Part shown: positions 1 through 64,000 of the stretch, in pieces
Layout of the letters: the number at the start of each line of letters is the position of its first letter
Numbering within the stretch: the first letter of the stretch is position 1
DNA from: Acidimicrobiales bacterium
GTDB taxonomy: Bacteria > Actinomycetota > Acidimicrobiia > Acidimicrobiales > Acidimicrobilacustridaceae
Length of the DNA stretch: 64,000 bases
NCBI GenBank assembly: GCA_025455885.1
Contig: JALOLR010000008.1
Coordinates: 124,001-188,000 of the forward strand
Direction: 5' to 3'
The notes under the pieces: generated by a model
Told to the model about the DNA's origin: nothing
What the model saw: the letters and a program-made list of their open reading frames with translations, nothing else
Database searches by the model: none
Translations under genes and position numbers: made by a program

Positions 1-1341
1 GGGATCGGCCCACCCGAAGGCGATGGTCCCCGCCCGGGCCCGGCCTTCGAAGGCGAACGGCACGCAGACGAACGAGCGGAGGCCAGCGGCGGTGAGGGCG
101 GCGGGGTCCGCCCAGTCGGCCACGTCGGCCACGACCGTCGGTTCGGCGTCCCGGTGCCGGCCACCGGCAACGTCACCCAGCCAACGGCGGGCGGCCCGGT
201 CGCGGGCAGAGGGCTCGTCCGCGCTCCCCTCGGTGTCGACGACGACCGACGGCTCGTCCACGGGATGATGGACGAGGACCGCCCAGGTGGACCCCATGAC
301 GTCGGCCGCATGGCCGGCCAGCTCTGCCACGACGTCGGGCGGTTCGGCCAGCGCCGCGAGCCTCTGACCGAGGTCCGCTATGGCGCGGCTGCGTCGAGCA
401 CGGCGGGCGAGGCGGTCGCGCTGGCGACGGTCCCGGAGCGAGGCCCACGCCACGGCGAGGGCCAGCGCGGCCGTGCCCACACCGATGAGGAGCGGCATGA
501 GCAGGCTCGTCCCACCGGCGCCGTGCGCCACGACCTCGAAGGTCCGACCGGCGACCTCGAACGTCCTGGACGCACCACCGGTCGGCGAGCCGGCCAGGTC
601 CTCGCCGTTCAGCGTCAGGTGGAAACCGTCGAGCTCCGTGGTGTCGACACCCGCGTCGGCCACGAACTCGGCGATCGCGAGCCCGCTGGTGACGAAGCCG
701 ATCGGGGTGCCGTCAGGGGTGCGGACCGCTTGGACGACGGACACGCCCGGGAGGCCTCCCCCCGCCGTCGCGGTGCGATCGGACAGCACCGGCGTGGGCG
801 AGCCTGCCGCCGATTCGGCGGCGCGCCGCCGAATCGGGTCGCCGGCGAGGTCGAACCCCATGACCGCCTGGGTGCCTTCGTTGCGGGGATAGGCGTCGAC
901 CACCACGTAGGAGAGGTCCCGCGGTGTCGCCGGCACGAAGCCCCCGACACCGTCGGTGTCGCGGATCTCCAGTCCGGTCACTGCGGTGAAGCGGGCGCGG
1001 TCGCCTTCGGGCACGACCTGGGCGTAGGCCAACGCCGGATAGCGCGAGTTCTCCACGACCCCGCGGGCGAAGGCTGCGAACTCGTCGCTGTCGACCGTGG
1101 CGTCGACGGCGAGCGAGTCGACGCCCCGGAGGGAGCCCACCACTTCCTCGAAGGCCGTGCTGAGCCGGATGGCGGCCAGCTCGGCGGCCCGTTCGTCGGC
1201 TTGGCGAGCGCCGTCCCGCGCGTCGCCGAAGGCGAGGAGCGTCGCCACGATCCCGAGCGCGACGAGACCGTAGAGCCCGATCGTGCTCGCCGATCGACGG
1301 CGAGTGCCCCGACCCCGTGCCACGGGCACGACGCTAGCCAC
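1..1341 (-). CDS. CHASE-domain membrane sensor with GAF domain, 3' end outside window
   Basis: The minus-strand frame is open from a GTG cluster (1341, 1329, 1323) to the window edge. It encodes a short basic N-terminus, a first membrane segment (about residues 20-37), an extracellular CHASE-like domain (about 40-285) with typical features such as FEEVVGSLRGVDSL and ALAYAQVVPEGDRARF, a second membrane segment (about 295-318), a short linker and a GAF-like domain starting around 345. CHASE domains bind small extracellular ligands. The output domain (histidine kinase, GGDEF or other) lies beyond position 1, so the signalling type is open. Which GTG starts translation is unclear because no strong ribosome binding site is visible. 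The opposite strand has a long open frame here, but its translation shows no domain and it is rejected. Confidence 0.75.
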   Translation of the reverse strand, partial: MASVVPVARGRGTRRRSASTIGLYGLVALGIVATLLAFGDARDGARQADERAAELAAIRLSTAFEEVVGSLRGVDSLAVDATVDSDEFAAFARGVVENSRYPALAYAQVVPEGDRARFTAVTGLEIRDTDGVGGFVPATPRDLSYVVVDAYPRNEGTQAVMGFDLAGDPIRRRAAESAAGSPTPVLSDRTATAGGGLPGVSVVQAVRTPDGTPIGFVTSGLAIAEFVADAGVDTTELDGFHLTLNGEDLAGSPTGGASRTFEVAGRTFEVVAHGAGGTSLLMPLLIGVGTAALALAVAWASLRDRRQRDRLARRARRSRAIADLGQRLAALAEPPDVVAELAGHAADVMGSTWAVLVHHPVDEPSVVVDTEGSADEPSARDRAARRWLGDVAGGRHRDAEPTVVADVADWADPAALTAAGLRSFVCVPFAFEGRARAGTIAFGWADP

Positions 1342-1460
1342 CGCGGCGCGTCGCGCCGGTGGGAGCGGCGGCCGACCGCGGAGCGCGTGGCACCGGCTCC
1401 CCACGAGCTGCCATCGGGAGCCCCTCCCACCGGACAGTGGGTGAGATTGCCGGCGGAGGG

Positions 1461-2303
1461 TCAGGTGCCGGTGTTCAGCGCGCCGACGAGTCCCCCGTCG
1501 ACGCGGAGGTCGCAGCCGGAGACGAACGCCGCCGCGTCCGAGCACAGGAACGCCACGGCGGCGGCGATGTCGCCGGTGAGCCCGGGCAGCACGACGTCGG
1601 GCGGGGTGCGGTCGCCGCCGACCGGGGTCTGTTCGGCCAGCCACGTCTTGATGGGGTTGTGGACCAGTTCGAGCCGGCCCATGGCGGTGTCGATGAGCCC
1701 GGGCGACAGCGACACCACTCGCCCCCCGCGTGCTCCCCAGGTGACGGCGGCGCGTTCGCACAGCCGGATCACACCCCGCTTGGCCAGGCGGTAGGTCGCC
1801 CCGGGTTCGGGCTCGTCGCCCGCGACGGCCCGGAACCGGGACTCGAGGTCGGGGGCGAGGGGGTCGTCGAGCACTGCGTCGACGGCCGGGTCGAACGAAC
1901 CCATGTGCCCGGAGATCGAGGCGAAGCACACCGCCACGCTGCCGGGCACCACGAGCGGGGCGAACGCGTCGAGCAGGCGGGCGGTGGCCACGAGGTCGAC
2001 GTCGAGGATCTCGCGCCAGCCGGCCATGGACGGCGACAGCCCGGCGGTGTGGACGAGACGGTGGCGGTCGCCGAGGTCGGCGGCCCGCGCCGCCAGGTCG
2101 TCGACGACGTGGGGCCGGCCGAGGTCACCGGCCAGCGCGTCGACCGTCGCCGTCGTCGTCGACGAGAGGCCGTCGGCGGTCGTCGCCAGGCGGTCGGGGT
2201 CGACGTCGCACAGCAGCACCGCGTCGACGGAGGGGGCGAGCGCGGTGGCGCAGGCGGCCCCCATCGAACCGGCCCCGCCGGTGACGACCAGGACGTCGGT
2301 CAC
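1461..2303 (-). CDS. SDR-family NAD(P)-dependent oxidoreductase
   Basis: This 280-residue short-chain dehydrogenase/reductase has the nucleotide-binding TGGAGSMG motif near residue 8, an acidic residue after strand 2 (CDVDPD) that favours NAD over NADP, the HTAG variant of the NNAG motif, a catalytic serine in ASISG and the catalytic YRLAK motif. Its length is normal for a classical SDR. It starts inside the end of the upstream dioxygenase-like gene (ATGA overlap at 2300-2303), so the two are translationally coupled and probably act on the same substrate, perhaps a steroid, terpenoid or fatty acid derivative. The substrate cannot be told from sequence. Confidence 0.9.
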   Translation of the reverse strand: MTDVLVVTGGAGSMGAACATALAPSVDAVLLCDVDPDRLATTADGLSSTTTATVDALAGDLGRPHVVDDLAARAADLGDRHRLVHTAGLSPSMAGWREILDVDLVATARLLDAFAPLVVPGSVAVCFASISGHMGSFDPAVDAVLDDPLAPDLESRFRAVAGDEPEPGATYRLAKRGVIRLCERAAVTWGARGGRVVSLSPGLIDTAMGRLELVHNPIKTWLAEQTPVGGDRTPPDVVLPGLTGDIAAAVAFLCSDAAAFVSGCDLRVDGGLVGALNTGT

Positions 2304-3568
2304 CGCCGGGTCACCTCACCGTCGTCGGGTGCGGTGGCGCGCGACGCGGTGGCCGGGTCGCCGACGGCCGCTCGTTCGCGTCGCAGCCGCGCCTGCGCGT
2401 CGCCGGCGTGGTGGTCGCCGGGTCGGGGCGGCAACGTGAAGCCGGTGTACACGACGCGCCGCTCGGCGCTCGTGGGGTGGGTGGAGCGGTGCAGGGCGCA
2501 CGACATGTGCAGGGTGAGGTCGCCGCGCTCGGCCCGCAGGGAGACCTCGGGCAGGCCGAGGCCCTGCCCGACCTGGGAAGCGGCGATGTTCGAGCGGTGC
2601 GAGCCGGCCACGACGTCGAGGCCCCCGTGGGCGGTGTCGACGGGGGTAAGGCAGATGCCGACGGTGATGCCCGAGCAGAACATCGAGTGGCCGCCGCGCT
2701 GGCAGTCCTTGTGCCACGGCAGGCACACGAGGCCCTCCACCGAGTCGACCTTCTTCACGAGCCCCTCGGCGGTGGGGTCGGCGAAGTGCTCGCCGAAGGG
2801 GTCGCCGGGCCGGTGGCCCTCGCCGAGCAGGTCGCCGATGGCCAGGTAGCGAGGGTCGCGCAGAAGGTCGCGCAGGGTGTCGGACTGCTCGGCGAGGTCG
2901 AGGATGCGGCACGGGTACCGCTCCCCCGCCGCGGTGGCCGCCCACCAGGACCGGCCGTCGGCGGGCTCGGCCCGATCGACGGCGCGGGCCAGGTCGGCGT
3001 CGAGGGTGTCGATCTCGTCGGGGTCGAACACGCCGGAGAGCAGGAGGAAGCCGGCTTCGGCGAGGAAGTGCCCGGCCTCCGTCGGCCGTTCGCCGAGGCG
3101 GAAGCGCGGCTCGAGGTCGAGGGGCGAGCCGTCGAGGGCGCGCAGGGTGACGTCGCCGGGCTGATACACCCCGCGGCCGTCGATGGCCGAACGCAGCACG
3201 GCGTCCCAGTCGCAGAACGACGCGGTGGCATCGGCGTCGCCGCCGGCCCGCCCGGCGATGAGCAGGCCGAGCGCCGTGCGCTGCTCGGCGACGAGGTCGG
3301 CGAAGGCGTCGGCGTCGAGCACCACGCCCGGCGTGGCGGGGTCGGCGCCGGGCACGACCTCGAGGGTGTCGTCGCCTCGCTGCAGGGTCCACGTCCGGTC
3401 GTCGACGGTGACGGCCAGCGGCGCCAGGGCGAGGCGGGCGGCGTCGGCGGCGGCCCGCGGACCGTTGCGGGCCAGGGCGTCGCGCCACTCGGTGTCCCAG
3501 AACGTGGCGGCGTCGACCGGGGGGACGGCGCCGGCGGAACGGGTGCGCGTGTCGACCGTCCAGGACAT
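2300..3568 (-). CDS. Phytanoyl-CoA dioxygenase (PhyH)-family protein
   Basis: The C-terminal two thirds look like a non-haem Fe(II)/2-oxoglutarate dioxygenase of the PhyH family: a GFLLLSGVFDPDEID entry helix, an iron-binding WHKDC (HxD) motif near residue 288, a GGLDVVAGSHRSN loop, and a distal histidine followed by ERRVVYTGF. The first roughly 130 residues resemble a small SCP2-like lipid-binding module, which is unusual for PhyH proteins, so a fusion is likely. It is the first gene of a two-gene operon with the SDR. It is divergent from the CMD-TetR operon and shares a 41-bp intergenic region that contains an inverted repeat. Confidence 0.82.
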   Translation of the reverse strand: MSWTVDTRTRSAGAVPPVDAATFWDTEWRDALARNGPRAAADAARLALAPLAVTVDDRTWTLQRGDDTLEVVPGADPATPGVVLDADAFADLVAEQRTALGLLIAGRAGGDADATASFCDWDAVLRSAIDGRGVYQPGDVTLRALDGSPLDLEPRFRLGERPTEAGHFLAEAGFLLLSGVFDPDEIDTLDADLARAVDRAEPADGRSWWAATAAGERYPCRILDLAEQSDTLRDLLRDPRYLAIGDLLGEGHRPGDPFGEHFADPTAEGLVKKVDSVEGLVCLPWHKDCQRGGHSMFCSGITVGICLTPVDTAHGGLDVVAGSHRSNIAASQVGQGLGLPEVSLRAERGDLTLHMSCALHRSTHPTSAERRVVYTGFTLPPRPGDHHAGDAQARLRRERAAVGDPATASRATAPDDGEVTRR

Positions 3569-3580
3569 GTCTGTAAATTA

Positions 3581-3596
3581 GGTCAGATGACTGAAC
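3581..3596. promoter_or_regulatory. Candidate TetR operator (inverted repeat)
   Basis: GGTCAG-ATGA-CTGAAC is an inverted repeat with five of six paired positions, located in the 41-bp gap between two divergent genes. The TetR gene at 4395 is in one of the two operons, and TetR regulators usually bind such sites in their own divergent promoter. The assignment is inference. Confidence 0.45.
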
Positions 3597-3609
3597 AGGG
3601 GGCGGGTTC

Positions 3610-4398
3610 GTGAGCGAGTGGGCTGATCGGGAGGACCGGCTGGGCGATGCCCGGGCGCAGTACGAGCACGTGATGCGCATGCCCGCCCCGGCCCCGATGG
3701 GGGCCTTCGTCGACGCCGGTGTGGTCGGCTTCGTCTTCGGCGAGATGTGGCGCCGGGGCGGGCTCTCCCCCCGCGATCGGCGCTGGATCACCCTGGCGTG
3801 CGTGGGCATGGCCGACGCCGCGGTGCCGATGGAGACCCACACCTATGCCGCCCTGAAGAGCGGGGAGGTGACGGCCGAGGAGCTCGACGAGTTCGTCCTC
3901 TTCTTCGCCACCCAGGCCGGGTGGCCGAAGGGCTCGGCGCTGCTGGCCCACGTCATGGCCGCCATGGGGAAGATCGCCGCGGAGGACGGCGTGGCGATGC
4001 AGCTGCCCGAGTTCGTCCCGTGGGCCGACCCGGTCGACGACGACGAGCGCCGGGCCCGGGGCGCGGCCGCCTACGAAGCCGTGCACGGGGTCGCGGCCCC
4101 GGCGGCGCGCACCGTGTTCGGCGGTCTGGGCGAGCTCGACTTCCTGCACGGCGAGGTGTGGACCCGCGACGAGTTCCTGACCCGTCGCGACCGTCGGCTG
4201 GTCGCCCTCACGTGCAGCGCCGCGCTCGGCGTCGACACCGAGACCACCGCGCTGCTCGCCGCGGCGTTGCGCACCGGCGAGCTGAGCTTCGAGGAGCTCC
4301 AGGAGGTGGTGCTGCACATCGCGGTGTACCTCGGGTGGATCGTGGCCCGCCGCCTCGACCAGCTCCTGGTGGCGGCGGTCGACGAGGAGAGCGCGTGA
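3610..4398 (+). CDS. Carboxymuconolactone decarboxylase (CMD/AhpD-fold) family protein, tandem domains
   Basis: At 262 residues this is about twice a single CMD domain and contains two copies: the first includes LSPRDRRWITLACVGM and the second DRRLVALTCSAALG, each followed by the helix pair typical of the AhpD-like fold. It lacks the CxxC redox pair of AhpD peroxiredoxin reductases, so a decarboxylase-type or structural role is more likely. It starts at a GTG 41 bp from the divergent PhyH gene. Its stop overlaps the GTG of the TetR gene (4395-4398), making an operon CMD-TetR-dehydrogenase. Confidence 0.82.
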   Translation: MSEWADREDRLGDARAQYEHVMRMPAPAPMGAFVDAGVVGFVFGEMWRRGGLSPRDRRWITLACVGMADAAVPMETHTYAALKSGEVTAEELDEFVLFFATQAGWPKGSALLAHVMAAMGKIAAEDGVAMQLPEFVPWADPVDDDERRARGAAAYEAVHGVAAPAARTVFGGLGELDFLHGEVWTRDEFLTRRDRRLVALTCSAALGVDTETTALLAAALRTGELSFEELQEVVLHIAVYLGWIVARRLDQLLVAAVDEESA

Positions 4399-5054
4399 CG
4401 CCGTTCGCGTCGGTCGGCGCGCCGCGCTCGACCCGGGAGCTCTTGGTCGTCACCGCCGAGCGGCTCTTCGCCGAGCGGGGCATCGACGGGGTCTCGGTCC
4501 GCCAGATCACGCTCGAGGCCGGCGTGGCCAACAACTCGGCGGTGACCTACCACTTCGAGTCGAAGGCCGGCCTGGTGCGCGCCATCTTCGAGCACCGGGT
4601 GCCGTACCTGGCCGAACGCCGGCGGCTGTTGTGGGCCCAGTCCCCGCAGGGCGTGCGGGCCGGGGTCGAGGCGTACTTCCTGCCCGTCGCCGAGCTGGCC
4701 GAGGTCCCCGACAGCCACTACATGACCTTCCTCGAACAGCTCGCACTGCACGTCGCGACGGAGCGTTCGTCGAGCCTGCTGCCCGAGGACCTGCGCGCCC
4801 CGTACGTGGCGTACGAGGCCCGCATCGCCGGGTTGCTCGGCGACCTCCCCGAGCCGCTGGTCCACCGCCGGGTGCTCGGCGCGTCGGCGCTGTGCGTCCA
4901 GGTGTGCGCCGCCCGTGAGCGGGCCCGTCACGCCGGTGACGAGCTGCTGCCGGTGGCCCTGCACGTGAACGAGCTGATGGACCTCCTCGTCGGCGTGCTC
5001 ACCGCACCGGTGTCGGACCAGACCCGGGCCGTGCTCGACGGGCTGGCGTCGTGA
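4395..5054 (+). CDS. TetR-family transcriptional regulator
   Basis: The 219-residue protein has an N-terminal TetR helix-turn-helix (residues about 10-55: TRELLVVTAERLFAERG, then VSVRQITLEAGVANNSAVTYHF), and a helical ligand-binding C-terminus. The start is the GTG at 4395, which overlaps the CMD stop codon. Its own stop overlaps the next start. Its position inside an operon with two metabolic genes suggests it represses this operon, and perhaps the divergent PhyH-SDR pair, through the inverted repeat at 3581. The inducer is unknown. Confidence 0.9.
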   Translation: MTPFASVGAPRSTRELLVVTAERLFAERGIDGVSVRQITLEAGVANNSAVTYHFESKAGLVRAIFEHRVPYLAERRRLLWAQSPQGVRAGVEAYFLPVAELAEVPDSHYMTFLEQLALHVATERSSSLLPEDLRAPYVAYEARIAGLLGDLPEPLVHRRVLGASALCVQVCAARERARHAGDELLPVALHVNELMDLLVGVLTAPVSDQTRAVLDGLAS

Positions 5055-5890
5055 CGGACGGGCTGCGCGTCGGGTTCGTCGGGCTCGGCGACCAGGGCGG
5101 TCCGATGGCACGGCGCATCGCCGAGTCGGGCATCCCCACCACGTTGTGGGCCCGCCGGCCCGAGGCGCTCGAGCCGTTCGCCGACACCGGCGCCGGGCTG
5201 GCCGGCTCGCTCGCCGAGCTCGCCGCGGCGAGCGACGTGCTGTGCGTCTGCGTGGTCGACGACGCCGGGGTCGAGGAGGTCCTGGTCGGCGGCGGCGGCG
5301 CCGCCGGATCGCTGCGACCCGGGTCGACGGTCGTCGTGCACAGCACGGTGCACCCCGACACCTGTCGTCGTCTCGCCGCGACGCTGGCCGGCCAGGACGT
5401 GACGGTCGTCGACGCGCCGGTCAGCGGGGGCGGGCAGATGGCCGCCGAAGGGCGCCTGGTGGTGATGGTGGGCTCCGACGACGCCACCCTGGCCCGCATC
5501 CGGCCGATCGTGGCGACCTACGGCGACCCGATCCTGCACATGGGGACGGTGGGGAGCGGCCAGATCGCCAAGCTGGTGAACAACCTGGCCTTCACCGCCA
5601 ACCTGGCCGTGGCCCGGCAGCTCTTCGAGCTGGCCGGCGCCCTCGACGTGGACCTCCCTGCGCTGGCCCGGGCACTGGGCACCGGGTCGGCCCGCACCTA
5701 CGGCCTCGAGCTGCTCGCCGGGCTCGGGTTCGAGTTGGCCCCCCTCGGGCCGGTGGCCGGCCCACTGCTCGCCAAGGACGTGGCGATCGTCGCCGACGTG
5801 GCCCGCGCCGCCGGCGCCCCGGTCGGCCAGCTCGTCGACGTCGCCGACGCCGCCCTCCGCGAGCTCGGCCACCCCCGCGACGATCGCTGA
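5051..5890 (+). CDS. NAD(P)-dependent oxidoreductase, 3-hydroxyisobutyrate dehydrogenase family
   Basis: The 279-residue product has the N-terminal Rossmann motif GFVGLGDQGGPMA, the family signature VDAPVSGGGQMAAEGRL near residue 120, and the catalytic lysine in GQIAKLVNNLAF. Members oxidise beta-hydroxy acids or reduce small aldehydes, such as 3-hydroxyisobutyrate or tartronate semialdehyde. Translation starts at a GTG that overlaps the TetR stop by 4 bp (5051-5054). It is the last gene of the CMD-TetR operon. Confidence 0.9.
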   Translation: MTDGLRVGFVGLGDQGGPMARRIAESGIPTTLWARRPEALEPFADTGAGLAGSLAELAAASDVLCVCVVDDAGVEEVLVGGGGAAGSLRPGSTVVVHSTVHPDTCRRLAATLAGQDVTVVDAPVSGGGQMAAEGRLVVMVGSDDATLARIRPIVATYGDPILHMGTVGSGQIAKLVNNLAFTANLAVARQLFELAGALDVDLPALARALGTGSARTYGLELLAGLGFELAPLGPVAGPLLAKDVAIVADVARAAGAPVGQLVDVADAALRELGHPRDDR

Positions 5891-5910
5891 CACACCCTGC
5901 GCCGCTCCCC

Positions 5911-5922
5911 TAGCGTTCGGAG
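5911..5922 (+). promoter_or_regulatory. -10 box of a probable leaderless promoter
   Basis: TAGCGT at 5911-5916 lies 6 bases before the GTG of the MOSC gene. This TAnnnT spacing is the actinobacterial pattern for transcripts that begin at the start codon. No mapped transcript is available. Confidence 0.5.
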
Positions 5923-6594
5923 GTGCCCCCTCCCCGAGCTGCTGCGACGTCGATCGCGCTGGCGGCGGTGAGTGTGGGACGGCCGACGGTGATCGGCGAG
6001 CGCGGTGGCGAGCCGGTCACGAGCGCCATCGTCAAGCAACGGTTGCCGCCCGGAACCGTGGTGTCGCTGTCGGTGCTGAACCTGGACGGCGACGAGCAGG
6101 CCGACCTGACCGTGCACGGGGGCCCCGACAAGGCCGTGTACGCCTATCCGGCCGAGCACCTCCCCTTGTGGGCCGACGAGCTCGGCGGTCCACTCGGCCC
6201 TTCGCCGTTCGGGGAGAACCTGAGCACCGTCGGGGTGTCCGAGGCTGAGGCGTGCATCGGCGATCGGTGGCACTGGGGCGACGCGGTGCTCGAGGTGTGC
6301 CAACCGCGCTCGCCATGTTTCAAGCTGGCCATGCACCGAGGGCGCGGCGACATGGCCAAGCTGTTCCGCGACAGCGGACGGTCGGGCTGGTACCTCCGGG
6401 TCCTCACGCCGGGTGACGTACCGGTCGACGGGCCCATCACGGTCGCATCGACGCATCCCGCCGGTGTGACCGTCGCCGACACCACTCGGGCCTGGGCCGA
6501 CCGCCATGGCCGCGACCGTGCGCTGCTGGTGGCGGTGGCCGGGCACGACCGCCTGGCCGACGAGTGGCGCCTCCCCCTCCGCGCCCGGCTCTGA
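5923..6594 (+). CDS. MOSC-domain protein (YiiM-like)
   Basis: The 223-residue protein is a single MOSC (molybdenum cofactor sulfurase C-terminal) domain. Visible features are LTVHGGPDKAVYAY, PFGENLSTVG, the acidic IGDRWHWGDAVLEV segment and the conserved cysteine in PRSPCFKLAMH that in this family binds sulfur or molybdopterin. YiiM-like MOSC proteins detoxify N-hydroxylated base analogues through a molybdenum cofactor. It appears monocistronic, with a leaderless-type -10 just upstream, and converges on the HTH/WYL gene. Confidence 0.9.
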   Translation: MPPPRAAATSIALAAVSVGRPTVIGERGGEPVTSAIVKQRLPPGTVVSLSVLNLDGDEQADLTVHGGPDKAVYAYPAEHLPLWADELGGPLGPSPFGENLSTVGVSEAEACIGDRWHWGDAVLEVCQPRSPCFKLAMHRGRGDMAKLFRDSGRSGWYLRVLTPGDVPVDGPITVASTHPAGVTVADTTRAWADRHGRDRALLVAVAGHDRLADEWRLPLRARL

Positions 6595-6622
6595 CCGGGG
6601 TTCGCCCGGAGGCCCTGGGGCT

Positions 6623-7141
6623 TCATCCCCGGTGGAGCCGGGCCAGACGGCGGGCGGCGGCCGCCATCGTCGCTCGGAGCTCGACGGGGAGGAGGACCTC
6701 GATGTCGGGGCCGAGGGCGAGGAGCTCGCGCCGCGCGGTGTCGTAGGAGTCGAAGCGGAAGGTGCCCTCGATCCAGTCGGGACGGTCAGCGGGCGGGGGG
6801 TCGGGGTGAGGTCGCGGCCGCCATCCCTCGGGCCGGCCGTGGACGAGGGCCACCTGCAGTGCACTCGGCGAGAGGCGCACGCGGACCCGTCGGAGCGGAC
6901 CGCGGGTGGCGGACAGGCCGGGCGCCACGGCGGGGTCGGTGTGGCGGAAGGTGTCGAGGAGCTGGAATCCGCCTCCGGGTCCGCGTGTGGCGTACACGGG
7001 GACCCCGGAGGTTGACAGCGTGTCGAGGTCGCGCAGCACCGTGCGCACCGAGACCTGGAGCCGCTCGGCGAGCTCGGCGGAGGTGTGTCGGCGCCCGTCC
7101 TGGAGGGCGAGCACCAGACGGAGGAGGCGGCCGGCGCGCAC
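6623..7141 (-). CDS. HTH/WYL-type transcriptional regulator, short form
   Basis: An N-terminal HTH_11 (residues about 1-60: LLRLVLALQDGRRHTSAELAER, VRTVLRDLDTL, and the wing GVPVYATRGPGGGF) is followed by only about 100 residues. The C-terminal end (DSYDTARRELLALGPDIEVLLP ending in ARRLARLHRG) matches the end of WYL-type regulators. The family is normally about 310-330 residues, and the WYL domain core seems to be missing, so this is a natural short form or the product of an internal in-frame deletion. It starts at a GTG. Function is inferred from the HTH only. Confidence 0.75.
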   Translation of the reverse strand: MRAGRLLRLVLALQDGRRHTSAELAERLQVSVRTVLRDLDTLSTSGVPVYATRGPGGGFQLLDTFRHTDPAVAPGLSATRGPLRRVRVRLSPSALQVALVHGRPEGWRPRPHPDPPPADRPDWIEGTFRFDSYDTARRELLALGPDIEVLLPVELRATMAAAARRLARLHRG

Positions 7142-7264
7142 CGCTCACCCGCCCCGTTCGGGACAACCATCTCGATTCATGCCACATGATGTCATGAATG
7201 AGCGTCCATGATGGTCGGGCGCCACGAGCGCGTGGCCGGTCGACGAGCGGTGAGGAGTGAACGG

Positions 7265-7681
7265 ATGCCTGATCACGTGGAGGGGAGCGGTTCGGCGGAG
7301 GATCCCTGGATCCTGACGACGCCACCGGGGTCGTCGGAGTTCGACGCGTGGCGTGACGAGGAGTCGGATCCGCCGGCACTGAGGATCCGGGTCGGGTCGA
7401 CCACGCTCGCCTACGACCTGCGGTGCATCGACGACCTCCACGCCATGCTCCGGGCGCACGGCGACTGGATGCCGCTCGGCAACGCGGACGAACAGAAGGT
7501 CGCGAAGCCGGGCACGGTCGAGGCGTGGGCCCGGGCGGCCGACAACCCGGTCGGCGGTTGGTACGGGCTGCGCAAGGGCTACCGGGGCCGGTTCGGGAAC
7601 TACGTGCCGCCCGTGCTCGAGGTGATGGGCCTGGCCGAGGTGGAGCACCAGACGCGCAACAACCGCATGCGCGCCCGCTGA
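7265..7681 (+). CDS. Conserved hypothetical protein
   Basis: The 138-residue cytoplasmic protein begins at an ATG (7265) preceded by GAGGAG with 8-base spacing; an upstream in-frame ATG at 7208 lacks such a site. It begins with EDPWILTTPPGSSEF, has a central YDLRCIDDLHAML and AHGDWMPLG, and ends in a basic VEHQTRNNRMRAR. No membrane segment or signal peptide is present. It resembles a small conserved family of unknown function that I have seen in actinobacteria and proteobacteria, but I cannot assign a role. Confidence 0.75.
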   Translation: MPDHVEGSGSAEDPWILTTPPGSSEFDAWRDEESDPPALRIRVGSTTLAYDLRCIDDLHAMLRAHGDWMPLGNADEQKVAKPGTVEAWARAADNPVGGWYGLRKGYRGRFGNYVPPVLEVMGLAEVEHQTRNNRMRAR

Positions 7682-7907
7682 CGGCGAGCGGACCCGCCGG
7701 CGCCGGGAGTTCCCGCGCGCCGCCGCGGCCCGCCGATAGCGACGCTCCGCTGTCCGGTCGGACGCGTGATCTCCAGCGTGCACAGACCGAAGCCGCCATC
7801 ATCGTGCTCGGATGGCTGACCTACGAGGACTTCGTCGCCGTCGCCGTCGTCGGTCATGATCAAGAGCTCAGTCGGCGCGACCATGGCCTGACACGACCCG
7901 ATCGTCC

Positions 7908-9632
7908 ATGCGTGCTGCAGACGTTCGTCTACTGGAGTTGGGTGACGCAGTGGCAAGGGAACCGGGACCGATCGCGAGGTGGCGTCGCGGCCGTTCCCCC
8001 GGCGCGCTCCGCGACGACGCCGTCGCCGGTGTCGTCGTCGGGGTCCAGTCGGTACCCGACGGTCTGGCCACCGGATTGTTGGCCGGGGTCAACCCGCTCG
8101 CCGGCCTGAACGCCTACCTCGTCGGTACGGCCAGCGGGGCGTTGTTCACCAGTTCGACGTTCATGGCCGTGCAGGGCACCGGAGCGATGGCCATCCTCAT
8201 CGCCGACGTCCCCGCCATCACCGAGTCGGCGGAACCGACGCGGGCGCTCGTGACGCTCTCGGTCCTCACGGGGATCGTGATGCTCACCGCCGGGATCCTG
8301 CGACTCGGATCGGTGCTGCGCTTCGTGTCCAACGCCGTGATGGTGGGGTTCATCAACGCCGTCGGCGTGAACATCGTGCTGGGTCAGCTCGCCAACCTGA
8401 CCGGCTACAGCGCCGACGGCGCCGGCCGGCTCGCCCGGGCCTTCAACACGCTCATCAGCCCCGGGGAGCTCCAGTGGGCGAGCGTGGCCGTCGGGGTCGG
8501 GACGATCACGTTGATCCTGCTGCTCGAACGGACGCGGCTGGGGGCGATCGGCCTGGTCGTGGCGGTGATCGCCACCTCGGCCGTCACCGCCTGGTTGGGC
8601 TGGGACTCCGTCGCGACCCTGCGCGATCTGGGCGTCGTCGCCGATGCGCTCCCCCGCCCTGAATGGCCGCTGGTGCGACTGGTCCCGGTGCTGATCATCC
8701 CGGCGCTCTCGCTGGCCTTCGTCGGGCTCGTCCAGGGCGCCGGGGTCTCGGCCAACTTCCCCAACCCCGACGGCACCTACCCCGATGCGTCACGGGACTT
8801 CGTCGGACAGGGCGCCGCGAACGTGGCCTCCGGCCTGCTCCAGGGCATGCCCGTGGGGGGCTCGGTGTCGGCATCGGCGCTCAACAAGGAGGCCGGGGCG
8901 CGATCGCGGATCTCGCTGATCGTCGCTTCGGCGGTGATGGCGCTGGTCATCGTGGTGTTCGGCGACGCCGTGGGCTCGATCGCCATGCCCTCGCTCGCCG
9001 GCCTGCTGATCCTGATCGGGTACCGGACCATCAAGCCGGCCGACCTCGCCTCGGTGTGGCGAACCGGTTCGTTGCAGAAGATCGTGCTCGCCACCACGTT
9101 CCTGTTGACGATGGTCATCCCCCTCCAGTACGCCGTCCTCGTGGGGGTGGCCCTGTCGGCGGCGCTGCACGTGGTCCGCCAGTCCAACCAGGTGACGGTG
9201 CGGCGCCGCGTGCTCGATCCCGACGGCGACTTCGTCGAGGTCGATCCGCCGGCCGAGCTCGGCGCCGACGACGTCGTCGTGCTCCAGCCCTACGGGAGCA
9301 TCTTCTTCGCCGCGGCACCGGTGTTCGAGACGGCGTTGCCGTCGGTGGTGTCGACGTCGACGAACTCGGTCGTCATCCTGCGCCTGCGGGGGCGCAGCGA
9401 CCTGGGCACGACGTTCATGGACGTCCTGTTGCGCTACGGCCGGTCACTGGCCGAGGTGGGCAGCCGCCTGATGATCGTGTCCGCCGACGAGCGGATCATC
9501 GAACAACTCGAGGTCACCGGGATCACCAGCCTGATCGGCGCCGACAGCATCTACCCCGGCGACGAACGGGTGGGCGCCACCGTGAAACGGGCCCACGCCG
9601 ACGCGGTGGCCTGGGTCGAGCGCCACCGTTGA
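7908..9632 (+). CDS. SulP-family anion transporter with C-terminal STAS domain
   Basis: The protein of up to 574 residues has about 10-12 hydrophobic segments across residues 35-430, including the SulP signature region (VAGVVVGVQSVPDGLATGLLAG), and a C-terminal STAS domain (about 455-570) with SVVILRLRGRSDLG and the regulatory helix. Members move sulfate, bicarbonate or related anions. The first ATG at 7908 has no clear ribosome binding site, and a GTG at 7950 with GGAG upstream is an alternative start. It seems to be monocistronic, with about 225 bp of untranslated sequence upstream. Confidence 0.9.
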   Translation: MRAADVRLLELGDAVAREPGPIARWRRGRSPGALRDDAVAGVVVGVQSVPDGLATGLLAGVNPLAGLNAYLVGTASGALFTSSTFMAVQGTGAMAILIADVPAITESAEPTRALVTLSVLTGIVMLTAGILRLGSVLRFVSNAVMVGFINAVGVNIVLGQLANLTGYSADGAGRLARAFNTLISPGELQWASVAVGVGTITLILLLERTRLGAIGLVVAVIATSAVTAWLGWDSVATLRDLGVVADALPRPEWPLVRLVPVLIIPALSLAFVGLVQGAGVSANFPNPDGTYPDASRDFVGQGAANVASGLLQGMPVGGSVSASALNKEAGARSRISLIVASAVMALVIVVFGDAVGSIAMPSLAGLLILIGYRTIKPADLASVWRTGSLQKIVLATTFLLTMVIPLQYAVLVGVALSAALHVVRQSNQVTVRRRVLDPDGDFVEVDPPAELGADDVVVLQPYGSIFFAAAPVFETALPSVVSTSTNSVVILRLRGRSDLGTTFMDVLLRYGRSLAEVGSRLMIVSADERIIEQLEVTGITSLIGADSIYPGDERVGATVKRAHADAVAWVERHR

Positions 9633-9883
9633 CCGGCGTCGCTCCTGTCGATCCCCCCGTCAGGGTGCGACGGGCGCCGGCTCGAGCTCGAACCCGTGGG
9701 GTGGTCGCCGGACCAGGAGCACGACGCTCACCAGGGCCGCCCAGCGACCCGAACCGAACCGGGCGTCGCAGCTGCCCCGACGTGAACAGCGGGTCCTCGC
9801 GAGCCTCCAGGACCGGCTCGGCCGCACTGCGACGACCACTGATGGCCCTTGACGACGGAGACGGTCGCTGAGAACGTCTCGGC

Positions 9884-10459
9884 ATGGCGATCGAGGTACG
9901 CCCGGCGACGGTGTTCGAGGACGTCGAGACCATGTTGGGTCCAGGACGGCCCGACGCGACCGTGTGCTGGTGCCTCAGCTATCGGCTCGCCTCCTCGAAG
10001 GAGAACCGGGAGCTCGTGGGCCCGGCACGCGGCGAGCGGGTGCGACTGCTGGTGCAGGAGAGCCCGCCACCTGGGGTGCTCGCCTACGACGACGGTGAGG
10101 TGGTCGGCTGGGCGGCCGTGCATCCCCGAGCCGACACGACCTTCGCCCGCAACCGCAAGATCCCCCACGTCGACGATCTCGACGTGTGGTCGGTGTGGTG
10201 CATCCGGGTGCGGCCGGGGCACCGGAAGAAGGGCATCTCACACCACCTGCTCGCCGGTGCGGTCGAGTTCGCCCGCGAGCACGGCGCCGCGGCGATCGAG
10301 GGCTACCCGCTCGACAACGACACGGCGAGGATCGACACCACCATGGCCTACGTCGGCACGAAGGCCCTGTTCGAGAAGGCAGGCTTCGTGAAGGCGGCCG
10401 ACACCGAGTCGGTGCTCAACGGCTTCCCGCGCGTCCTCATGCGGCTCGACCTCCGCTGA
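9884..10459 (+). CDS. GNAT-family N-acetyltransferase
   Basis: The 191-residue protein has the GNAT acetyl-CoA pyrophosphate loop in RVRPGHRKKGISHHLL (R-x-x-G-x-G/A variant) and the C-terminal LFEKAGFVK motif with the catalytic-region aromatic context. An early CWCLSY segment with two cysteines is present in many actinobacterial GNATs of this type. The substrate is unknown. The 250 bp between the SulP gene and this one contain no convincing gene. It converges on the sulfatase gene. Confidence 0.88.
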   Translation: MAIEVRPATVFEDVETMLGPGRPDATVCWCLSYRLASSKENRELVGPARGERVRLLVQESPPPGVLAYDDGEVVGWAAVHPRADTTFARNRKIPHVDDLDVWSVWCIRVRPGHRKKGISHHLLAGAVEFAREHGAAAIEGYPLDNDTARIDTTMAYVGTKALFEKAGFVKAADTESVLNGFPRVLMRLDLR

Positions 10460-10496
10460 TCCTGGTCAGGAGGGCGAAGGCGAACCCGTCGAGGTG

Positions 10497-10515
10497 CCGG
10501 GCTCGACGGAGCCGG
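10497..10515. terminator. Hairpin between convergent genes
   Basis: CCGGGCTC-GACG-GAGCCGG forms a GC-rich stem with one bulge between the stop codons of the GNAT gene (+) and the sulfatase gene (-). It has no T tract, as is common in high-GC actinobacteria. It could serve both directions. Confidence 0.5.
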
Positions 10516-10553
10516 TCATCGCTTCGTCACGAACGCCGCCCGGCGCGCGGCAG

Positions 10554-12908
10554 TCAGTCGATCCCGAACCAGGCCCGGACCTGCTCCTCGTGGTTGGCGT
10601 AGCCGTCGCCGGACACGTCGACGATCACCCGGTCGATGGTGCCCCCGGTGAACGGGAACGGGGCCTGGTACTCGGGGGTCACCGCCGACGCGCTGTCCCG
10701 TCCGACGCAGATGCCGTCGCCGGTGAGGCAGAAGTAGCCGGGTTGGGTGATGATTGTTCCCTGCCCCACCTGCCGGTCGTCCACGTACAGCGTCAGGGTG
10801 CCCTCGGTGCCGGGCATGTCGGGCCGTGAGCTCGGCCCCGAGGCGGTGAACTCCGCCACGCACAGGTGGTCACCCGGCTCCAGCGCCGAGGTGGCCACCA
10901 CGTCCTGGAGGACGGTGCCGATCCAGTTGAACGTGTAGCGGAGCCGCCCGTCCTTGACGTACAGGCTGTGGCCGCCCGGCACGCCGCCGGCGGCCCAGAT
11001 GACCCCCTCGACCTCGGGGGAGGTGACGGACACGTGCGCGGCGATGGTGTACGAGCGTCCCGGCAGCTGCGGCCCGCTGGACTCGGGGACGTCGGCGGTG
11101 TTCGGGTAGAAGACGTACTGGTCCCGGTCGGGTGAGCCGTGAGGGCGCTCGGCCAGCACCTGCTCGAGGGCGCTGCGGTCGTCGAGGGGCAGGCCCTGGT
11201 AGATGCCGGCGTAGTAGAACCACAGGCCCTTCAGCTGCTCGACCTTCTCCGGGTGGTCGGCGGCGACGTTCCGGCTCTGGGAGCGGTCGGTCTCGAGGTG
11301 GTACAGCTCCCACTCGTCCTTGTCGAAGTTGCCCCAGCTGGACAGCGGCGGGTGCACGGTGCAGGCCAGCCAGCCGTCGTGGTAGATCGAGCGCTGGCCG
11401 AGCATGGCGTAGAACTGCGTGCGCTTGCCGGGGACCGTCGGGTCGGTCAGCGCCGCCGCGAAGCTCTCACCCTCGATCGGGCTCTGCTGATGGCCCTTGA
11501 TCACCTCGGGCGGGGTGATGCCGAGCAGGTCGTACACCGTCGGCACCACGTCGACGGCGTGGATGTACTGCTGGCGGGGCGTGGGATCCGGTGCGATCCG
11601 GGACGGCCAGGCGACGATGCACATGTCCGCGGTGCCGCCCTCGGCGCCTGCCCAGCGCTTCCAGTAGGGGAAGGGCGTGTCGAGCGCCCAGGCCCAACCG
11701 GTGTTGTAGTGGTTGTTGGATGCGGGGGTCCCCAACTCGTCGAGGTGCGGCATGGTGGTCTCGACGGTGTCGGCGACGCCGTTGAAGAAGCGCCACTCGT
11801 TGAAGCTCCCGTTGGGGCCGCCCTCACCGCTGGCGCCGTTGTCGGACACCACCACGATGAGCGTGTTGTCGATCTCGCCGGACTCCTCGAGGTAGTCGAG
11901 CACCCTTCCGAGCCGGTCGTCGTAGTAGGAGATGTAGCCGGCGAAGACCTCGGCCATGCGGACGAACATGCGCCGCTCGTCGTCGTTCAGCGTGTCCCAC
12001 GGGCGCACGGTGTCGAGCGCCGGCCAGGGTTGGCCGTCGGGGCCGGTGCGGTCCGGTTCGCCGTGCGGGTTGATCGGCGAGAGCTCCGTGCCCTCGGGGA
12101 GCAGCCCCATCTCGATCTGGCGGGCCAGGATCCCTTCCCGGATGGCCTCGTAGCCCTCGTCGAACACGCCGCGGTAGCGGTCGGCCCATTCGAGGGGTAC
12201 CAGGTGCGGGGCGTGGCCGGCCTGCGGCGCCAGGTACATGAAGAAGGGCTTGTCCGGGTCGATGACCTTGGCGTCGCGGATGAACTCGACCGCCCGGTCG
12301 GCCAGGTCGTCGGCCAGGTGGTAGCCGTCGTCGGGCCGGCCCGGCGGCTCCACCGGGTGGTTGTCGTGGACGAGGTCCGGGAAGTACGAATTGGTCTCGC
12401 CGCCCAGCCATCCGTAGAAGCGCTCGAAGCCCCGACCGAGGGGCCAGCGGCCCTTGAAGGCCGCCAGGTTGCACTCCTCACCGGGTGTCAGGTGCCATTT
12501 GCCGACGCAGTAGGTGTTGTACCCCTGCTCGGCGAGAACCTCGGAGATGAAGCCGTTCTCGAAGGGGATGCGCGTCGAGATGCCGGGGAAGCCGGAGGCG
12601 AACTCGGCGATGGTCGCCATGCCGTTCGAGGTGGCGTTGCGGCCCGTCAGCAACGAGGCACGGGTGGGCGAGCACAGCGCCGTGGTGTGGAAGTTGGCGA
12701 AGGTGACCCCCCGCTCCTGGATGCGGCGCATGTTCGGGCACTGCACCGGGCCGCCGAAGAGGTCCATGGTGGCGTAGCCCAGGTCGTCCCACGCCAGGAA
12801 CAGGACGTTCGGCGCGCCCTCCGCGGCGCGGGGCGCCAGGTACGGGGCCCAGTCCGGTTCGGAGTCGCGGATGTCGAGCTCGATGCGGCCGTTGAAGTGC
12901 GTCGGCAC
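10554..12908 (-). CDS. Arylsulfatase (type I sulfatase)
   Basis: The 784-residue protein carries the sulfatase signature LCSPTRASLLTGRN, in which Cys79 would be converted to formylglycine, with metal-binding aspartates in AWDDLGYATMD (Asp41, Asp42), GKWHL, and the late DNG motif (VVVSDNGASGEG). A C-terminal region of about 200 residues after the catalytic core is beta-rich and may bind substrate. No signal peptide is evident, so a cytoplasmic or non-classically exported enzyme is likely. It removes sulfate from sulfate esters. It may be co-transcribed with the DUF6325 pair upstream. Confidence 0.92.
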   Translation of the reverse strand: MPTHFNGRIELDIRDSEPDWAPYLAPRAAEGAPNVLFLAWDDLGYATMDLFGGPVQCPNMRRIQERGVTFANFHTTALCSPTRASLLTGRNATSNGMATIAEFASGFPGISTRIPFENGFISEVLAEQGYNTYCVGKWHLTPGEECNLAAFKGRWPLGRGFERFYGWLGGETNSYFPDLVHDNHPVEPPGRPDDGYHLADDLADRAVEFIRDAKVIDPDKPFFMYLAPQAGHAPHLVPLEWADRYRGVFDEGYEAIREGILARQIEMGLLPEGTELSPINPHGEPDRTGPDGQPWPALDTVRPWDTLNDDERRMFVRMAEVFAGYISYYDDRLGRVLDYLEESGEIDNTLIVVVSDNGASGEGGPNGSFNEWRFFNGVADTVETTMPHLDELGTPASNNHYNTGWAWALDTPFPYWKRWAGAEGGTADMCIVAWPSRIAPDPTPRQQYIHAVDVVPTVYDLLGITPPEVIKGHQQSPIEGESFAAALTDPTVPGKRTQFYAMLGQRSIYHDGWLACTVHPPLSSWGNFDKDEWELYHLETDRSQSRNVAADHPEKVEQLKGLWFYYAGIYQGLPLDDRSALEQVLAERPHGSPDRDQYVFYPNTADVPESSGPQLPGRSYTIAAHVSVTSPEVEGVIWAAGGVPGGHSLYVKDGRLRYTFNWIGTVLQDVVATSALEPGDHLCVAEFTASGPSSRPDMPGTEGTLTLYVDDRQVGQGTIITQPGYFCLTGDGICVGRDSASAVTPEYQAPFPFTGGTIDRVIVDVSGDGYANHEEQVRAWFGID

Positions 12909-12958
12909 GGGTGTTGCCTCCAGGGGCGTTGAGGGGTGGTCGGCCTTCGGGGTGGGCG

Positions 12959-13144
12959 TCAGAAGCGGCGGTCCCGACGATCCTCGCGCCGGTCACCCCG
13001 GTCGTCACGTCGATCCTCGCGGCGGTCGCCGCGCCGTCGCACCCCGTGGGCCACCACTGCGGCGGTCCCCACCGTGGCTGCGGTCCGCGCCACCGGTGCC
13101 CCGATGACCCCTCCTCGCCCCACACGTCCCGGTCGGATCGGCAT
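12959..13144 (-). CDS. Small basic protein with membrane-like segment, DUF6325 partner
   Basis: A 61-residue protein starts at the ATG 13144, only 2 bp after the DUF6325 stop. It has a hydrophobic alanine/valine segment (ARTAATVGTAAVVAHGV) and an extremely charged arginine/aspartate tail made of repeated RREDRRD units. In other actinobacteria a small SHOCT-type protein often follows DUF6325 genes, and this may be a shortened version without the SHOCT helix. No function is known. Confidence 0.6.
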   Translation of the reverse strand: MPIRPGRVGRGGVIGAPVARTAATVGTAAVVAHGVRRRGDRREDRRDDRGDRREDRRDRRF

Positions 13145-13146
13145 CG

Positions 13147-13590
13147 TCAGTCCTCCTCGACGGCGACGCTCATCGCCGCGATCAGCGCTTGGGTGGGGAT
13201 CCTGCCACTGGCGATCAGTTGGCCACCGGACTCCCGGGCGACGACCGCGAACGGCGCCGCCCACGTGTTCTCCCAGACCAGCACGCCGGCCGTGCTGCCC
13301 GGCTCCATCGCCTCGGCCAGGTGCTCCACGTCCTCGAGGGCCAGCACCTCGGCCAGTTGCCCTTCGAGGGCGGCGAGGGAGTCGCGGTCGCCGAGGTCCT
13401 CGAACTCGACCACGTCGACGGACCCGTCGGCGTCCTTGGTCAGCACCATGAGGTCCAGGACCCTGACCAGCTCGGCCTCGACCAACGACGTCAGCTCGTC
13501 GAGCACCGCTCCGGAGAAGTGCTGCTGACCGGCGGGGAACTCGACGACCAGGTAGTCGATCGGTCCCAGTTCGGCATCGGTGTCACTCAT
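13147..13590 (-). CDS. DUF6325-family protein
   Basis: The 147-residue acidic protein has GPIDYLVVEFP near its start, LVRVLDLMVLTKDADGS in the centre, and a C-terminal LVWENTWAAPFAVVARESGG segment, which fits the DUF1269/DUF6325 group of actinobacterial proteins of unknown function. The ATG at 13590 is preceded by GGAGG with 7-base spacing, so it is preferred over the GTG at 13596. It is directly followed by the small basic protein, and the two probably work together. Confidence 0.78.
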   Translation of the reverse strand: MSDTDAELGPIDYLVVEFPAGQQHFSGAVLDELTSLVEAELVRVLDLMVLTKDADGSVDVVEFEDLGDRDSLAALEGQLAEVLALEDVEHLAEAMEPGSTAGVLVWENTWAAPFAVVARESGGQLIASGRIPTQALIAAMSVAVEED

Positions 13591-13767
13591 CGCCACGCCT
13601 CCCGGCCCAACGGCGTCGATCGGGGTCGTTCCCCGCCGGCCCGACGATGCACCCGCCGCAGCCCGGCCGCCTCACCCACAACGGATGAACACCAGGCGGG
13701 GAGGGTGGCCGCCGACCGCGGGGCACGGTCGCGACGTCGCCGAGGTCCGAGCGGGCGTCGCTCCCGT

Positions 13768-15999
13768 TCAGCGGTCGAGGAGGCCCACGTTGCGGGCCTG
13801 CTCGACCGCGGCGCTGCGGCCGGACACCCCGAGCTTGCGGTAGATGGCGATGGTGTGGGACTTCACGGTGTTGCGCGATACGTAGAGGTGCTGGCCGATC
13901 TCGCCGAGCGTCCAGTGCGTGGCCAGGTGGTCGAGGACCCGGAGCTCGGCCTCGGTGAGCTCGTCGACCACACCGCCCCGCGACGCCAGTCGGGACGCGA
14001 CACGGTCCCCCAGATCACGCGCCCAGTCGTGCAGCAGGACGACGTCGGGCTCCTGGCGCCGGTAGGGCTCCGCCTCCTCCAGGAACCGCCGTGCCAGGGG
14101 CACGTCCCGGCCCGCCAACGCCGCTTCGGCGAGCACCAGCCGTTGTTGCACCTGGGCGCGTGGCACGCTGCCCGACAGCGACAGGAGATGCCCTCGGCAC
14201 AGGTCGGCGGAGTGTCGCCAGTCGTTGGTGCGACCCAGCTGGGCTTCGGCGAGGGCGGCGACCGCGAGCACGATGGCGTTGAGGGGGAAGCCGGCCAGGT
14301 TCGACTCGTCGAGTTGGCGGCGGAGCTCCAGCGCCAGACGCTGACCGGCGCCCCGGTCACCGGACCTGAGGTCGAAGAGCGCCAGCTGTGACCGGGCCAC
14401 CAGATCGATCGTCGAGAGCGGGGCGCTCGCGGACGCGACGAACGCGAGCCGCTCCCGGGGGTCGGGGAGCTCGCCGAGCATGTGGCCCGTGACGGCCTCG
14501 AGCAGCGCGGCCAGCGTCCACCAGGGGTTCCCCACCGGGCCCAGGGCGACGAGCCGCCGGGCGGCGGCGTGGGTCTCCGTCGTCCCACCCGAACCGCTCA
14601 CCACGAAGAGCGCGTCGCGTGCCTTCTGCAGCTGGTCGGTGGACCCGTCGGCCGGCGGGAGGTCGCGCAGGAGGCGGAGGCGCTGGTCCAGCTCCTCGCC
14701 CCGTCCGCGGGTCAGGGCGACCCACCCGGCCGAGACCGCCAGACCGGCGCTCTCGGCCACCATGGTCTCGCCGGCGGCGAGCAGCCAGCCCTCGACCGTG
14801 GCGGTCTGGCCGGCGTTCATGCACTCCATCAGGTGCTCCACCGCCACGCGTCCGGCGAGGACGGGGTCACCGCTCCCCACGGCCTGGCGGACCGCCGCGT
14901 CGGCGTGACCGGCCGTGCTCAGCCACTCGGCGGCCCGCCGTCGCAGGCGAGGCTCCTCCCCGGGCACGGGCGAGCGCAGCTCCGCCAGGAGAAGCTCCCG
15001 GAAGAGCGCGTGGTAGCGGTACCACATGCCGTCGTCGTCCAGGCCCGCCACGAAGAGGTTCTCCGACGACGCGAGCCGCTCCAGGCGATCGCCGCTGCCC
15101 TCCCCCTCCACGACGGCGTCGCACAGCGACCCACAGAGCTGCTCCAGCACCGAGGTGCGCACCAGGAACGCCCGGTCGTCGGGGTCGAGGCCGGCCAGGA
15201 CCTCGTCGTGGAAGTACGCCTGGAGCGCCGGATCGCGGAGTGGGAGGTCCGGCACCCGCCGGGCGGCGTCCGGTCGGCCCCGGATGGCCAGCACGGCCAG
15301 CTGGAGGGCGGCCGGCCACCCCCCGGTCACCTCGATCAGGGACGACACGGCCTCGGGGGCGAGGCCCGGCAGCGCCCGGTGGACCACCTCGGCCGCCTCC
15401 TCGTGGCTGTAGGCCAGGTCCTGGCCGCCGAGGATCTGGGCGTCGCCGCCGGCCAGGCGCCGAGCCCACCTGATGGCCGGCAGCGCCCTCGAGCACACCA
15501 CGGCCGTCGATCCGTCGGGGACCATGTCGAGGACCCGGCGGAGCACGGCCAGCGCCTCGGGGGACTGCAGCTCCTGCGCATCGTCGACAACGAGGATCCG
15601 GTCGGGGCCGGCGTCCCAGCAGCGCCCGAGCGCGGCGAGCACGCCGTCCTCGACGTCGGGGTGCGGCGCCGCGGCCGCGGCCACCGCCTCCGGCACCGCG
15701 GCGCCGGCATCGAGCGCCGCCACCAGGTTGCGGACGAACCGGACGGGGTCGTCGTCGGCGGCATCCAACGTCAGCCATGCGGCGGGCCGGCGGTCGCGGG
15801 CAACCCACTGCCGGGCGAGGGTGGTCTTGCCCGCCCCGGCCGGACCGCGCAGGACGACCAGCCGGGCGTCGGCGCCGTCCAGGCGATCGAGCAGCGCTCG
15901 TCGCGGCAGCTCGGGTGAGCGCAGCCGCGGCGCGCTGATCTTGGACCTCGACACGCCGGACAGCCCGTCGGCCCCCTGGCCTGCCTCTCCCTGGACCAC
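13768..15999 (-). CDS. MalT-like LuxR-family transcriptional regulator (LAL type)
   Basis: The 743-residue protein has an N-terminal P-loop ATPase (RGPAGAGKTTLARQWV near residue 52; Walker B ILVVDDAQEL), a TPR-like helical middle (about 350-650) and a C-terminal LuxR HTH (ELTEAELRVLDHLATHWT, VSRNTVKSHTIAIYRKLG). Such proteins are STAND ATPases that respond to a metabolite and activate transcription. Two GTG starts are possible: 15999, preceded by a purine-rich GGGGAGGGGG, and 15954, which would fit typical N-termini (SRSKISAPRL). The frame stays open further upstream only by chance overlap with the channel gene. Confidence 0.85.
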   Translation of the reverse strand: MVQGEAGQGADGLSGVSRSKISAPRLRSPELPRRALLDRLDGADARLVVLRGPAGAGKTTLARQWVARDRRPAAWLTLDAADDDPVRFVRNLVAALDAGAAVPEAVAAAAAPHPDVEDGVLAALGRCWDAGPDRILVVDDAQELQSPEALAVLRRVLDMVPDGSTAVVCSRALPAIRWARRLAGGDAQILGGQDLAYSHEEAAEVVHRALPGLAPEAVSSLIEVTGGWPAALQLAVLAIRGRPDAARRVPDLPLRDPALQAYFHDEVLAGLDPDDRAFLVRTSVLEQLCGSLCDAVVEGEGSGDRLERLASSENLFVAGLDDDGMWYRYHALFRELLLAELRSPVPGEEPRLRRRAAEWLSTAGHADAAVRQAVGSGDPVLAGRVAVEHLMECMNAGQTATVEGWLLAAGETMVAESAGLAVSAGWVALTRGRGEELDQRLRLLRDLPPADGSTDQLQKARDALFVVSGSGGTTETHAAARRLVALGPVGNPWWTLAALLEAVTGHMLGELPDPRERLAFVASASAPLSTIDLVARSQLALFDLRSGDRGAGQRLALELRRQLDESNLAGFPLNAIVLAVAALAEAQLGRTNDWRHSADLCRGHLLSLSGSVPRAQVQQRLVLAEAALAGRDVPLARRFLEEAEPYRRQEPDVVLLHDWARDLGDRVASRLASRGGVVDELTEAELRVLDHLATHWTLGEIGQHLYVSRNTVKSHTIAIYRKLGVSGRSAAVEQARNVGLLDR

Positions 16000-16112
16000 C
16001 GCCCCCTCCCCTTCAGGTACCCGGCGAGCGACGGCCAGCCTAGGACCGGTCTCGGCCGGTGTCGGCCCCGGGCGGGCGGCACCGGGTCCGGCAACCGCGG
16101 TTCCCCGCCGCC

Positions 16113-17240
16113 TCAACGGTCGGTGCCGAACCACCTCTCGTAGATGACGTCGTAGGTGCCGTCCTCGGCGATGGAGAGGAGGGCTTGGTCGAGACGCTCG
16201 GTGAGCGGGCTGCCGGGTGCCAACGCGATCCCGTAGTACTCCCTGTCGAAGACGGGTCCGACGATCGTGACCTTCCCCCGTCCTTCGGTCTCGGCGAAGT
16301 AGCGCAGGATGGGCGAGTCGTAGACGACTGCGTCGGTGTCGCCGCGCTCGAGGGTGGCGAACGCCTCGTCGGCGGTCTCGACGAGGACGGCTTCGATGCC
16401 GCTCTCGCGGAGGTAGGTCTCCGACGTGGTGCCCCGCACCGTGATGACCCGGCCGCTCTCGAGGTCGTCGACGCCGCCGACCTGACCCTGGATCTGCTCG
16501 ACGGTGAGGTTGGTGGTGATGACGGCGGTGAAGTTGGCGATGAACACCACCCCGACCACCATCCACATGATGGTGAGCACCCGACCGATGCGACGGCGGG
16601 GGACGCGGTCGCCGTACCCGACAGTCATCATGGTGACCATCGCCCACCACAGCCCGTCGAAGATGCCGTGGCGGGCGTCGCGGTGGAAGTCGGGGTTGTC
16701 GCGCCGTTCGACGAGCCAGATCACCGCTCCGACGATGAGGGACAGGCCGACCATGAGGACGATCAGCCACTCGACCGGCCCGGCGAAGAGCGTGGACCAG
16801 GTGTCGGTCAACGACACGCCGTCGGCGGGGCGGGTCATGACCTGGAGCCCCGAGTTGAAGATGGGCTTCGAGAAGTCGAGGGTCTCCTCGCGCTCGGCGG
16901 TGATGCTGATCGCGGCGACACCGGCGTCGGCCGCGCCGCTACGAACCGCGTCGAGCTGCGCCCCGACGGTGTCGACCCACTGGTAGTTGCTGACGAGGTC
17001 CGCCCGACCGGCGGCCTCTTCCCACAGGTCGATGCTGAAGCCTCGGGGGGTCTCCCCCTCGAAGACGAACGGCTCCGCCACCTTGATGACGACGTCCACC
17101 GCCTCGTCGACACCCGTCGCGCCCTCGGCGGGTGACGGGGTACTCGGAGGGGCCTCCTGGGCGGCGACAGGGGTGATCGACACCACCAGGAGGGCCATGC
17201 CGGCCACGGCCATCCGCCAGGTGCGACGCGAGGTCGTCAT
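16113..17240 (-). CDS. Ionotropic glutamate receptor-like potassium channel (GluR0 type)
   Basis: The 375-residue protein has a Sec signal peptide (residues 1-27, cleaved near PVAAQEA), a periplasmic binding lobe 1 (about 50-138), a membrane helix (about 150-173), a pore loop with the full potassium selectivity filter TVGYGD (about residue 207), a further membrane helix (about 215-245) with ANFTAVITTNLTV, which corresponds to the gating SYTANL region of glutamate receptors, and binding lobe 2 (about 250-370), which is split from lobe 1 by the channel. This is the GluR0 architecture: a ligand-gated K+ channel that opens on binding an amino acid or similar ligand. The ligand is unknown. Confidence 0.88.
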   Translation of the reverse strand: MTTSRRTWRMAVAGMALLVVSITPVAAQEAPPSTPSPAEGATGVDEAVDVVIKVAEPFVFEGETPRGFSIDLWEEAAGRADLVSNYQWVDTVGAQLDAVRSGAADAGVAAISITAEREETLDFSKPIFNSGLQVMTRPADGVSLTDTWSTLFAGPVEWLIVLMVGLSLIVGAVIWLVERRDNPDFHRDARHGIFDGLWWAMVTMMTVGYGDRVPRRRIGRVLTIMWMVVGVVFIANFTAVITTNLTVEQIQGQVGGVDDLESGRVITVRGTTSETYLRESGIEAVLVETADEAFATLERGDTDAVVYDSPILRYFAETEGRGKVTIVGPVFDREYYGIALAPGSPLTERLDQALLSIAEDGTYDVIYERWFGTDR

Positions 17241-17331
17241 CCGACGAACTGTAGAGGCCCTGCCCCGGGCCGAAGCCCAGATCGATCCGCCCGGCTCGAC
17301 CGCGCCGGGGCATGTCCCCGGCGGGCATGGC

Positions 17332-17562
17332 TCACCCCTGCGGTGGAACCGGCTTCCGGCCGAAGGCCAGGTAGGCGACGGGCCCGACGGGTTGCACGAA
17401 GCACCCGAGCGCCCACGCCCACCTGGGACCCCGCACCTGGTCGGCGGGGCGCCCGGCCAGGTCCCGCAGCGCCACTGCGGTCATCGCCAGCTCGACCGCC
17501 GCGGCGACGATGATGGCGGCCTGTTGACCCTGGCTGTAGTCGGCCCAGCGCTTCCTGCTCAT
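17332..17562 (-). CDS. PLDc_N-domain small membrane protein
   Basis: A 76-residue protein with two hydrophobic helices (AAIIVAAAVELAMTAVAL and WALGCFVQPVGPVAYLAFG) and the final FGRKP motif that is typical of the PLDc_N (cardiolipin synthase N-terminal-like) family. In larger proteins this domain anchors phospholipase D-type enzymes, and free-standing versions have no known function. The start at ATG 17562 is chosen because the family begins close to RKRWADYS; the in-frame upstream extension has no family features. Confidence 0.75.
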   Translation of the reverse strand: MSRKRWADYSQGQQAAIIVAAAVELAMTAVALRDLAGRPADQVRGPRWAWALGCFVQPVGPVAYLAFGRKPVPPQG

Positions 17563-17906
17563 CCCCGGTGACGCTAACCCGGCCCCCCGCACCCCGTGCG
17601 GCCGGATGCGGTCGGGAGAGCGGGGTCCCACGGATCGGCGGAACCGGTCCGAGCGCCGTCAGCGTCGACAACCGCACGGCCACCTGGAGCGCCTGCTCCT
17701 CACCCGCGATGGGTGATCGTCTCCGCTACTGTCCTCCGCCGGACGGGGCCGCAGGTCGTCGTCCCGGTGTTTCGGACGTTCACCTCATGGGGGCGAGGAC
17801 AACGGGCGCCGGAAGGGTCAGGATCACCACGGTCGTGTCGCCGGGACGTCGCGGAGGACGAGCCGACGGCCCGACATCGAACACCCTGCGCCGAGGAGTC
17901 ACTGCC
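17563..17906. other. Intergenic region with no recognised gene
   Basis: The 344 bp between two divergent genes carry no supported coding sequence. An open frame continuing upstream of the DUF2252 start has low-complexity, arginine/serine-rich content typical of a GC shadow. The promoters of the PLDc_N gene and the DUF2252 gene must lie here. I see no repeat or RNA element. Confidence 0.6.
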
Positions 17907-19292
17907 ATGTCCCACCCGTCCGTCGACGACAGCATCGAGATCGGCCGCTCGGCGCGTCGAACGACCCCCCGGTCCTCCCATGCGGACTGGACGCCGAGCC
18001 CGAACCGACGCGATCCGGTGACGCTGCTCGAGGAACAGAACGCCAGTCGGGTGCCGTGGCTCGTGCCCATCCGCCACGCGCGGATGTCGGTGTCGCCGTT
18101 CACCTTCTTCCGCGGCGCGGCTCGGATCATGGCCGCGGACCTCGCAGCCACCCCGGTCTCGGGAATCGAGGTGCAGCTCGGAGGCGACGCCCACCTGTCC
18201 AACTTCGGCGCCTACGCCTCACCGGAGCGTCGCCTGGTGTTCGACCAGAACGACTTCGACGAGACGCTCGCGGGCCCCTGGGAGTGGGACCTGAAGCGGC
18301 TGGCCGCCAGCTTCGTGGTGGCGAGCCAGTTCCACGGTCTCCCGGCGGTCGCCACGCGCTCGATCGCCGCCGAGGTGGTCCGGGCGTACCGGACCTCGAT
18401 GGGTCGGTTCGCGGGGCAGGGCTTCCTCTCGCTCTGGTACGACTACGTCGACGTCGACGACATCGGTGCCGACAGCGGCATGTCGGCCAAGGAGATGGAC
18501 AAGCGCCTGGACAGGTTCCGCAAGAAGGCGACGCGGAAGACCAGTCAGCAGGCGCTCGAGAAGCTGGCCGAGGTGGTCGACGGACGATGGCGGATCCGTC
18601 ACGAGCCCCCCGTGCTGTTCCCGCTGGAGCGACTGCCGGGCGACGAGGACCAGGAGCAGCTCCGGGCGGCGGTGGACCGCAGCCTCGCCAGCTACGCGAC
18701 GACGCTCGACGACAATCGCGCCGCACTGCTCGACCGCTACGAGTTGGTGGACGTCGGCGTCAAGGTCGTCGGCGTCGGCAGCGTCGGCACCCGCTGCCTC
18801 GTCGCCCTGCTGCGCGGCCGCGACAACAGTGACCCGCTGTTCCTGCAGATCAAGGAGGCGGGTCCCTCGGTGCTCGCCGAGTACCTCGCGCCGAGCCCGT
18901 ACGAGCACCAGGGCCGACGCGTGGTCGAAGGCCAGCGCCTGGTGCAGGCGACATCCGACATCTTCCTGGGCTGGACCACGGGCGACCTCGCCGGCGTCCA
19001 CTACTACGTGCGCCAGCTGCGGGACTGGAAGGGCTCCGTCGACGTGGAGGCCGAGGGCGTCACCGCCGAGCAGCTCACCTTCTACGCCGACCTGTGCGGC
19101 ATGACGCTGGCGCGCGGCCACGCCCGTTCCGGCGACGCGGTCGCCATCCACTCCTACGCCGGGAAGAGCGCCACGCTGGACGAGGCGATCGTGACGTTCG
19201 CCGAGAACTACGCAGCACTGAACCTGGAGGACTACCACCGGTTCACACGCGCCATCGCCGACGGTCGCCTGGAGTGCGCCGAGCAGGTGTGA
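17907..19292 (+). CDS. DUF2252-family protein
   Basis: The 461-residue protein matches DUF2252, which has a fold related to protein kinases/aminoglycoside phosphotransferases: PFTFFRGAARIMAADL, GDAHLSNFGAYASPE, DFDETLAGPWEWDLKRLA, and later GSVGTRCLVALL and FLQIKEAG. The WEWDLKR and GDAHLSNFG motifs correspond to kinase-like catalytic segments. The start is the ATG at 17907 with GAGGAG 8 bases upstream. No biochemical role is established. It is followed by the small sigma-like gene, separated by 52 bp. Confidence 0.88.
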   Translation: MSHPSVDDSIEIGRSARRTTPRSSHADWTPSPNRRDPVTLLEEQNASRVPWLVPIRHARMSVSPFTFFRGAARIMAADLAATPVSGIEVQLGGDAHLSNFGAYASPERRLVFDQNDFDETLAGPWEWDLKRLAASFVVASQFHGLPAVATRSIAAEVVRAYRTSMGRFAGQGFLSLWYDYVDVDDIGADSGMSAKEMDKRLDRFRKKATRKTSQQALEKLAEVVDGRWRIRHEPPVLFPLERLPGDEDQEQLRAAVDRSLASYATTLDDNRAALLDRYELVDVGVKVVGVGSVGTRCLVALLRGRDNSDPLFLQIKEAGPSVLAEYLAPSPYEHQGRRVVEGQRLVQATSDIFLGWTTGDLAGVHYYVRQLRDWKGSVDVEAEGVTAEQLTFYADLCGMTLARGHARSGDAVAIHSYAGKSATLDEAIVTFAENYAALNLEDYHRFTRAIADGRLECAEQV

Positions 19293-19344
19293 GCCCGCCG
19301 AACCCGACGGCAGGGGCGGCCGTCACGGCCGGTCCGCACAGCGG

Positions 19345-19860
19345 GTGTCACACCCCCCGGGGATGCTGAGGGTGCTCCTCATCGGCGGACCCCGGAGGCA
19401 CACGTTGCGCTCTTCACCTTCCCCCTGTCCCACTGCGGACCCGGCGGCCGAGGCCTACCTCGCCGTCGTCGTCCGCACCGTCCAGCACCTGGCGGCTCGG
19501 CGCCACGGCATCGACGTGGCCGACGACCTCGTCCAGCTCGTGGCCACGCAGTTCTGGCCCCGTCGGGCCGAGTACATGGCCAACTACGCCCCGGAGGCGT
19601 TCGCGGCGGTGGCGTTGCGGTCCCGTGCCGACCAGCTGCGTCGTTCCGAGCGCATCCAGCGCGCCGAGGGGGCCCGCCTCCACGTGGACGCCCACGGTCT
19701 GCGCCGCCCGTGGCGCGACCGGGCGCTGGTGCTGCTCGTCGACGGCGGCGGCTGCACCGTCACCGAGGCGGCCGACCGGGTGGGGCTGAGCCGGGCCTAC
19801 GCCAACCGGGAGCTCACCCGCATCCGGGCCGTGCTGCGCGAGGCGGTGGGTGCGGCATGA
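19345..19860 (+). CDS. Small sigma-70-like (ECF-type) factor
   Basis: The protein of up to 171 residues has a sigma region 2-like part (AYLAVVVRTVQHLAARRHG, DDLVQLVATQFW, then FAAVALRSRADQLRRSERI) and a region 4-like HTH (DRALVLLVDGGGCTVTEAADRVGLSRAYANREL). The spacing is that of a minimal ECF sigma factor. The true start may be later than 19345; a TTG near 19405 is an alternative. The stop overlaps the ATG of the next gene (19857-19860), which suggests that the two products interact. Confidence 0.62.
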   Translation: MSHPPGMLRVLLIGGPRRHTLRSSPSPCPTADPAAEAYLAVVVRTVQHLAARRHGIDVADDLVQLVATQFWPRRAEYMANYAPEAFAAVALRSRADQLRRSERIQRAEGARLHVDAHGLRRPWRDRALVLLVDGGGCTVTEAADRVGLSRAYANRELTRIRAVLREAVGAA

Positions 19861-20282
19861 GCCCGGGCGGGCGGGACGAGGAGACCGTCGAGGTCCGGCT
19901 GCGCTACCGGCCGGTGGGCGACGTCCTCACCGTGTCGGTGCGCTCCGAGGCGCCACCGGGGCCGATCGGCCGGACCGAGCTCGACGACGCCACCTCGATC
20001 GAATGGACGCGGCGACCCGACGGAACCGAGCAGATGACCGCCCTGCAGCTCCTCGACGCACGGTCGTCGATCACCGATGGCCGAGGGTTCGACGTGCTCC
20101 CCGAGGCGCTCCGAGCGGCGGCACTGGATCTGATCGACCCGGGGCGCCACCACCACGACCACCCCTCCACGCACCGCCCGACGCACCCGACCGCCACCCA
20201 CGATTCGTGGGTCCGCACGACCGCTGACGCCCTCGTCGTTGCACTCCCTCGCGCCGCCGGTGGTCGGCACGGACCGGGGTGA
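19857..20282 (+). CDS. Hypothetical protein coupled to sigma-like factor
   Basis: The 141-residue soluble protein starts at an ATG that overlaps the stop codon of the sigma-like gene. The first 100 residues form alternating strands (VEVRLRYRPVGDVLTVSVRS, LDDATSIEWTRR), and the C-terminus has a His-rich DPGRHHHDHPSTHRPTHP stretch that could bind metal. There is no membrane segment, so it is not a classical membrane anti-sigma factor, but the overlap makes an anti-sigma or co-regulator role possible. I do not recognise a family. Confidence 0.6.
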   Translation: MSPGGRDEETVEVRLRYRPVGDVLTVSVRSEAPPGPIGRTELDDATSIEWTRRPDGTEQMTALQLLDARSSITDGRGFDVLPEALRAAALDLIDPGRHHHDHPSTHRPTHPTATHDSWVRTTADALVVALPRAAGGRHGPG

Positions 20283-20299
20283 CGAGGCGCGCCGACGCC

Positions 20300-20322
20300 C
20301 GGGCCGCGGTTCCGCCGGCCCG
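20300..20322. terminator. Hairpin between convergent genes
   Basis: CGGGCC at 20300-20305 pairs with GGCCCG at 20317-20322 around an 11-base loop, in the 41-bp gap between the convergent hypothetical gene (+) and the enoyl-CoA hydratase gene (-). Confidence 0.5.
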
Positions 20323-20323
20323 C

Positions 20324-21097
20324 CTAAGTGGGCGACGCGAAGCCGGCGACGAACACCGCGAGGGCGTCGCGCTCGCGGTCGAAGGCGGCGGCGAGCTCGG
20401 CTCGCTCGGGGGCGTTGAGGAGCCGCTTCACCTGGGTCAGGGCCTCGGGGGTGTGGACGGCGAGGCGTCGGGCGTGGTCGGCGGTGACGTCGAGCAGCTC
20501 GTCGGGGTCGCAGAGCTGCCAGGCCAGCCCCATGGCCAGGGCCTGGTCGGCGGTGATCCACTCCGACGACAGCAGCGTCCAGGCGGCCTGTTGGCGGCCG
20601 AGGAGTCGGGGGAACAGGTAGCTCGACCCGGCCTCGGTGGGTGCGCCGAGCTCGGTGAACGGGCACCGCAGGCGGGCCTCGGTGGACATGAACACGACGT
20701 CGGCGAAGGCCAGCATGGTCATGCCGAACCCGACGGCATAGCCGTTCACGGCCATCAGGAGGGGCTTGGGGAAGTCGGCCAGGGTGTCGAGGAGCCGATC
20801 GAACCCACTGCCGTCACCGGTCTCCTCGACGTCGTCGGTGTCTCCGGTTGCCTCGGTGTCGTCGGGCTCCGTGCGGGGTTCGGCCAGCGCCTTCAGGTCG
20901 GCCCCGGTGCTGAAGGACCGGCCGCTGCCGGTCAGGACGACGACGCGCACCTCGGGATCGACGGCGGCGGCGCGGAGGGCGGCGAAGAGGTCCCACACCA
21001 GACCCCCGTCGAAGGCGTTGAGCCGCTCGGGACGGTGCATCGAGATGGTGCGCACCCGGTCGGCGTCGACGATCCGCACGTTGTCGAGGTCGTCCAT
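20324..21097 (-). CDS. Enoyl-CoA hydratase/isomerase family protein
   Basis: The 257-residue crotonase-fold protein shows MHRPERLNAFDGGLV, the oxyanion-hole segment SFSTGADLKAL, KPLLMAVNGYAVGFGMTML, and FTELGAPTEAGSSYLFPRL, with the conserved C-terminal helix. An acidic insertion after ADLKALAEP (residues about 75-100) is longer than in typical members. It would hydrate or isomerise an enoyl-CoA in beta-oxidation-type pathways. The ATG 21097 is preferred because family members begin just before the first strand; an upstream in-frame start at 21127 is possible. Confidence 0.88.
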   Translation of the reverse strand: MDDLDNVRIVDADRVRTISMHRPERLNAFDGGLVWDLFAALRAAAVDPEVRVVVLTGSGRSFSTGADLKALAEPRTEPDDTEATGDTDDVEETGDGSGFDRLLDTLADFPKPLLMAVNGYAVGFGMTMLAFADVVFMSTEARLRCPFTELGAPTEAGSSYLFPRLLGRQQAAWTLLSSEWITADQALAMGLAWQLCDPDELLDVTADHARRLAVHTPEALTQVKRLLNAPERAELAAAFDRERDALAVFVAGFASPT

Positions 21098-21124
21098 GGC
21101 CCCAACATATTCCGGGACCATCAC

Positions 21125-21151
21125 CACCCCGACGGGTCAGGGCTCGTCGTC
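21125..21151. repeat. 27-bp exact repeat, copy 1 (copy 2 at 31900)
   Basis: This 27-bp stretch is identical to 31900-31926. It contains a hairpin CGACGGG-TCAGGG-CTCGTCG with one mismatch. In copy 2 it covers the stop codon and last codons of the DUF4287 gene; here it sits between the enoyl-CoA hydratase start and a PIN-domain remnant, so it is likely a scar of recombination or a transplanted gene end. Confidence 0.7.
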
Positions 21152-21173
21152 CCCGACACGCTTCCTGCGCCGT

Positions 21174-21300
21174 TCACACCACCTCGGCCGCACACCGGAG
21201 ACCGGCGGCGTTGACGAGCCGGCGATCCGCGGTCAGCAGTGGACGTTCGACCGCCTCGGCGAGAGCGACGTAGCGGGCGCCACCCCTCGCCGGTACCGCC
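21174..21300 (-). pseudogene. PIN-domain (VapC-like) toxin C-terminal remnant
   Basis: The minus-strand frame ending at the TGA 21174-21176 reads GARYVALAEAVERPLLTADR, then RLVNAAGLRC and AAEVV before the stop. This is the C-terminal third of a VapC-type PIN ribonuclease: the YVALAEA helix and the conserved TADRRL aspartate. No start codon, no N-terminal catalytic aspartates and no antitoxin gene are present, so it is a remnant. Upstream codons lose similarity quickly. Confidence 0.7.
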
Positions 21301-21413
21301 GGGGTCTCCCCGAGCCCTCGACCGGGTTGTGAGCCGCCAGCGTCACATCCGCTCCCACCGGGGCTCGGATGCGGTGGTTGGTCGCGTCGCGTCTGCGTGT
21401 CGAGCGGTCCCTG

Positions 21414-22064
21414 TCAGCCAGCGAGGAACGCGATGACGGCGCGTACCCGCCGGTGGTCGTCCCCGTTGTCGGTAATGCCGAGCTTGAGGAAGACGGCGCG
21501 GAGGTGGGCTTCGACGGTTCGTTCCGAGACCACGAGGCGGCGGGCGACACCGGCGTTGGTGAGGCCCTGCGCGACCAGGGCGAGCACGTCGCGTTCTCGG
21601 TCCGTCAGCCGCTCGAGTGATGATGCTCCGCTTCCGCGCTGCGGCGTGACCAAGGTGGCGACGACGGTGGGATCGAGCGCCGAGCCGCCACCGGCCACTC
21701 GCGTGATCGCGTCGAGGAAGTCGTCGACGTCGAGCACACGGTCCTTGAGGAGGTAGCCGAAGCCGTTGGTACCGGCGAGCTCGGCGACACGCCTGATCTC
21801 GATGTGCTGCGACAACAGCAGTACCGGCAGCGCCGGGTCGCGTTCGCGCAGCTCGACGGCGGCGCGCACACCGTCATCGGTCCCGTCGGGCGGCATTCGC
21901 ACGTCCACGATCGCGAGGTCTGGTTGCTCGGCTTCGACGGCCTCCACCAACGCGCGGGCATCGCCGACTGCCGAGACGACAGTGTGTCCTGCTTCTCCGA
22001 GCAGGCGGATGAGGCCTTCGCGAAACAAGGCGGCATCGTCGGCGACGACCAGGCGGAGCGTCAC
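21414..22064 (-). CDS. NarL/FixJ-type response regulator
   Basis: The 216-residue protein has a receiver domain with acidic pair Asp9/Asp10, phospho-acceptor Asp54 in AIVDVRMPP and the lysine in GYLLKDR, then a LuxR-type HTH (LTDRERDVLALVAQGLTNAGVARR, VSERTVEAHLRAVFLKLG). The start codon overlaps the stop of the upstream histidine kinase by 4 bp (22061-22064), so it is the partner of that kinase. Confidence 0.93.
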   Translation of the reverse strand: MTLRLVVADDAALFREGLIRLLGEAGHTVVSAVGDARALVEAVEAEQPDLAIVDVRMPPDGTDDGVRAAVELRERDPALPVLLLSQHIEIRRVAELAGTNGFGYLLKDRVLDVDDFLDAITRVAGGGSALDPTVVATLVTPQRGSGASSLERLTDRERDVLALVAQGLTNAGVARRLVVSERTVEAHLRAVFLKLGITDNGDDHRRVRAVIAFLAG

Positions 22065-24085
22065 AGCACCGCCAGGAGGGTCGTGCCGCGTCCGGGTTCG
22101 CTCGTGATCGTGAGACGGCCGCCGAGTGCGGTGACCCGATCCGTCAGCGAGGACAGCCCGCGACCGACCGGGGCGTCGCCGTACGGACGGGCTCCTGACA
22201 TGGGTGCGCCGGCGCCGTCGTCGGCCACCTCGATCCGGAGTCCGTCGCCCTCGGCGCGCACGTCGACGGTGATCTGGTTCGCGGCGGCGTGCTTGAGCGC
22301 GTTGGTGATCCCTTCGGCCACGACGAAGTACACGGTCGTGGCGACCAGGTCGCTCACCTCGACGTCACCGATGGTGACCTCGATCGGCAGAGGGATGTCG
22401 GCGGTCAGGCGGGCGAGCGCCGTGGCGAGTCCGTCGTCGAGTAGGGCCGGTCGGATGCCGTGGGCAAGGCGGCGCAGGTCGGCGACTGTTGCCTCGAGTG
22501 ACTGCACGGCGAGGTCGATGTCGGCAACGGCATCAGGGTCGTCACTGAGGCGGCGTTGCACGGAACGCAGCCGCATGCCGATCGCGATGAGTTGCTGTTG
22601 GGTGCCGTCGTGGAGGTCGCGTTCCAACCGGCGACGCTCGATCGCAGCGGCTTCGACCAGTCGCAGACGACTGTCGCGGACATCGTCCAGCGCCTCTCGC
22701 AACTCGAGGCGAAGCCGGGCTACATCGATCGCGAGGCGGCACTCGATCACCGCCTCGCGCGCGCGCCTCACCCGCCGCTTGGAGACCCGGGACAGCATCA
22801 CCGCTCCGACGGTGCGATCGTGCCGCTGCAGGCCGATGACCCGCCCGGGTTCGGTGGCGGAGACGTCACCGCTGGCGGAGCCGTCGAGGCGGACGAAACC
22901 TTCGTGCCCCGGCGTGTTCAGAAGCAGCTCCAGGCCCGGGTCGTCGAGGGATCGGCGGAGCTGCATCTCCACCTGCTCGGGTGCGGCGTCACCGTCGCGG
23001 ACCGCGTCGACGAACCGGCGGATCTCCGACAGCATCACCGCACGATCCGGATCGAGCAGGGCACCGACCTGACGGCGGAGAAGCCGATGTATCGGATGGA
23101 GCAGAAGCGCCGTCGCGAAGGACCCCACTGCGAGACCGCCGGCCGACCCGACACCCAGCCACGACGCTCCGGTCTGCGAGACCGCCGTGACCACCACGGC
23201 GAAGACACCGGCGGCGACGACCACCGTGAGGGCCGCGGCCAGCGCGCCGCCGACCACCCGATCGAGATCGAACAGGTCATAGCGCAACACGCCGACCGCG
23301 ACGGCCGCAGGCAGGAGCACCAACATGGCGACCATGAACGGCGTGTAGGCGAGCGCAACCGGCGCACCCACAGCTTCGGCGATCCAGCCCGCGACCAGCA
23401 ACGTCGGCACCGACCCGGCACCGACGATGAACCAGCGCAACTGGGCACGCACAACCGAGTCGCCGTCCCGGTAGCGGAGCAGAACCGCCGCGACCGACAA
23501 CCCCAACACGGCGATCAGGCCGCCGGCCACGGCGAGCATCGCCACCGTGTTCACCGCCGGGGGCAGCTCGAACGGTGGGCTGCCAGGGACCTCGCCTCCG
23601 GCGCCCACGTACTGATCGGGCTGCGCCGCGAGCACCACCCCGGCGGCGAGGCCGATACCGAGGAACGCCCATGGCACCGCCGCCCACCGCCGTCCCGGAA
23701 GCCGACCCGACGGGAACGTAGCGGCGAGGACCACGAAGCCCGCCAGGTTGAACACCCAGACGCCCTGGGCACAGCGAGCGACGAGGTCGGCTGCAGGCAA
23801 CGGCGCCTCGGACTGCCACGAAGCGGCCCACTCCTCGATGGCAGAGACCAGCGTCGGTGCCGCGCCCAACAGCACCAGCCCAACGCTGACCGGGCTCTGC
23901 GGACACCGCGCAGCCACCAACAACCCCAAGGCCACCGACAGTCCCGCGACGGCAGCGAGTGACCACGCCGGCGAGTCCAGCCCCAACCGCGCCTCGACGA
24001 CGACCATCCCGCCGAGACCCACGGCGTACGCGCCGATCGAGCCTGCCATCAGCACCCGATGGCGAGTACGAGACGTCACTTTCAC
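22061..24085 (-). CDS. NarL-type sensor histidine kinase, multi-spanning
   Basis: The 674-residue protein has about 8-10 membrane helices in the first 330 residues, a cytoplasmic linker that resembles a GAF region, a HisKA_3 dimerisation domain (RRRLERDLHDGTQQQL, phospho-His near residue 490) and a HATPase domain (N box EGITNALKHAAA; G boxes VADDGAGAP and GRGLSSL). It likely senses a membrane or extracellular signal and phosphorylates the receiver encoded next to it. The start is uncertain: GTG codons near 24085 and 24079 are chosen because farther upstream codons would run into the divergent promoter; longer forms to 24202 are open. Confidence 0.88.
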   Translation of the reverse strand: MKVTSRTRHRVLMAGSIGAYAVGLGGMVVVEARLGLDSPAWSLAAVAGLSVALGLLVAARCPQSPVSVGLVLLGAAPTLVSAIEEWAASWQSEAPLPAADLVARCAQGVWVFNLAGFVVLAATFPSGRLPGRRWAAVPWAFLGIGLAAGVVLAAQPDQYVGAGGEVPGSPPFELPPAVNTVAMLAVAGGLIAVLGLSVAAVLLRYRDGDSVVRAQLRWFIVGAGSVPTLLVAGWIAEAVGAPVALAYTPFMVAMLVLLPAAVAVGVLRYDLFDLDRVVGGALAAALTVVVAAGVFAVVVTAVSQTGASWLGVGSAGGLAVGSFATALLLHPIHRLLRRQVGALLDPDRAVMLSEIRRFVDAVRDGDAAPEQVEMQLRRSLDDPGLELLLNTPGHEGFVRLDGSASGDVSATEPGRVIGLQRHDRTVGAVMLSRVSKRRVRRAREAVIECRLAIDVARLRLELREALDDVRDSRLRLVEAAAIERRRLERDLHDGTQQQLIAIGMRLRSVQRRLSDDPDAVADIDLAVQSLEATVADLRRLAHGIRPALLDDGLATALARLTADIPLPIEVTIGDVEVSDLVATTVYFVVAEGITNALKHAAANQITVDVRAEGDGLRIEVADDGAGAPMSGARPYGDAPVGRGLSSLTDRVTALGGRLTITSEPGRGTTLLAVL

Positions 24086-24189
24086 ATCATCGCGAACCCA
24101 TCGAGGTGCCGTCGTCGGTGCTGGCGCGTACGCGTCACCGACACGTGCGATCCGAACCAGCACCGATGCACAGCACCGGCGCATCTCCT

Positions 24190-24202
24190 TACGGTGCGTC
24201 AC
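24190..24202 (+). promoter_or_regulatory. -10 box of a probable leaderless promoter
   Basis: TACGGT at 24190-24195 lies 7 bases before the ATG at 24203, matching the TAnnnT spacing expected of a transcript starting at the initiation codon. Confidence 0.5.
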
Positions 24203-24517
24203 ATGGCACTCGTTCTGATGATCCTCACCGCATTCCCACTCGGCTTCTTCGTCCGCAACCGCACCGTTGCCTACATCGCGTACCTCGCCGCCGCACTCTT
24301 CGTGTTCACCTTCCAGACCGCCGGGCTCTTGCTCGACTGGGCCGGCGGCGACACCTCTGCGTTCGGTGGACCGTTCCCGGACCAGGACCTCGGCCAGTAC
24401 TACGGCTACGGGGCCGTCAACCTGGTCATCGTCGGCGTCGGCATCGGCCTCGTCGCCCTCGGCGCACGAGTCGCCGGCACGCGCAGGCGCCGTGGCAACA
24501 GCGTCGAGATGGGCTGA
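24203..24517 (+). CDS. Small membrane protein, paralogue of the protein at 25023-25304
   Basis: The 104-residue protein has three or so hydrophobic helices (MALVLMILTAFPLGFFV, YIAYLAAALFVFTFQT, NLVIVGVGIGLVALG) and a basic tail. The segment LTAFPLGFFVRNRTVAYIAY and the FTFQT motif align with LTPLLGFLAPSRRLALAI and FPFQT of the small protein encoded at 25023-25304. Each lies next to one of the two histidine kinases, so they may be sensing or accessory subunits. The start at 24203 is supported by the leaderless -10 box. Confidence 0.7.
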   Translation: MALVLMILTAFPLGFFVRNRTVAYIAYLAAALFVFTFQTAGLLLDWAGGDTSAFGGPFPDQDLGQYYGYGAVNLVIVGVGIGLVALGARVAGTRRRRGNSVEMG

Positions 24518-24555
24518 TCCGATCGTGAGCCACCGCAGTCAGGCACCTCTCCAGC

Positions 24556-25026
24556 TCATGCGCACTCGGTGACGCCGAGGCCGGTGGCGAGGCGGTTGGC
24601 TTCGGCGGAGATCGGGTTCTCTCCGGCCGGGTCGAAGAAGGCGATTCCCTGGGCGCGTGCCGCCTCGAGGCCGGATCGTCCGGCGCTCAGCCACTCGTCG
24701 ACGGTGGCCGCGAGCTCGGGCGGTGGCTCGAGTGCGTCGATCGCTTCGATCTGCGCGTTCACGTTGGCGAGCACCTGGTCGAGGACGTCGAGCAGTTGCT
24801 CGTCGGTCGGTGGGGTCCCGGAGCCGAACGCCTCGGCGGCCAGCGCATCGATCTCGGCGTTGCCCGTCGCGCAGATCGCGTTGGCCTGCGCCACGAACGC
24901 CTCCTCGGTGAGCGCCGCCGGGCTGTCCGCGACCGGCGGGGTGACCGACGTGTTGCTCGTGTCGTCGGAGCAACCGGCAGCCATCATGAGCGAAGCGATC
25001 ATCAGCGGTGCGAGGCGGCGGATCAT
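24556..25026 (-). CDS. Putative lipoprotein
   Basis: The 156-residue product has a lipoprotein signal peptide (MIRRLAPLMIASLMMAAGC, with Cys19 as the likely lipidated residue, although the -3 position is Ala rather than Leu), then an acidic, helical domain with EAFVAQANAICATGNAEID. Two further cysteines (in AICATGN and GVTECA) may form a disulfide. The pattern is typical of secreted helical DUF-type lipoproteins of actinobacteria. The ATG overlaps the stop of the small membrane protein gene by 4 bp (25023-25026), which makes a two-gene operon between the two kinases. Confidence 0.75.
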   Translation of the reverse strand: MIRRLAPLMIASLMMAAGCSDDTSNTSVTPPVADSPAALTEEAFVAQANAICATGNAEIDALAAEAFGSGTPPTDEQLLDVLDQVLANVNAQIEAIDALEPPPELAATVDEWLSAGRSGLEAARAQGIAFFDPAGENPISAEANRLATGLGVTECA

Positions 25027-25304
25027 CGGGCGGTCTCCGGCGTCACGTGGTCGGCGTGGCGACGACGTGAGAGCCAGTTCGTCGTCAGGACGGCGACGGC
25101 GAGCGCGGCGTAGTTGACCGCGAAGTAGGCGATCGTGCCACCGAGCTCGCCGGGCAGGTCGCCGTCGGCGGCGCGCAGGACATCGTCGGTCTGGAACGGG
25201 AAGATGATCGCCCAGACCGCGACCAGGATGGCGAGGGCCAGGCGTCGGCTGGGGGCGAGGAATCCGAGCAGTGGGGTGAGGATGAGCAGGGCGATGATCG
25301 CCAT
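25023..25304 (-). CDS. Small membrane protein, paralogue of the protein at 24203-24517
   Basis: The 93-residue protein has three hydrophobic helices (MAIIALLILTPLLGFLA, LALAILVAVWAIIFPFQT, FAVNYAALAVAVLTTNW) and a charged tail. It is similar to the small protein at 24203. The ATG 25304 has AAAGGA 7 bases upstream, better than the in-frame upstream start. It is the first gene of an operon with the lipoprotein and is divergent from the second histidine kinase. A role as sensor partner of the kinase is inferred from context only. Confidence 0.72.
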   Translation of the reverse strand: MAIIALLILTPLLGFLAPSRRLALAILVAVWAIIFPFQTDDVLRAADGDLPGELGGTIAYFAVNYAALAVAVLTTNWLSRRRHADHVTPETAR

Positions 25305-25388
25305 GGCGGGTCCTTTCGTCATGCATTTCGTGGGCCGCTTCAGTGGACGCCACGTGGTCGTCATCTGTCATGAGTCCCGCTTCAGGTC

Positions 25389-27482
25389 GTGAGCGTGAGA
25401 TCCTCACGGCCACGACGTGAACCGTCCCTCGGGACATGCCGGCTCGGATCCGTCAGACTCTGCGGGATCGACGCTCGTCCACGCATCCTCCGGGTCTCGC
25501 TCGTCACGGTGACCGCAGCCGCCACGGCGGCCACCGTGGTCCTGGCTGCGATCGCCGCGGATGCCGGTTCGGCTGGCGAGGTCGGTGAGTGGATCACCAT
25601 CGCCTTCGTGCCCGGGTTCGTGCTCTCGGGCTGGTGGCTCGCCCGACGACGCCCGAACGTCGCGGTCGGCTGGTTGTTCCTCGCCGCAGCGCTGGGTGTC
25701 TCGATCGCGGCGACCGGGGCGGCGTGGGCAACCGCAGCGGTGGGTCGGAGCTGGCCGGGGGTCGACTGGGGTCTGTGGACGTTCTCGTGGACGTGGCACA
25801 TCCGGGAGGTCGCACTGGGCCTCGCCTTCCTGCTGTTCCCCGACGGTCGCATCGTCAGCCGACTCCACCGTGGCCTGGTCGTCTTCGTCGCCGGGGTTGC
25901 CGGGCTGACGATCGTCGTGACGGCACTGGCGCCGGGCACGATCATGACGGTCCCGTCCAAGCCGGATGGCGCGATCCCCGGTGTCGTCAACCCGATCGGC
26001 GTCGACGCTCTCGAGCCGGTCGTCGACGCGCTCGCGGGACCGCTCGGCTTCATCGGTCTCCTCGCCATCCTCACGCCGATGCTGTGGACAGCGACACGTT
26101 GGCGGTCCACTTCGGGGGAGGTGCGTCGCCAGTACCGGTGGGTGACGTGGATCCAGTTGTCGATGCTGCCGGTCCCCGTCGTCGTCGCCACGGCACCCGT
26201 CGGCGTGGGTGCCGCGCTCGCGATCGTCTACACGCTGGCCGCGCAGGCGATGATCGTGATCGCGATCCTGCAGTGGCGGGCCTACGACGTCGACGTCGTG
26301 ATCCGTCGAGCCCTGCTCGCCACATCGACCCTCGTCGCCGGTCTCGCCATCTACGGCGCGATCGTCACCGGGGTGTCGCTGGTGATCGGGTCGAGCGGCA
26401 CGATCGCCTCGACGCTCGGTGCCGCAGTCGCGATCGCCGTCCTCGTCCCGGTCTCGACGGTGATGCGACGGGGTGTGAACCGGGCCTTCTACGGACGGCG
26501 CGACGACCCCCACCTCGTCGTCACTGCGACCGCCAGCCGGCTCAGCGCTGCCGCCGACCCGTCCGCCGGGATCGACGCGGTCGCCGCAACCCTGGCCGAG
26601 CAGCTCCGCCTCCCCGCCGTGGAGGTCCTCGACACCACCGGCCGCTCCGTCGCCGCGGCCGGAGAACCCGGCGATCTCGACGGGCACGTCGACCTTCCCG
26701 TCGACCATCACGGTCGACCACTCGGGACGCTACGTGTGACCTTGCGACGCGGCACCGACGAGCTCACCGGGGCCGAGACCCAGCTCCTCACCGACGTGGC
26801 CCACCAGATCGGCTCCGCGCTCGCCGCCATCGCCCTGATCGACGACCTCGAACAGGCCCGCAACGACGCCGTCAACGCCCGTGACGACGAGCGTCGCCGC
26901 ATCCAACGCGACCTCCACGACGGCCTGGGGTCCTCGATCACCGCCGTCACCCTCAAGCTCGACGCCGCCAGGAACCACCTCGCCACCAGCGGCATCACCG
27001 CCAGTCAGGATCTCGTCCTCGCCGCGCGACGGGACCTCCAGCAGACGCTCGCCGACGTCCGACGTCTGATCTACTCCCTCGACGATCGGGACGCCGCCTG
27101 CACACTGCAGGATGCGGTCAACACCGACGGCCTCCGGCTCCTCGACCCGGCGGGGATCGAACTCGAGGTCGACCTCACCACGATCCCGACGCTGGGCCGA
27201 CCCGTCTCCGAGCAGCTGCGCTGGATCATCGTCGAGGCCGTCACGAACATCGCCCGCCACGCCCGAGCGACCCGATGCGCCATCATCGGCACCGTGGACG
27301 ACCGTGCCATCCGGATCGAGGTGAGCGACGACGGTTGCGGGATCAACGGCACAGTGCCGAGACTCGGTCGAACCACGATGGCGCACCGCGCGGCCAGCAT
27401 CGGCGCCTCCGTCGAACACCACGACATCGAACCATCGGGCACCACTGTCACGATCACCGTCCCGCGGCAGAGCCCTCGATGA
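25389..27482 (+). CDS. NarL-type sensor histidine kinase, multi-spanning with GAF-like region
   Basis: The 697-residue protein has about 8-9 membrane segments in residues 35-360, a GAF-like region (about 375-480), HisKA_3 with RRRIQRDLHDGLGSS (phospho-His near 507), and a HATPase domain (N box EAVTNIARHARA, G box VSDDGCGI). The domain order matches the kinase at 22061, so the two systems are probably related by old duplication. It is followed by a response regulator that overlaps its stop. The start at 25389 could be downstream since the first 30 residues are basic and not conserved. Confidence 0.9.
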   Translation: MSVRSSRPRREPSLGTCRLGSVRLCGIDARPRILRVSLVTVTAAATAATVVLAAIAADAGSAGEVGEWITIAFVPGFVLSGWWLARRRPNVAVGWLFLAAALGVSIAATGAAWATAAVGRSWPGVDWGLWTFSWTWHIREVALGLAFLLFPDGRIVSRLHRGLVVFVAGVAGLTIVVTALAPGTIMTVPSKPDGAIPGVVNPIGVDALEPVVDALAGPLGFIGLLAILTPMLWTATRWRSTSGEVRRQYRWVTWIQLSMLPVPVVVATAPVGVGAALAIVYTLAAQAMIVIAILQWRAYDVDVVIRRALLATSTLVAGLAIYGAIVTGVSLVIGSSGTIASTLGAAVAIAVLVPVSTVMRRGVNRAFYGRRDDPHLVVTATASRLSAAADPSAGIDAVAATLAEQLRLPAVEVLDTTGRSVAAAGEPGDLDGHVDLPVDHHGRPLGTLRVTLRRGTDELTGAETQLLTDVAHQIGSALAAIALIDDLEQARNDAVNARDDERRRIQRDLHDGLGSSITAVTLKLDAARNHLATSGITASQDLVLAARRDLQQTLADVRRLIYSLDDRDAACTLQDAVNTDGLRLLDPAGIELEVDLTTIPTLGRPVSEQLRWIIVEAVTNIARHARATRCAIIGTVDDRAIRIEVSDDGCGINGTVPRLGRTTMAHRAASIGASVEHHDIEPSGTTVTITVPRQSPR

Positions 27483-28150
27483 ACGATCGACCGATCCGGG
27501 TGATGGTCGTCGACGACCATGCACTCATCCGCGAAGGCGCTCGAGCGCTCATCGGCACACTGCCCGGCCTCGAACACGTCGGCGATGCCTCGACCGGCGG
27601 TGACGCCGTCGCACTCGCCGCGACGCTCGAGCCCGACGTCGTCCTCATGGACCTCGGCCTGCCCGACCTCGACGGAGTCGCGGCCACCGCCGCCATCACG
27701 ACCACCAACCCTCGGATCGCTGTGCTCGTCGTGTCGATGCTCGATGACGACGCCAGCGTCTTCGCCGCCATGCGCGCCGGAGCCCGGGGCTACGTCCTCA
27801 AAGGCGCCGAACCCGGCGAGCTCGACCATGCCATCCGCTCCGTCGCCAGAGGCGATGCGATCTTCGGCGCCGGCATCGCGGAACGGGTGCTCAGCCTCCT
27901 CACGGACGAGGCGCGGCCAGCCGCTGCGGCCCCGTTCTCGGAGCTGACCGACCGGGAGCTCCAAGTCCTCGACCACCTCGCCAGCGGCGCCACCAACCCG
28001 CAGATCGCCGGGGCACTGCACCTCAGCCCGCGCACCGTCGCCAACCACGTCTCGAACATCCTCAACAAGCTCCACGCCACCGACCGCACCGACGCCGCCC
28101 TCCGCGCCCGCGACGCCGGCCTCGGTCAGCGCACCAGCCCGTCGACCTGA
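27479..28150 (+). CDS. NarL/FixJ-type response regulator
   Basis: The 223-residue protein has a receiver domain (acidic pair Asp12/Asp13, phospho-acceptor Asp58 in VVLMDLGLPD, lysine in GYVLKGAEP) and a LuxR-type HTH (LTDRELQVLDHLASGATNPQIAGAL, LSPRTVANHVSNILNKLHA). The ATG at 27479 overlaps the kinase stop by 4 bp. It would be phosphorylated by the kinase encoded upstream. Confidence 0.93.
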   Translation: MNDRPIRVMVVDDHALIREGARALIGTLPGLEHVGDASTGGDAVALAATLEPDVVLMDLGLPDLDGVAATAAITTTNPRIAVLVVSMLDDDASVFAAMRAGARGYVLKGAEPGELDHAIRSVARGDAIFGAGIAERVLSLLTDEARPAAAAPFSELTDRELQVLDHLASGATNPQIAGALHLSPRTVANHVSNILNKLHATDRTDAALRARDAGLGQRTSPST

Positions 28151-28239
28151 GCCGGGCTCGCAGGAACCGGTTGCCGACGCTTCCGGAGCCGTTCCACGTC
28201 ACCCTCCGGCGTGGCTCCGTACGTTCGGCGTCGGCCTGA

Positions 28240-28411
28240 CCTCAGCCCGTGGCCAGGCGGGTTGGGCCCTTGAAGACCGGGGCGTGTGCCAGGCGCATGA
28301 GCCGGTTCGGGAAGCGACTCCCCCGCTCGGGGCTCACCGAGGGGACGGCCGACGAGGTCGAGGACGAAGCGATGGCCAGCCTCGGAGCGGGCAACGCACT
28401 GGCGGGGCAGG
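28240..28411 (-). pseudogene. 3'-end remnant of a ScoMcrA-like HNH endonuclease gene
   Basis: These 170 bp align with the last 175 bp of the HNH gene at 54324-55244. The minus strand reads VARSEAGHRFVLDLVGRPLG and EPRAGESLPEPAH, near-identical to the intact protein, and then a frameshift separates this from the final VFKGPTRLATG, which is in another frame. The rest of the gene is absent. The remnant ends at the position of the intact gene's stop codon. Confidence 0.85.
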
Positions 28412-28650
28412 CGACGAGGACCGACCGGGGCGGTCCTGCTCGAGTCCGAGCGCGCTCGACTTCGGGAGGGTGCAGACGACCATCGTGCACGCGGCCCGAA
28501 TGAGAACTCGGTCCTGTACGCCGGCTGACCGGTCCGCCGCCACGGCCTGGGGCCCGGCCGGTCGGCGCTGGCAACCGTCGGGTAGCTTGCCCGGGCGTCG
28601 CAACGACCGGTGCCCGGTGCTCGGCCGTCTGCCGAAAGGACACGCCAACC

Positions 28651-29064
28651 ATGAAGTTGATCGGCAAGGTCGCCCAGACCGTGGCAGCGCTGTGGATCCT
28701 GAACGTCTGGTTCAACCGGTTCAACAAGGACACCGGTTACCGGGGGGGCGACGCGAAGAACATGAAAGAGGAGTTCGAGGTGTACGGGCTCTCGGAGACC
28801 CAGATGTACGCCGTGGGTGCGGCCAAGGTGGGCCTGGCGGGCCTGATGCTCGCGGGAAATGTGGTCCCGCGGGTCACGCGGCCGGCCTCGATCGGTCTGG
28901 CGGCGTTCATGCTGGGCGCCATCGGCATGCACATCAAGGTCGGAGACCCCGTGAAGCGCTACCTGCCGGCGCTCACCGTCTTCTCGCTGTCCACGATCTC
29001 TGCGGTGCTCAACGGCAACGACCGCCGCCCGACGCCGGTGGACGCGTCACTCACGGCGCAGTGA
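28651..29064 (+). CDS. DoxX-type small membrane protein
   Basis: The 137-residue protein has four hydrophobic helices and the DoxX-like motif EEFEVYGLSETQMYAVGAAK, with a helix of LAGLMLAGNVVP. DoxX family members associate with thiol and quinone redox at the membrane. Its last 22 codons and the following 400 bp are duplicated at 44.7 kb. It faces the DoxX-like gene at 29102 tail to tail, with only 37 bp between their stops. Confidence 0.78.
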   Translation: MKLIGKVAQTVAALWILNVWFNRFNKDTGYRGGDAKNMKEEFEVYGLSETQMYAVGAAKVGLAGLMLAGNVVPRVTRPASIGLAAFMLGAIGMHIKVGDPVKRYLPALTVFSLSTISAVLNGNDRRPTPVDASLTAQ

Positions 29065-29575
29065 GGCGTCGGTGAGGCGTCGCCGCCGCGTCACTGAGAC
29101 CTCACTGCGTGAGGAAGAGCACGAACAGCACGGCGTTGAGGGCGCCGAGTGACGCGGCGGGCATCATGAGACGCGGTGGGTCGTGGATCCTGAGGCGCAC
29201 GATCAGCCCGAGGGCCATCATCGTCGTGAGCCCGGCCGCAGCGATGGCCCCCAGCGGCGCGAAGGCCAGGCCGAGCATGACCGCTGTTCCGCCGAGGATC
29301 TCCAGGAGGCCCACCAGTCGACGAAAGCCAGGCAGTCCGTACCGTTCGAACTCGTCCTTCAGGTCAGTGCGGGACAGGACCCCGGACCCGTAGTAGAGGA
29401 ACGACAGCCCCGAGACGAGCGCCAACACCACCAGGACCACCGGGCACGGTACGTCGACGTTCTCGACCACTCACAATCGGTGTCGCCGCCGTGGTCGAGC
29501 GGATCAGCGGGTCCCGCCTGGGGTGGCGGGTCATCGATCGATGAGCCGGAGGGCGAGGCGGCGGCCTCTCCCCTG
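28997..29575. repeat. Segmental duplication, copy A (copy B at 44696)
   Basis: From 28997 the sequence matches 44696 onwards: the last codons of a DoxX gene, the inter-stop spacer, the whole 122-codon DoxX-like gene, its upstream region and, more weakly, the last codons of the NADP-binding protein gene. Copy A has 11 extra bases in the spacer (near 29080). Divergence is a few per cent in the coding part. Confidence 0.85.
29102..29470 (-). CDS. DoxX-family membrane protein, copy A
   Basis: The 122-residue protein, starting with GTG, has four hydrophobic helices; the motif KDEFERYGLPGFRRLVGLLE followed by ILGGTAVMLGLAFAP is typical of DoxX/DUF4870-like proteins. A near-identical copy is encoded at 44790-45158 (differences such as TDLKDEF against TELKDEF). 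It faces the DoxX gene at 28651 and may work with a redox partner. The gene probably encodes a membrane thiol/quinone-related protein, but the substrate is not known. Confidence 0.8.
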   Translation of the reverse strand: MVENVDVPCPVVLVVLALVSGLSFLYYGSGVLSRTDLKDEFERYGLPGFRRLVGLLEILGGTAVMLGLAFAPLGAIAAAGLTTMMALGLIVRLRIHDPPRLMMPAASLGALNAVLFVLFLTQ

Positions 29576-30112
29576 CCCGATGGCGAGGGCGATCCAGACC
29601 CGGAACAGCGCGTCGACGAGCTCCTCGTGGTCCTCGCCGAGGTCGACGGGGTTCAGGCCGACCCCTCGGATGACCTCCTCGACGACGGCGCGGTCAGCGT
29701 CGCCCGCGGAGAAGAACATGTCGGCGGGACCGTCCGCGAACTGGGGCTGGGCCATGTTCTCGCCACCGAGGGTGTTGAACGCCCGGGCGTAGCGCACCGA
29801 AGGCGGGAGCGAGGCCCGGGCGTTGGCGACGGGCTGACCCATCTGGTTGGTGGCGTCGATCACCAGCTTCCCGGCCAGGAGGTCGCCGTGCCGCGCGGAC
29901 AGGTCGGCGACCGCCGCTCCGGGCACGGCGAGGATGATGACCTCGGCCGCGCCCACTGCGTCGGGGATCGTCGCCACGGTGGCCGTGGTGCCCTCGGCGA
30001 CCTGGTTCTCGTCGGGGCGGCGGGCCCCGAAGGTGACGGTGTGCCCGGAACCGGCCAGGGCCCTCCCCAGGATCCCCCCGATGAACCCGGTGCCGATGAC
30101 GGCGATCTCCAT
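29531..30112 (-). CDS. NADP-binding oxidoreductase (F420:NADP reductase-like fold)
   Basis: The 193-residue protein is a single Rossmann domain: IAVIGTGFIGGILGRALAGSGH with the second-strand FGARRPDEN (Arg favours NADP), IILAVPGAAV, IDATNQMGQPVA and RAFNTLGGENM. It matches the NADP_oxidoredu_coenzyme F420-dependent fold, but the F420-specific residues cannot be confirmed. It may reduce or sense F420/NADP. The final codons are duplicated as a remnant near 45222. Confidence 0.82.
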   Translation of the reverse strand: MEIAVIGTGFIGGILGRALAGSGHTVTFGARRPDENQVAEGTTATVATIPDAVGAAEVIILAVPGAAVADLSARHGDLLAGKLVIDATNQMGQPVANARASLPPSVRYARAFNTLGGENMAQPQFADGPADMFFSAGDADRAVVEEVIRGVGLNPVDLGEDHEELVDALFRVWIALAIGQGRGRRLALRLIDR

Positions 30113-30247
30113 GCGTCCCCCTCGTGGTCGACCGTTCGGTGCCCGGCCCGGGATCGGTGCCCAGGCCGCTCGTTCGGCTCGGACGAGCCGGCTGCGTTCG
30201 CCAACACCGCGGAGGGCCCCGCACTTCCCCTCGTCGTCGGATCCGGG

Positions 30248-30485
30248 TCAGCCCTGCGGGCGCTTCTCGAGCAGGTCGCGAAGCCCGAGCCAGTTTGCGC
30301 CGCTCCCACCGGTCGGCGAACAGCGCGAACAGCGACTGGGCGAACCGCATGGCCCCCTTCAGCCGGTACTCCCAGTCCCAGGTGAGCATGGTCGCCGACC
30401 GGATGGCCGGGTTCCAGGACGGCTCGTCGACGACGGCCTGGAAGACCTCCTCCACCGGACTGGTGATCCGCAGGCTGCCGGACAT
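30248..30485 (-). pseudogene. SRPBCC-family protein, deleted and frameshifted
   Basis: The reading from ATG 30485 starts like a SRPBCC/polyketide-cyclase fold (SLRITSPVEEVFQAVVDEPS, WNPAIRSATML) and jumps to the C-terminal part (TWDWEYRLKGAMRFAQSLFA, then FADRWERRK). In the continued frame the end is nonsense, but a +1 shift after ERRK gives WLGLRDLLEKRPQG and a stop at 30248, the natural C-terminus. The core of about 60-70 residues is missing, so the gene is broken twice. Confidence 0.72.
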
Positions 30486-30635
30486 GTGGCCCACGTCTCG
30501 CCACGCTACGCCTCCGTCGCTCTCCAGCCCTCCTCCCCGGGGTGCGTCGGCACCGCGCCACAATGCCCGCTCCCCGAGATCACCCGCCTGGCCGGTCCGG
30601 TCGCCCAGCGTCCGGGGCCTCCGCCAGCGGACGGT

Positions 30636-31184
30636 CTACCCGACCTCACCCGAGGCCGTCGGAGGTGTCGGGTCCGACGCGAGGGCCGAGGCGATCCCGG
30701 TCGCCCACGCGGCGATCTCGTCCCAATCGCGCCGGTCGCGGGCCTCTTCCGGCATGTTCCGGGCCATCCGTTTGCGGATGAAGCCCCGATCCTCGTCGAC
30801 CATTCCCCCGAAGACGACGTGGTCCCGGGCACCGATCTCCACGGCGAGCTCCTGAACCTTCTTGGGTTTGGTCCAGTGCTCGGTCTCGGCCTCGTCCGCT
30901 TCCTCGTCGTCCTCGCCGACCGGACCGCTGCTGAACAGCCACACGGGGTGCTGGGCGAGCCAGTCGCGGTGACGGCTCAGGAACCGCAGCGCGTCGCCGC
31001 GCCAGTGGGCGGCGTACACGGCGCTGCCCACGATGGCGGCTCGATACCCCTCGAGTGAACGCACCGACCCGGCGGACTCCACGTCGACCTCCCAACCGCT
31101 CTCGGTCATCGCCCGGCCGATCGCCTCGGCGATCTGGGCGGTCGCGCCGTACTTGGACCCGTAGGTCACCAGAACCCGATCCAT
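30636..31184 (-). CDS. Flavodoxin-domain protein (HemG-like)
   Basis: The 182-residue protein has the flavodoxin FMN phosphate loop VTYGSKYGATAQIAEAIG near residue 5, IVGSAVYAAHWRGDAL, and the FSSGPVG segment. This matches flavodoxin-domain proteins related to protoporphyrinogen oxidase HemG of actinobacteria. It could reduce quinones or take part in haem synthesis. The start at ATG 31184 has a GGGAGA purine run 7-8 bases upstream, better than 31220. Confidence 0.85.
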   Translation of the reverse strand: MDRVLVTYGSKYGATAQIAEAIGRAMTESGWEVDVESAGSVRSLEGYRAAIVGSAVYAAHWRGDALRFLSRHRDWLAQHPVWLFSSGPVGEDDEEADEAETEHWTKPKKVQELAVEIGARDHVVFGGMVDEDRGFIRKRMARNMPEEARDRRDWDEIAAWATGIASALASDPTPPTASGEVG

Positions 31185-31269
31185 CGCCGCTTCTCCCTCG
31201 TGGGACCTCGCCGCCAGCATCTCACCTCACCGTCGCCCACCCCCACGACGGACCGCATCGGTGCGCCGC

Positions 31270-31590
31270 TCAGCTCCCCGGTGGGCGGTACGCCACCGAA
31301 CGACCGAGCGCGGCATCGGCCTCCTCGACCGTCAGGAGCTTCGTGGTCACGACCGTGACCGCGGCGTTCGCCCCGACCGCGAACGCTGCCGCGGCAGCCG
31401 CCGTGTCGTCGGGAAGGTCGACGATCACGAACGCATCGGCGTCGCCGAAGGCGAAGTGGAACGATTCGAGACTCCCCCCGAGCTGCTGGCACATGTCGGA
31501 GATCGCGGCGACCCGGCTGGCGGCGCCGGCCTGCTGCAGGCCCTTGATGCCTTCGGCCGTGTAGCTGGCCGCGAACAGGTACTTCGACAT
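31270..31590 (-). CDS. GYD-domain protein
   Basis: The 106-residue protein has the GYD-domain pattern: YLFAASYTAEGIKGLQQAGA, ESFHFAFGDADAFVIVDLPD, and a C-terminal VTTKLLTVEEADAAL. GYD proteins are small ferredoxin-fold proteins of unknown function. The ATG 31590 is near the family's usual start. It is downstream of no clear operon partner. Confidence 0.82.
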   Translation of the reverse strand: MSKYLFAASYTAEGIKGLQQAGAASRVAAISDMCQQLGGSLESFHFAFGDADAFVIVDLPDDTAAAAAAFAVGANAAVTVVTTKLLTVEEADAALGRSVAYRPPGS

Positions 31591-31741
31591 GGTTCCCCCC
31601 ACCTGCGCTAGGACTCCCCCAGCACCCAGTGGACGCTACCGGCCGAGGTCCTGCGCTGCCAGCGCTGGATTCGATCGTCGACCTCACCCCGAGCTGCGTC
31701 CAACTCAGACCGAAAGGTCCGAAGAGTCGTCCGGCCGGCCG

Positions 31742-31831
31742 CGACCGGTCGAGGTGCTCGACGCCTACCCGGACTGGCGCGAGCCGAGCCTCATCGACCT
31801 CTTCCCGCGGGAGCTGCTCTCGCAGGGGTGA
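31742..31831 (+). pseudogene. Possible C-terminal gene remnant of unknown family
   Basis: The plus-strand frame ending at TGA 31829 reads RPVEVLDAYPDWREPSLIDL and then FPRELLSQG, which has natural amino acid composition unlike the surrounding shadow frames. No start or upstream domain belongs to it. It looks like the end of a deleted gene. I do not recognise the family. The rest of 31591-31911 has nothing else recognisable. Confidence 0.35.
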
Positions 31832-31899
31832 ACGAGCGAACCCCGTCCCGCGCCGGATCGAGGATCAGATCGGCGTCACACCGGCCAGGGCGACACCGG

Positions 31900-31926
31900 C
31901 ACCCCGACGGGTCAGGGCTCGTCGTC
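31900..31926. repeat. 27-bp exact repeat, copy 2 (copy 1 at 21125)
   Basis: These 27 bp equal 21125-21151. They cover the stop codon (31912-31914) and last four codons of the DUF4287 gene and a short inverted repeat, so this copy is the likely source. Confidence 0.7.
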
Positions 31927-32478
31927 ACCGAGTTCGGCGAGGCGGCTGTCCACCATGGCGAGGAGGATCGAAGCGTCGACATCCCAGTCGAGGGGCACCT
32001 GCACCGTCTTCTTGTTCACCTTGTAGCCGTCGAGCAGCGGCCTGGCCGCGTCGAGCGCGTGGTCGCCCCACGGGCCGAGCAGGATGTGCTTGGACTGCAC
32101 CCCCGCACCGAACACGTAGTCGTCACCGAGCCGCAGCATCGGTTGGTTCCAGGCCACCACCGGTTGCAGGTCGGGGTGGGCCTCGACGATCGCTGCGAAG
32201 ATCGCCCGAACCGTCTCCGCCGCAGCGGGTTCGACCTTGGCGAGGTAGTCGTCGACGGTGTCGAACCGCTTGGAGGATTTCGAGCCCCGGCAGTACATCA
32301 CCAGCGCGTTGGCATGGGCCCGGCTGAAGCCGTGCTCCTCGGTGAGGAAGGCGAACTGCTCGCCGTAGCTCTGGCCGGCACGTTCGGCCATGAGGTCGAA
32401 CCAGTGCGCCATCGGCTGGCCGTGCTTCTTCTCGATCGCGGGGAAGAACGCGGCGCGATCACCGGACTTGGTCGCCAT
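31912..32478 (-). CDS. DUF4287/DUF5655-type protein
   Basis: The 188-residue protein has an N-terminal helical DUF4287-like part (KSGDRAAFFPAIEKKHGQPM, AHWFDLMAERAG, GFSRAHANALVMY) and a C-terminal YdhG-like part (YLAKVEPAAAETVRAIFAAI, VVAWNQPMLRLGDDYVFG). These fused small domains are found in many bacteria without a proven function. The start is the ATG 32478, second of two nearby in-frame ATGs. No operon partner. Confidence 0.8.
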   Translation of the reverse strand: MATKSGDRAAFFPAIEKKHGQPMAHWFDLMAERAGQSYGEQFAFLTEEHGFSRAHANALVMYCRGSKSSKRFDTVDDYLAKVEPAAAETVRAIFAAIVEAHPDLQPVVAWNQPMLRLGDDYVFGAGVQSKHILLGPWGDHALDAARPLLDGYKVNKKTVQVPLDWDVDASILLAMVDSRLAELGDDEP

Positions 32479-32756
32479 CGACTGCAAGCGTAGGACGACG
32501 CCGGCGCCGCCGCGAGCGACGCCGTCGATCGGCGCCGAGCCCGTCGTGGCGGCACCCGGTCTCGAGGGACCCCGCGTCGTGGCCTGGCGTGCGCTCAGTT
32601 GGGGTTCATCGAGGTGTCTCCGTTCGCGGATCGTGTCGGGCCATCAGATGACCGCTGCTCGCCAGCTGCCTTTCGTGTCGAGCCCGGCCTTTCGGAGACA
32701 CTCCCCGTCGGGGTCGCACCGTCTCCGGGGTCGGGTCGGATGTGCGGTGCCGGAGC

Positions 32757-33548
32757 TCAGGAGGTCATGCCACCCAGGCCGACGAGGCTCACCTGGTGTA
32801 GGCGAGGTTGCGGGCCATGCGCTCGCCCCATTCGGCATCGCCCGACCGGGTCGATTCGGCCCGACGCGAGGAGGACGAACGTCTCGACGTCCGCGGTGAG
32901 CTCGATGTCGGGGTCGGCGACCGAGTCGACGGGTCGGGCCTTGCCGTCGACGACGACGGCGATGTCGCGTTCGACGCCACCGGTGACGTGCACGACGACG
33001 GAGCGGCCGTCGGGGAGGCCGACCTTCTTGCCGACGATGTAGCCGATCGCGCCGGCGACCTCGTCGAGGGCCAGCTCGGCACCGATCCCGCCGGCGTCGA
33101 GCGGGCGGCCGAGCGGAACGGCGATGTCTCGCGCGTGGACCCAGAGGTCGAACACGCGGATCCGCAGGAAGTCGCCGTAGGTCTTCACGCCGGTGGGCGT
33201 GATCGACGGCGCATCCACCACACCCGGAGCCATCGACCGGAGATGCTCCAGTCGCGACGAGGTGACCGCGGCCACCGCCGCCGCCACGCCGGCCGCGTCC
33301 AGACCGTCGATCGCCTCGGCGAGCTCGCCCAGCTTCTCGAACGGCGGCGGTGACTCGACCGACGGCTCCCAGCCGTCGAGGACCGCCTCCACCCCGATCG
33401 TGTGGGCGACGACACCGCGGACGTCCCATTCGGGGCACAGCGACTGCGTGGCCAGCTCATCGGCGCTGAGAGTGCGGCACCCGTCGACGTAGGTGGCGAA
33501 GAGCGTCTCGTGGGCCGACACGAGTTCGGCGAGGGTTCGGGCGGTCAT
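32757..33548 (-). CDS. Maleylpyruvate isomerase N-terminal (MDMPI)/TIGR03086-type protein, C-terminus altered
   Basis: The 263-residue protein carries the DinB/MDMPI N-terminal metal-binding fold (CPEWDVRGVVAHTIGVE, with metal histidine), IRVFDLWVHARDIAVPLGR, and a C-terminal SCP2-like domain (VVHVTGGVERDIAVVVDGK). In mycothiol-using actinobacteria these proteins are thiol-dependent transferases or isomerases. The last 38 residues do not fit the family: a +1 frame gives SGDAEWGERMARNLAYTR, the normal end, so a deletion of 3n+1 bases near 32850-32880 changed the tail. The gene overlaps the DsbA gene by 4 bp. Confidence 0.72.
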   Translation of the reverse strand: MTARTLAELVSAHETLFATYVDGCRTLSADELATQSLCPEWDVRGVVAHTIGVEAVLDGWEPSVESPPPFEKLGELAEAIDGLDAAGVAAAVAAVTSSRLEHLRSMAPGVVDAPSITPTGVKTYGDFLRIRVFDLWVHARDIAVPLGRPLDAGGIGAELALDEVAGAIGYIVGKKVGLPDGRSVVVHVTGGVERDIAVVVDGKARPVDSVADPDIELTADVETFVLLASGRIDPVGRCRMGRAHGPQPRLHQVSLVGLGGMTS

Positions 33549-34222
33549 CGGGCGGGCTTCTCCCTGCTCTCCCAGTCGCGGGCTTCGAGGTACGGACGGA
33601 AGACGTCGGCGATGCGGACCAGGTCGGCGTCGCTCTTGGGGGTCTTGATCTCGTAGAGGTGGGGAACCCTGCTGTAGGCGACGGTCAGGTCCCACAGGTC
33701 GAGCGCCTCCTGGCCGGTGGGGGCGGGCGCGACGACGGGGCCGTAGACGTGGCGCTCGTCGTCGAACACCAACGTCGGCACCCCGAACCCGCCGCGGGCG
33801 ACGACGGCGTCATGGTCGGCACGCACGTCGTCGTGGGTGGTCGGGTCGTCGATGGCCGCCCGCACGACGGCCGGGTCGATGCCGATCTCTCGGCAGATCT
33901 CCTCGGCCACGTCCGGCCGGTGCGGCTTGCGGGCGTCCTCGTGCAGCGCACGGCCGGCAGCCTCGTAGAACCGGTCACAGGCGTCCATCGACTCCCGCCG
34001 CAGCATCGCGGCGACGCGCATCATCCCCCACCCGTAGGACCACTCCCGCTCCCACGGGTGCTTCTTGCCCTCTTCGCGGTTGATCTCCTCGAGGGAGAAG
34101 AACCGCCAGTCGATCTCGAGCGGCACCGTCTCGCGGACCTCACGGACCCACTTCGAGGTCTGATACGCCCACGGGCACATCACGTCGAAGTGGAAACCGA
34201 GGCGCGTCGGGCCGGCGGTCAT
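33545..34222 (-). CDS. DsbA-family oxidoreductase (mycothiol-dependent nitroreductase-like)
   Basis: The 225-residue protein has a thioredoxin-fold DsbA domain beginning LGFHFDVMCPWAYQTSKWV. The active site is CPWA rather than CPxC: the second cysteine is absent. A long helical insertion follows and the cis-proline loop GGFGVPTLVFDD is present. It resembles the actinobacterial Rv2466c group, which acts with mycothiol. It is flanked by 4-bp overlaps with the TetR gene upstream (34219-34222) and the MDMPI gene downstream, so the three form a translationally coupled operon. Confidence 0.82.
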   Translation of the reverse strand: MTAGPTRLGFHFDVMCPWAYQTSKWVREVRETVPLEIDWRFFSLEEINREEGKKHPWEREWSYGWGMMRVAAMLRRESMDACDRFYEAAGRALHEDARKPHRPDVAEEICREIGIDPAVVRAAIDDPTTHDDVRADHDAVVARGGFGVPTLVFDDERHVYGPVVAPAPTGQEALDLWDLTVAYSRVPHLYEIKTPKSDADLVRIADVFRPYLEARDWESREKPAR

Positions 34223-34863
34223 CGGGCCTCCACCACGTCGATCCTCGACCCTACGGCGAGGATGCCGGCGAGTGCGGTCCGCCAGGCCCGGTTCGTCTGG
34301 AACGGCGACCTGCCGAAGCTGTGGCGGAACTGCTGCCACGACTCGACCGACGTCAACACGCCGATCGCGGCGACCATGTCGTCCCGACGCGCCAGACCGT
34401 GGGGTTGCAGGTCCGCCTCGAAGTGCTGGCGGACCTGATCGGCGTGCACCTGTCGGACCGCGTCGACGAAGCCCGCGGTGTCGGCGTCGTGAGCGGCGTG
34501 CGATCGCGTGAGCAGCTCCAGGGGATGCAGCGCTTCGTGGAGCCGGACTCGGGCGTCGACGAAGCGACGGATCCGTTCGTCGAGACTCCCGGTGGCGATG
34601 GCCGGGATCGTGAAGAGCTCGGGGAAGCGCTCGATCACACGAGCCGCGGCTTCGTTCCGCAGCTCGACGAGAGTCGAGAAGTACCGGAAGAAGGTCGCCC
34701 GGGACACGCCGGCGCGGTCCGCCACATCTTCGGGTGTCGGCGGCGAACCGGACTCGAGCACGAGGTCGATGAAGGCGTCGACACAGACGAGCCGCCGATC
34801 AGCGGTCAGCGTCGATGGTCGGGCCCCCCGAGCGCGCTGTGTCGCGACCGTCGTGCTGGACAT
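34219..34863 (-). CDS. TetR-family transcriptional regulator
   Basis: The 214-residue protein has a TetR HTH (PTPEDVADRAGVSRATFFRY, residues about 42-62) and a helical C-terminus. It is the first gene of an operon with the DsbA and MDMPI genes and is expected to control that operon. Upstream lies TAGTGT 31 bases before the ATG, a plausible -10, and GAGAAGGGGGG as a ribosome binding site. Confidence 0.9.
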   Translation of the reverse strand: MSSTTVATQRARGARPSTLTADRRLVCVDAFIDLVLESGSPPTPEDVADRAGVSRATFFRYFSTLVELRNEAAARVIERFPELFTIPAIATGSLDERIRRFVDARVRLHEALHPLELLTRSHAAHDADTAGFVDAVRQVHADQVRQHFEADLQPHGLARRDDMVAAIGVLTSVESWQQFRHSFGRSPFQTNRAWRTALAGILAVGSRIDVVEAR

Positions 34864-34966
34864 GGCCGCCCCCCTTCTCCGGACCCGACACTAGCAGTCG
34901 CGGCTCCACATGAGACTGTTCGTCTCAACGCCAGCCCGGAGTCGAACACCGATGTCCCGCCGGCGG

Positions 34967-36181
34967 TCACCCACTCGACGACGTCGCCGGGTCGTCGGTG
35001 CTGCTGGGAGCCGAGCCGGACACCGTGGCGTACCAGTCGACCAGTCGGGTGGCGATCTCGGTGCCCTGATCGTCCTGGAGGAAGTGGCTCGCCTCGGGGA
35101 GACGGTCGTGGGGTTGACCCGCGGCACCGGGAACCGAGTCGATGAAGTTCTGCTGGGCCGCGCAGCTCCCGAGCTGGCCGGGGTCGTTGGTGGCCCAGAG
35201 GGTGAGGAAGGGCTTCTCGTAGGCGTCGAGACCAGCCCGTGCGGCCTCGGTGGTGCCCGGAATCTCGTTGATCAACGACGGGAAGGTCCGCGTTCCGGCC
35301 ATGTAGGTGCGGCTCGGGAACGGCGCGTCGTAGGCGGCCTCCTCGTCGTCGGGGACGTCGAACCAGGTCAACGCCTCGACCGTCTCGGACGGCCGGAACG
35401 ACTCCGCCGTCATGGCGTAGGCCATCCAGTTGCCGAAGTAGCCCGGCTCGGCGACGGTGAGCGGTTCGCAGCCGTCGTAGAAGAGCGGCTGTTGGGGCGG
35501 GATCGCGGCGTACGGGGCGGTGAGGTCGGTGAGCTCGTCGGGGTTCTCGACCGGCGGGTAGAGCTCGGTGCCGGCAGGGTCCACGGGGAGTGCGCCGTCG
35601 CCGACGGCGATGGTCGCGAACAGGTCCGGGTTCTGGCCGGCCACGCGCAGGCCGATGACGCTGCCCCAGTCCTGCACGAACAGGTTGATGTCGGTCAGAC
35701 CGAGCTCGCCGATGAACTGTTCGAGGCGGTCGGAGTGGCCGAGGTAGCTGTAGGAGTCGATCTCGGTCGGCTTGTCGGAGCGGCCCATGCCGAGGTGGTC
35801 CATGGCGATCACCCGGTAGCCGGCGTCGACGAGCACGGGGATCATGTCGCGGTACAGGTACGACCACGCCGGTTGGCCGTGCAGGAGCAGGACGACCTCG
35901 CCGTCGGACGGGCCCTCGTCGACGTAGGCCTGGCGGAGCCCGTCGATCTCGACGTACTTCGGTTCGTAGGGCCAACCCGGCAGTCCCTCGAAGCACGCGT
36001 CGGGAGTACGGACGTACTCGACTCCGGACTGGGTGGTGCGGACCTCCGGTTCGGCATCGCAGGGAACCACTGCCGCGGTCGTCGTGACCTGAGGTGTCTC
36101 CAGCGCCTCGTCGTCGGCCGCGTCACCGCTACAACTGGCCACGACCAACATCGCGGCGCTGACGAGCGCGACCCGCGCCAC
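34967..36181 (-). CDS. Lipoprotein alpha/beta hydrolase, haloalkane-dehalogenase-like
   Basis: The mature hydrolase shows LLHGQPAWSYLYR (oxyanion hole), DHLGMGRSDKP, nucleophile Asp in VQDWGSVIG, and the His motif ASHFLQDDQG; this set matches the haloalkane dehalogenase family. The N-terminus has a lipoprotein signal (VARVALVSAAMLVVASC, lipobox VASC), so it is membrane-anchored outside the cell; dehalogenases are usually cytoplasmic. The GTG at 36181 is chosen. The frame is also open from an ATG at 36358, which would make a chimera with ABC-transporter sequences (see that entry). Substrate unproven. Confidence 0.78.
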   Translation of the reverse strand: MARVALVSAAMLVVASCSGDAADDEALETPQVTTTAAVVPCDAEPEVRTTQSGVEYVRTPDACFEGLPGWPYEPKYVEIDGLRQAYVDEGPSDGEVVLLLHGQPAWSYLYRDMIPVLVDAGYRVIAMDHLGMGRSDKPTEIDSYSYLGHSDRLEQFIGELGLTDINLFVQDWGSVIGLRVAGQNPDLFATIAVGDGALPVDPAGTELYPPVENPDELTDLTAPYAAIPPQQPLFYDGCEPLTVAEPGYFGNWMAYAMTAESFRPSETVEALTWFDVPDDEEAAYDAPFPSRTYMAGTRTFPSLINEIPGTTEAARAGLDAYEKPFLTLWATNDPGQLGSCAAQQNFIDSVPGAAGQPHDRLPEASHFLQDDQGTEIATRLVDWYATVSGSAPSSTDDPATSSSG

Positions 36182-36241
36182 GAGACGATTCGCGGACGAC
36201 GAGGAACGAGGGGTTCCTCGCGCCGCGCTGGAGACCGATCT

Positions 36242-36358
36242 GCCTGCTGCGAACAGCGCGAGCCTGGTGGAGCGCACCGACCAGAACTTGGTCCACCCAC
36301 GACGAACGAGGGCGCGGGTCTCGCCGTAGGCCTTGGTGAGGTTTCTGAAGTGGATCAT
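36242..36358 (-). pseudogene. In-frame chimera of ABC ATPase and ABC permease N-terminal fragments
   Basis: Reading from ATG 36358, MIHFRNLTKAYGE matches the first 13 residues of the ABC ATPase encoded at 39266-40216, and then WTKFWSVRSTRLALFAAG (36295-36242) matches residues 58-75 of the ABC permease at 38367-39269. The two pieces are joined in one frame with the hydrolase downstream. This is a rearranged remnant of a second ABC operon copy, and together with the duplicated promoter it could still drive translation into the hydrolase. Confidence 0.75.
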
Positions 36359-36411
36359 GCGTCCATCGTGCGGGTTCGGAGGCCGAGCCGAGTCCCCCAC
36401 CGGGAGGCTTC

Positions 36412-36437
36412 TCGCCTACTCCCCGGGGAGTAGGCGA
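36412..36437. promoter_or_regulatory. Perfect 26-bp palindrome, operator candidate (copy 1)
   Basis: TCGCCTACTCCCC followed by its exact reverse complement forms a perfect 26-bp palindrome ending 54 bp before the chimeric ATG at 36358. The 18-bp core CTACTCCCCGGGGAGTAG recurs at 40274-40291 before the intact ABC operon, with flanks also similar. It is likely the binding site of a dimeric regulator, perhaps one of the neighbouring NarL-type response regulators. Confidence 0.7.
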
Positions 36438-36542
36438 CCCGTGCATTCGTCGGGCGGTCGTGGGGACTCCCCTCCCCGACGGGCCAGCGCCCGTCGCTGC
36501 GGAGTGGGCCGACCCGACACCGGGCGGTTGTCGGGCCGGGGA

Positions 36543-37214
36543 TCACCCGAGGTCGTCGAGGCGGGTCAGCCCACTGCGGAACGCCAGCACGACGAGCTGG
36601 GCGCGGTCGCGGGCGTGGAGCTTGATCATCGCCCGGCTGACGTGGGTCTTCACGGTCAGCGGGGAGAGGTAGAGGGCGTCGGCGATCTCGTCGTTCGACA
36701 GGCCGCGGCCGACCATGGCGACGACCTCGCGTTCGCGCCCCGTCAGCACGCGCACGGCGTCCTCGTCGACAACGGTGGGCGCCGCCGCGCCGGTCATCGA
36801 CCCCAACAGGGCACGTGTCGCCTTCGGGGTGAGCAGGGCGTCGCCACCGGCGACCACGCGGATGGCGTCGAGGAGCACGTCGGGATCGACGCCTTTGTCG
36901 AGGAAGCCGCTGGCCCCGGCGCGCATGGCGTCGACGACGTACTCGTCGAGCTCGAACGTGGTGAGCACGATCACGCGCACCCCGGCGAGATCCTCGTCGG
37001 CGGTGATGGCCTGCGTCGTGGCGATGCCGTCGCGGCCGGGCATGCGCACGTCCATCAACACCACGTCGGCCCGCCGGTCACGGATCACCTCGAGCGCGGT
37101 GGCGCCGTCGTCGCTCTCGCCGACCACTTGGAGGTCGGGCGCCGAGTCGACGATCGCCTTGAACCCGGCGCGGATCAACGCCTGGTCGTCGACCAACACC
37201 ACGCGGATCGTCAC
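36543..37214 (-). CDS. NarL/FixJ-type response regulator
   Basis: The 223-residue protein has a receiver (Asp9/Asp10, phospho-acceptor Asp55 in VVLMDVRMPG, lysine in GFLDKGV) and a LuxR-type HTH (LTGREREVVAMVGRGLSNDEIADAL, LSPLTVKTHVSRAMIKLHA). The GTG start at 37214 overlaps the TGA of the histidine kinase gene by 3 bp. It is a candidate for binding the nearby palindromes. Confidence 0.93.
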   Translation of the reverse strand: MTIRVVLVDDQALIRAGFKAIVDSAPDLQVVGESDDGATALEVIRDRRADVVLMDVRMPGRDGIATTQAITADEDLAGVRVIVLTTFELDEYVVDAMRAGASGFLDKGVDPDVLLDAIRVVAGGDALLTPKATRALLGSMTGAAAPTVVDEDAVRVLTGREREVVAMVGRGLSNDEIADALYLSPLTVKTHVSRAMIKLHARDRAQLVVLAFRSGLTRLDDLG

Positions 37215-38365
37215 GACCCCGCCTCCGCGTCGACGGGCAGCCAGGCCTCGACCACGAACCGGTCGGCGTCGGCATCGATCGACAGGCGCCCGCCGTTGAC
37301 GGCCGCCCGCTCGCGCATGCCGACCAGGCCGAGCCCGGCGCCGGTCTCGTCGACCACCCCGGTCGTGGGGTTCTCGATCCTGATGGTCAGCCCGTCGTCG
37401 GTCCACGCCATGGTGAGCACGACCGAGCCGTCGCCGTGCTTGGCGGCGTTGGTGAGTCCCTCCTGCACGATCCGGTAGGCGGCGAGCGACGCCACCGACG
37501 ACAAGGGGCGCGGCGCTCCGGCACGGTTCCAGTCGACGTGGAGCCCCGTGGCGCGCATCGTGTCGACGAGGCGGTCGACGTCGTCGGCCGACGGCAGCGA
37601 CGACATGGGCGCCGCCGCGTCGTGCTCGTGTCGGAGCACCGACAGCAGCTCCCGCAGCTCGTCGAGGACGGTTCGGCCGGCGTCACGCGCCGTCATCAAC
37701 GACGCCTCGGCCTGGTCGGGATCGCGGCGCAGCAGGTGGAGCGCGGCGCCGGTCTGCACGTTCATCACCGAGAGGTTGTGGGCCAGGAGGTCGTGCAGCT
37801 CGCGGGCGATCACCAGGCGCTCCTCCGACACCTGCCGACTGGCCTCGGCCTCCGCCGCCAGCAGTGCCGCCTGCAGCTCGGCCTCCGCGCTCTCGGTGTA
37901 GCGGCGCCACGAGCGGGTGGCGTCGGCGATGCCCACTGCGCCGGCGGTCCAGGCGATCCCGATCATCGCCCGCGCGTCGCCGAACTCGGTGTCGTTGGCC
38001 GCATACCCGAGCGTGTAGAGCCAGGCGGCGACCACCGTGCCGAGCGCGATCGCCGGCCACCGCTCGAGGCGGATGCAGGCGGTCGTCAGCAGCACGAGCA
38101 CGGCGAACACCATCGCCGTCGGTCGGTCCCAGACCACCACGTGCACGGTGGTCCAGACCATGGCGATCGCGAGGAGCGTGAGCGGTTGCCATCGACGCAA
38201 CGCCACGAGCACGAACGCGCCGACGCCGGCCGCCACTTCGGGCCAGCCGGCGTCGTGGTCGTCGGGGGCGCCCAGCACGAGCAGCGTCCCGATGAGCGAG
38301 GTCAGGGCGGCGATCGCCAGGTCGAGCCGGCGGGGGTCGGCTCGGAGCCAGGCGACCGCCGACAC
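37211..38365 (-). CDS. NarL-type sensor histidine kinase (DesK-like)
   Basis: The 384-residue protein has five membrane helices in residues 15-150, a coiled-coil linker, HisKA_3 with VIARELHDLLAHNLSVM (phospho-His near 195) and HATPase (N box EGLTNAAKHG, G box GAGLGLVGMRERAA). It is typical of kinases that sense membrane state and control a linked ABC exporter. It lies 1 bp after the ABC permease gene, and with the response regulator forms the end of a four-gene ABC/two-component operon. Confidence 0.92.
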   Translation of the reverse strand: MSAVAWLRADPRRLDLAIAALTSLIGTLLVLGAPDDHDAGWPEVAAGVGAFVLVALRRWQPLTLLAIAMVWTTVHVVVWDRPTAMVFAVLVLLTTACIRLERWPAIALGTVVAAWLYTLGYAANDTEFGDARAMIGIAWTAGAVGIADATRSWRRYTESAEAELQAALLAAEAEASRQVSEERLVIARELHDLLAHNLSVMNVQTGAALHLLRRDPDQAEASLMTARDAGRTVLDELRELLSVLRHEHDAAAPMSSLPSADDVDRLVDTMRATGLHVDWNRAGAPRPLSSVASLAAYRIVQEGLTNAAKHGDGSVVLTMAWTDDGLTIRIENPTTGVVDETGAGLGLVGMRERAAVNGGRLSIDADADRFVVEAWLPVDAEAGS

Positions 38366-38366
38366 C

Positions 38367-39269
38367 TCAGGCGTCCCGCTTCTGCACGAGGTACCCGGCC
38401 AGGGCGAGCAGGCCGATCACCCAGGCGAGGAACACCGCGTAGCCGGCACCACGGCTGAGCAGCTCAGGATCGGTCACCTGGGTCATCATCGCATCGCCGG
38501 CCTCGGAGGGCAGGTACTTCATGAACACGTCGGTGATGCTGTCGGGCAGCAGGTTCAACAGGTTGGGGCCGATGAACACGGCGCCCACCAGCGTGGCGAT
38601 GCCCGCCGCGGTCGAGCGCAGGAGGAACCCAAGGGCCAGGCCGATCAGGCCGATGCCGGTCAGGTAGACGACGGAGCCGAGGATCACGTCGAGGGCGTCG
38701 GCGAGCGGGACGGTCGCCAGGTCACCGGCGTAGACCGCCTGGCCGAGGACGACCGCGGCGACGACGGCGACGACGGCCATGGCGACCACCGAGGTGACGA
38801 GCACGGCGGACTTCGCCCACAGCACGGTGGTCCGGCGGCCGACCGCGGCGAACGTGGTGCGGATCAGGCCGGTCGAGTACTCGCCGGCGACGATCAGCAC
38901 GCCGAGGACGCCGACGATCATCTCGCCGAGCGCCATGCCGGCGAGGGCCAGGTCGAGCGGCTCGATCAGCAGGGCGGCCGGGCCGGCGGCTTCGCCGGAC
39001 TCGGCGACGGCCGAGAAGATCATGCCGAACACGACGGTGACGACGCCGGCGGCGAGCAGCGCCAGCCGGGTCGAGCGGACCGACCAGAACTTGGTCCACT
39101 CCCCGCGGGCGACGTTCCAGGTGCGGACCCGTCCGTCGGGTGGTGGGACTGTGGCATCGGTGGTGGGGTCGGTGGCCGTCGTATCGACGACGGTGCTGGT
39201 GTCGAGGGTGGTGGTCATCGGGGTCTCCCAGGTGGGGTCGGAACGGTCCGTGGTCGTCGGCGGGATCAT
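38367..39269 (-). CDS. ABC-2 type transporter permease
   Basis: The 300-residue protein has an N-terminal soluble part of about 55 residues rich in Thr/Asp, then six membrane helices, including VVTVVFGMIFSAVA, ALGEMIVGVLGVLIVAGEYS, SAVLVTSVVAMAVVAVVAAV and GIGLIGLALGFLL. The motif GEYSTGLIRTTFAAVGRR is typical of ABC-2 permeases. The 4-bp overlap with the ATPase gene (39266-39269) couples their translation; an alternative ATG at 39218 has GGGAG upstream. The exported substrate is not known. Confidence 0.88.
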   Translation of the reverse strand: MIPPTTTDRSDPTWETPMTTTLDTSTVVDTTATDPTTDATVPPPDGRVRTWNVARGEWTKFWSVRSTRLALLAAGVVTVVFGMIFSAVAESGEAAGPAALLIEPLDLALAGMALGEMIVGVLGVLIVAGEYSTGLIRTTFAAVGRRTTVLWAKSAVLVTSVVAMAVVAVVAAVVLGQAVYAGDLATVPLADALDVILGSVVYLTGIGLIGLALGFLLRSTAAGIATLVGAVFIGPNLLNLLPDSITDVFMKYLPSEAGDAMMTQVTDPELLSRGAGYAVFLAWVIGLLALAGYLVQKRDA

Positions 39270-40216
39270 GCGGCGATCGGGCTGGCGGGCGAGGTGGCGG
39301 GCGGGGCGGCGGAGACGTGGCCGTGGTACTCGACGGCACCGGCGGTGAGCTCCATGAACACGTCCTCGAGCGAGCGGCGCTCGGGGACGAGGCGGGTGAG
39401 GGCGATGCCGTGGTCGCGGGCGATCTCGCCGATCTGCTCCGGGTCGCGTCCCGTCACGCTGACGGTGCCGCGATCGGACGATTCGATCGTGACGCCGTCG
39501 GCTCGCAGCAGCCCGACGAGGTCGTCGAGGCGGTCGGCGCTCACGTGGGTGGTGTGGCTGTCCGCCATCGCCCGCAGGTCGTCGGCGGAGATGTCCTGGA
39601 TCATGCGACCCCGACCGATGATCACGTAGTGCTCGGCCATCAGCTCCATCTCGCTCATCAGGTGTGACGAGACGAACACGGTGCGGCCCTCGCGGGCGAG
39701 GTCCTGGAGCAGGTTGCGGATCCAGAGGATGCCTTCGGGGTCGAGGCCGTTGACCGGCTCGTCGAGCATCACGACCTGCGGATCGCCGAGGAGGGCGCCG
39801 GCGATGCCAAGGCGTTGTCCCATCCCGAGCGAGAAGCCCCCGCTGCCCCGGCGGGCGACCTCGCCGAGGCCGACGATGTCGAGCACCTCGTCGACCCGGT
39901 CGGTGCTGATGCGGTTGGTGACGGCGAGGGCCCGCAGGTGGTCGTAGGCGGACCGTCTGGGGTGGACCGCCTTGGCCTCGAGCAGCGCACCCATCGAGCG
40001 GAGGGGGAACGGATGCTCGGCGATGGGGCGCCCGTCGACGGTCGCGGTGCCCGACGTGGGGGCGTCGAGGCCGAGGATCATGCGCATCGTGGTCGACTTG
40101 CCGGCGCCGTTCGGGCCGAGGAAGCCGGTGACGATGCCCGGGTTGACGGTGAAGGTGAGGTCGTCGACGGCGAGGTGCTCGCCGTAGGCCTTGGTGAGGT
40201 TCTTGACGTGGATCAT
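39266..40216 (-). CDS. ABC transporter ATP-binding protein
   Basis: The 316-residue ATPase has Walker A GPNGAGKST (residues 34-42), the variant signature FSLGMGQRLGIA, Walker B VVMLDEPVNGLDPEG and the switch histidine in VFVSSHLMSE. The C-terminal domain after residue 215 is typical of ABC-2 exporter ATPases. It is the first gene of the operon ATPase-permease-kinase-regulator, and a palindrome lies 58 bp upstream of its ATG. Such operons often give resistance to antimicrobial peptides or lipid stress. Confidence 0.93.
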   Translation of the reverse strand: MIHVKNLTKAYGEHLAVDDLTFTVNPGIVTGFLGPNGAGKSTTMRMILGLDAPTSGTATVDGRPIAEHPFPLRSMGALLEAKAVHPRRSAYDHLRALAVTNRISTDRVDEVLDIVGLGEVARRGSGGFSLGMGQRLGIAGALLGDPQVVMLDEPVNGLDPEGILWIRNLLQDLAREGRTVFVSSHLMSEMELMAEHYVIIGRGRMIQDISADDLRAMADSHTTHVSADRLDDLVGLLRADGVTIESSDRGTVSVTGRDPEQIGEIARDHGIALTRLVPERRSLEDVFMELTAGAVEYHGHVSAAPPATSPASPIAA

Positions 40217-40273
40217 GCCGTCATCGTGCGGGTTCGACGACCGAACCGAATCCGCCGCCGGGAGGCTTCTCGG

Positions 40274-40291
40274 CTACTCCCCGGGGAGTAG
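40274..40291. promoter_or_regulatory. Perfect 18-bp palindrome, operator candidate (copy 2)
   Basis: CTACTCCCCGGGGAGTAG lies 58 bp upstream of the ABC ATPase start. The same 18 bp and similar flanks (GGGAGGCTTCTCGxCTACTC before, GACCCGTGCAT after) occur at 36416-36433. It probably is the operator of the ABC operon. Confidence 0.72.
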
Positions 40292-40412
40292 ACGACCCGT
40301 GCATGCATCAGGTTCAGCTGAGCGAGCGCTCACCAGCACCTGACCGCTTGGTCCACACTCATGGCGCGGACTCCCTGTGGGGCTGGTCGTTGGGGGCCCC
40401 GGGTCGAGCGCC

Positions 40413-42152
40413 TCAGCCCAGGGGCAGGAGGGCGGTCACGAGAGACCCGCGTTCGTCGGTGGTCACCTCGAGCGTCCCGCCGACCTCGGCGGCCCGCTCG
40501 CGCATCGAGGAGAGCCCGACCCCGGCCACCCACTCACGCTGCGCCGCCCCTTCGTCGCGGACCGTCAACCCGAGCAGGTCGCCGTCGCGTTCGAGCCGGA
40601 CCCACGCCCGGTCGGTGCCGCTGTGGCGGGCCGAGTTGGTGACGGCTTCGGTGGCGATGCGGTAGGCGGCGACCTCGACCGCGGCGGGGAGCTGGGGAAG
40701 CTCGGGCGCGGCCACGGTCACCTGCATCGGCCGGCCGTCCGCGGTTCGCGCCGACGCGACCTGTTGGCGCAGCGCCGGGACGAGCCCCAGCTCGTCCAGG
40801 GCGGGCGGTCGCATGGCGTACACGAGCCGCCGGATGTCGCCGACCGCCGCTGCGGCGTCCGCTCGCAGGCCGCGCAGCAACGCATCGGCGCCGGCGGGGT
40901 CCGAGGCGATCGTGTTCCGGGCGGCGTCCGCGGTGAGCGCGATGCCGGACAGCGTCGGGCCGAGCCCGTCGTGCAGATCGCGACGCAGCCTCCGGCGCTC
41001 CTCTTCGATGGCGGCGATCGCCGCTCCCCGTGACTCCTTGAGCTCCTCGCTGAGCGCGCTGGCGCGGAGCGTCTGGGCGAGCAGCGGAGCCACGATCTGC
41101 AGCACCTGTGCATCGCCGGCGGGCAGCGTCAGGTCGCCAGGGCGGAGACCGACGACGAGCTCGCCGGTCGAGTCGCTCCCGAGCGAGAGCGCGAACCGTC
41201 GCGTGTCGGTGACCTGGGTCCCCGAGGTGGCGAGCTCCTCGCCGTCGACGGAGATGGCGGCATAGGGCAGCACCAGCGCCTCGCGGATCGCCCGGAGGGC
41301 CAGCACGGGATCGTCACCGATGCGGTCGGCGACGGAGGATGCCGCCGCGAGCGGGTCTGGCCGGTCCCCGAAGAGCAACTCGTCGATCAGTCCCCGCAGC
41401 ACCACCCGGAGGGGGTGGAACCCCACGGCGAGGGCCGCACCCAGGAAGGCGTAGGCGCCCTCGGACGGCTCGGTCCAACCGAACATCGAGAAGACCCCGA
41501 GCACGCCGACGAAGGCCGAGACATAGGCGAGGACGATCACCCCGAACACGACGGCCTCCACGAGGAGCGACCGGACGTCGGCCAGACTCGGCCGGCGCAC
41601 CCCGATCACCATCGTCGGGCCCACGACGGCGAGGAGGAGGATGCCGACGAACCCCCCCACCGCTCCGAAGACGAGGCCGAGGAGCAGGAGGAGCAGTCCC
41701 GTGGTGCCGGCGCCGAGCGCCAACCAGAGCACCGCCTGACGGTCGGCCTCGTCGCCGGTGTCGGCCGCCCACCAGGCGTGCCCGACGACGGTGGTGCCGA
41801 TGACGGCGCTCATCGTCAGCGTCGTGGAGGGGTCGAAGGCCCAGGCCGTCGTGATGAGCCCCGCCGCGACGACGACCGCCCAGGCGCAGTACTCGACGGC
41901 GTGGCGGACACTCGCCCGGGGGTAGGCGAGCAACGCCATCGCCATGACGAGCGCCACTGAGGCGGTGACTGTCACCTCGGCGGCGTCGCGTGCGTCGGCG
42001 AAGAAGAGCGCCACCGAGACGAGGACCCCGGCGGCGCCCACCATGAGCAGCACACCTGCGGTCCGACTCCGCGTCGGGACCAGCAGGATCCCGCTGACCC
42101 CTGTGGAGACGGCCGCCACGACGGCCGCGAGCCCGAGGGCCAGGTCGGTCAC
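40413..42152 (-). CDS. NarL-type sensor histidine kinase, multi-spanning
   Basis: The 579-residue protein has about 8-9 membrane helices in residues 1-240, a GAF-like linker (about 265-370), HisKA_3 with RRRLRRDLHDGLGPTLSG (phospho-His near 391), and HATPase (N box EAVTNSARHSG, G box VAGVGLSSMRERAA). Its start overlaps the response regulator stop by 4 bp. The order regulator then kinase is reversed relative to the other three systems in the window. The signal is unknown. Confidence 0.9.
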   Translation of the reverse strand: MTDLALGLAAVVAAVSTGVSGILLVPTRSRTAGVLLMVGAAGVLVSVALFFADARDAAEVTVTASVALVMAMALLAYPRASVRHAVEYCAWAVVVAAGLITTAWAFDPSTTLTMSAVIGTTVVGHAWWAADTGDEADRQAVLWLALGAGTTGLLLLLLGLVFGAVGGFVGILLLAVVGPTMVIGVRRPSLADVRSLLVEAVVFGVIVLAYVSAFVGVLGVFSMFGWTEPSEGAYAFLGAALAVGFHPLRVVLRGLIDELLFGDRPDPLAAASSVADRIGDDPVLALRAIREALVLPYAAISVDGEELATSGTQVTDTRRFALSLGSDSTGELVVGLRPGDLTLPAGDAQVLQIVAPLLAQTLRASALSEELKESRGAAIAAIEEERRRLRRDLHDGLGPTLSGIALTADAARNTIASDPAGADALLRGLRADAAAAVGDIRRLVYAMRPPALDELGLVPALRQQVASARTADGRPMQVTVAAPELPQLPAAVEVAAYRIATEAVTNSARHSGTDRAWVRLERDGDLLGLTVRDEGAAQREWVAGVGLSSMRERAAEVGGTLEVTTDERGSLVTALLPLG

Positions 42153-42811
42153 GGCGAGGCTCCCAGGCCGCGCTCGCGGGCGCGCACGATCGCCGCTCCC
42201 CGATCGGCCACCTGGAGCTTGGTGAAGATCACGGTGAGGTGGTTGCTGATCGTCTTGGGTGACAGGAACAGCTCCGCGGCGATCTCGGCGGTTCGACGTC
42301 CCTGGGCCAGGAGGTCCAGGACCGTGCGCTCTCGGTCGGTGAGCTCCGGGAACGGGTACTCGGCCGGCGCGGACGGAGGAGGGTTCCCGAAGTAGCCGAG
42401 GATCCGGGCCGCCACCCCGGGACCGAAGATCGCCTCGCCGGCGACGACGCCTCGCACCGCCCGCACGATGTCCTCCTGCTCGGACTCCTTGAGGAGGTAG
42501 CCCTGCGCTCCGGCCTGCATCGCCGTGAAGACCGTGGCGTCGTCGTCGTACATGGTGAGGATCAGCACGCGGCAGTCGGCCGACCGCTCCCGGATCCGGC
42601 GGGTGGCGTCGATCCCGTCGATGCCCGGCATCCGGACGTCCATCAGCACGACGTCGGGGCTCAGTTCGTCGGCCAACCGCATCGCGTCGTCGCCGTCGGA
42701 CGCCTCGCCGACCACCTCGAAGCCGGGGATCGTCCGGAGCATGGCCACGAGCCCACCTCGGACGACCGGATGGTCGTCGGCGACGAGGATCCGGATCGGC
42801 GGGTCGGCCAT
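42149..42811 (-). CDS. NarL/FixJ-type response regulator
   Basis: The 220-residue protein has a receiver (Asp12/Asp13, phospho-acceptor Asp58 in VVLMDVRMPG, lysine in GYLLKESE) and a LuxR-type HTH (LTDRERTVLDLLAQGRRTAEIAAELF, LSPKTISNHLTVIFTKLQ). The ATG at 42811 is followed by ADPPIRILVADD, the usual family start. It is the first gene of the pair with the downstream kinase and is divergent from the small membrane protein gene at 42961, which it may regulate. Confidence 0.92.
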   Translation of the reverse strand: MADPPIRILVADDHPVVRGGLVAMLRTIPGFEVVGEASDGDDAMRLADELSPDVVLMDVRMPGIDGIDATRRIRERSADCRVLILTMYDDDATVFTAMQAGAQGYLLKESEQEDIVRAVRGVVAGEAIFGPGVAARILGYFGNPPPSAPAEYPFPELTDRERTVLDLLAQGRRTAEIAAELFLSPKTISNHLTVIFTKLQVADRGAAIVRARERGLGASP

Positions 42812-42960
42812 GGGGTCATCTTGCCCGTGATCTGCGCCGATGACCCGGGAAGAACTTCCCGAGCCGGTTCCCGAGACGTGGGAGCATCTCGGGTGGTTCC
42901 GCTCTGGTCGGGGGAATGCCGCCCACGAGACGCTTCGGTTCCACCTCACAAGGAGCCACC

Positions 42961-43365
42961 ATGACCACCACTGCCATCCCAGCCGTGCACACCACGACTC
43001 CCTCGACCGGCGTTCGCGTCGGGCTCGTGATCTCCGCCGTCCTCGGCCTCGCCAACATCCCCTTCCTGTTCCCGTGGATCGACTGGGGCGCCGAGGAACC
43101 GCCGTTCGGCTTGCTGGTCTTCGCCACGGTGCTCGGCATGGTCTCGGTCGTCTGCGTCGTGCTGGCCTGGAACACGGGGAACCGCAAGGCGATCCGCATC
43201 AACGCCGCGGCGCTGATCGTCAACGCGCTGATGGTGCTCCCCGGGCTCTTCATCGAGACGACGCCGTTCCTCAGGGCCGCCAGCGCCGCCATCGTCGCCG
43301 CCACCCTGGCTGCCGTCGTGCTCACCATGCGACGCGACGCCGCGACCGCCTCGGTGACCGACTGA
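42961..43365 (+). CDS. Small four-helix membrane protein
   Basis: The 134-residue protein has four hydrophobic helices (GLVISAVLGLANIPFLFPW, LLVFATVLGMVSVVCVVLAW, AALIVNALMVLPGLFIE, AAIVAATLAAVVLTM). The ATG 42961 has AGGAG 6 bases upstream. It is divergent from the response regulator gene, so it may be the target or sensor partner of that two-component system. No family is recognised. Confidence 0.7.
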   Translation: MTTTAIPAVHTTTPSTGVRVGLVISAVLGLANIPFLFPWIDWGAEEPPFGLLVFATVLGMVSVVCVVLAWNTGNRKAIRINAAALIVNALMVLPGLFIETTPFLRAASAAIVAATLAAVVLTMRRDAATASVTD

Positions 43366-43415
43366 CAGGCTCGACGCACGCCGGCCCGGCCCGGTCACGT
43401 CGCTCACCTCGATCC

Positions 43416-43447
43416 GGGAACCCCCGACCCCTTGGGCGGGGGTTCCC
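43416..43447. terminator. Strong hairpin terminator between convergent genes
   Basis: GGGAACCCCCG at 43416-43426 pairs perfectly with CGGGGGTTCCC at 43437-43447 around a 10-base loop. The hairpin sits between the convergent membrane protein gene (+) and the Brp/Blh gene (-) and has no T tract, as usual in high-GC genomes. Confidence 0.75.
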
Positions 43448-43546
43448 GCGCGTCACACGATGCTGTCGACCCGTTCGAGACGTCTAGGAGACCTCGACGA
43501 GAGATGGGACAGCTGGGGCCGGCGAGGGCGACAGGAATCGACGCCG

Positions 43547-44536
43547 TCAGCGGCGCCAGAGCCGTTCGACGACGGCCATGTGGGGAGCGGTCAACATCGC
43601 GGCGGCGACGACAGCGAGTGGGAGCAACGCCTCGACCCGGCCGGCGACGAGGGCACCCCCGGCCAGGGCGGCGAGCCCGACGAGCGAAAGGGCGATCAGT
43701 GGGGCTGCGAAGCGGGCGACCGAGCGCGCCGACGGTGGCTCGGACCCGAGGAGGTCGGTGAGTACGAAGAGGTGGCCGAGGGAGTGCCACAGCCCGAAGT
43801 AGACGGCGAAGCCGAGCAGCGGGTCGACGAGCAGGAACACGAACGTCAACGCCGCCACCGTGACCGTTTCGCGTGCTGCGAACGAGCGATCGGCGGCCTG
43901 GTGGGCGATCGCGGCCCCGATCACGAGGTGCTGACCGACGAGCAACACCGACCACAGCCACCAGTGATCGGCGAGCCAGGGCCAGCTCGACGGATCGCCA
44001 CCTCCGAGCCGTTCGACGCCGGGGGAGACTGCGGCGAGGTGAGCGACGATCGGCAGTCCGACGAGGAACAGGCCCCGGGACCACTGGAGAAGGACTTGGC
44101 GGCGGCCGGGCAGCCGCAGGTAGGCGAGGTCGGACTGGCCGAAGTGGTGCACCGACATCGCCAGGAACACGGCGAGCGCGAACCCCGGCGCGACCGACCA
44201 CACGATGGCGACGGCCGCCATGGCGAGCAGGTACCGGGCGACGAAGCGACGGCGTGCACCGTGGCGGCGCCCGTCGATCGCCTCGATGACGAGGTGGTCG
44301 GCGGCACCGTGCGGGATGCCGAGAACGGCGATCACGACGACGAAGGCGGTGAGCGACAGCCAGTCCGGGGGCGACCAGACCGATGCGACGGCGGCGACCG
44401 CGAGGGTGGTGGTGACGACCGACCAGAAGACCGCCGGTGACCGGAGGTCGATCGGCGGAAGCGTGACGACGCGCTCCGACGACGGCGACGACGATCGGGT
44501 GGGCCGGATCGCGAAGGGGACGAGGAGGTCGGTCAT
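43547..44536 (-). CDS. blh: Brp/Blh family beta-carotene 15,15'-dioxygenase (retinal synthase)
   Basis: The 329-residue integral membrane protein has the Brp/Blh metal-binding histidine motifs GIPHGAADH, MSVHHFGQSD, GLWHSLGHLF and TAPHMAVVE in four membrane helices, with about 8-9 helices overall. The family cleaves beta-carotene into two retinals, usually for a rhodopsin. No rhodopsin gene or carotenoid genes are seen in this window, so the partner is elsewhere or the retinal is used otherwise. The last residues after MAVVE are short. It shares no operon. Confidence 0.87.
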   Translation of the reverse strand: MTDLLVPFAIRPTRSSSPSSERVVTLPPIDLRSPAVFWSVVTTTLAVAAVASVWSPPDWLSLTAFVVVIAVLGIPHGAADHLVIEAIDGRRHGARRRFVARYLLAMAAVAIVWSVAPGFALAVFLAMSVHHFGQSDLAYLRLPGRRQVLLQWSRGLFLVGLPIVAHLAAVSPGVERLGGGDPSSWPWLADHWWLWSVLLVGQHLVIGAAIAHQAADRSFAARETVTVAALTFVFLLVDPLLGFAVYFGLWHSLGHLFVLTDLLGSEPPSARSVARFAAPLIALSLVGLAALAGGALVAGRVEALLPLAVVAAAMLTAPHMAVVERLWRR

Positions 44537-44695
44537 GATCGAGCAGTCCGTTGAGCAGCATCTGTCTCAGCACGACCGAGCCTCAGGTATTCCCGCCGCG
44601 GGGATGTCCGACCCTCCGCTCGGTCCGAAGGACGGCGAACTCGCACCGACCGATGGTGGGACTCGAGCGGGTGAGCGATGGTGCGATCGGGACGG

Positions 44696-44763
44696 TCTCT
44701 GCGGTGCTCAACGGCAACGACCGCCGCCCGACGCCGGTCGACGCGTCACTGACGACGCAGTGA
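44696..44763 (+). pseudogene. DoxX 3'-end remnant
   Basis: The frame reads SAVLNGNDRRPTPVDASLT then TQ and stop, the same C-terminus as the DoxX protein encoded at 28651-29064. The sequence upstream is unrelated, so only the tail of the gene is present. It is part of the segmental duplication. Confidence 0.8.
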
Positions 44764-44789
44764 GGCGTCGGTGAGGCGTCGCTGACACC

Positions 44790-45158
44790 TCACTGCGTGA
44801 GGAAGAGCACGACGAGCACGGCGTTGAGAGCGCCGAGTGACGCGGCGGGCACCATGAGACGCGGTGGGTCGTGGATCCTGAGGCGCACGATCAGCCCGAG
44901 GGCCATCATCGTCGTGAGCCCGGCCGCGGCGACGGCCCCCAGCGGCGCGAAGGCCAAGCCGAGCATGACCGCTGTTCCGCCGAGGATCTCCAAGAGGCCC
45001 ACCAGTCGACGAAAGCCAGGCAGTCCGTACCGTTCGAACTCGTCCTTCAGCTCAGTGCGGGACAGGACCCCGGACCCGTAGTAGAGGAACGACAGCCCCG
45101 AGACGAGCGTCAACACCACCAGGACCACCGGGCACGGTACGTCGACGTTCTCGACCAC
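44790..45158 (-). CDS. DoxX-family membrane protein, copy B
   Basis: The 122-residue protein with GTG start is near-identical to the one at 29102-29470 (for example VLTLVSG instead of VLALVSG, and TELKDEF instead of TDLKDEF), with four hydrophobic helices. Reading frame and start are intact, so it may be expressed, but it has lost the NADP-binding gene that precedes copy A. A longer in-frame extension to 45206 exists in this copy only and has no support. Confidence 0.78.
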   Translation of the reverse strand: MVENVDVPCPVVLVVLTLVSGLSFLYYGSGVLSRTELKDEFERYGLPGFRRLVGLLEILGGTAVMLGLAFAPLGAVAAAGLTTMMALGLIVRLRIHDPPRLMVPAASLGALNAVLVVLFLTQ

Positions 45159-45383
45159 CCACAATCGACGTGGATGTACCAGCCGAGGGGGCCGGCGGGG
45201 TCTCACTGGAGCGCAGAGTCAACGATCGATGAGCCGGAGAGCGAGCAGGCGGCCTCGGGAGGGAACCGCACTGGAACCACCTCGGTCAGCTCGGCCCGCG
45301 GTCGTCGTCGAGCTGGGCCCTGGGGCTCCTGGTTCTCAGGCGTGGCGTAGAACGCACACTCCGCTTCGCGCGTCATCGTCCGA

Positions 45384-45710
45384 TCAGGTGACTTCCACCA
45401 GGTTGGCGGCCAGCTTGGGGATCTCGATCGACGCGATGGACCAGACCTGTGCCGGGTCGACACGGTGATAGTGGTGGGCGAGCACGGTCCGCAGCCCGAT
45501 GATGTCGGTCCACGGGACAGCGGGGTGCCGAGCCCGCGCGACCTCGGTCATCGCCCGAGCAGACTCGCCGACGATCTCCAGCAGTCGCTCGACCGCGAGC
45601 TGCGCGAAGCGGTCCGCGTTCCATGCATCACGACCGCGGGCAACCACGATCGAGATCTGCTCTGCAGCTTCGACGATGTCGGCGATCCGCTCATCGTCAG
45701 ATCGGCTCAC
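45384..45710 (-). CDS. hepT: HepT-like toxin (DUF86)
   Basis: The 108-residue all-helical protein has the HepT catalytic RX4HXY motif (RTVLAHHY) near residue 75 and the family helix DRFAQLAVERLLEIVGESAR. HepT is a HEPN ribonuclease. Its start overlaps the stop of the antitoxin gene by 4 bp. The antitoxin MntA transfers AMP to the conserved tyrosine to block it. Confidence 0.9.
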   Translation of the reverse strand: MSRSDDERIADIVEAAEQISIVVARGRDAWNADRFAQLAVERLLEIVGESARAMTEVARARHPAVPWTDIIGLRTVLAHHYHRVDPAQVWSIASIEIPKLAANLVEVT

Positions 45711-46015
45711 AAGTGGAGTGCCTCGGACAGAATCCGCTGATCGCGCTCCTTGAGACCACCGGTCGAGACGACGTCGACACGGCGGTTCAGCAGTTGCTCG
45801 AGCTCCTCGGTGAGGTGCAACAGGTCGAACAGCGAGCTCCCCGACTCGAAGTCGACGAGCAGGTCGATGTCGCTCTGCTCGCCGGGCTCACCTCGCGCCA
45901 CGCTCCCGAACACCCGGACGTTGCGCGCGCCATGCCGCGCGGCGAGCTCGATGATCTCGTCACGGTGCCGGACGACGAGCGCCCCCAGCGGTGAGGTCGT
46001 GTCAACGACGGACAT
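45707..46015 (-). CDS. mntA: MntA-like nucleotidyltransferase antitoxin
   Basis: The 102-residue protein is a minimal nucleotidyltransferase with the GSX10DXD motif (VRVFGSVARGEPGEQSDIDL) near residues 36-50 and the downstream LLVDFES strand with its third carboxylate. It is the antitoxin of the HepT/MntA type VII module, adenylylating HepT. It is encoded first, 4 bp overlap with hepT. Confidence 0.9.
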   Translation of the reverse strand: MSVVDTTSPLGALVVRHRDEIIELAARHGARNVRVFGSVARGEPGEQSDIDLLVDFESGSSLFDLLHLTEELEQLLNRRVDVVSTGGLKERDQRILSEALHL

Positions 46016-46163
46016 GTCGACAGCCTACTGACGGGCCTGGACCGGAGGCGTGGGACTCCGTCGGCTGGCGAGTCGAAGCGCCTCTTTGTCCGGTTGACCA
46101 CCAGGCGCCCGGGCCGCCGCTCAGGCGTTGCCCCGAACGGAACTGCTGTCGAACTGGGGACAA

Positions 46164-46265
46164 GCCCGACGAGCACGTCCGGGTCGGTGATCGGGTCAGC
46201 GCGAATGCGCTGGTTGACGCGCTGCTCGACGAAAGCTCCGCGGGAGCGAATCCGAGCTCATCCGA
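46164..46265. repeat. Degenerate direct repeat flanking the Phd/VapC module, copy 1
   Basis: This roughly 100-bp block starts with CCCGACGAGCACGTCCGGGT and includes GCGAATGCGCTGGTTG. It is repeated with moderate divergence at 47137-47240 on the other side of the toxin-antitoxin genes, and its first 30 bp resemble 46336-46375. On the minus strand both larger copies can be read as similar peptides (QRVNQRIRADPITDPDVLVG and QRANQRIRPAFVTHPDELVG), so they may be remnants of one gene. Confidence 0.6.
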
Positions 46266-46335
46266 GTCGCAGCGGCTCCGTACGTGTGACGAGGGATCGA
46301 CCCATCCGCTCGACCTGGCGCCGAAGCACGGGCGA

Positions 46336-46375
46336 CCCGACTCGTACGTCCGGGTGCGTGACGGGCAGGTGCGAC
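46336..46375. repeat. Degenerate direct repeat, copy 2 (partial)
   Basis: CCCGACTCGTACGTCCGGGT followed by GCGTGACGGG matches the first part of the flanking repeat. It is the most diverged of the three copies and directly precedes the antitoxin promoter. Confidence 0.45.
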
Positions 46376-46400
46376 ATCGCCATTCGGCACGCGCTCCCAA

Positions 46401-46418
46401 TGAGCTACGATGTAGCAC
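46401..46418 (+). promoter_or_regulatory. Antitoxin promoter with overlapping operator
   Basis: TACGAT at 46406-46411 lies 7 bases before the ATG at 46419 (leaderless type -10). It is embedded in the inverted repeat GCTAC-GAT-GTAGC (46404-46416), which fits autorepression by the Phd-type antitoxin. Confidence 0.6.
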
Positions 46419-46694
46419 ATGAAGACCGTAGGCATCCGAGCACTCAAGCAGAACGCATCCGCAGTCGTGGCCGATGCCGCCTCGGGTGAGGTCGTGACCA
46501 TCACCGATCGGGGCCGAGCGGTCGCGCAACTGATCCCGCTTCCCGAGGGGCACGTCGACGCCCTGTTGGCTGCCCGGCGAGCAAGAGGACCGAAGCGGTC
46601 ACTCGCCGATCTCGGAACACCCCCGAAACGCAAGCGAGGACAACGCGAGCTCTCGGCGGTCCTCGACGAGATGCGCGATGAGGAGCGTTTCTAG
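46419..46694 (+). CDS. Phd/YefM-type antitoxin
   Basis: The 91-residue protein has the N-terminal Phd/YefM DNA-binding fold (VGIRALKQNASAVVADAASG, EVVTITDRGRAVAQLIPL) and an acidic/basic C-terminal tail that would wrap the toxin. Its promoter has an inverted repeat over the -10 box. It overlaps the ribosome binding site of the PIN toxin gene, so the two are coupled. Confidence 0.9.
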   Translation: MKTVGIRALKQNASAVVADAASGEVVTITDRGRAVAQLIPLPEGHVDALLAARRARGPKRSLADLGTPPKRKRGQRELSAVLDEMRDEERF

Positions 46695-46695
46695 G

Positions 46696-47088
46696 GTGGC
46701 CTTCTATCTGGACACGTCGGCCGCCGTGAAGCTGGTGGTGTCCGAGGCTGGGTCGCGAGCCCTGAGCCGGTGGGCCGGCGAGCACGCGGACGACGTCGTC
46801 TCGAGCGACCTGCTCCGGACGGAGCTCCTGCGCGCGACCCGCCGCGGCGCGCCGGAGCAGATGCCTCGAGCGCGGGCCGTGCTGGACTCGATCACCCTTC
46901 TCAGCCTTCCGGCCGAGACCTTCGAACGGGCTGCCGAGCTCGAGCCCTTGCTGCTCAGGAGCCTCGACGCGATCCACCTCGCAGCAGCGCTCGAGCTCGG
47001 AGACGAGCTCGACGGCATCGTCACCTACGACGACCGCCTGTCAGACGCCGCGGAGCTGCTCGGCGTCACGGTCCTCTCACCGTCCTGA
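46696..47088 (+). CDS. vapC: VapC-type PIN-domain toxin
   Basis: The 130-residue PIN-domain ribonuclease shows the catalytic acidic residues: Asp in FYLDTSAAVKL, Glu in LLRTELLRA, Asp in LRSLDAIHLA and Asp in TYDDRLSDAA. GTG 46696 is chosen because GAGGAG lies 10 bases upstream; an in-frame ATG at 46678 overlapping the antitoxin is an alternative. It cleaves tRNA or rRNA unless bound by its antitoxin. The module is flanked by degenerate repeats. Confidence 0.9.
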   Translation: MAFYLDTSAAVKLVVSEAGSRALSRWAGEHADDVVSSDLLRTELLRATRRGAPEQMPRARAVLDSITLLSLPAETFERAAELEPLLLRSLDAIHLAAALELGDELDGIVTYDDRLSDAAELLGVTVLSPS

Positions 47089-47487
47089 GCCCGGCGCGGG
47101 AGGGCCAACTCGCCGGAGATCACCGAGGAGTGACACGCCCGACGAGTTCGTCCGGGTGGGTGACGAAGGCGGGGCGAATGCGCTGGTTGGCGCGCTGTTC
47201 GAGAATCACCCAGCTCGAGCGAATCCACGCCTATCCGGGACGGTTCGGCCCGGTGTGTTTGGCCTCGGTTTGACTGGCGTCGGCCCAGGCAACGCCCCCA
47301 GCATGTAGGCCAGCCCCACCACGGCCATCCCCTGAGAAGGGGTCGTCAATCCAGCCGGGACCTGGGGAGCGTCCGACGCCCGAGCCTGTGGACAGAATCG
47401 GCCACTGCGCCGAGAGCGCAGACGAGGGGCTCGCTGCTGGAAGGGCCGGCGCGGCCAGCCAGGGGGCACGAGGCGCCAGTGGCGCGA
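47089..47487. other. Intergenic region with repeat copy 3, no gene recognised
   Basis: Of the 399 bp after the VapC gene, 47137-47240 is copy 3 of the degenerate flanking repeat. On the minus strand a peptide HPDELVGRVTPR ends near 47128; it has no start. The rest up to the ferredoxin gene has only low-quality open frames. Confidence 0.5.
47137..47240. repeat. Degenerate direct repeat flanking the Phd/VapC module, copy 3
   Basis: CCCGACGAGTTCGTCCGGGT is followed by GGGCGAATGCGCTGGTTGGC, matching the block at 46164-46265. The two full copies enclose the toxin-antitoxin genes (46419-47088), which suggests that the module inserted into, or is moved with, a repeated sequence. Confidence 0.6.
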
Positions 47488-47883
47488 TCAGTCGGCGAAC
47501 ACGTCGCGGCTGAGCTGGATGAAGTACCGGTGGTCATGGCCCTTGTTGGGATCCTCGGCGTTGTACTTGGCATCCGGGCTGCCGTCGGGCACGCGCTCTT
47601 CGGAGTAGATGGCCCCAACCGGGCAGACGTCGGGCTGGTAGCAGGCTGTGCACGAAGTGCATTCCTCGGTGTTGACGTAGAGCAGACCGTCGGCGAAGAC
47701 GGAAACGTGGTCGGGATCGGGTAGGTGAGTGTTCGCGATCTCTCCGCTGCCGGCCTCGTCCTCGGAGAAGAGGACGCCGTCGACGGCGTTGAACTCGTAG
47801 ATGCACTGAACGGGGCAGACATCGACACAGGCTCGGTCCTTGGTGTCGATACACGCTTCGGTGATGATGGCGATGCCAGACAT
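47488..47883 (-). CDS. Ferredoxin, 4Fe-4S type with two cluster motifs
   Basis: The 131-residue protein has cysteine motifs for two clusters: C-x7-C-x3-C-x3-C in ACIDTKDRACVDVCPVQC and C-x2-C-x2-C-x5-CP in ECTSCTACYQPDVCPVG. The C-terminus of about 35 residues (YNAEDPNKGHDHRYFIQLS) is longer than in clostridial-type ferredoxins and occurs in actinobacterial electron-transfer ferredoxins. It likely feeds electrons to oxygenases or reductases. It seems to be monocistronic. Confidence 0.9.
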   Translation of the reverse strand: MSGIAIITEACIDTKDRACVDVCPVQCIYEFNAVDGVLFSEDEAGSGEIANTHLPDPDHVSVFADGLLYVNTEECTSCTACYQPDVCPVGAIYSEERVPDGSPDAKYNAEDPNKGHDHRYFIQLSRDVFAD

Positions 47884-47965
47884 GGAGCTTTCCTTTCAGG
47901 TCGAGTGGCTGCGACGATCATCGCAACGTGGACAGGCTGAGCCGACGAGTCCGTCGTTCCGGGGA

Positions 47966-48583
47966 TCAGGGCTCGGCACCGAGCTCCGGTACTGGCCGCT
48001 CGCCCGCCTCCTTCTCGGTAGACGCGACACCGTTCTCCTCGATGTCGGCGATCAACCACTCCATCTCTGCGATTTCCCGCCGCTGTGCCTCCGCGATCTC
48101 ATCAGCCAACTCCTGGACCCGGACGTCTTCGAGGTTTGCCCGCTCGCTGGTGAGGATGGCGATCGAGTGGTGGGGCGTCATGGCGCGCATGTAGGAGGTG
48201 TCATCCACGGTCGCCTGGCTGCGGACGAGCCACAACGCCCCGGCGAACACGATGACACTGCCGAGGTAGATCGCCGTGTTCGCCCGCTTGTTGTTGTGCA
48301 TGCCGAGCATGAACGTCAGCATCACGATCGCCATCGCCGCGCCCATCACCCACGTCATGAAGAACCGGGTCTCGCTCCACTGCACGTGGGAGAACTCGTA
48401 GGTGTTGAGGTACATGATGACGAACATGACCACCATCGAGGTGACGATCATCGCCCCGAACCGGAGGTACGAGCGCTGCTCGTCGCTCAACCGCGCCAAT
48501 CTGATGGCGTGCGCTGATCGAGCGGCATCGACTTGCCTCTCCTCCTGGTTGTCCGTCTTCGCATGTGGTGTCTGAGTATCCAT
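47966..48583 (-). CDS. DUF305-family membrane protein
   Basis: The 205-residue protein has three membrane helices (about 42-61, 75-97, 105-122) followed by a DUF305 helical domain with MTPHHSIAILTSERANLEDV and a second EIAEAQRREIAEMEWLI helix. The HH pair with methionines suggests copper or other metal binding. It may be exported or periplasmic-facing. It is followed by the DUF72 gene on the same strand after a short gap. Confidence 0.85.
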   Translation of the reverse strand: MDTQTPHAKTDNQEERQVDAARSAHAIRLARLSDEQRSYLRFGAMIVTSMVVMFVIMYLNTYEFSHVQWSETRFFMTWVMGAAMAIVMLTFMLGMHNNKRANTAIYLGSVIVFAGALWLVRSQATVDDTSYMRAMTPHHSIAILTSERANLEDVRVQELADEIAEAQRREIAEMEWLIADIEENGVASTEKEAGERPVPELGAEP

Positions 48584-48619
48584 GGCGGTCGGCTCCAGTC
48601 GCGGGCGGGCGCACTTCCC

Positions 48620-49450
48620 CTACCCAGGTTGAGGGATCGTCTGGTCTCCCGTGTCACGGGATGCTGGTGGTCGTTTGGGCGGGTTCGAACGGCGCGCCCG
48701 CGGCGGCTCGAGTAGCTCGCGGAGCCGGGTTGCGTCGACCACGGCGCGAGCCGCGTGGTCGTTGTTGAAGTACGCATGGATGTCGACCCCGCTGCTGCGC
48801 CAGTGATCGAGTCGCTCGGCGGCGTGTCGCAGTTGGCTGGTTGGGTAGCTGCCGCGGTAGGGGTGGCTGAGGGCGTCGGGCCCGTGGAAGCGGACGTAGG
48901 TCCAGGTGGTGGTCAGCTCCCAGGGATGGTCTGGGAGCAGGTCGTGGACGCAGAGCGCGGCGTGATGGCGGGCAAGGAGGTTGAGGATGTCGTCGTGGAG
49001 CCAGCTGGCGTCCCGGAACTCGACCGCCCATCTGATGTCGGGCGGGCAGGCGTGAAGGAACTCGCCGAGGCGGTTCGCGTTGCGCTTCCAGCGCGGCGGG
49101 AGCTGCACCAGGTTGGGTCCGAGATGGGCGCCGAGGCGGCGGACCCGGTCGAGGTGGTTGGCGAGCCACGTCGCGGGGTCGGTGAGCTTCTTGCGGTGGC
49201 TGCCGAACTGTCCGACCTTGACCGCGAAGGTGAATCCGGGTGGAGCGTCGGCCGCCCACCGGTCGACGGTGGTCTGGGCAGGCAATCGGTAGAAGGTGGA
49301 GTTGATCTCGACGGTGTCGAACCTGGTTGCGTAGGTGGCGAGCCATCGGGGGGCGGGGAGCTCGGCGGGGTAGACGAGCCCGCGCCATTCGGGGTACGAC
49401 CAGCCGGAGCACCCGACGTGCACTTTGCCGCGGTGGCCGCTAGCGCTCAT
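48620..49450 (-). CDS. DUF72-family protein
   Basis: The 276-residue TIM-barrel protein has the DUF72 features: VHVGCSGWSYPEWRGLVYP, DTVEINSTFYRLP, FTFAVKVGQFGSHRKKL, NLVQLPPRWK, VEFRDASW and YVRFHGPDALSHPYRG, with YFNNDHAARAVVDA near the C-terminus. The function is unknown; similarity to TIM-barrel nucleases has been suggested. It is the last gene of a minus-strand group beginning with the CBS gene, though its 6-bp gap from the Cys-rich gene suggests co-transcription. Confidence 0.88.
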   Translation of the reverse strand: MSASGHRGKVHVGCSGWSYPEWRGLVYPAELPAPRWLATYATRFDTVEINSTFYRLPAQTTVDRWAADAPPGFTFAVKVGQFGSHRKKLTDPATWLANHLDRVRRLGAHLGPNLVQLPPRWKRNANRLGEFLHACPPDIRWAVEFRDASWLHDDILNLLARHHAALCVHDLLPDHPWELTTTWTYVRFHGPDALSHPYRGSYPTSQLRHAAERLDHWRSSGVDIHAYFNNDHAARAVVDATRLRELLEPPRARRSNPPKRPPASRDTGDQTIPQPG

Positions 49451-49455
49451 GGGGT

Positions 49456-49620
49456 TCAGGCGGGCGCGTCGGCGAGGGGGCTCTGGGCGAGGGGTTCGAG
49501 GGGGTGTCCGCAGGCGCAGGTGTAGGTGTCGCCGTGGGGGCAGGGTTGTTCGATGCGGAGCCGGCAGCCGCAGTCGGGGTTGGTGCGGGTGAGGATGGCC
49601 CCGGTCTGGTTGGCGGCCAT
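49456..49620 (-). CDS. Small cysteine-rich protein
   Basis: This 54-residue ORF was found by reading the frame after the CBS gene. It encodes NPDCGCRLRIEQPCPHGD followed by TYTCACGHPLEPL, with five cysteines and two histidines, so it could bind zinc, copper or another soft metal. The ATG (49620-49618) shares one base with the CBS TGA (TGATG), which couples translation. The downstream gene is DUF72. It may be a metallothionein-like or zinc-ribbon protein, and this remains inference. Confidence 0.65.
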   Translation of the reverse strand: MAANQTGAILTRTNPDCGCRLRIEQPCPHGDTYTCACGHPLEPLAQSPLADAPA

Positions 49621-50051
49621 CATCCGTTGGCCGGGGCGCTGGAGATGGCGTCGACGAGGTCGCCGATCCTGGCGTCGGGCATGGCCCGGGCGATGTCGGC
49701 TTGGCTGACCATTCCCACGAGGCGGGTGCCGTCGATGACAGGGAGGCGTCGCACGGCGTGGTCCTTCATGGTGCGGATGGCTTCCTCGGCACTGTCGTCG
49801 GCGCCGATGGTCACGACTTCGGAGCCGTCGAGCAGGTCGCTGATCCTGGTGGTCTGGGGGTCGAGCCCGGCGGCGATGACCTGGACGGCGAGGTCGCGGT
49901 CGGTGATGACACCGGCGAGGCGGCCTTCGGTGCTGCAGACCGGGACGGCGCCGATGCCGTCGTCGGCCATCTGGCGGGCGGCGTCGGCGGCGGTGACGTC
50001 GTCGGCGCAGAACGTGGGGTCGGGGGTCATGATTTCTCGTGCGGTGGGCAT
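49620..50051 (-). CDS. CBS-domain pair protein
   Basis: The 143-residue protein consists of two CBS motifs (IMTPDPTFCADDVTAADAAR and LLDGSEVVTIGADDSAEEAI, each followed by the VPVxxxxGRLAGVITDRDLA / LPVIDGTRLVGMVSQADIAR loop). CBS pairs bind adenosine nucleotides and regulate partner proteins. ATG 50051 has AAAGGAG 6 bases upstream. It is translationally coupled to the Cys-rich protein. No partner domain is fused. Confidence 0.9.
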   Translation of the reverse strand: MPTAREIMTPDPTFCADDVTAADAARQMADDGIGAVPVCSTEGRLAGVITDRDLAVQVIAAGLDPQTTRISDLLDGSEVVTIGADDSAEEAIRTMKDHAVRRLPVIDGTRLVGMVSQADIARAMPDARIGDLVDAISSAPANG

Positions 50052-50067
50052 TGCTGGCTCCTTTGGG

Positions 50068-50880
50068 TCAGGGGTTGTCGAGGTCGGCGAGGGCGGGTTG
50101 GAGGGTGTTGGTCCAGAAGTCGAGGAAGCCGTGCTGGTCGGGTCCGATCTGGTGGAAGTAGAGGTGGTCGTAGCCGGCGTCGCGGTACTGGTGGACCGTC
50201 TTGCGGGCGGCGGCCTCGTCGTCGGCCCAGCAGACGTTGAGCTGCGCGTAGCGCGGGCCGGTGCCGCCCGCGGACTCGAACGCGTTGACCGCGTCGCGTT
50301 CGGGGCTGTGACCCCAGTACCCGTCGCCGATTTCGGCGGCGAGCTCGATGGCGGCTTCGCCGAACCCGGAGACGATGACCGGCGGGGCGCTGTCGGGAGG
50401 GTCGAACAACCTTGCGTTGTCGACGTCGTAGAAGTCGCCGTGGTGGTCGACGGTGTCGCCGGTCCAGAGGGCACGGATCACGTCGAGGGCTTCGCGCAGC
50501 ATCATTCGGCGCACTTCGGGTCGGGGCCAGCGGTGCCCGAGGATGTGCTCGTTGAGCGCTTCGCCGGTGCCGACCCCGAGGAAGAACCGGCCAGGCATCA
50601 GCAGCGATGTGGTCGCGGCGGCTTGGGCGATGATCGCGGGGTGGATCCGCGTGGTCGGACACGTCACACCGATGCCGACTTCGATGCGTTCGGTGGATGC
50701 CGCGATGGCGCCGAGGACGCTCCACACGAACGGGCTGTGGCCTTGGGCGGTGACCCACGGGTGGAAGTGATCGGAGATCGAAAGAAAGTCGAACCCGGCC
50801 TCTTCGGCGCGCCGGGCCATGGCCATGAGGTCGCGGGGCGGATGCTCTTCGCTGGACAACGTGTAGCCGAATGCGGTCAT
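50068..50880 (-). CDS. F420-dependent LLM-class oxidoreductase with internal deletion
   Basis: The 270-residue TIM-barrel protein has FGYTLSSEEHPPRDLMAMAR, ISDHFHPWV, GIGVTCPTTRIHPAIIAQAA, FFLGVGTGEALNEHI and VIVSGFGEAAIELAAEIGDG, which match the glucose-6-phosphate-dehydrogenase-like F420 group. Such proteins are about 320 residues. Here the segment between DEAAARKTVHQ and YRDAGYDHLYFHQIG is about 50 residues shorter than usual, in frame (near 50187), so it may be inactive or altered. It starts overlapping the acidic ORF upstream by 4 bp. Confidence 0.82.
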   Translation of the reverse strand: MTAFGYTLSSEEHPPRDLMAMARRAEEAGFDFLSISDHFHPWVTAQGHSPFVWSVLGAIAASTERIEVGIGVTCPTTRIHPAIIAQAAATTSLLMPGRFFLGVGTGEALNEHILGHRWPRPEVRRMMLREALDVIRALWTGDTVDHHGDFYDVDNARLFDPPDSAPPVIVSGFGEAAIELAAEIGDGYWGHSPERDAVNAFESAGGTGPRYAQLNVCWADDEAAARKTVHQYRDAGYDHLYFHQIGPDQHGFLDFWTNTLQPALADLDNP

Positions 50881-51065
50881 AGGGTGGTCTCCTCAAGGTG
50901 CATGGCGGCGACCTCGGGGGCCGGTTCTTCGACGTGGAACGGGTCATCGAAGGGGTCCGAGGTGGCCTCGATGCCGTCGAGGTCAAGGCCTGGCTCGTCG
51001 TCGTCGACTTCGGAGCGGCCTGTCACTGCGTCACCCGGGTCGCTTTCGGCGGTCTGGTCGAGCAC
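50877..51065 (-). CDS. Acidic hypothetical protein, possibly truncated DUF5709-like
   Basis: The 62-residue acidic ORF starts at GTG 51065 and ends in HVEEPAPEVAAMHLEETTL, which resembles the C-terminus of actinobacterial acidic DUF5709-type proteins. Upstream, in another frame, is DDQDRAEALDDEGSLP, which could be the earlier part of the same protein, so a frameshift or deletion near 51070 is possible. It overlaps the LLM gene by 4 bp. Function unknown. Confidence 0.4.
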   Translation of the reverse strand: MLDQTAESDPGDAVTGRSEVDDDEPGLDLDGIEATSDPFDDPFHVEEPAPEVAAMHLEETTL

Positions 51066-51386
51066 GTCGACGGCGTGTGTCTTTCGAGCGGGGAAGGCTC
51101 CCTTCGTCGTCGAGGGCCTCGGCTCGGTCTTGGTCGTCGGGCACGGTCACCTCCGCGGGGCTCGGCGGTGCGTCCAAGAACCTCTACCCCGGGGAAGCCA
51201 AGGCGATGCCGAGGTCCAGCGGCAGGGGTGATCGCGCGACGTAGGGCGGTCATGGGTCGTCGCGGAGCGCTGGGCCCTTGGCGGTGTCGCCTCACAGGAC
51301 AGCCGACGGATGGATGGTGGCGACAGGGGTCGCCCCGCCGCATGAATCCGGCTTCTGTTGCCGTGATGGACGGGTAGGGAGGCTTC

Positions 51387-52016
51387 ATGCGTGCCTTCGC
51401 GCTCAACTGCACCCTGAAGCCGTCGCCTTCGGAGTCGAGCACAGATGTCCTTCTCGATCGCCTCGCCGTCGAGTTCGCCACGCTCGAGATCGATCTGGCT
51501 CGCGAACGGGTCGTTGACCACCATGTCCGGCCTGGTGTCACCTCCGACGAGGGTGAGGGAGACCAATGGCCCGCTCTACTCGAGGGCATCCTCGATGCCG
51601 AGATATTCGTGCTGGCGACGCCGATCTGGCTGGGTCACCCCGCGAGCACTGCGCAACGGGTTCTCGAACGCCTCGACGGTCTGCTGAGCGACGTCGATGA
51701 CCGAGAGCAAATGCGACCCGTCGACAAGGTGGCGATCGTCGCGGTCGTCGGCAACGAGGACGGCGCGCATCATGTTGGCGCTGAGCTCTTCCAGGGGCTC
51801 AACGACGTGGGGTTCACGATCCCCGCGAACGGCATGACGTACTGGGTCGGTGAGGCCATGCAGGGCGTCGACCTGAAGAACAAGGAGCCGTTCCCCGACA
51901 AGACCGCTCAGACCACCCGGACTGCCGCCGTGAACGCCGCCCACCTCGCGGCGAGGCTTGCCGCAGACCGATATCCGTCGCTCAGCGAAGGTGCAGGCGC
52001 GGACGGCGAACCCTGA
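51387..52016 (+). CDS. NAD(P)H-dependent FMN reductase-like (flavodoxin fold) protein
   Basis: The 209-residue protein has a flavodoxin-like fold: FALNCTLKPSPSESSTDVLL, the ILDAEIFVLATPIWLGHPAS loop and AIVAVVGNEDGAHHVGAELF. The family reduces FMN or quinones with NAD(P)H. The start at 51387 is preceded by AGGGAGG at 6-base spacing. The gene lies alone, 322 bp after the acidic ORF, and the gap upstream shows no other gene. Confidence 0.82.
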   Translation: MRAFALNCTLKPSPSESSTDVLLDRLAVEFATLEIDLARERVVDHHVRPGVTSDEGEGDQWPALLEGILDAEIFVLATPIWLGHPASTAQRVLERLDGLLSDVDDREQMRPVDKVAIVAVVGNEDGAHHVGAELFQGLNDVGFTIPANGMTYWVGEAMQGVDLKNKEPFPDKTAQTTRTAAVNAAHLAARLAADRYPSLSEGAGADGEP

Positions 52017-52067
52017 CCGGCTGAGCATGCCAACTACTCGACAGCTGAACGAAGCGAGGAGCTCGAT

Positions 52068-52391
52068 ATGCCCAGATCATGGAGTGAGAAGCGTGAGCGC
52101 CAGTACGACCACATCAAGGAGGGGCTGCTCGAGCGCGGCGAGGGTGAGGACACGGCCGAGGAGATCGCCGCCCGGACTGTTAACAAAGAACGAGCGCGCG
52201 CGGGCGAAGCGAAGGAATCGAGTCGCACGTCCACCGATGACATCTCTGCGGGCCGGCGGGGTGGTCTTCGTTCGCATCGGGGAGCCGGCGGACGGACCCG
52301 AGACCAGCTCTACAACGAAGCCCGGGACAAGAACATCAAGGGCCGTTCCAAGATGAACAAGGCCGAACTCGAGGCGGCCGTCGGCCGCTGA
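52068..52391 (+). CDS. Small basic protein with Rho-N/SAP-like C-terminus
   Basis: The 107-residue protein is charged and helical: MPRSWSEKRERQYDHIKEGL, AEEIAARTVNKERARAGEAK, and the C-terminal RTRDQLYNEARDKNIKGRSK motif followed by MNKAELEAAV. Small proteins of this kind occur in many actinobacteria and proteobacteria (sometimes called plasmid stabilisation-like); the end resembles the Rho termination factor N-terminal fold that binds nucleic acid. The role is not proven. Confidence 0.75.
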   Translation: MPRSWSEKRERQYDHIKEGLLERGEGEDTAEEIAARTVNKERARAGEAKESSRTSTDDISAGRRGGLRSHRGAGGRTRDQLYNEARDKNIKGRSKMNKAELEAAVGR

Positions 52392-52415
52392 CCCACGAGG
52401 GCGACCGACGACAGG

Positions 52416-52577
52416 GACTCGGCCCGGGGCCTATCCAACAAACCCTTCGACTTGTATGGCGTGACGGTCATCTGGCCGAAGGCCCTCGTCAAGCAGATCA
52501 TCGAGCCCGGCGACCTCGAGGCCGAACAGGTCAACCAGATCGCACGTCGACTTGCCGAGCGCCTCCCTCCTGCATGA
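52416..52577 (+). pseudogene. 3'-end remnant of a NERD-domain gene
   Basis: These 54 codons encode SARGLSNKPFDLYGVTVIWP, KALVKQIIEPGDLEAEQVNQ and IARRLAERLPPA before the stop. This is the C-terminus of the NERD protein at 55389-56237 (about 80% identical). No NERD catalytic part or start lies upstream, and the frame is intact only over this tail. It is one of two dispersed gene ends that match the defence island. Confidence 0.88.
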
Positions 52578-52865
52578 CGGGAAGGCGGCCTCCGCCTACG
52601 GCGTTCGCTCGTCGGCCGATCGGGGACGGATCACATCGAGCTCACCAGCCCAAGAAGGGCGGTCGGCACGTTCGCGATGCGTGGTTCGGCCCGCGGCCTA
52701 TGGGGCGCTTCGGGGGCGGCTGGCACCGTCACCCAGAGTCGCGGCAGACCCGAACACGCGGCATTCCCGCGCGGCCCGCATGACGTTCGGTTCGTGACGG
52801 CTCGGCGTGAGGGGCCAGGCGCCGGCGCCACCCGCTCTCATTCCCTCCACTGATCGGGGGTCGAG
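52578..52865. other. Intergenic region, no gene recognised
   Basis: Only short plus-strand open frames are present. A palindrome GGCGCCGGCGCC lies at 52818-52829, just before the stop of the glycine-rich gene on the other strand, and may act as its terminator. Confidence 0.5.
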
Positions 52866-53912
52866 TCAGCCGGTGAGCTGGGGCACGACGGTGACGGGAG
52901 CGGCCACGGGGGTGGTTTCTTCGATGCGTGCGACGGATTCCGGCGGCGCGGTCGTGGTCGGCTCAGTGCCTGGTGGCTGACCGTCCCCCGGTGGGGCCGA
53001 CCCCGGGAGTGGGCTGACGATCACTTGGCCGTCGCCGGAGTTGGCCCCCTCGAAGATCAGCCCGGCGTTGCCGAAGAGGGAACTCGTCCCGCCCGCGCCC
53101 CCGCCACCCACGCCGAACAGGGAAAAGGCGCCTCCGCAGCCGCCGCCGCCTCCACCACCACCGCCGAGCGCGCCCTGTCCACCGTCGCCACCGGCGGAGC
53201 CGTCACAGGGGTCGTCCTGTTGCGGGAGGTATTCGCGCTCGCCCGCACCGCCGGCGCCCCCGGACGTGCCGACGCCCGGCCCTCCCGGCGTGGCACAGGT
53301 GTCCTGGTCGGGGACGTCTGGGTATTCGCAGGATCCGGCGGCGCCGCCCAACTGGAGCGGCCCTGTCAAGCCTCCGTGCCCCGACCCGCCCGGCTCGGAC
53401 TTGTAGCCGTCGTGGCCACTGTTGCCGCCGCGGCCGCCGACGGTGTTGCTGAGTTCCGTGGCCCCGCCGCCTCCGCCGCCCCCACCGCCACCGGCGATGG
53501 CCAACGGTGTCCCGCCGCGGGAGATCACGCTCATGGCGCCCCCGCCGCCACCGTCAGCTGGCATGTCGAGAATCGAAGCGGGGGAGCCCTGTGATCCCAC
53601 GAGAACGGCCAGCGTCTCACCGGGGACCACCGCCACCCCCACGACGACCTGCGCACCGCGACCTCCCGCCCCGCCGACTCCCCAAGAGCTGCCACCGCCT
53701 CCGCGGCCGCCCTGGCCGCCCTGGAGGATCACCTGCAGCAAGTAGACCCCGTCGGGTACGACGTAGGTCTGGTACACGCCAGCGCCGACGGGCACGAACA
53801 CCCGCGGCTCGAGCACCGCGGCGCTCGAAGGCGTCGCAGTGCCCAACGCGACCATGACCGCCGCCAGCGTGAGCCCGATCGCTCCGCCGCGTCGAGCTCT
53901 GTCCCGAAGCAT
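52866..53912 (-). CDS. Secreted glycine-rich protein
   Basis: The 348-residue protein has a signal peptide (GGAIGLTLAAVMVALGTATP, cleaved near SSAAVLEP) and a glycine-rich domain with GGGGGAMSVISRGGTPLAIAG, GGGGGGGGGATELS and GGGGGCGGAFSLFGVGGGGAG. Such glycine-rich repeats occur in secreted adhesive or structural proteins. The C-terminal 60 residues are proline/threonine-rich and could be cell-wall-linked. The start is the ATG at 53912. No partner is near. Confidence 0.72.
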   Translation of the reverse strand: MLRDRARRGGAIGLTLAAVMVALGTATPSSAAVLEPRVFVPVGAGVYQTYVVPDGVYLLQVILQGGQGGRGGGGSSWGVGGAGGRGAQVVVGVAVVPGETLAVLVGSQGSPASILDMPADGGGGGAMSVISRGGTPLAIAGGGGGGGGGGATELSNTVGGRGGNSGHDGYKSEPGGSGHGGLTGPLQLGGAAGSCEYPDVPDQDTCATPGGPGVGTSGGAGGAGEREYLPQQDDPCDGSAGGDGGQGALGGGGGGGGGCGGAFSLFGVGGGGAGGTSSLFGNAGLIFEGANSGDGQVIVSPLPGSAPPGDGQPPGTEPTTTAPPESVARIEETTPVAAPVTVVPQLTG

Positions 53913-54078
53913 TCCCGTCGCCTCCGGTGCGCTCGTTCAGCTTCGAACGTCCCTAGACCTTGCGTGCCAGCCTGCGCGGGCAGGCGAGCTGGCCAGCAAC
54001 GGGCCGACGAAGCGCCCACCCGGTCGCCATCGGATGGAATTCCGATGCTCCGACAGGCCGCGTGTTCCCAGGATTTTC

Positions 54079-54093
54079 TTCCCCGTAGGGGAA
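54079..54093. promoter_or_regulatory. Inverted repeat in divergent intergenic region
   Basis: TTCCCC-GTA-GGGGAA is a perfect 15-bp inverted repeat between the glycine-rich gene (-) and the gene remnant starting at 54189 (+). It may be an operator or hairpin. Confidence 0.45.
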
Positions 54094-54188
54094 CCCCGGT
54101 GGGCGGTTGACAGGTGCCGGCAAGCTGGCGCATTGCTGGAAGGGCGACGGCCGATCGACGGCGGTCACGACCCAGCGAGGAGCACCCC

Positions 54189-54318
54189 ATGCCCACCACC
54201 ACGACCCGCCCGCCGGTCCCGACGCCTCTCGAGGTGCACCGGGGTCTCCACCTCGACTTCGAAGGAACCGAGACCGACGTGCCGTCGCTGCTGGGCATCG
54301 CCTGTGAAGGCGGGAGCT
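54189..54318 (+). pseudogene. 5'-end remnant of an RNase H-fold nuclease-like gene
   Basis: The ATG 54189 has AGGAG 6 bases upstream and the frame reads PTPLEVHRGLHLDFEGTETD followed by VPSLLGIACEGG. The FLDFEG-type start (Asp-Phe-Glu) is that of RNase H-like 3'-5' exonuclease domains. After about 43 codons the frame runs into the antisense of the HNH gene and ends uninformatively, so only the N-terminus remains. It marks the left edge of the defence island. Confidence 0.55.
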
Positions 54319-54323
54319 CGGCC

Positions 54324-55244
54324 TCAGCCAGCCGCGAGGCGAGTCGGGCCTTTGAAGACCTGGTCGGTGTGCCAGGCGACGTGGGCCCGTTCGGGGAGCG
54401 ACTCCCCCGCTTGTGGTTCGCCCAGCGGTCGGCCGACGAGGTCGAGGACGAAGCGCTTACCGGCCTCGGAGCGGGCGACGAACTGGCGGGACACGGTCAC
54501 CTCGTAGGAGTCGGACACGCCGATCACCCCGCGGTCGAGCAGCTTGTGGTGAAGGCTGCACAGGCACAGCCCGTTGTCGACGGTGTCGGGCCCCTGGTGG
54601 GACCACCACCGCACGTGGGCCGCCTCCAGCGCCACCGCCTCCCCGCCGAGCAGCCCGTCGTAGCCGCACATGGCGCAGCGGTACTCGTAGGCGACGAGGA
54701 CCGACTGGCGAAACGCCGGGTCACGCCTCGGGCGGGCGGGGTCGAGCTCGGTGACCCGTTGGCGGACGGCGTCGATCTCCAGTGCGTCGAGGTCGAGGCC
54801 GACGGCGGCGCAGATGTCCTCGTGCAGCGAGTCCTCCCACTCCCGGTCGAGCAGGAGCCGCGCCACCAGCGACCCGAGGGCAGAGTCGGCGACGAGGGCC
54901 GCCTCGAAGTCCGGAGCGAGCCGGCCGGTTGCGCCGCTCGAGCGGAGCTGACCGAGGTTCTCCGTCGCCGTCGACCCGTCTTCGGTGTCGACCTGCCAGA
55001 GCCCGTCGTTCTGGAGGCGGACGAACGGGTACTGCGGCGTCGCTCCCGTGCCGGGCGGTCCGAACTCGGTGAGCAGCCGCTTGAGGCGCTCCTCGGCGTC
55101 AGCGAACCGAAGCGCGCTCGACCCGGTCCGCTGGAGTTCACCGATGGCAGCGAGCAGGAGCAGCGGCTTGTGCGGCGCGCGCCGCCCGTCATGCGCCCAC
55201 TGCTTGATCGCCGCTACACGCTCGAGCCATTCGTGCCGATCCAC
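54324..55244 (-). CDS. ScoMcrA-like type IV restriction endonuclease (phosphorothioate-sensing, HNH)
   Basis: The 306-residue protein has an N-terminal sulfur-binding-domain region (LERVAAIKQWAHDGRRAPHK, PLLLLAAIGELQ, FVRLQNDGLWQVD) and a C-terminal HNH motif (YEYRCAMCGYD, LEAAHVRWWSHQGPD, NGLCLCSLHHKLLDRG). It matches enzymes that bind phosphorothioate-modified DNA and cut it. GTG 55244 starts at VDRHEWLERVA. The CxxC pair binds zinc. Its 3' end is also present as a broken copy at 28240. Confidence 0.87.
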   Translation of the reverse strand: MDRHEWLERVAAIKQWAHDGRRAPHKPLLLLAAIGELQRTGSSALRFADAEERLKRLLTEFGPPGTGATPQYPFVRLQNDGLWQVDTEDGSTATENLGQLRSSGATGRLAPDFEAALVADSALGSLVARLLLDREWEDSLHEDICAAVGLDLDALEIDAVRQRVTELDPARPRRDPAFRQSVLVAYEYRCAMCGYDGLLGGEAVALEAAHVRWWSHQGPDTVDNGLCLCSLHHKLLDRGVIGVSDSYEVTVSRQFVARSEAGKRFVLDLVGRPLGEPQAGESLPERAHVAWHTDQVFKGPTRLAAG

Positions 55245-55388
55245 TGACGGTGACCCTACGACGGCAGCTGACCGCCAGCCCACGATGAACAGCGCCCAAC
55301 GCGGCCGACTCGATCTCGGTGTCGGCCGACACAGCAAAGGCACGTTGGGCCCGGGTGGGCCCGGGTCAACGAGAGATAGGCGCAGCCG

Positions 55389-56237
55389 TTGACGGAACGG
55401 CAACTGCGACTTCGATACCGGGCGACCTGTCGCACCTGTGGTGCTGCGCTCCTGCCGGGAACTCAGGCCTGGTGGGACAGCGACGGGAAGGCGGCGACCT
55501 GCGAGGCATGCCATACCGACGTCACGTTGACGACCGAACCTCCACCCGTCACCGTGCCGCCGGAACCCCCGCCGCCGCTCCCCCTCGGTAGCAAGGCTGG
55601 CGGCTCGGCACAGGCGGAGTACGACAAGCGAGTCGCGGCGCGCGAGGAGGCGATCCGGACTCGGCATCCGAGGACTGGCGGTTTCCGCCTACGCGTCACT
55701 GAGGAGCCACAGACGACGACGGCGTGGAAGACGGGGGCAACTGGCGAGCGAAGGCTGGGAGTGCGGCTCGATGGGCTCGCCGGCGAGGACACAGTCGTTT
55801 TGCACGATCGGCGTCGTCCGCGGACCCGGGCGAACATCGACCATCTCGTCGTGTGCCCGAACGGGGTATGGGTCATCGACGCCAAGCTCTACGCCGACAA
55901 GAAGGTGGAGCGTCGAGACGTCGGAGGGCTCTTCCGCAAGGACCTCCGTCTGTACGTGGGCCGACAAGACCAGACCAAGCTGATCGAGGGAGTGCAGAAG
56001 CAGGCGGAGGACGTGCGCGCTGCCCTGGGGGATCGGTATCCGTCGGCACCCATCAGGCCGACCCTGTGCTTCCTCGACTCGCCCCGGGGCCTATCCAACA
56101 AACCCTTCGACTTCGACGGCGTGACCGTCATCTGGCCAAAGGCCCTCACAAAGCGCATCCTCGAGCCGGGCGACCTCGATGCCGCACAGGTCAACCAGAT
56201 CGCACGTCTCCTCGCCCAACGCCTTCCCCCGGCGTGA
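55389..56237 (+). CDS. NERD-domain nuclease with N-terminal zinc ribbon
   Basis: The 282-residue protein begins with a zinc ribbon (ATCRTCGAALLPG and ATCEACHTD), a proline-rich linker (about 50-65), and a NERD domain (about 115-260) with GATGERRLGVRL, RANIDHLVVCPNGVWVIDAK (the Asp-x(n)-D-x-K-like catalytic core) and LSNKPFDFDGVTVIWP. NERD proteins are nuclease-related, often in defence loci. It is divergent from the ScoMcrA gene with 144 bp between them. The NERD 3' end also appears at 52416. Confidence 0.87.
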   Translation: MTERQLRLRYRATCRTCGAALLPGTQAWWDSDGKAATCEACHTDVTLTTEPPPVTVPPEPPPPLPLGSKAGGSAQAEYDKRVAAREEAIRTRHPRTGGFRLRVTEEPQTTTAWKTGATGERRLGVRLDGLAGEDTVVLHDRRRPRTRANIDHLVVCPNGVWVIDAKLYADKKVERRDVGGLFRKDLRLYVGRQDQTKLIEGVQKQAEDVRAALGDRYPSAPIRPTLCFLDSPRGLSNKPFDFDGVTVIWPKALTKRILEPGDLDAAQVNQIARLLAQRLPPA

Positions 56238-56365
56238 CGAGCACCACGTCCATCGCGCGAGATGCCGTCCAGCCATCGCGCTAGCCGGGATGCCCAAGCA
56301 CGGAGCTCGTGTGGCACCCCAACCGCCCGGTTACCCGCCTAGCGTCGAGCTCACAGGAGGGCGGC

Positions 56366-57265
56366 ATGACGGAACCGGACGAAGACTGGCTGATGCGGTG
56401 GGCTGCCTTCGCCTATGTGGAGGAACTGAGCGCTCGCTATGGCGATGTCCTGCCATGGAGGGTGCTCTCCGAAGGGTTTGACTTCATCGGCCAGCGCGTC
56501 ACGCTGATAGGCCAACGCGGCATCTGGACGCCCCGAGGCCGATCGCTGCCCATCTCGATCACCACCAGCCCGAGCGATCCCTACGGCGACGTGGCCGGCG
56601 ACGACGGCTTCCTGCGCTACAAGTACTTCCAGACAGACCCAACCCACCGAGACAACGCCGGACTTCGACAGTTGATGCAGGAGGGCCGACCCCTCCTCTA
56701 CTTCCGAGGAGTCGAGAAGGGCTGGTACGCCCCGCTCTGGCCGATGGTCATCGCCGCCGATGACCCGACCAATCTCACCTTCCTCATGGCCTGCGAAGAC
56801 GTCGATGCGCTCGCCCCCGGCATCGCAGCCGACACTTCGGTCAACGCTCGGCGGCAGTACGTCACTCGGATGGGCCTGACCCGCGTCCATCAGGCCGGCT
56901 TCCGGCAGCGGGTGCTCACCGCCTACGCCAAGAAGTGCACGATCTGCCACCTCCGCCACACCGAGCTCCTCGACGCCGCCCACATCCTCAGCGATCGCCA
57001 CCCTCGCGGTGAGCCGGTGGTGCCGAACGGGCTGGCGCTCTGCAAGATCCATCACGCCGCGTTCGACTCGAACATCCTGGGCATCCGCCCCGACCATGTC
57101 GTCGAGATCCGTCATGACATCCTCGACGAGGTCGACGGACCGATGCTGCGCCATGGCCTTCAGGATCTCCACGGCAACGTGATCTCGCTCCCGCCAAGAG
57201 TCGCTGACCAACCCGACACGGAACGTCTCGAGGAGCGCTACGAACAGTTCCAGTCGGCGGGCTGA
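56366..57265 (+). CDS. HNH restriction endonuclease
   Basis: The 299-residue protein has a large N-terminal domain (about 1-175; YEELSARYGDVLPWRVLSEG-like helices and the segment FLRYKYFQTDPTHRDNAGLR), and a C-terminal HNH motif (AYAKKCTICHLRHTELLDAA, HILSDRHPRGEPVVPNGLAL, CKIHHAAFDSNILG). It fits putative restriction HNH nucleases of unknown specificity. ATG 56366 is chosen because AGGAGG lies 5-6 bases upstream; the upstream in-frame ATG is not supported. A TAGCGT -10 candidate lies upstream. Confidence 0.85.
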   Translation: MTEPDEDWLMRWAAFAYVEELSARYGDVLPWRVLSEGFDFIGQRVTLIGQRGIWTPRGRSLPISITTSPSDPYGDVAGDDGFLRYKYFQTDPTHRDNAGLRQLMQEGRPLLYFRGVEKGWYAPLWPMVIAADDPTNLTFLMACEDVDALAPGIAADTSVNARRQYVTRMGLTRVHQAGFRQRVLTAYAKKCTICHLRHTELLDAAHILSDRHPRGEPVVPNGLALCKIHHAAFDSNILGIRPDHVVEIRHDILDEVDGPMLRHGLQDLHGNVISLPPRVADQPDTERLEERYEQFQSAG

Positions 57266-57487
57266 GAAGACACGCAGCGCCGTCATCGCCATGGCATCAG
57301 GAAGTAGGCGCCGCACGAGGTCACCCAAGGCCGGCTCAGGGTGACCTGTTGGCAGTGCGATCACCCAGCCGTGCAGCAGGCCCCATCGGGGAGGCGGCCG
57401 GGTACGAGATCGACTGGGCCAACTCGCCGTCGCATTCCTTCCCCGACATGGCGCGGGCTCCGTCATCTTCTGCATCTACATCTGCAG

Positions 57488-58102
57488 CTACTTCCAGTCG
57501 ACGGGGGGAAACTGGTAGCCGGCTGGCAACTGGTCGACCCACACGACGAAGGCCTTGATCATGTCGGGGGTGTAGGGCTTATACGAGTGATCCCGGCCCG
57601 GCTCTCCCAAGTCGACCCCACCCCAGTTCCGCATCTCTGGCGGAAGTTGGGGCCCTTGCCCACCCCAATAGGTGAATCGGGTAGCGACGAGAACACTGTT
57701 GGCACTGGTATCTCGCTCTACATGGTCGGGATTCGGCGACCCGTCCTCAAGGCTGTGACGGCAATCCTCCTGAAGCCAGTTGCCGGCCGCTGACCGGTGA
57801 TACACGTTGTCGCCGTAGCGGTACTTGAGGCTTCCGCGCCGATCTGGCCTCTTCCGCTTGAACCGGGGGTCATTCCAGTAGTCGTCGAACGTCACCTTCT
57901 CGTCGACCTGCATAGCAAAAACCAATCGCCCGTGGGTCCCGCGTGTCCGGGCGCCAACCCCGACGACCCAGTCGGCGGGCGAGGCGCTGTTGCGGACCCG
58001 CGGCTTGCACGTGGCAAGCGTGCACACTCCGTGGAACGGATTGGGCGCGAACCCGATGTCGTACCGAACCTTGTAGCTGTAGAGACGCACGGCGGTCAGC
58101 AT
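57488..58102 (-). CDS. Nmad2 (nucleotide modification associated domain 2) protein
   Basis: The 204-residue protein starts VRLYSYKVRYDIGFAPNPFH, continues GVCTLATCKPRVRNSASPAD and has WVVGVGARTRG, LVFAMQVDEKVTFDDYW and FVVWVDQLPAGYQ, matching the Nmad2 domain described in modified-nucleotide and conflict systems of phage and bacteria. Its exact activity is unknown; DNA base modification or its recognition is inferred. ATG 58102 overlaps the stop of the TIR gene by 7 bp, so the two are coupled. Confidence 0.82.
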   Translation of the reverse strand: MLTAVRLYSYKVRYDIGFAPNPFHGVCTLATCKPRVRNSASPADWVVGVGARTRGTHGRLVFAMQVDEKVTFDDYWNDPRFKRKRPDRRGSLKYRYGDNVYHRSAAGNWLQEDCRHSLEDGSPNPDHVERDTSANSVLVATRFTYWGGQGPQLPPEMRNWGGVDLGEPGRDHSYKPYTPDMIKAFVVWVDQLPAGYQFPPVDWK

Positions 58103-58563
58103 CCGATCCGGTTGACGGTTTGCGGCGCTCGCGGGGAGCCGTCTGGCTGGTCCCACTGTTGCTTCCCGTCGAGTGCGTCCACGATCTTGTCGGCATCCCA
58201 GGAGACGATGGAGTCGGCGTGCTGCTCGAGGGGCACCGGCACCTCGCAGCCCTCAGAGCCGGGTGCCCACACTCCGATGATCTCCTTCCCCTGCTTCTCG
58301 GCGTACTCGATCTCCCAGTCGACCCATTCGTGATTCTTGGTGTCAGGTGTGATGATGACGATGACCTTGCCCGCGCAGTTGATGGTGGGCGCTAGAACCC
58401 CGGACTTGATGTAGTCCTCGCTCGACGCCTTATTGGGGTTCTCAGTCGTGATTGAAGAATCCCTGATTACAACGTTTCGTCCAGCGAGCAGCGATTTGAG
58501 ATCCGTCACGAGGGCGTCGTCCTCGTGGCGGTGGCTGATGAACACGTTATGGATGTCTGACAC
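58096..58563 (-). CDS. TIR-domain protein, Thoeris ThsB-like (MTH538 type)
   Basis: The 155-residue protein is a single TIR/MTH538-fold domain: HNVFISHRHEDDALVTDLKS, an insertion with SSITTENPNKASSEDYI, VIVIITPDTKNHEWVDWEIE (predicted catalytic glutamate in the EIEYAE helix) and GKEIIGVWAPG. In Thoeris systems ThsB-like proteins convert NAD to a cyclic ADP-ribose signal after phage detection. It starts at GTG 58563, divergent from the second TIR gene (86 bp between), and is coupled to Nmad2 downstream. Confidence 0.85.
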   Translation of the reverse strand: MSDIHNVFISHRHEDDALVTDLKSLLAGRNVVIRDSSITTENPNKASSEDYIKSGVLAPTINCAGKVIVIITPDTKNHEWVDWEIEYAEKQGKEIIGVWAPGSEGCEVPVPLEQHADSIVSWDADKIVDALDGKQQWDQPDGSPRAPQTVNRIGC

Positions 58564-58648
58564 TCCGCCTCGGACCTCCTGCTGAACCCGGTCCCCCCAT
58601 GCTACGAAGGGGGCGTGACAGTCGGGGTGGTGCGGAGCGGATGACCTC

Positions 58649-59878
58649 GTGCTGATCCCGCCCGTTCTTGAGGTTTTCGTCCTCTGGCACCCTGGCGATG
58701 AATCAGGGAAACAGATCGCCGACACGCTCCTGAAGCACTTTCACGGCACAGCGTTTGCTGGTCTCGTGGGCGGAGCGGTCGAGGTCTACACGCGTAGCGC
58801 TGGATGGGATGACCCCATCTCCGCCCCGCGCCCTCTGCCGTTCGTTGAGCCGCTGCCGAATGGCCTCTCGTCTGCCGCTGTCACGGTCGTGGTTCTGGTG
58901 CTCGGGACGCACATGGCCCGAGCCGCGCAGGGCGATGGCCCGTGGCACTCCTACCTTCAGACGCTCGCCTCGGCAGCCCAGGCAAACCCAGACGTTGCCG
59001 TGTTCGGGCTCGGGGTCGACGACGCCGCCATGGCATCTGGGTCCCGGCTCGCCGAGATATTCGGCGACAAGCAGCTCCTCACGAGCGCGGGGGCGACTGA
59101 TGGAGCTGTGCTCTGCCGAGATCTCGCGCACTCGATCACCGGCTTCGTGGACGGTTCGGCAGGCGAGCCGCTACGGGTCTTCATCAGCCATACGAAACGG
59201 AACTCACCGGAGGAGGAGCCAGATCGGGTGCTCGAACTCGTGTCCCTGGTCCGGGCGGTGATCGGTCAGACTCACCTGCGCCCGTTCTTCGACGCGCAGG
59301 ATCTGCAGCCTGGAGTCACATGGGAGGAAGAACTCACGAGCGCAGCAGCGACTAGCGCCCTGCTAATCGTGCGGACCGACCTGTTCGCGAGCCGGGACTG
59401 GTGTCAGCGGGAGGTCCTCGCGGCTAAGCGCGCCGACATGCCCATCGTCACCCTTCAGGCACTTCGCGACGGCGAGGAACGAGGGTCATTCCTCATGGAC
59501 CACGTCCCTTCGGTGTCCTGTGATCGAACTGATGTCGACGAGCAGCGCAGCGCGATCGAGAAGGCACTGAACAAGTTGGCCGACGAGGCACTCAAGCGCT
59601 CACTCTGGAAACACCAACGCTCGCGACTGGCCAGCTACGGCTTCGACTGGCTTCCCGCCAACGCACCCGAACCCATAACGCTCGCGGCGTGGCTCCACAC
59701 AATCGCGAAGAAGCCGATACCAGACGACCGCCTCTTCGTCCTCCACCCCGACCCCCCGCTCGGCCACGCGGAAATGGAGTCGGTCAACGACCTGCTCGCA
59801 GTCGCTGACCTCATCGGGCTCGTGGAGATCTTGACCCCTCGCACCTTCGCGAACCGAGGGGGGCAAGTACGTCCATGA
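58649..59878 (+). CDS. TIR-domain protein with N-terminal Rossmann-like region
   Basis: The 409-residue protein has an N-terminal alpha/beta domain (residues about 1-155; VFVLWHPGDESGKQIADTLL, VTVVVLVLGTHMARAA) and a canonical TIR domain (about 170-320): LRVFISHTKRN, RPFFDAQDLQPGVTWEEEL, LLIVRTDLFASRDWCQREVL with the catalytic Glu, and MPIVTLQAL. The C-terminal 100 residues are helical. It starts at GTG 58649 and its stop overlaps the SLOG gene. It likely makes or degrades an NAD-derived signal. Confidence 0.85.
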   Translation: MLIPPVLEVFVLWHPGDESGKQIADTLLKHFHGTAFAGLVGGAVEVYTRSAGWDDPISAPRPLPFVEPLPNGLSSAAVTVVVLVLGTHMARAAQGDGPWHSYLQTLASAAQANPDVAVFGLGVDDAAMASGSRLAEIFGDKQLLTSAGATDGAVLCRDLAHSITGFVDGSAGEPLRVFISHTKRNSPEEEPDRVLELVSLVRAVIGQTHLRPFFDAQDLQPGVTWEEELTSAAATSALLIVRTDLFASRDWCQREVLAAKRADMPIVTLQALRDGEERGSFLMDHVPSVSCDRTDVDEQRSAIEKALNKLADEALKRSLWKHQRSRLASYGFDWLPANAPEPITLAAWLHTIAKKPIPDDRLFVLHPDPPLGHAEMESVNDLLAVADLIGLVEILTPRTFANRGGQVRP

Positions 59879-60747
59879 CCAGCGACGACCCCGATCTCAT
59901 CCCACGCGAGGCGCTCGACGGCATCACCGTCGGGCTCTCGGTCTCCGATAGCGCTGACCTCGCGAGGCTCGGCCTGGACTCGAGGCACGCCGACCTAGCG
60001 GTTGGTGAGATCGCCCGCGCGATCCTCTTGGCGGGGGGAGTTATCGCCTACGGGGGCCGGCTGCGACCGTCTGGCTTCACGCAGCAGGTCATGAACGAAG
60101 TTCGGCGATTCGGTGCGACACGACAGTCTCTCCGGCTCTTCGTCCCTCTTCCTGAACACCTACCGATGAGTCGCGAGGAGCTGGACGAGATCGACCGTCA
60201 GCTCGGAATCTGGGGGACGCTCACAACACTGGACGAACATGGCGAACCCACTGACTGGCGCCGTATGTCACAGTCGGAGGAGTCGCTGTCGGACGTCGAA
60301 CGAGCTGCGTCCTATTCGGGGCTACGCCGGCAGATGGCCGAGAACACCCACAGCCGGGTCCTAGTAGGTGGCAAACTACGCGGCTTCCTCGGCGCGATGC
60401 CTGGAGTGGTGGAGGAGGCGATTTTTGCAATCGAAAGACGGCAGCCGATCTATATGGCTGGTGGATTCGGCGGCGCCACAACCGCGATTGCCCGGCGCCT
60501 TGGCGCTGGCCCGTTCGACTGGCTTCCACCAGGCCTCCCCGAGGGCGAGGATGACGCATCGGTCCAAGCGGCACTCGAGACGCTTCACACCGTCGCGTCT
60601 GACGCCGAATGGAATCTGCAGGCTGATGGTCTCACCGCAGAGCGCCGGATGTTGCTTAGCGCCTCACATCGCCCTGGGGAGATCGCGTCGCTCTGTGTTG
60701 GCGGCCTAGCTGCGGCACTGACCGACCAGCGCGCCGAGGGGGTCTGA
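59875..60747 (+). CDS. SLOG-like (Rossmannoid nucleotide-binding) sensor protein
   Basis: The 290-residue protein has SLOG features: IARAILLAGGVIAYGGRLRP near residue 45, SRVLVGGKLRGFLGAMPGVV and EEAIFAIERRQPIYMAGGFG with GATTAIARRL. SLOG domains bind nucleotides or NAD-derived signals; in Thoeris ThsA the SLOG domain binds cyclic ADP-ribose. No effector domain such as SIR2 is fused, so the effector would be one of the neighbours. The ATG overlaps the TIR stop by 4 bp, and its stop overlaps the next ATG by 1 bp (TGATG), so all three are coupled. Confidence 0.78.
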   Translation: MTSDDPDLIPREALDGITVGLSVSDSADLARLGLDSRHADLAVGEIARAILLAGGVIAYGGRLRPSGFTQQVMNEVRRFGATRQSLRLFVPLPEHLPMSREELDEIDRQLGIWGTLTTLDEHGEPTDWRRMSQSEESLSDVERAASYSGLRRQMAENTHSRVLVGGKLRGFLGAMPGVVEEAIFAIERRQPIYMAGGFGGATTAIARRLGAGPFDWLPPGLPEGEDDASVQAALETLHTVASDAEWNLQADGLTAERRMLLSASHRPGEIASLCVGGLAAALTDQRAEGV

Positions 60748-61739
60748 TGCAGTTCATCACGCATCGACGACCGCCTCGACCCGGTCCTGGGTACGACGTG
60801 TATTGGCAGTTCGCTGCCGAACGCCAACAGGTCTATCGGCACCGTCTCGACGGCCTCACTGGGTCGGCCTTGACCACTGACCCTGTACTCACCGCTCATC
60901 GCTTCACGAACGTCTACCGAGCCAGCGATCGGGTGAGCCAGTACCTGATCAACAACGTGATCTACGATGAGCCGCGGGATTGGGCCGATACCTTCGTCCG
61001 AGTCCTCGTATTCAAAGTGTTCAACCGGATCGATACGTGGGAATACTTGCAAGCCACCACCGGCGAGGTCGGCGTGGCGGCGCTACTGAATGAAGATCTC
61101 GACCGGGCGCTGGCTGAAGTGCCGACGCATCGCCCCATCTACAACGCTGCGTACATCATGCCTCCGCCAAGGAGTGGAACCGGAGCAAAGTTCCGCCGCC
61201 ATCTCGGTCTTCTCCGCCACATGGTCAGCGACAGGGCTCCCCACAAAGTCGGATCAGCACCTTCGATGGCAGCAGCCTTCGACGTACTGCGGTCGTATGA
61301 GTCGATCGGCCCATTCCTCGCGTACCAGTTTCTCATCGACCTCAACTACACCCCTCACCTGTCATTCTCTGAAGCGGACTATGTCGTCGCCGGCCCAGGG
61401 GCGCTCCGGGGTATCCGCAAGTGCTTCACCGACGCTGGCGACTACTCCCCTGCGGAGGTAATCCGATGGGTCGTCGAGCAGCAGGTTGACGCGTTCGATA
61501 AACGGAACCTCGCCTGGCACGACCTCTGGGGTCGGCCTCTCCAGCTCATCGACGCGCAGAATCTCTTCTGCGAGGTGGACAAGTACACACGGCAGGCACG
61601 CCCGGACCTCTCGGCCTTCGCTCCTGGCTCGCGAATCAAGCAGCGATACAGGCCGGCCGCCGCGCCTATGTCCGCTTGGTTCCCTCCGAAGTGGGGAATC
61701 AACGAGGCTGTTGTCGCTGATCTCAGCTGCCGTGATTGA
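60747..61739 (+). CDS. HMUDK-helical/alpha-GPT pyrophosphorylase-like protein (hypermodified thymine)
   Basis: The 330-residue helical protein has the family pattern YDVYWQFAAERQQVYRHRLD, RFTNVYRASDRVSQYLI, VLVFKVFNRIDTWEYLQA and FLAYQFLIDLNYTPHLSFSE. It corresponds to the helical domain described for 5-hydroxymethyl-dU DNA kinases and alpha-glutamyl/putrescinyl-thymine pyrophosphorylases of phages with hypermodified thymine. Here it stands in a bacterial TIR/SLOG operon, so it may recognise or act on modified thymine as effector or sensor. Activity is inferred from the family. Immediate coupling to SLOG supports a shared role. Confidence 0.72.
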   Translation: MQFITHRRPPRPGPGYDVYWQFAAERQQVYRHRLDGLTGSALTTDPVLTAHRFTNVYRASDRVSQYLINNVIYDEPRDWADTFVRVLVFKVFNRIDTWEYLQATTGEVGVAALLNEDLDRALAEVPTHRPIYNAAYIMPPPRSGTGAKFRRHLGLLRHMVSDRAPHKVGSAPSMAAAFDVLRSYESIGPFLAYQFLIDLNYTPHLSFSEADYVVAGPGALRGIRKCFTDAGDYSPAEVIRWVVEQQVDAFDKRNLAWHDLWGRPLQLIDAQNLFCEVDKYTRQARPDLSAFAPGSRIKQRYRPAAAPMSAWFPPKWGINEAVVADLSCRD

Positions 61740-61902
61740 CACACCCGTCAAGTGGCGCACCGCCCGTGCCACCAGTTCACGCGCGCTGCCGCGGGTAGCC
61801 TGGGCGCGCTTGCGTCGGTTCGGTCATCCGCTCCCCATGGCGACGGTCACCTAGGGCAGCCGATCGGGAGCCTGATCCCGATCGGCCAGCGACACCCGCG
61901 GC

Positions 61903-61919
61903 TGTGAGCTAGGATCACA
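61903..61919 (+). promoter_or_regulatory. Inverted repeat overlapping a candidate -10
   Basis: TGTGA-GCTAGGA-TCACA is a perfect inverted repeat with a 7-base spacer. TAGGAT within it (61910-61915) would be a -10 box 34 bases before the ATG 61949. It may be the operator of a second transcript for the last two genes of the island. Confidence 0.5.
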
Positions 61920-61948
61920 CCGATGTAATTTGTCCGACGGAGGTGGCC

Positions 61949-62578
61949 ATGAACGATCCCCGGCCAAGAGAGCAGCCGGCTGCGGCACCCGAGCTGCTCG
62001 AGCGGTCAGTACGAACGCTCGTTCGCGCAGCCGCTGCTTGTGCTTCCTTCTGTGAGCACGTCGAACACAACGAGCCCGGCACCACCTACGGGGTCACAAT
62101 GGCCGCCGATGAGATGCGGACCATGGCCGCAAGCCTCGCCTCCGCATCCGGGCTCTCGCTGCGCAGGGCCTACGCCGAGCGACTCCGACAAGTCGAGACA
62201 TCAAGCCTTCTGCGGTTCGCAGATGAGCGCCAATCACCCGTGCTCGCCGGGGTCAACGCACTTGCTGACGCCCAGAACTGGGACGAGGTGCAGGTTGCCC
62301 AGATGATGCACGACCGACAGTTCCACCCAGACGTGTTTGGACTGTCGAAGATCGACCAGCTCCGCCACTACACCTTCCACGTCACGAAGCTGGCAGGCCT
62401 GTTTGTGGACGCAATTGACACTGGTACGTGGAGTGATTTCCAGAGTAAGAGGCTGCCAGACATAGCTATCTTCGGCGTGAAGTTGTCGACCGTTTGCAAC
62501 GAGAGACTCCCATCCTCGCCCGTGGATGAGCTGCAAGTTAGTCACTCGATCGCGTCTGTGACGCCGGCGCGAGGCTAA
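61949..62578 (+). CDS. Uncharacterised protein of the TIR/SLOG island
   Basis: The 209-residue protein is helical with ERSVRTLVRAAAACASFCEH and SGLSLRRAYAERLRQ, then FADERQSPVLAGVNALADAQ, VAQMMHDRQFHPDVFGLSKI and DQLRHYTFHVTKLAGLFVDA. The HxxxDxFGLxKxDQxRHYxxHxxK pattern has conserved-looking His/Asp residues as in MazG-like or other metal hydrolases, but I cannot assign it. ATG 61949 has GGAGG 5 bases upstream. The stop overlaps the next start by 1 base (TAATG). Confidence 0.6.
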   Translation: MNDPRPREQPAAAPELLERSVRTLVRAAAACASFCEHVEHNEPGTTYGVTMAADEMRTMAASLASASGLSLRRAYAERLRQVETSSLLRFADERQSPVLAGVNALADAQNWDEVQVAQMMHDRQFHPDVFGLSKIDQLRHYTFHVTKLAGLFVDAIDTGTWSDFQSKRLPDIAIFGVKLSTVCNERLPSSPVDELQVSHSIASVTPARG

Positions 62579-63015
62579 TGGCAGGGTTCTGGTCGACCGA
62601 AACCCTAAAGCTCCGGCTGCCGGCCGAAGGCCTCGTTGATCCGTACGAAGCAAGGTTCGTCCAGAACTGCTCGTACGAGCTCCGGCTCGGCTCAGAGGTA
62701 TACGTCACGGGGGAGGACTCCAAGACCAAGCGACGCGTTGAGCCGAGCGACCAAGTCAGAATTCCGCCAGGTCAGTTTGCGAATCTTCTAACTGAGGAAA
62801 CGGTTCGGATCCCTTCTGATGCACTCGGCCTGATCTCTGCGCGATTCAAGTGGAAGCAGCGTGGTCTTGTAAACGTCTCAGGCTTTCACGTCGACCCTGG
62901 GTACGAGGGAAACTCGACCGCCTCGACGACGCCACCGCCGCGCTGGACCGCGCCATCGAGTGCAGCACCAACGAATCCGAACGCTCCTTCCTCCGCCGCC
63001 GAGCCGAGGAACTGA
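62578..63015 (+). CDS. Truncated dCTP-deaminase-like protein with foreign tail
   Basis: The first roughly 110 residues match a dCTP deaminase/dUTPase-like fold: CSYELRLGSEVYVTGEDSK, VRIPPGQFANLLTEETVRIP, LGLISARFKWKQRGLVNVSG and FHVDPGYEG. The normal continuation (GxLTLExxN-type strands and C-terminal motif) is gone, and the remaining 35 residues are a low-complexity reading of another gene. It may be inactive. The ATG shares one base with the preceding TAA. Confidence 0.75.
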   Translation: MAGFWSTETLKLRLPAEGLVDPYEARFVQNCSYELRLGSEVYVTGEDSKTKRRVEPSDQVRIPPGQFANLLTEETVRIPSDALGLISARFKWKQRGLVNVSGFHVDPGYEGNSTASTTPPPRWTAPSSAAPTNPNAPSSAAEPRN

Positions 63016-63050
63016 ACGAGACCGTGACCCCGCCCGGCGATCGAACCTGA
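62908..63050 (+). pseudogene. C-terminal remnant of an ECF sigma factor (SigJ-like, TPR-type)
   Basis: In the frame ending at 63050 the translation is KLDRLDDATAALDRAIECST, NESERSFLRRRAEELNETV and TPPGDRT. This TPR-like AALDRAI..NESERSFLRRRAEEL pattern is the usual C-terminus of sigma factors with a DUF6596-type tail. It begins abruptly at about 62908 in the middle of the truncated deaminase, so it marks a junction. Confidence 0.7.
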
Positions 63051-63097
63051 CGCCACCACCGGTCGCGCCCACGTCAGCACGGTCGAGGGCCGACTGG

Positions 63098-63475
63098 TCA
63101 GGCGGCCAGTCGAGTAGGGGATGGAGCGGTTCTGCTCTCGCGGAAGATGAGCACGAGTGTGGCGATGTGGACCACCGTGATGGCGAGGTTGCTGATGACG
63201 ACCGGGTTCTGGAGCGTGCCGACCGTGAACGGGGTCGTCACCTTGTACAGGACCTGGACGAGGAGGAGTGCGGCGGTCATCCGACGATTAGGCCGGATCA
63301 GAAGCACCAGCGAGAGCACGGCGATGGCCAGGTAGATGGACAGCAGGATGCCGCGAGCCTGGGTCGACTCGCCGTAGGCACGAGCGACCCATCCGGTGTC
63401 GAGCGCAAGTCCGAGGCAGATCGGGACGAGCACTGCGATGTTCAGTGACAGTGAGAGCGTGATCATTCGACGCAT
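63098..63475 (-). CDS. Four-helix membrane protein
   Basis: The 125-residue protein has four hydrophobic helices (SLSLNIAVLVPICLGLAL, ILLSIYLAIAVLSLVLLI, TAALLLVQVLYKVTTPF, ISNLAITVVHIATLVLIF). ATG 63475 has GAGGAG 7 bases upstream. It resembles small actinobacterial membrane proteins of unknown function. It is the downstream neighbour of the TetR gene, so it could be its target. Confidence 0.72.
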   Translation of the reverse strand: MRRMITLSLSLNIAVLVPICLGLALDTGWVARAYGESTQARGILLSIYLAIAVLSLVLLIRPNRRMTAALLLVQVLYKVTTPFTVGTLQNPVVISNLAITVVHIATLVLIFRESRTAPSPTRLAA

Positions 63476-63505
63476 GGCGTTCTCCTCGGCGGTGATGGTC
63501 CACAC

Positions 63506-63560
63506 GGTGGTGGTGGTGGTGGTGGTGGTGGTGGTGGTGGTGGTGGCGGCGGCGGTGGTC
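63506..63560. repeat. GTG trinucleotide microsatellite
   Basis: About 12-13 tandem GTG units (continuing into GGC units) lie upstream of the membrane protein gene. No coding role is supported; length variation could affect expression of the two minus-strand genes. Confidence 0.75.
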
Positions 63561-63599
63561 GTTGTCGTTGTTGATCTCGGTGGGGTGCGGCTCTCGGAG

Positions 63600-64000
63600 C
63601 TACACCGGGTCCAGGGCGATCGCGCGTGCCGCTCGTCCGGCAGCCGCGGCCAGCGCGTCGGCGTCGGCGGGGCCGCTGGGCAGTCCTTCCCACGGGCCCA
63701 TCTGGACGACGCCGTGAGCGAGCGACCAGGTCATCAACGCTCGTCGGGCGGCCTCCTCGGCGTTCAGCGTCGGGTTCGCTTCCGCGATGGATGCCGCAAG
63801 GGTGGCGAAGGTTCCCAGCGCGACTTCCTGCAGGGCGGCGGCGGTCGTGCCGGTCCGCTGGTGGGGCGGCATCGCGAACATCAGCCGGTAGTGGGTCGGG
63901 TGGGCCCAACCGAAGCGCACGTAGGCCGCCGTGATCGCTTCGAGACGGTCCGCGTCCGCGCCGGCGACGTCGGCCTGAGTGGCGGCGAGGGCCACGAAGC
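63600..64000 (-). CDS. TetR-family regulator, 5' end outside window (WHG-type C-terminus)
   Basis: The 133 visible codons encode the C-terminal ligand-binding half: TAAYVRFGWAHPTHYRLMFA, ALQEVALGTFATLAASIAEA, and RRALMTWSLAHGVVQMGPW. The WSLAHG motif fits the TetR WHG (TetR_C_33) group. The DNA-binding N-terminus is beyond 64000. The adjacent small membrane protein gene at 63098 runs in the same direction and may be its target. Confidence 0.85.
   Translation of the reverse strand, partial: FVALAATQADVAGADADRLEAITAAYVRFGWAHPTHYRLMFAMPPHQRTGTTAAALQEVALGTFATLAASIAEANPTLNAEEAARRALMTWSLAHGVVQMGPWEGLPSGPADADALAAAAGRAARAIALDPV

Follow-up and report, generated by a model that had tools for sequence, protein, structure and literature searches.

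The window, a stretch of 64,000 nucleotides from a contig of an Acidimicrobiales bacterium, carries on its minus strand an open reading frame of 375 amino acids (positions 16113-17240) that starts with ATG and has no internal stop. The encoded protein combines, in this order, a putative signal peptide, the S1 lobe of a ligand-binding domain, the membrane helix M1, a pore loop with the TVGYGD motif, a second membrane helix M2 and the S2 lobe (Table 1). As the frame stays open upstream of the called ATG, for 455 amino acids in all, the called start codon is putative; it yields a plausible signal peptide, with residues 7-30 hydrophobic and a helix modelled at residues 5-19 with low confidence. 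Three Pfam families match above their cut-offs: SBP_bac_3 in a split match over residues 55-372 (3e-21) and, inside its gap, Lig_chan (residues 158-263, 6e-18) and Ion_trans_2 (residues 169-245, 3e-15). The protein does not follow the full pattern of binding-protein family 3, its binding domain being split by the predicted M1-P-M2 segment. In the 3.29 Mb draft genome this gene is the sole match of Lig_chan (E 0.001), while Ion_trans_2 has two further matches.

Table 1. Features of the channel gene, in positions of the window, with the residues they encode and the basis of each assignment
Feature	Position	Strand	Residues and basis
GluR0-type ligand-gated K+ channel subunit (predicted)	16113..17240	minus	375 aa (P0001); ORF and translation, Pfam, PDB sequence matches, fold
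Putative signal peptide	17157..17240	minus	about 1-28; cleavage site placed by eye
S1 lobe, ligand-binding domain	16830..17093	minus	50-137; SBP_bac_3 match
R117 in S1	16890..16892	minus	alignment; counterpart of the alpha-carboxylate-binding Arg of GluR0
M1 transmembrane helix	16698..16778	minus	155-181; hydrophobic 148-180, model helix 155-178
K+ selectivity filter TVGYGD	16608..16625	minus	206-211; read from sequence
M2 transmembrane helix	16488..16595	minus	216-251; hydrophobic 216-247, model helix 217-251
S2 lobe, ligand-binding domain	16125..16487	minus	252-372; SBP_bac_3 match
T271-T272 in S2	16425..16430	minus	alignment; Ser-Thr position of Nostoc GluR0
D308 in S2	16317..16319	minus	alignment; counterpart of the alpha-amino-binding Asp of GluR0

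On the same strand, Pfam places an AAA-ATPase/LuxR-type regulator downstream of the channel gene (13768-15945) and a small PLDc_N protein upstream (17332-17631); no link of either to the channel was seen in the relatives compared. Some relatives carry an additional N-terminal domain and are called fused below, the others being short forms. Among the seven short-form stretches compared no conserved neighbours were seen, with a weak exception: enoyl-CoA-hydratase-like ORFs in L081 and close to the window gene match at 24%.

The best solved relative in a PDB profile search is the binding core of the Nostoc GluR0 (2pyy, E 5e-45), a sequence match far beyond chance, and a family profile of 18 members covers the AMPA receptor GluA2 continuously from S1 through S2 (~1e-40). 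The AlphaFold model used here, made with five sequences (pLDDT 72.7; an earlier one with two sequences was poor, at 51.2), shows two alpha/beta lobes, M1 (155-178), a pore helix (189-205) and M2 (217-251), the pore part being weaker (block pLDDT 57-74 for residues 201-240 and 42 for 241-250). Its best 26 Foldseek matches are AMPA receptors, and the full-length superposition on these is loose (TM 0.47-0.60, rmsd 6.7-11.4, among the 50 matches listed apart from 2pyy). For the binding domain, VIA-align ranks glutamate-bound 2pyy first (Z 31.4, rmsd 1.2 over 214 residues) and glutamine-binding proteins second (Z 29.9), with Z 28.5 against the Synechocystis GluR0 (1ii5). With glutamine-binding proteins fitting almost as closely as 2pyy, the ligand cannot be read from the fold.

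Matches to this protein occur in 12 of 61 relatives (E 1e-30), in 39 of 395 genomes of its class and in 10 of 396 genomes of its phylum (both E 1e-40), each count including the window's own genome and taking short and fused forms alike; the surveys are samples of class and phylum, and many of the genomes are drafts. Relatives covering at least 80% of the window query are also held by 22 plasmid records, with 28-36% identity among the matches listed. The plasmid relatives are counted by sequence match, and the comparison of filters covers the channels of the genomes. The hosts include Rhizobium, Agrobacterium, Paracoccus and Kovacikia, the genes H1-H15 lying on large plasmids of the first three and of others, and 13 of the 15 plasmid matches listed are annotated 'transporter substrate-binding domain-containing protein'. 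Taken together, genome and plasmid counts and these annotations make the genes look under-annotated rather than very rare.

GluR0-like K+ channel genes also turned up on three IMG/VR contigs, L099 (264 kb), L098 (40 kb) and L101 (18.8 kb), so that glutamate-receptor-like channels may be carried by phages. The copy on L101 is cut by the contig end, with a phage head maturation protease (phrog_207) some 2 kb away; the channel of L099 has radical-SAM genes and an HNH endonuclease in its vicinity, and PHROG 10776, of unknown function, matches the L098 and L099 proteins. Against phage records the window protein gave one partial match, confined to the S2 lobe, in a record of 9.9 kb. The L099 relative gave none at 1e-10 among 50,697 phage records and matched only itself in a second scan of viral contigs.

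After removal of duplicates, 54 distinct channel ORFs, the window's included, could be compared. The closest to the window gene is L002, from the Acidimicrobiales MAG Prado018, which is classified in the same family as the window's genome. The two genes encode the same residue at 231 of 373 codons, with dN 0.31 and dS 0.82, which indicates purifying selection on the window gene, and their pore residues are identical at 24 of 25 positions; from this identity and these rates we conclude that the pore is intact. A T[VI]GYGD filter is present in 50 of the 53 distinct channels that cover it, again counting the window's, and GYG is absent from three. In these (L013, L068 and L035) the filter is replaced, by TGGEAVK in two channels of different families (f18 and f51), which group together with 100/100 support, and by VGKNSA in G598; they are possible non-K+ channels of the GluR0-type family. 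A broken gene, L073 of G532, comes from a family with fused channels: its S1 lobe runs directly into the filter, M1 and the pore helix being missing, which may reflect decay or an assembly error. Recoding of an in-frame TGA, considered for four relatives, was dropped in favour of ordinary stops: in L009 the stop directly follows the conserved C-terminus, the alignments of L008, L010 and L011 hold no stop inside the residues shown, and a later profile search found none in L058, the same gene as L011.

The binding domain shares 93 of 207 aligned residues with the Nostoc GluR0 (about 45%), 41 of 87 in S1 and 52 of 120 in S2. By alignment, it keeps both contacts for an alpha-amino acid, R117 and D308. 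According to the available excerpts of Ger et al. 2010 (PMC2950845), the S1 Arg binds the alpha-carboxylate and the S2 Asp the alpha-amino group, and both are totally conserved across two channel groups. In our set, the Arg is found in all 52 distinct channels covering its position and the Asp in 50 of 54. The four channels without it (L006, L014, L015 and L070) are short forms that keep the GYG filter, and their ligand has probably changed. Loss of the Asp in 4 of 54 channels and of GYG in 3 of 53 means that family membership alone secures neither function. T271-T272 lies at what we take, from animal receptors, to be a ligand-contact pair. For the window channel, the family points to an alpha-amino acid as the probable ligand, L-glutamate or a near relative.

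Pfam, PDB profile matches and fold search thus agree with the initial annotation, which had named no strand and had proposed a GluR0-type channel in an actinobacterium with a full TVGYGD filter between split binding-protein lobes. The filter lies between the lobes, with SBP_bac_3 split around M1-P-M2, and the pocket, when compared with GluR0 as the annotation had suggested, retains its Arg and Asp contacts. The broken pore that it had named as its refutation was not found, given the agreement with L002 in pore and substitution rates.

Among the relatives, nine from other families have open frames of about 700 amino acids or more, with some 300 additional N-terminal residues. OpuAC matched this extra part in all five proteins tested (9e-48 to 9e-43) and gave no match in three short forms of the same Pfam comparison, in the window ORF or in the window's genome. 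The N-terminal domain of one of the fused proteins, L017, matches E. coli ProX (1r9l) at E 1e-62 over query residues 48-349. Overall, a ProX/OpuAC glycine-betaine-binding domain precedes the GluR0 channel in 29 of the 54 distinct channels, from families f28, f31, f40 and f51 within the class and f69, f84 and f91 outside it. The tree comprises 52 channels, the fragments L036 and L069 being left out and the fragment L065 kept as 'unknown'; in it the 29 fused channels and L065 form one clade with 100/100 support, and the positions of L034 and L035, both on long branches, are uncertain. L065 itself proved to be a fused gene divided between two contigs: its ProX part, of the fused type and beside BCCT and ProX genes, reaches the end region of contig C44.

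The contact residues of E. coli ProX, as named in excerpts of PMC10087775, can be followed through the 29 fused domains. W65, W140 and C142 are invariant, H69 is His in 25 and Gln in four, the position of W188 is always aromatic (24 Trp, five Phe), and G141 is Gly in seven and Ala, Ser or Thr in the remainder. Judged from these residues, the aromatic cage is kept. The filter TVGYGD and the Arg and Asp contacts of S1 and S2 are likewise present in 29 of 29. The position of T272 in the window protein is Ala in 25 of the 29, so that the amino-acid ligand of the fused channels may differ.

A BCCT transporter gene accompanies these fused channels. BCCT sequence, in some cases partial, lay near 27 of the 29 in the first stretches examined and near the other two (L086 and L087) with wider flanks; for all 29, a full-length BCCT gene lies no more than a few kilobases away in the contig of the channel. 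It is the next gene, or the next but one where a separate ProX gene intervenes. Such a separate ProX gene occurs at all 18 wide-flank loci (L074-L079 and L086-L097); Pfam confirmed six neighbour proteins as BCCT and four separate ProX as OpuAC, and many of the separate ProX proteins start, by eye, with a lipobox-like stretch. The orientation and order of the channel, BCCT and ProX genes differ between lineages, which argues for a grouping held by selection. In a ProX-domain tree rooted on E. coli ProX, whose outgroup branch is very long, fused and separate ProX form distinct groups, the separate one well supported (100/97) and the fused one weakly (59/41). A natural reading is that the fused domain would have arisen by duplication of the neighbouring ProX gene into the channel.

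Near short-labelled ORFs, with flanks of only 1.5 kb at most short and likewise at most fused loci, BCCT was found in one of 25 cases, namely L036, a broken gene adjoined by BCCT and ProX and coming from family f91, in which a fused channel also occurs. Genome-wide, one BCCT copy is present in each of the 29 fused genomes and in one of 19 short-form genomes (G598), a comparison that left out the channel genomes G532, G617, G631 and G752. The window's genome has no BCCT match. The other searched genome of its genus, G001, shows the reverse, a BCCT gene and no GluR0-type channel at the thresholds used. In the class sample, BCCT occurs in 35 of 395 genomes, 26 of them with an intact fused channel, one with a split channel (G617) and eight in which neither the class search nor the stretches examined gave a channel match. 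Of these eight, three have ProX beside BCCT (G659, locus L167, and G736 and G748, with loci L165 and L166 close to contig ends) and five have no ProX in the stretch examined, the contig of G734 measuring only 4.9 kb. That BCCT with ProX can occur without the channel, and BCCT without either, speaks against a strict three-gene unit. At L167, L165 and L166, where ProX directly adjoins BCCT with no channel in view, a substrate-binding protein is combined with a secondary transporter, which is an unusual pairing.

Our main reading, to which we give a probability of roughly 0.85, is that the window gene encodes one subunit of a GluR0-type K+ channel. An intact ORF, the domain order, the filter, the pocket residues, the predicted fold and selection support it; we infer ligand gating and K+ selectivity from the sequence, and the tetramer, topology, ligand and gating from the family. 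Four such subunits would assemble into an 'upside-down' pore like that of glutamate receptors; the N- and C-terminus and the clamshell that binds the ligand would then face the cell exterior. R117, D308 and the T271-T272 region would hold an alpha-amino acid, whose binding would shut the clamshell, pull on M1 and M2 and open the TVGYGD filter, and K+ would then move down its own gradient through the open channel.

For the fused relatives, the ProX-GluR0 fusion is likely tied to osmolyte handling, and fusion and neighbourhood hint that the channel helps the cell to withstand salt stress. Once betaine is available, K+ is released by bacteria such as E. coli. Our hypothesis is a dual-sensor K+ channel linking betaine supply to K+ flux, and we see an even chance that Actinomycetota, mainly Acidimicrobiia, possess a K+ channel with ProX betaine and GluR0 amino-acid sensors in series, kept with BCCT and a separate ProX and acting as an osmolyte switch. 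Importable betaine outside the cell, perhaps together with an amino acid, would open or close the channel and so adjust cell K+, exchanging K+ for compatible solute; betaine import through BCCT would thereby be coupled to K+ adjustment.

Alternatively, though we hold this to be somewhat unlikely, the ProX domain of the fused relatives could be a tethered betaine collector that feeds the adjoining BCCT and gates no channel. The loci of G659, G736 and G748, with a separate ProX beside BCCT and no channel in view, fit such a role; however, the fused copy forms one clade, is in frame and has its GYG filter intact in every one of the 29 cases, and joining a collector to a channel would be needless where a separate ProX is already present, as at all 18 wide loci.

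For the window channel itself, the alternative that fares best, which we regard as improbable, is a channel with a K+ filter that is constitutive or opened by a cue other than an amino acid, such as another small molecule or membrane tension, so that 'glutamate receptor' would be a label of descent only. The loss of the S2 Asp in 4 of 54 channels would agree with it, as would excerpts of PMC13099474, which suggest a possible response of GluR0 to tension and report that K+-uptake-deficient E. coli grows at low K+ with the Synechocystis channel. The window gene, however, keeps R117, D308 and T271-T272, and its binding core is 45% identical to one solved with glutamate bound. That the protein instead serves an uptake system as its membrane-anchored amino-acid-binding component, with the pore-like part a mere anchor, is very improbable in spite of the substrate-binding annotations of 13 of the 15 plasmid relatives listed and a binding domain nearer in fold to glutamine-binding proteins than to the Synechocystis GluR0, for Lig_chan and Ion_trans_2 match above their cut-offs in an M1-pore-M2 order, the filter is found in 50 of 53 channels and is under selection, and Pfam detected no ABC permease or transporter ATPase in the eight neighbouring ORFs (window 10554-22064).

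To our knowledge, very little has been established about what bacterial glutamate-receptor channels do for the cell. The window gene contributes a well-preserved actinobacterial branch, and adds a member to a known channel type that is commoner than the initial annotation thought: its statement that such channels are known in few bacteria holds for characterised channels and fails for genes, which matched in 39 of the 395 genomes sampled from the class, in 10 of 396 from the phylum and in 22 plasmid records. Opinions differ on the annotation's description of them as the ancestral form of animal glutamate receptors: PMC13099474 calls GluR0 an ancestral homolog, and PMC2950845 argues that Group 2, which is non-K+, stands nearer to the eukaryotic receptors (both in excerpts). 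In our view the chief interest lies outside the window, in the fused relatives as a new form of GluR0-type channel. Their gene neighbourhood and readable binding cage indicate one specific signal, betaine, and one specific partner, BCCT, so that the role of such a channel can be tested directly. If the osmolyte switch is true, the window gene would stand for the plain branch of a family of sensor channels, the one that senses an amino acid only. Among the papers listed from the open-licence literature we found no report of a ProX-GluR0 fusion, of glutamate receptors from Actinobacteria or 'Acidimicrobi', or on the GYG filter of a bacterial glutamate receptor; the only paper there combining GluR0 and betaine, judging by its available part, tried betaine on a placozoan receptor.

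The closest known systems include the Group 1 channels of Ger et al. 2010, which share the window protein's K+-type filter, split glutamate-binding domain and Arg and Asp contacts. That paper counted a GluR0-type topology in 22 of 100 candidates as of 2010; the excerpts of PMC2950845 list 12 members of Group 1, name no Actinomycetota among them and describe none with a ProX domain. NpGluR0 of Nostoc punctiforme (2pyy) has the binding fold, Arg and Asp in common with the window protein; its entry comprises the binding core only and its phylum differs. The GluR0 of Synechocystis PCC 6803 (1ii5) shares the S1-M1-P-M2-S2 order, GYG and the Arg and Asp contacts at low identity (18 of 52 and 17 of 68 residues in two segments compared), and its function was measured, whereas the window channel is known from its sequence. 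Excerpts of PMC13099474 (2026) ascribe to it K+ conduction, an inverted topology, from values partly without statistical significance, and a role in volume change; the paper presents its Synechocystis result as the first direct evidence that a channel of this type takes part in the response to rapid ionic change. E. coli ProX (1r9l) serves an ABC transporter as a free binding protein; unlike it, the ProX of the fused relatives is joined to an ion channel and lies near a BCCT transporter gene. Animal AMPA and kainate receptors, whose GluA2 is spanned by the window family profile from S1 to S2, differ by a further, third membrane helix and by a filter that is not of the K+ type, and the domain at their amino terminus belongs to a binding-protein class other than ProX. 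The fused relatives suggest that in bacteria, too, a second clamshell sensor joined the GluR0 core, which, if true, would be an apparently independent bacterial parallel to that domain.

Follow-up and report, generated by a model that had tools for sequence, protein, structure and literature searches.

Apparent remnants of a duplicated ABC operon and its putative operator upstream of a haloalkane dehalogenase family lipoprotein gene in an Acidimicrobiales genome

The window, a 64,000-nucleotide stretch of contig JALOLR010000008.1 from an Acidimicrobiales bacterium, contains a block of features that all lie on the minus strand in the order P1, ABC ATPase, ABC permease, histidine kinase, LuxR/NarL-type regulator, P2, ATPase remnant, permease remnant and hydrolase (Table 1). 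The parent permease gave no Pfam or NCBIfam match, though its partner genes and gene order are conserved. The hairpin stretch between the regulator stop and P2 is possibly the end of the upstream operon.

Table 1. Coordinates of the parent operon, the remnants and the hydrolase gene in the window.
Feature	Coordinates	Strand	Basis or detail
P1, parent operator (putative)	40274..40291	-	palindrome identity with P2
Parent ABC ATPase, intact	39266..40216	-	PF00005
Parent ABC permease, intact; start overlaps ATPase stop	38367..39269	-	orthologues at the same place in relatives
Histidine kinase (HisKA_3), same operon	37211..38365	-	domain match; operon order kept in four relatives
LuxR/NarL-type response regulator (Response_reg/GerE), presumed ligand of both operators	36543..37214	-	domain matches
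Stretch between regulator stop and P2, strong hairpins	36438..36545	-	fold -56.7 kcal/mol, a figure with no shuffle comparison behind it
P2, second copy of palindromic putative operator; perfect 26-bp palindrome	36412..36437	-	core CTACTCCCCGGGGAGTAG at 36416-36433
-10-like CACGAT, ending 6 nt before the copied ATG	36365..36370	-	promoter alignment
ATPase gene remnant of the duplicate: start codon and first ~16 codons (MIHFRNLTKAYGETRA)	36311..36358	-	
Permease gene remnant of the duplicate: 23 codons, last 18 (WTKFWSVRSTRLALFAAG) well conserved	36242..36310	-	
Linker, no detectable homology, open in the fused frame, not coding-like	36182..36241	-	
Lipoprotein, haloalkane dehalogenase family; GTG start 36181, lipobox Cys codon 36133	34967..36181	-	NF002043, 4mj3

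One open reading frame (36400..34967, minus strand), whose codons read ...MIHFRNLTKAYGETRALVRRGWTKFWSVRSTRLALFAAGR...VARVALVSAAMLVVASC..., runs from a copy of the ABC ATPase start through a piece of the ABC permease into the haloalkane dehalogenase family lipoprotein, with the chimeric ATG at 36358. BLAST of a 321-bp stretch against its own genome returned two matches in the parent operon and no further strong match. The larger pairs 36307-36454 with 40165-40312 (148 bp, 85% identity, E 2.8e-42) and comprises, on the minus strand of the 36242-36454 region, the ABC operon promoter and the first ~16 ATPase codons. The smaller pairs 36242-36296 with 39045-39099 in the permease (55 bp, 87%, E 1.9e-12), and ungapped permease homology is traceable over 69 nt (55/69 identical). 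Both matches are collinear with one operon and keep its order and orientation. A second intact permease paralogue was not found in the genome, the assembly of which is rated 100% complete. The initial annotation had described 13 ATPase and 18 permease residues in one frame with the hydrolase; its coordinates hold, and its counts are right as conserved cores, homology being traceable over about 16 and 23 codons. It had also proposed that a rearrangement placed a second ABC operon promoter in front of the hydrolase, and this is well supported by the 148-bp match, which places a segment homologous to the promoter of another transcription unit directly upstream of the gene. What it lacked was the context: the pieces appear to be what is left of a second copy of the entire operon.

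ATPase homology extends to approximately codon 16 and permease homology takes over from approximately codon 53. The two meet around a GTC common to both, and this junction would fit a deletion at microhomology. Permease codon 75 is followed by a 60-nt linker for which no relatives were detected. Coding log-odds in the fused frame, in bits per codon, were +0.77 for the ATPase piece, +0.10 for the permease piece, -0.64 for the linker and +0.25 for the signal peptide, and the final 20 codons upstream of GTG 36181 are not coding-like. The linker contains a hairpin with a perfect 8-bp stem (CGAGGAAC-N5-GTTCCTCG, 36200-36220), situated between the permease remnant and the signal sequence and just 5' of GTG 36181; it is unconserved. 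This hairpin is present as a single copy in the genome, which rules it out as a repeat element. The frame is continuous and open across the junctions, as in a gene fusion. Chance would give an in-frame fusion at about 1/3 x 1/3 x 0.78, or about 9%, so the in-frame property taken alone is poor evidence. Over the whole fused leader no coding signature or selection was found, the linker scoring as above and the ATPase piece having changed mainly by replacement. The linker would argue against long-term coding of the fused leader, and it would be unusual for a lipoprotein signal to be preceded by ~60 residues of leader.

P1 and P2 share the palindrome CTACTCCC-CG-GGGAGTAG, and the 18 bp are identical at 36416-36433 and 40274-40291, as the initial annotation had reported. 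The palindrome extends to a perfect 26 bp in the copy (36412-36437) and to 24/26 in the parent, and was found nowhere else in the genome at ≤1 mismatch over the 18 bp. Among 397 genomes of the order scanned with CTACTCCCNNGGGAGTAG (≤1 mismatch), 17 had matches, of which this genome alone had two sites and each other genome one. Matches were no more numerous than with a reversed-pattern control (about 30 genomes); the raw count is therefore uninformative, and the weight rests on the fixed place before the ATPase and on the neighbouring kinase and regulator genes. In seven other genomes of the order the palindrome lies 58-59 nt before the ATG of an ATPase that is 70-79% identical, and several further matches adjoin related kinase, regulator or ATPase genes. 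The 18-bp palindrome is a conserved upstream element of this type of ABC operon, at a set distance from the ATPase start. A literature search for the motif found no description of this operator and spacing in the operon family. The loci L105, L110, L112, L113, L116, L117 and L118 have the conserved operator and the probably leaderless architecture, and provide a candidate regulon motif. One match just after another alpha/beta-hydrolase gene (G268, L131) was judged to be due to chance.

The intact ABC operon, which the initial annotation had proposed seeking in relatives, is present in four of them, from other families of the same order, with the order promoter-ATPase-permease-kinase-regulator kept, ATPases 70-79% and regulators 76-80% identical, and one palindrome per stretch read. 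The operator and, 3' of it, an AAGCC block recur in the aligned promoters, most of which also have GGAT or GGAC near -35. CACGATG (6/9 aligned promoters) and CAAGATG (2/9) invariably sit at -12 to -6 relative to the ATG and give C-A-C/A-G-ATG in 8/9, a sequence that departs from TANNNT. Because this spacing leaves no space for a Shine-Dalgarno sequence before the ATG, we infer a leaderless start; the promoters of this ABC-ATPase operon are probably leaderless across families of the order.

The copy has diverged unevenly. Between P2 and P1, differences occur at 0/32 conserved positions (those without variation across the parent promoter and five others) and at 12/44 variable positions, a change of ~27% (Fisher p 0.0009). 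The 18-codon permease core has 6 silent changes and 1 replacement (pS 0.40, pN 0.03) and the 15 ATPase codons have 1 silent and 5 replacement changes, tallies that rest on small counts. Replacements prevail at the inner end of the permease piece, where most of five codons now specify another residue (VARGE to LVRRG). One replacement, H14T, probably occurred in the parent and not in the copy, because most relatives carry T at that position. ATPase H3 and permease TKFWSVRSTRLAL occur in the copy and in the operon of the same genome but in none of the relatives compared, so the copy is a within-lineage duplicate. The silent bias of the permease core indicates that the copy remained a functional coding sequence during part of its divergence. 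On this pattern, the duplicate would have been a functioning operon for a time and later relaxed on protein sequence, with the promoter kept intact; conservation of the promoter may date from the operon phase of the copy and is not necessarily current.

The hydrolase scores 302.7 bits against the NCBIfam haloalkane dehalogenase model NF002043 (curated cut-off 265). Its best solved relative is 4mj3 (E 5.5e-67), with the catalytic Asp, Trp, Asp and His aligned; in haloalkane dehalogenases these correspond to the nucleophile (Asp-Trp), the acid (Asp) and the His. By score and catalytic residues it is a member of this family, with predicted activity. The homologues have lipoprotein signals of the same type as VARVALVSAAMLVVASC, which is complete. 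The closest relatives are 62-75% identical, mostly of lipoprotein type, mostly from metagenome assemblies, and scattered over Bacteroidota, Gammaproteobacteria, Acidimicrobiia and others, a distribution that suggests horizontal transfer. Several haloalkane dehalogenase relatives are held at some other loci, L070 among them, and L069 has a tandem pair of paralogues on one contig (5855-6895 and 8001-9053).

The hydrolase homologues retrieved lack this promoter, with no ABC remnant or promoter match upstream of them, and the junction is therefore specific to this lineage. When the chimera was sought by DNA in 99 relatives it was absent, and both pieces occurred only in the intact operon of G063; the chimera is known from one genome only. 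Both the permease and a close hydrolase are absent from a same-genus relative, and a two-operon intermediate was not seen. The sister species is without the ABC operon and without a close hydrolase, having only a DsbA/HCCA-isomerase-like gene (58%), and its poor synteny means that no empty site is demonstrable.

Other duplications are observed in the window. A direct repeat (28993-29568 / 44692-45256; 576 bp, 89%), found nowhere else in the genome, has copies that flank the ABC/hydrolase region. It contains a complete DoxX-like gene (by eye), and the second copy also has only the last ~24 codons of a neighbour gene of the same type, making 44692-45256 another partial duplication with a truncated gene. 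Further partial duplications of 75-85% are 52416-52579/56076-56239, 28240-28409/54322-54493 and 46159-46264/47132-47237. This density of short duplications may point to a locally duplication-prone region; a random-piece control for repeats is uninformative, the window having other true duplications.

The explanation that we favour, with somewhat better than even confidence as a whole, is that a tandem operon copy collapsed and left the hydrolase with a conserved promoter under the adjacent regulator. The promoter-ATPase-permease-(kinase-regulator) operon would have been duplicated in tandem, and the second copy would have worked for a time. Deletion would then have joined ATPase codon ~17 to permease codon ~53, and permease codon ~75 would have been joined to the 5' region of the lipoprotein haloalkane dehalogenase gene. 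While we infer the order of these steps, a history of duplication and deletion is very probable, and the duplication and its fragments are directly observed. It would leave the hydrolase with a complete conserved promoter, its putative operator centred about 66 nt upstream of the ATG and served by the adjacent NarL-type response regulator, and its -10-like element placed for a leaderless transcript beginning at ATG 36358. Most likely, the hydrolase would be co-expressed with the ABC operon on activation of the kinase and regulator. The initial annotation took the locus as direct evidence of control by the ABC operon regulator. The same regulator is likely for P1 and P2 because the palindrome is a conserved promoter element of the operon family, but sequence is no direct evidence of regulation, and we consider control of the hydrolase by the adjacent regulator moderately probable. 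Promoter copying and protein fusion had also been presented as one event; the frame is open across the junctions, but these are separate claims with unequal support. As a leaderless promoter brings its own ATG, an in-frame join would yield a chimeric leader. Translation of this leader from ATG 36358 is possible, though rather doubtful, and the stronger proposal, that a leaderless promoter was captured with its start codon, forced the gene to fuse in frame and now yields an ATPase/permease-led chimera before the lipoprotein signal, seems to us unlikely.

Several alternatives bear on these points. The fragments might be an inert relic, with the hydrolase translated from GTG 36181 behind a short, normal lipoprotein signal and transcribed independently of the regulator. 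The non-coding score of the linker, the complete signal VARVALVSAAMLVVASC, the ~9% chance of an in-frame fusion and the unconserved hairpin just upstream of the GTG all favour this, yet the 26-bp operator and every conserved promoter position have stayed intact while variable positions changed by ~27%, inspection by eye showed nothing resembling a Shine-Dalgarno sequence before 36181, and strong hairpins separate the regulator gene from P2, so that the hydrolase needs some promoter. We regard it as a minority possibility that deserves to be kept in mind. It is improbable that no whole operon was duplicated and that the hydrolase 5' region instead received copies of two short operon stretches, each on its own or both in one templated patch. 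The window does have other short partial duplications of similar divergence (such as the 89% repeat), but the 6 silent to 1 replacement changes of the permease core imply a working coding phase, and the pieces keep the order and orientation of the operon and come shortly after the regulator gene, the expected starting point of a tandem copy. An assembly artefact that joined pieces of two similar operons is scarcely credible: the pieces do match one operon of the same genome, but they are 13-15% different from its sole intact copy, they lie inside a 302-kb contig, and the absence of a second paralogue from an assembly rated 100% complete argues against a chimera of this kind.

The locus has partial likenesses to known systems. 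Of the M. tuberculosis genes that have a primary TSS, roughly a quarter give leaderless transcripts, and the leaderless -10 is TANNNT (PMC3898074). The likeness to such actinobacterial leaderless genes would be a putative -10 ending about 6 nt before the ATG with no room for a 5' UTR; the candidate -10 here is CACGAT, not TANNNT. Should the chimera reading be true, leaderless promoters would gain a natural route to fusion proteins and to a larger two-component regulon. The hydrolase resembles NF002043, 4mj3 and DhlA (1b6g/1edb) in its whole-domain match above the cut-off and aligned catalytic residues, and differs in having a lipoprotein signal, additional cysteines and a cap region that is ~45 residues longer. 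The regulon may have grown by this one extracytoplasmic enzyme, a dehalogenase-type lipoprotein possibly made together with an ABC export system.

LnrJK consists of a HisKA_3 kinase and a LuxR/NarL-type regulator. B. subtilis LnrJK-LnrLMN (PMC7472640) is alike in that kinase and regulator adjoin their presumed target ABC transporter, whereas here there is one permease gene and the order is ATPase-permease-kinase-regulator; the comparison covers gene content and order. Silent genes are known to acquire promoters through deletion or tandem duplication (PMC11111574). Such promoter capture is mostly known from selection experiments. The present locus is apparently a natural instance of this mechanism in a single genome, an apparent fossil of one event, with predicted promoter activity. 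It shares with E. coli citT and horizontally transferred genes a duplicated or deletion-joined promoter before a non-native gene (PMC11111574), and differs from citT-type capture in being old, in a natural genome, and in having a putative regulated operator and a probably leaderless start codon.
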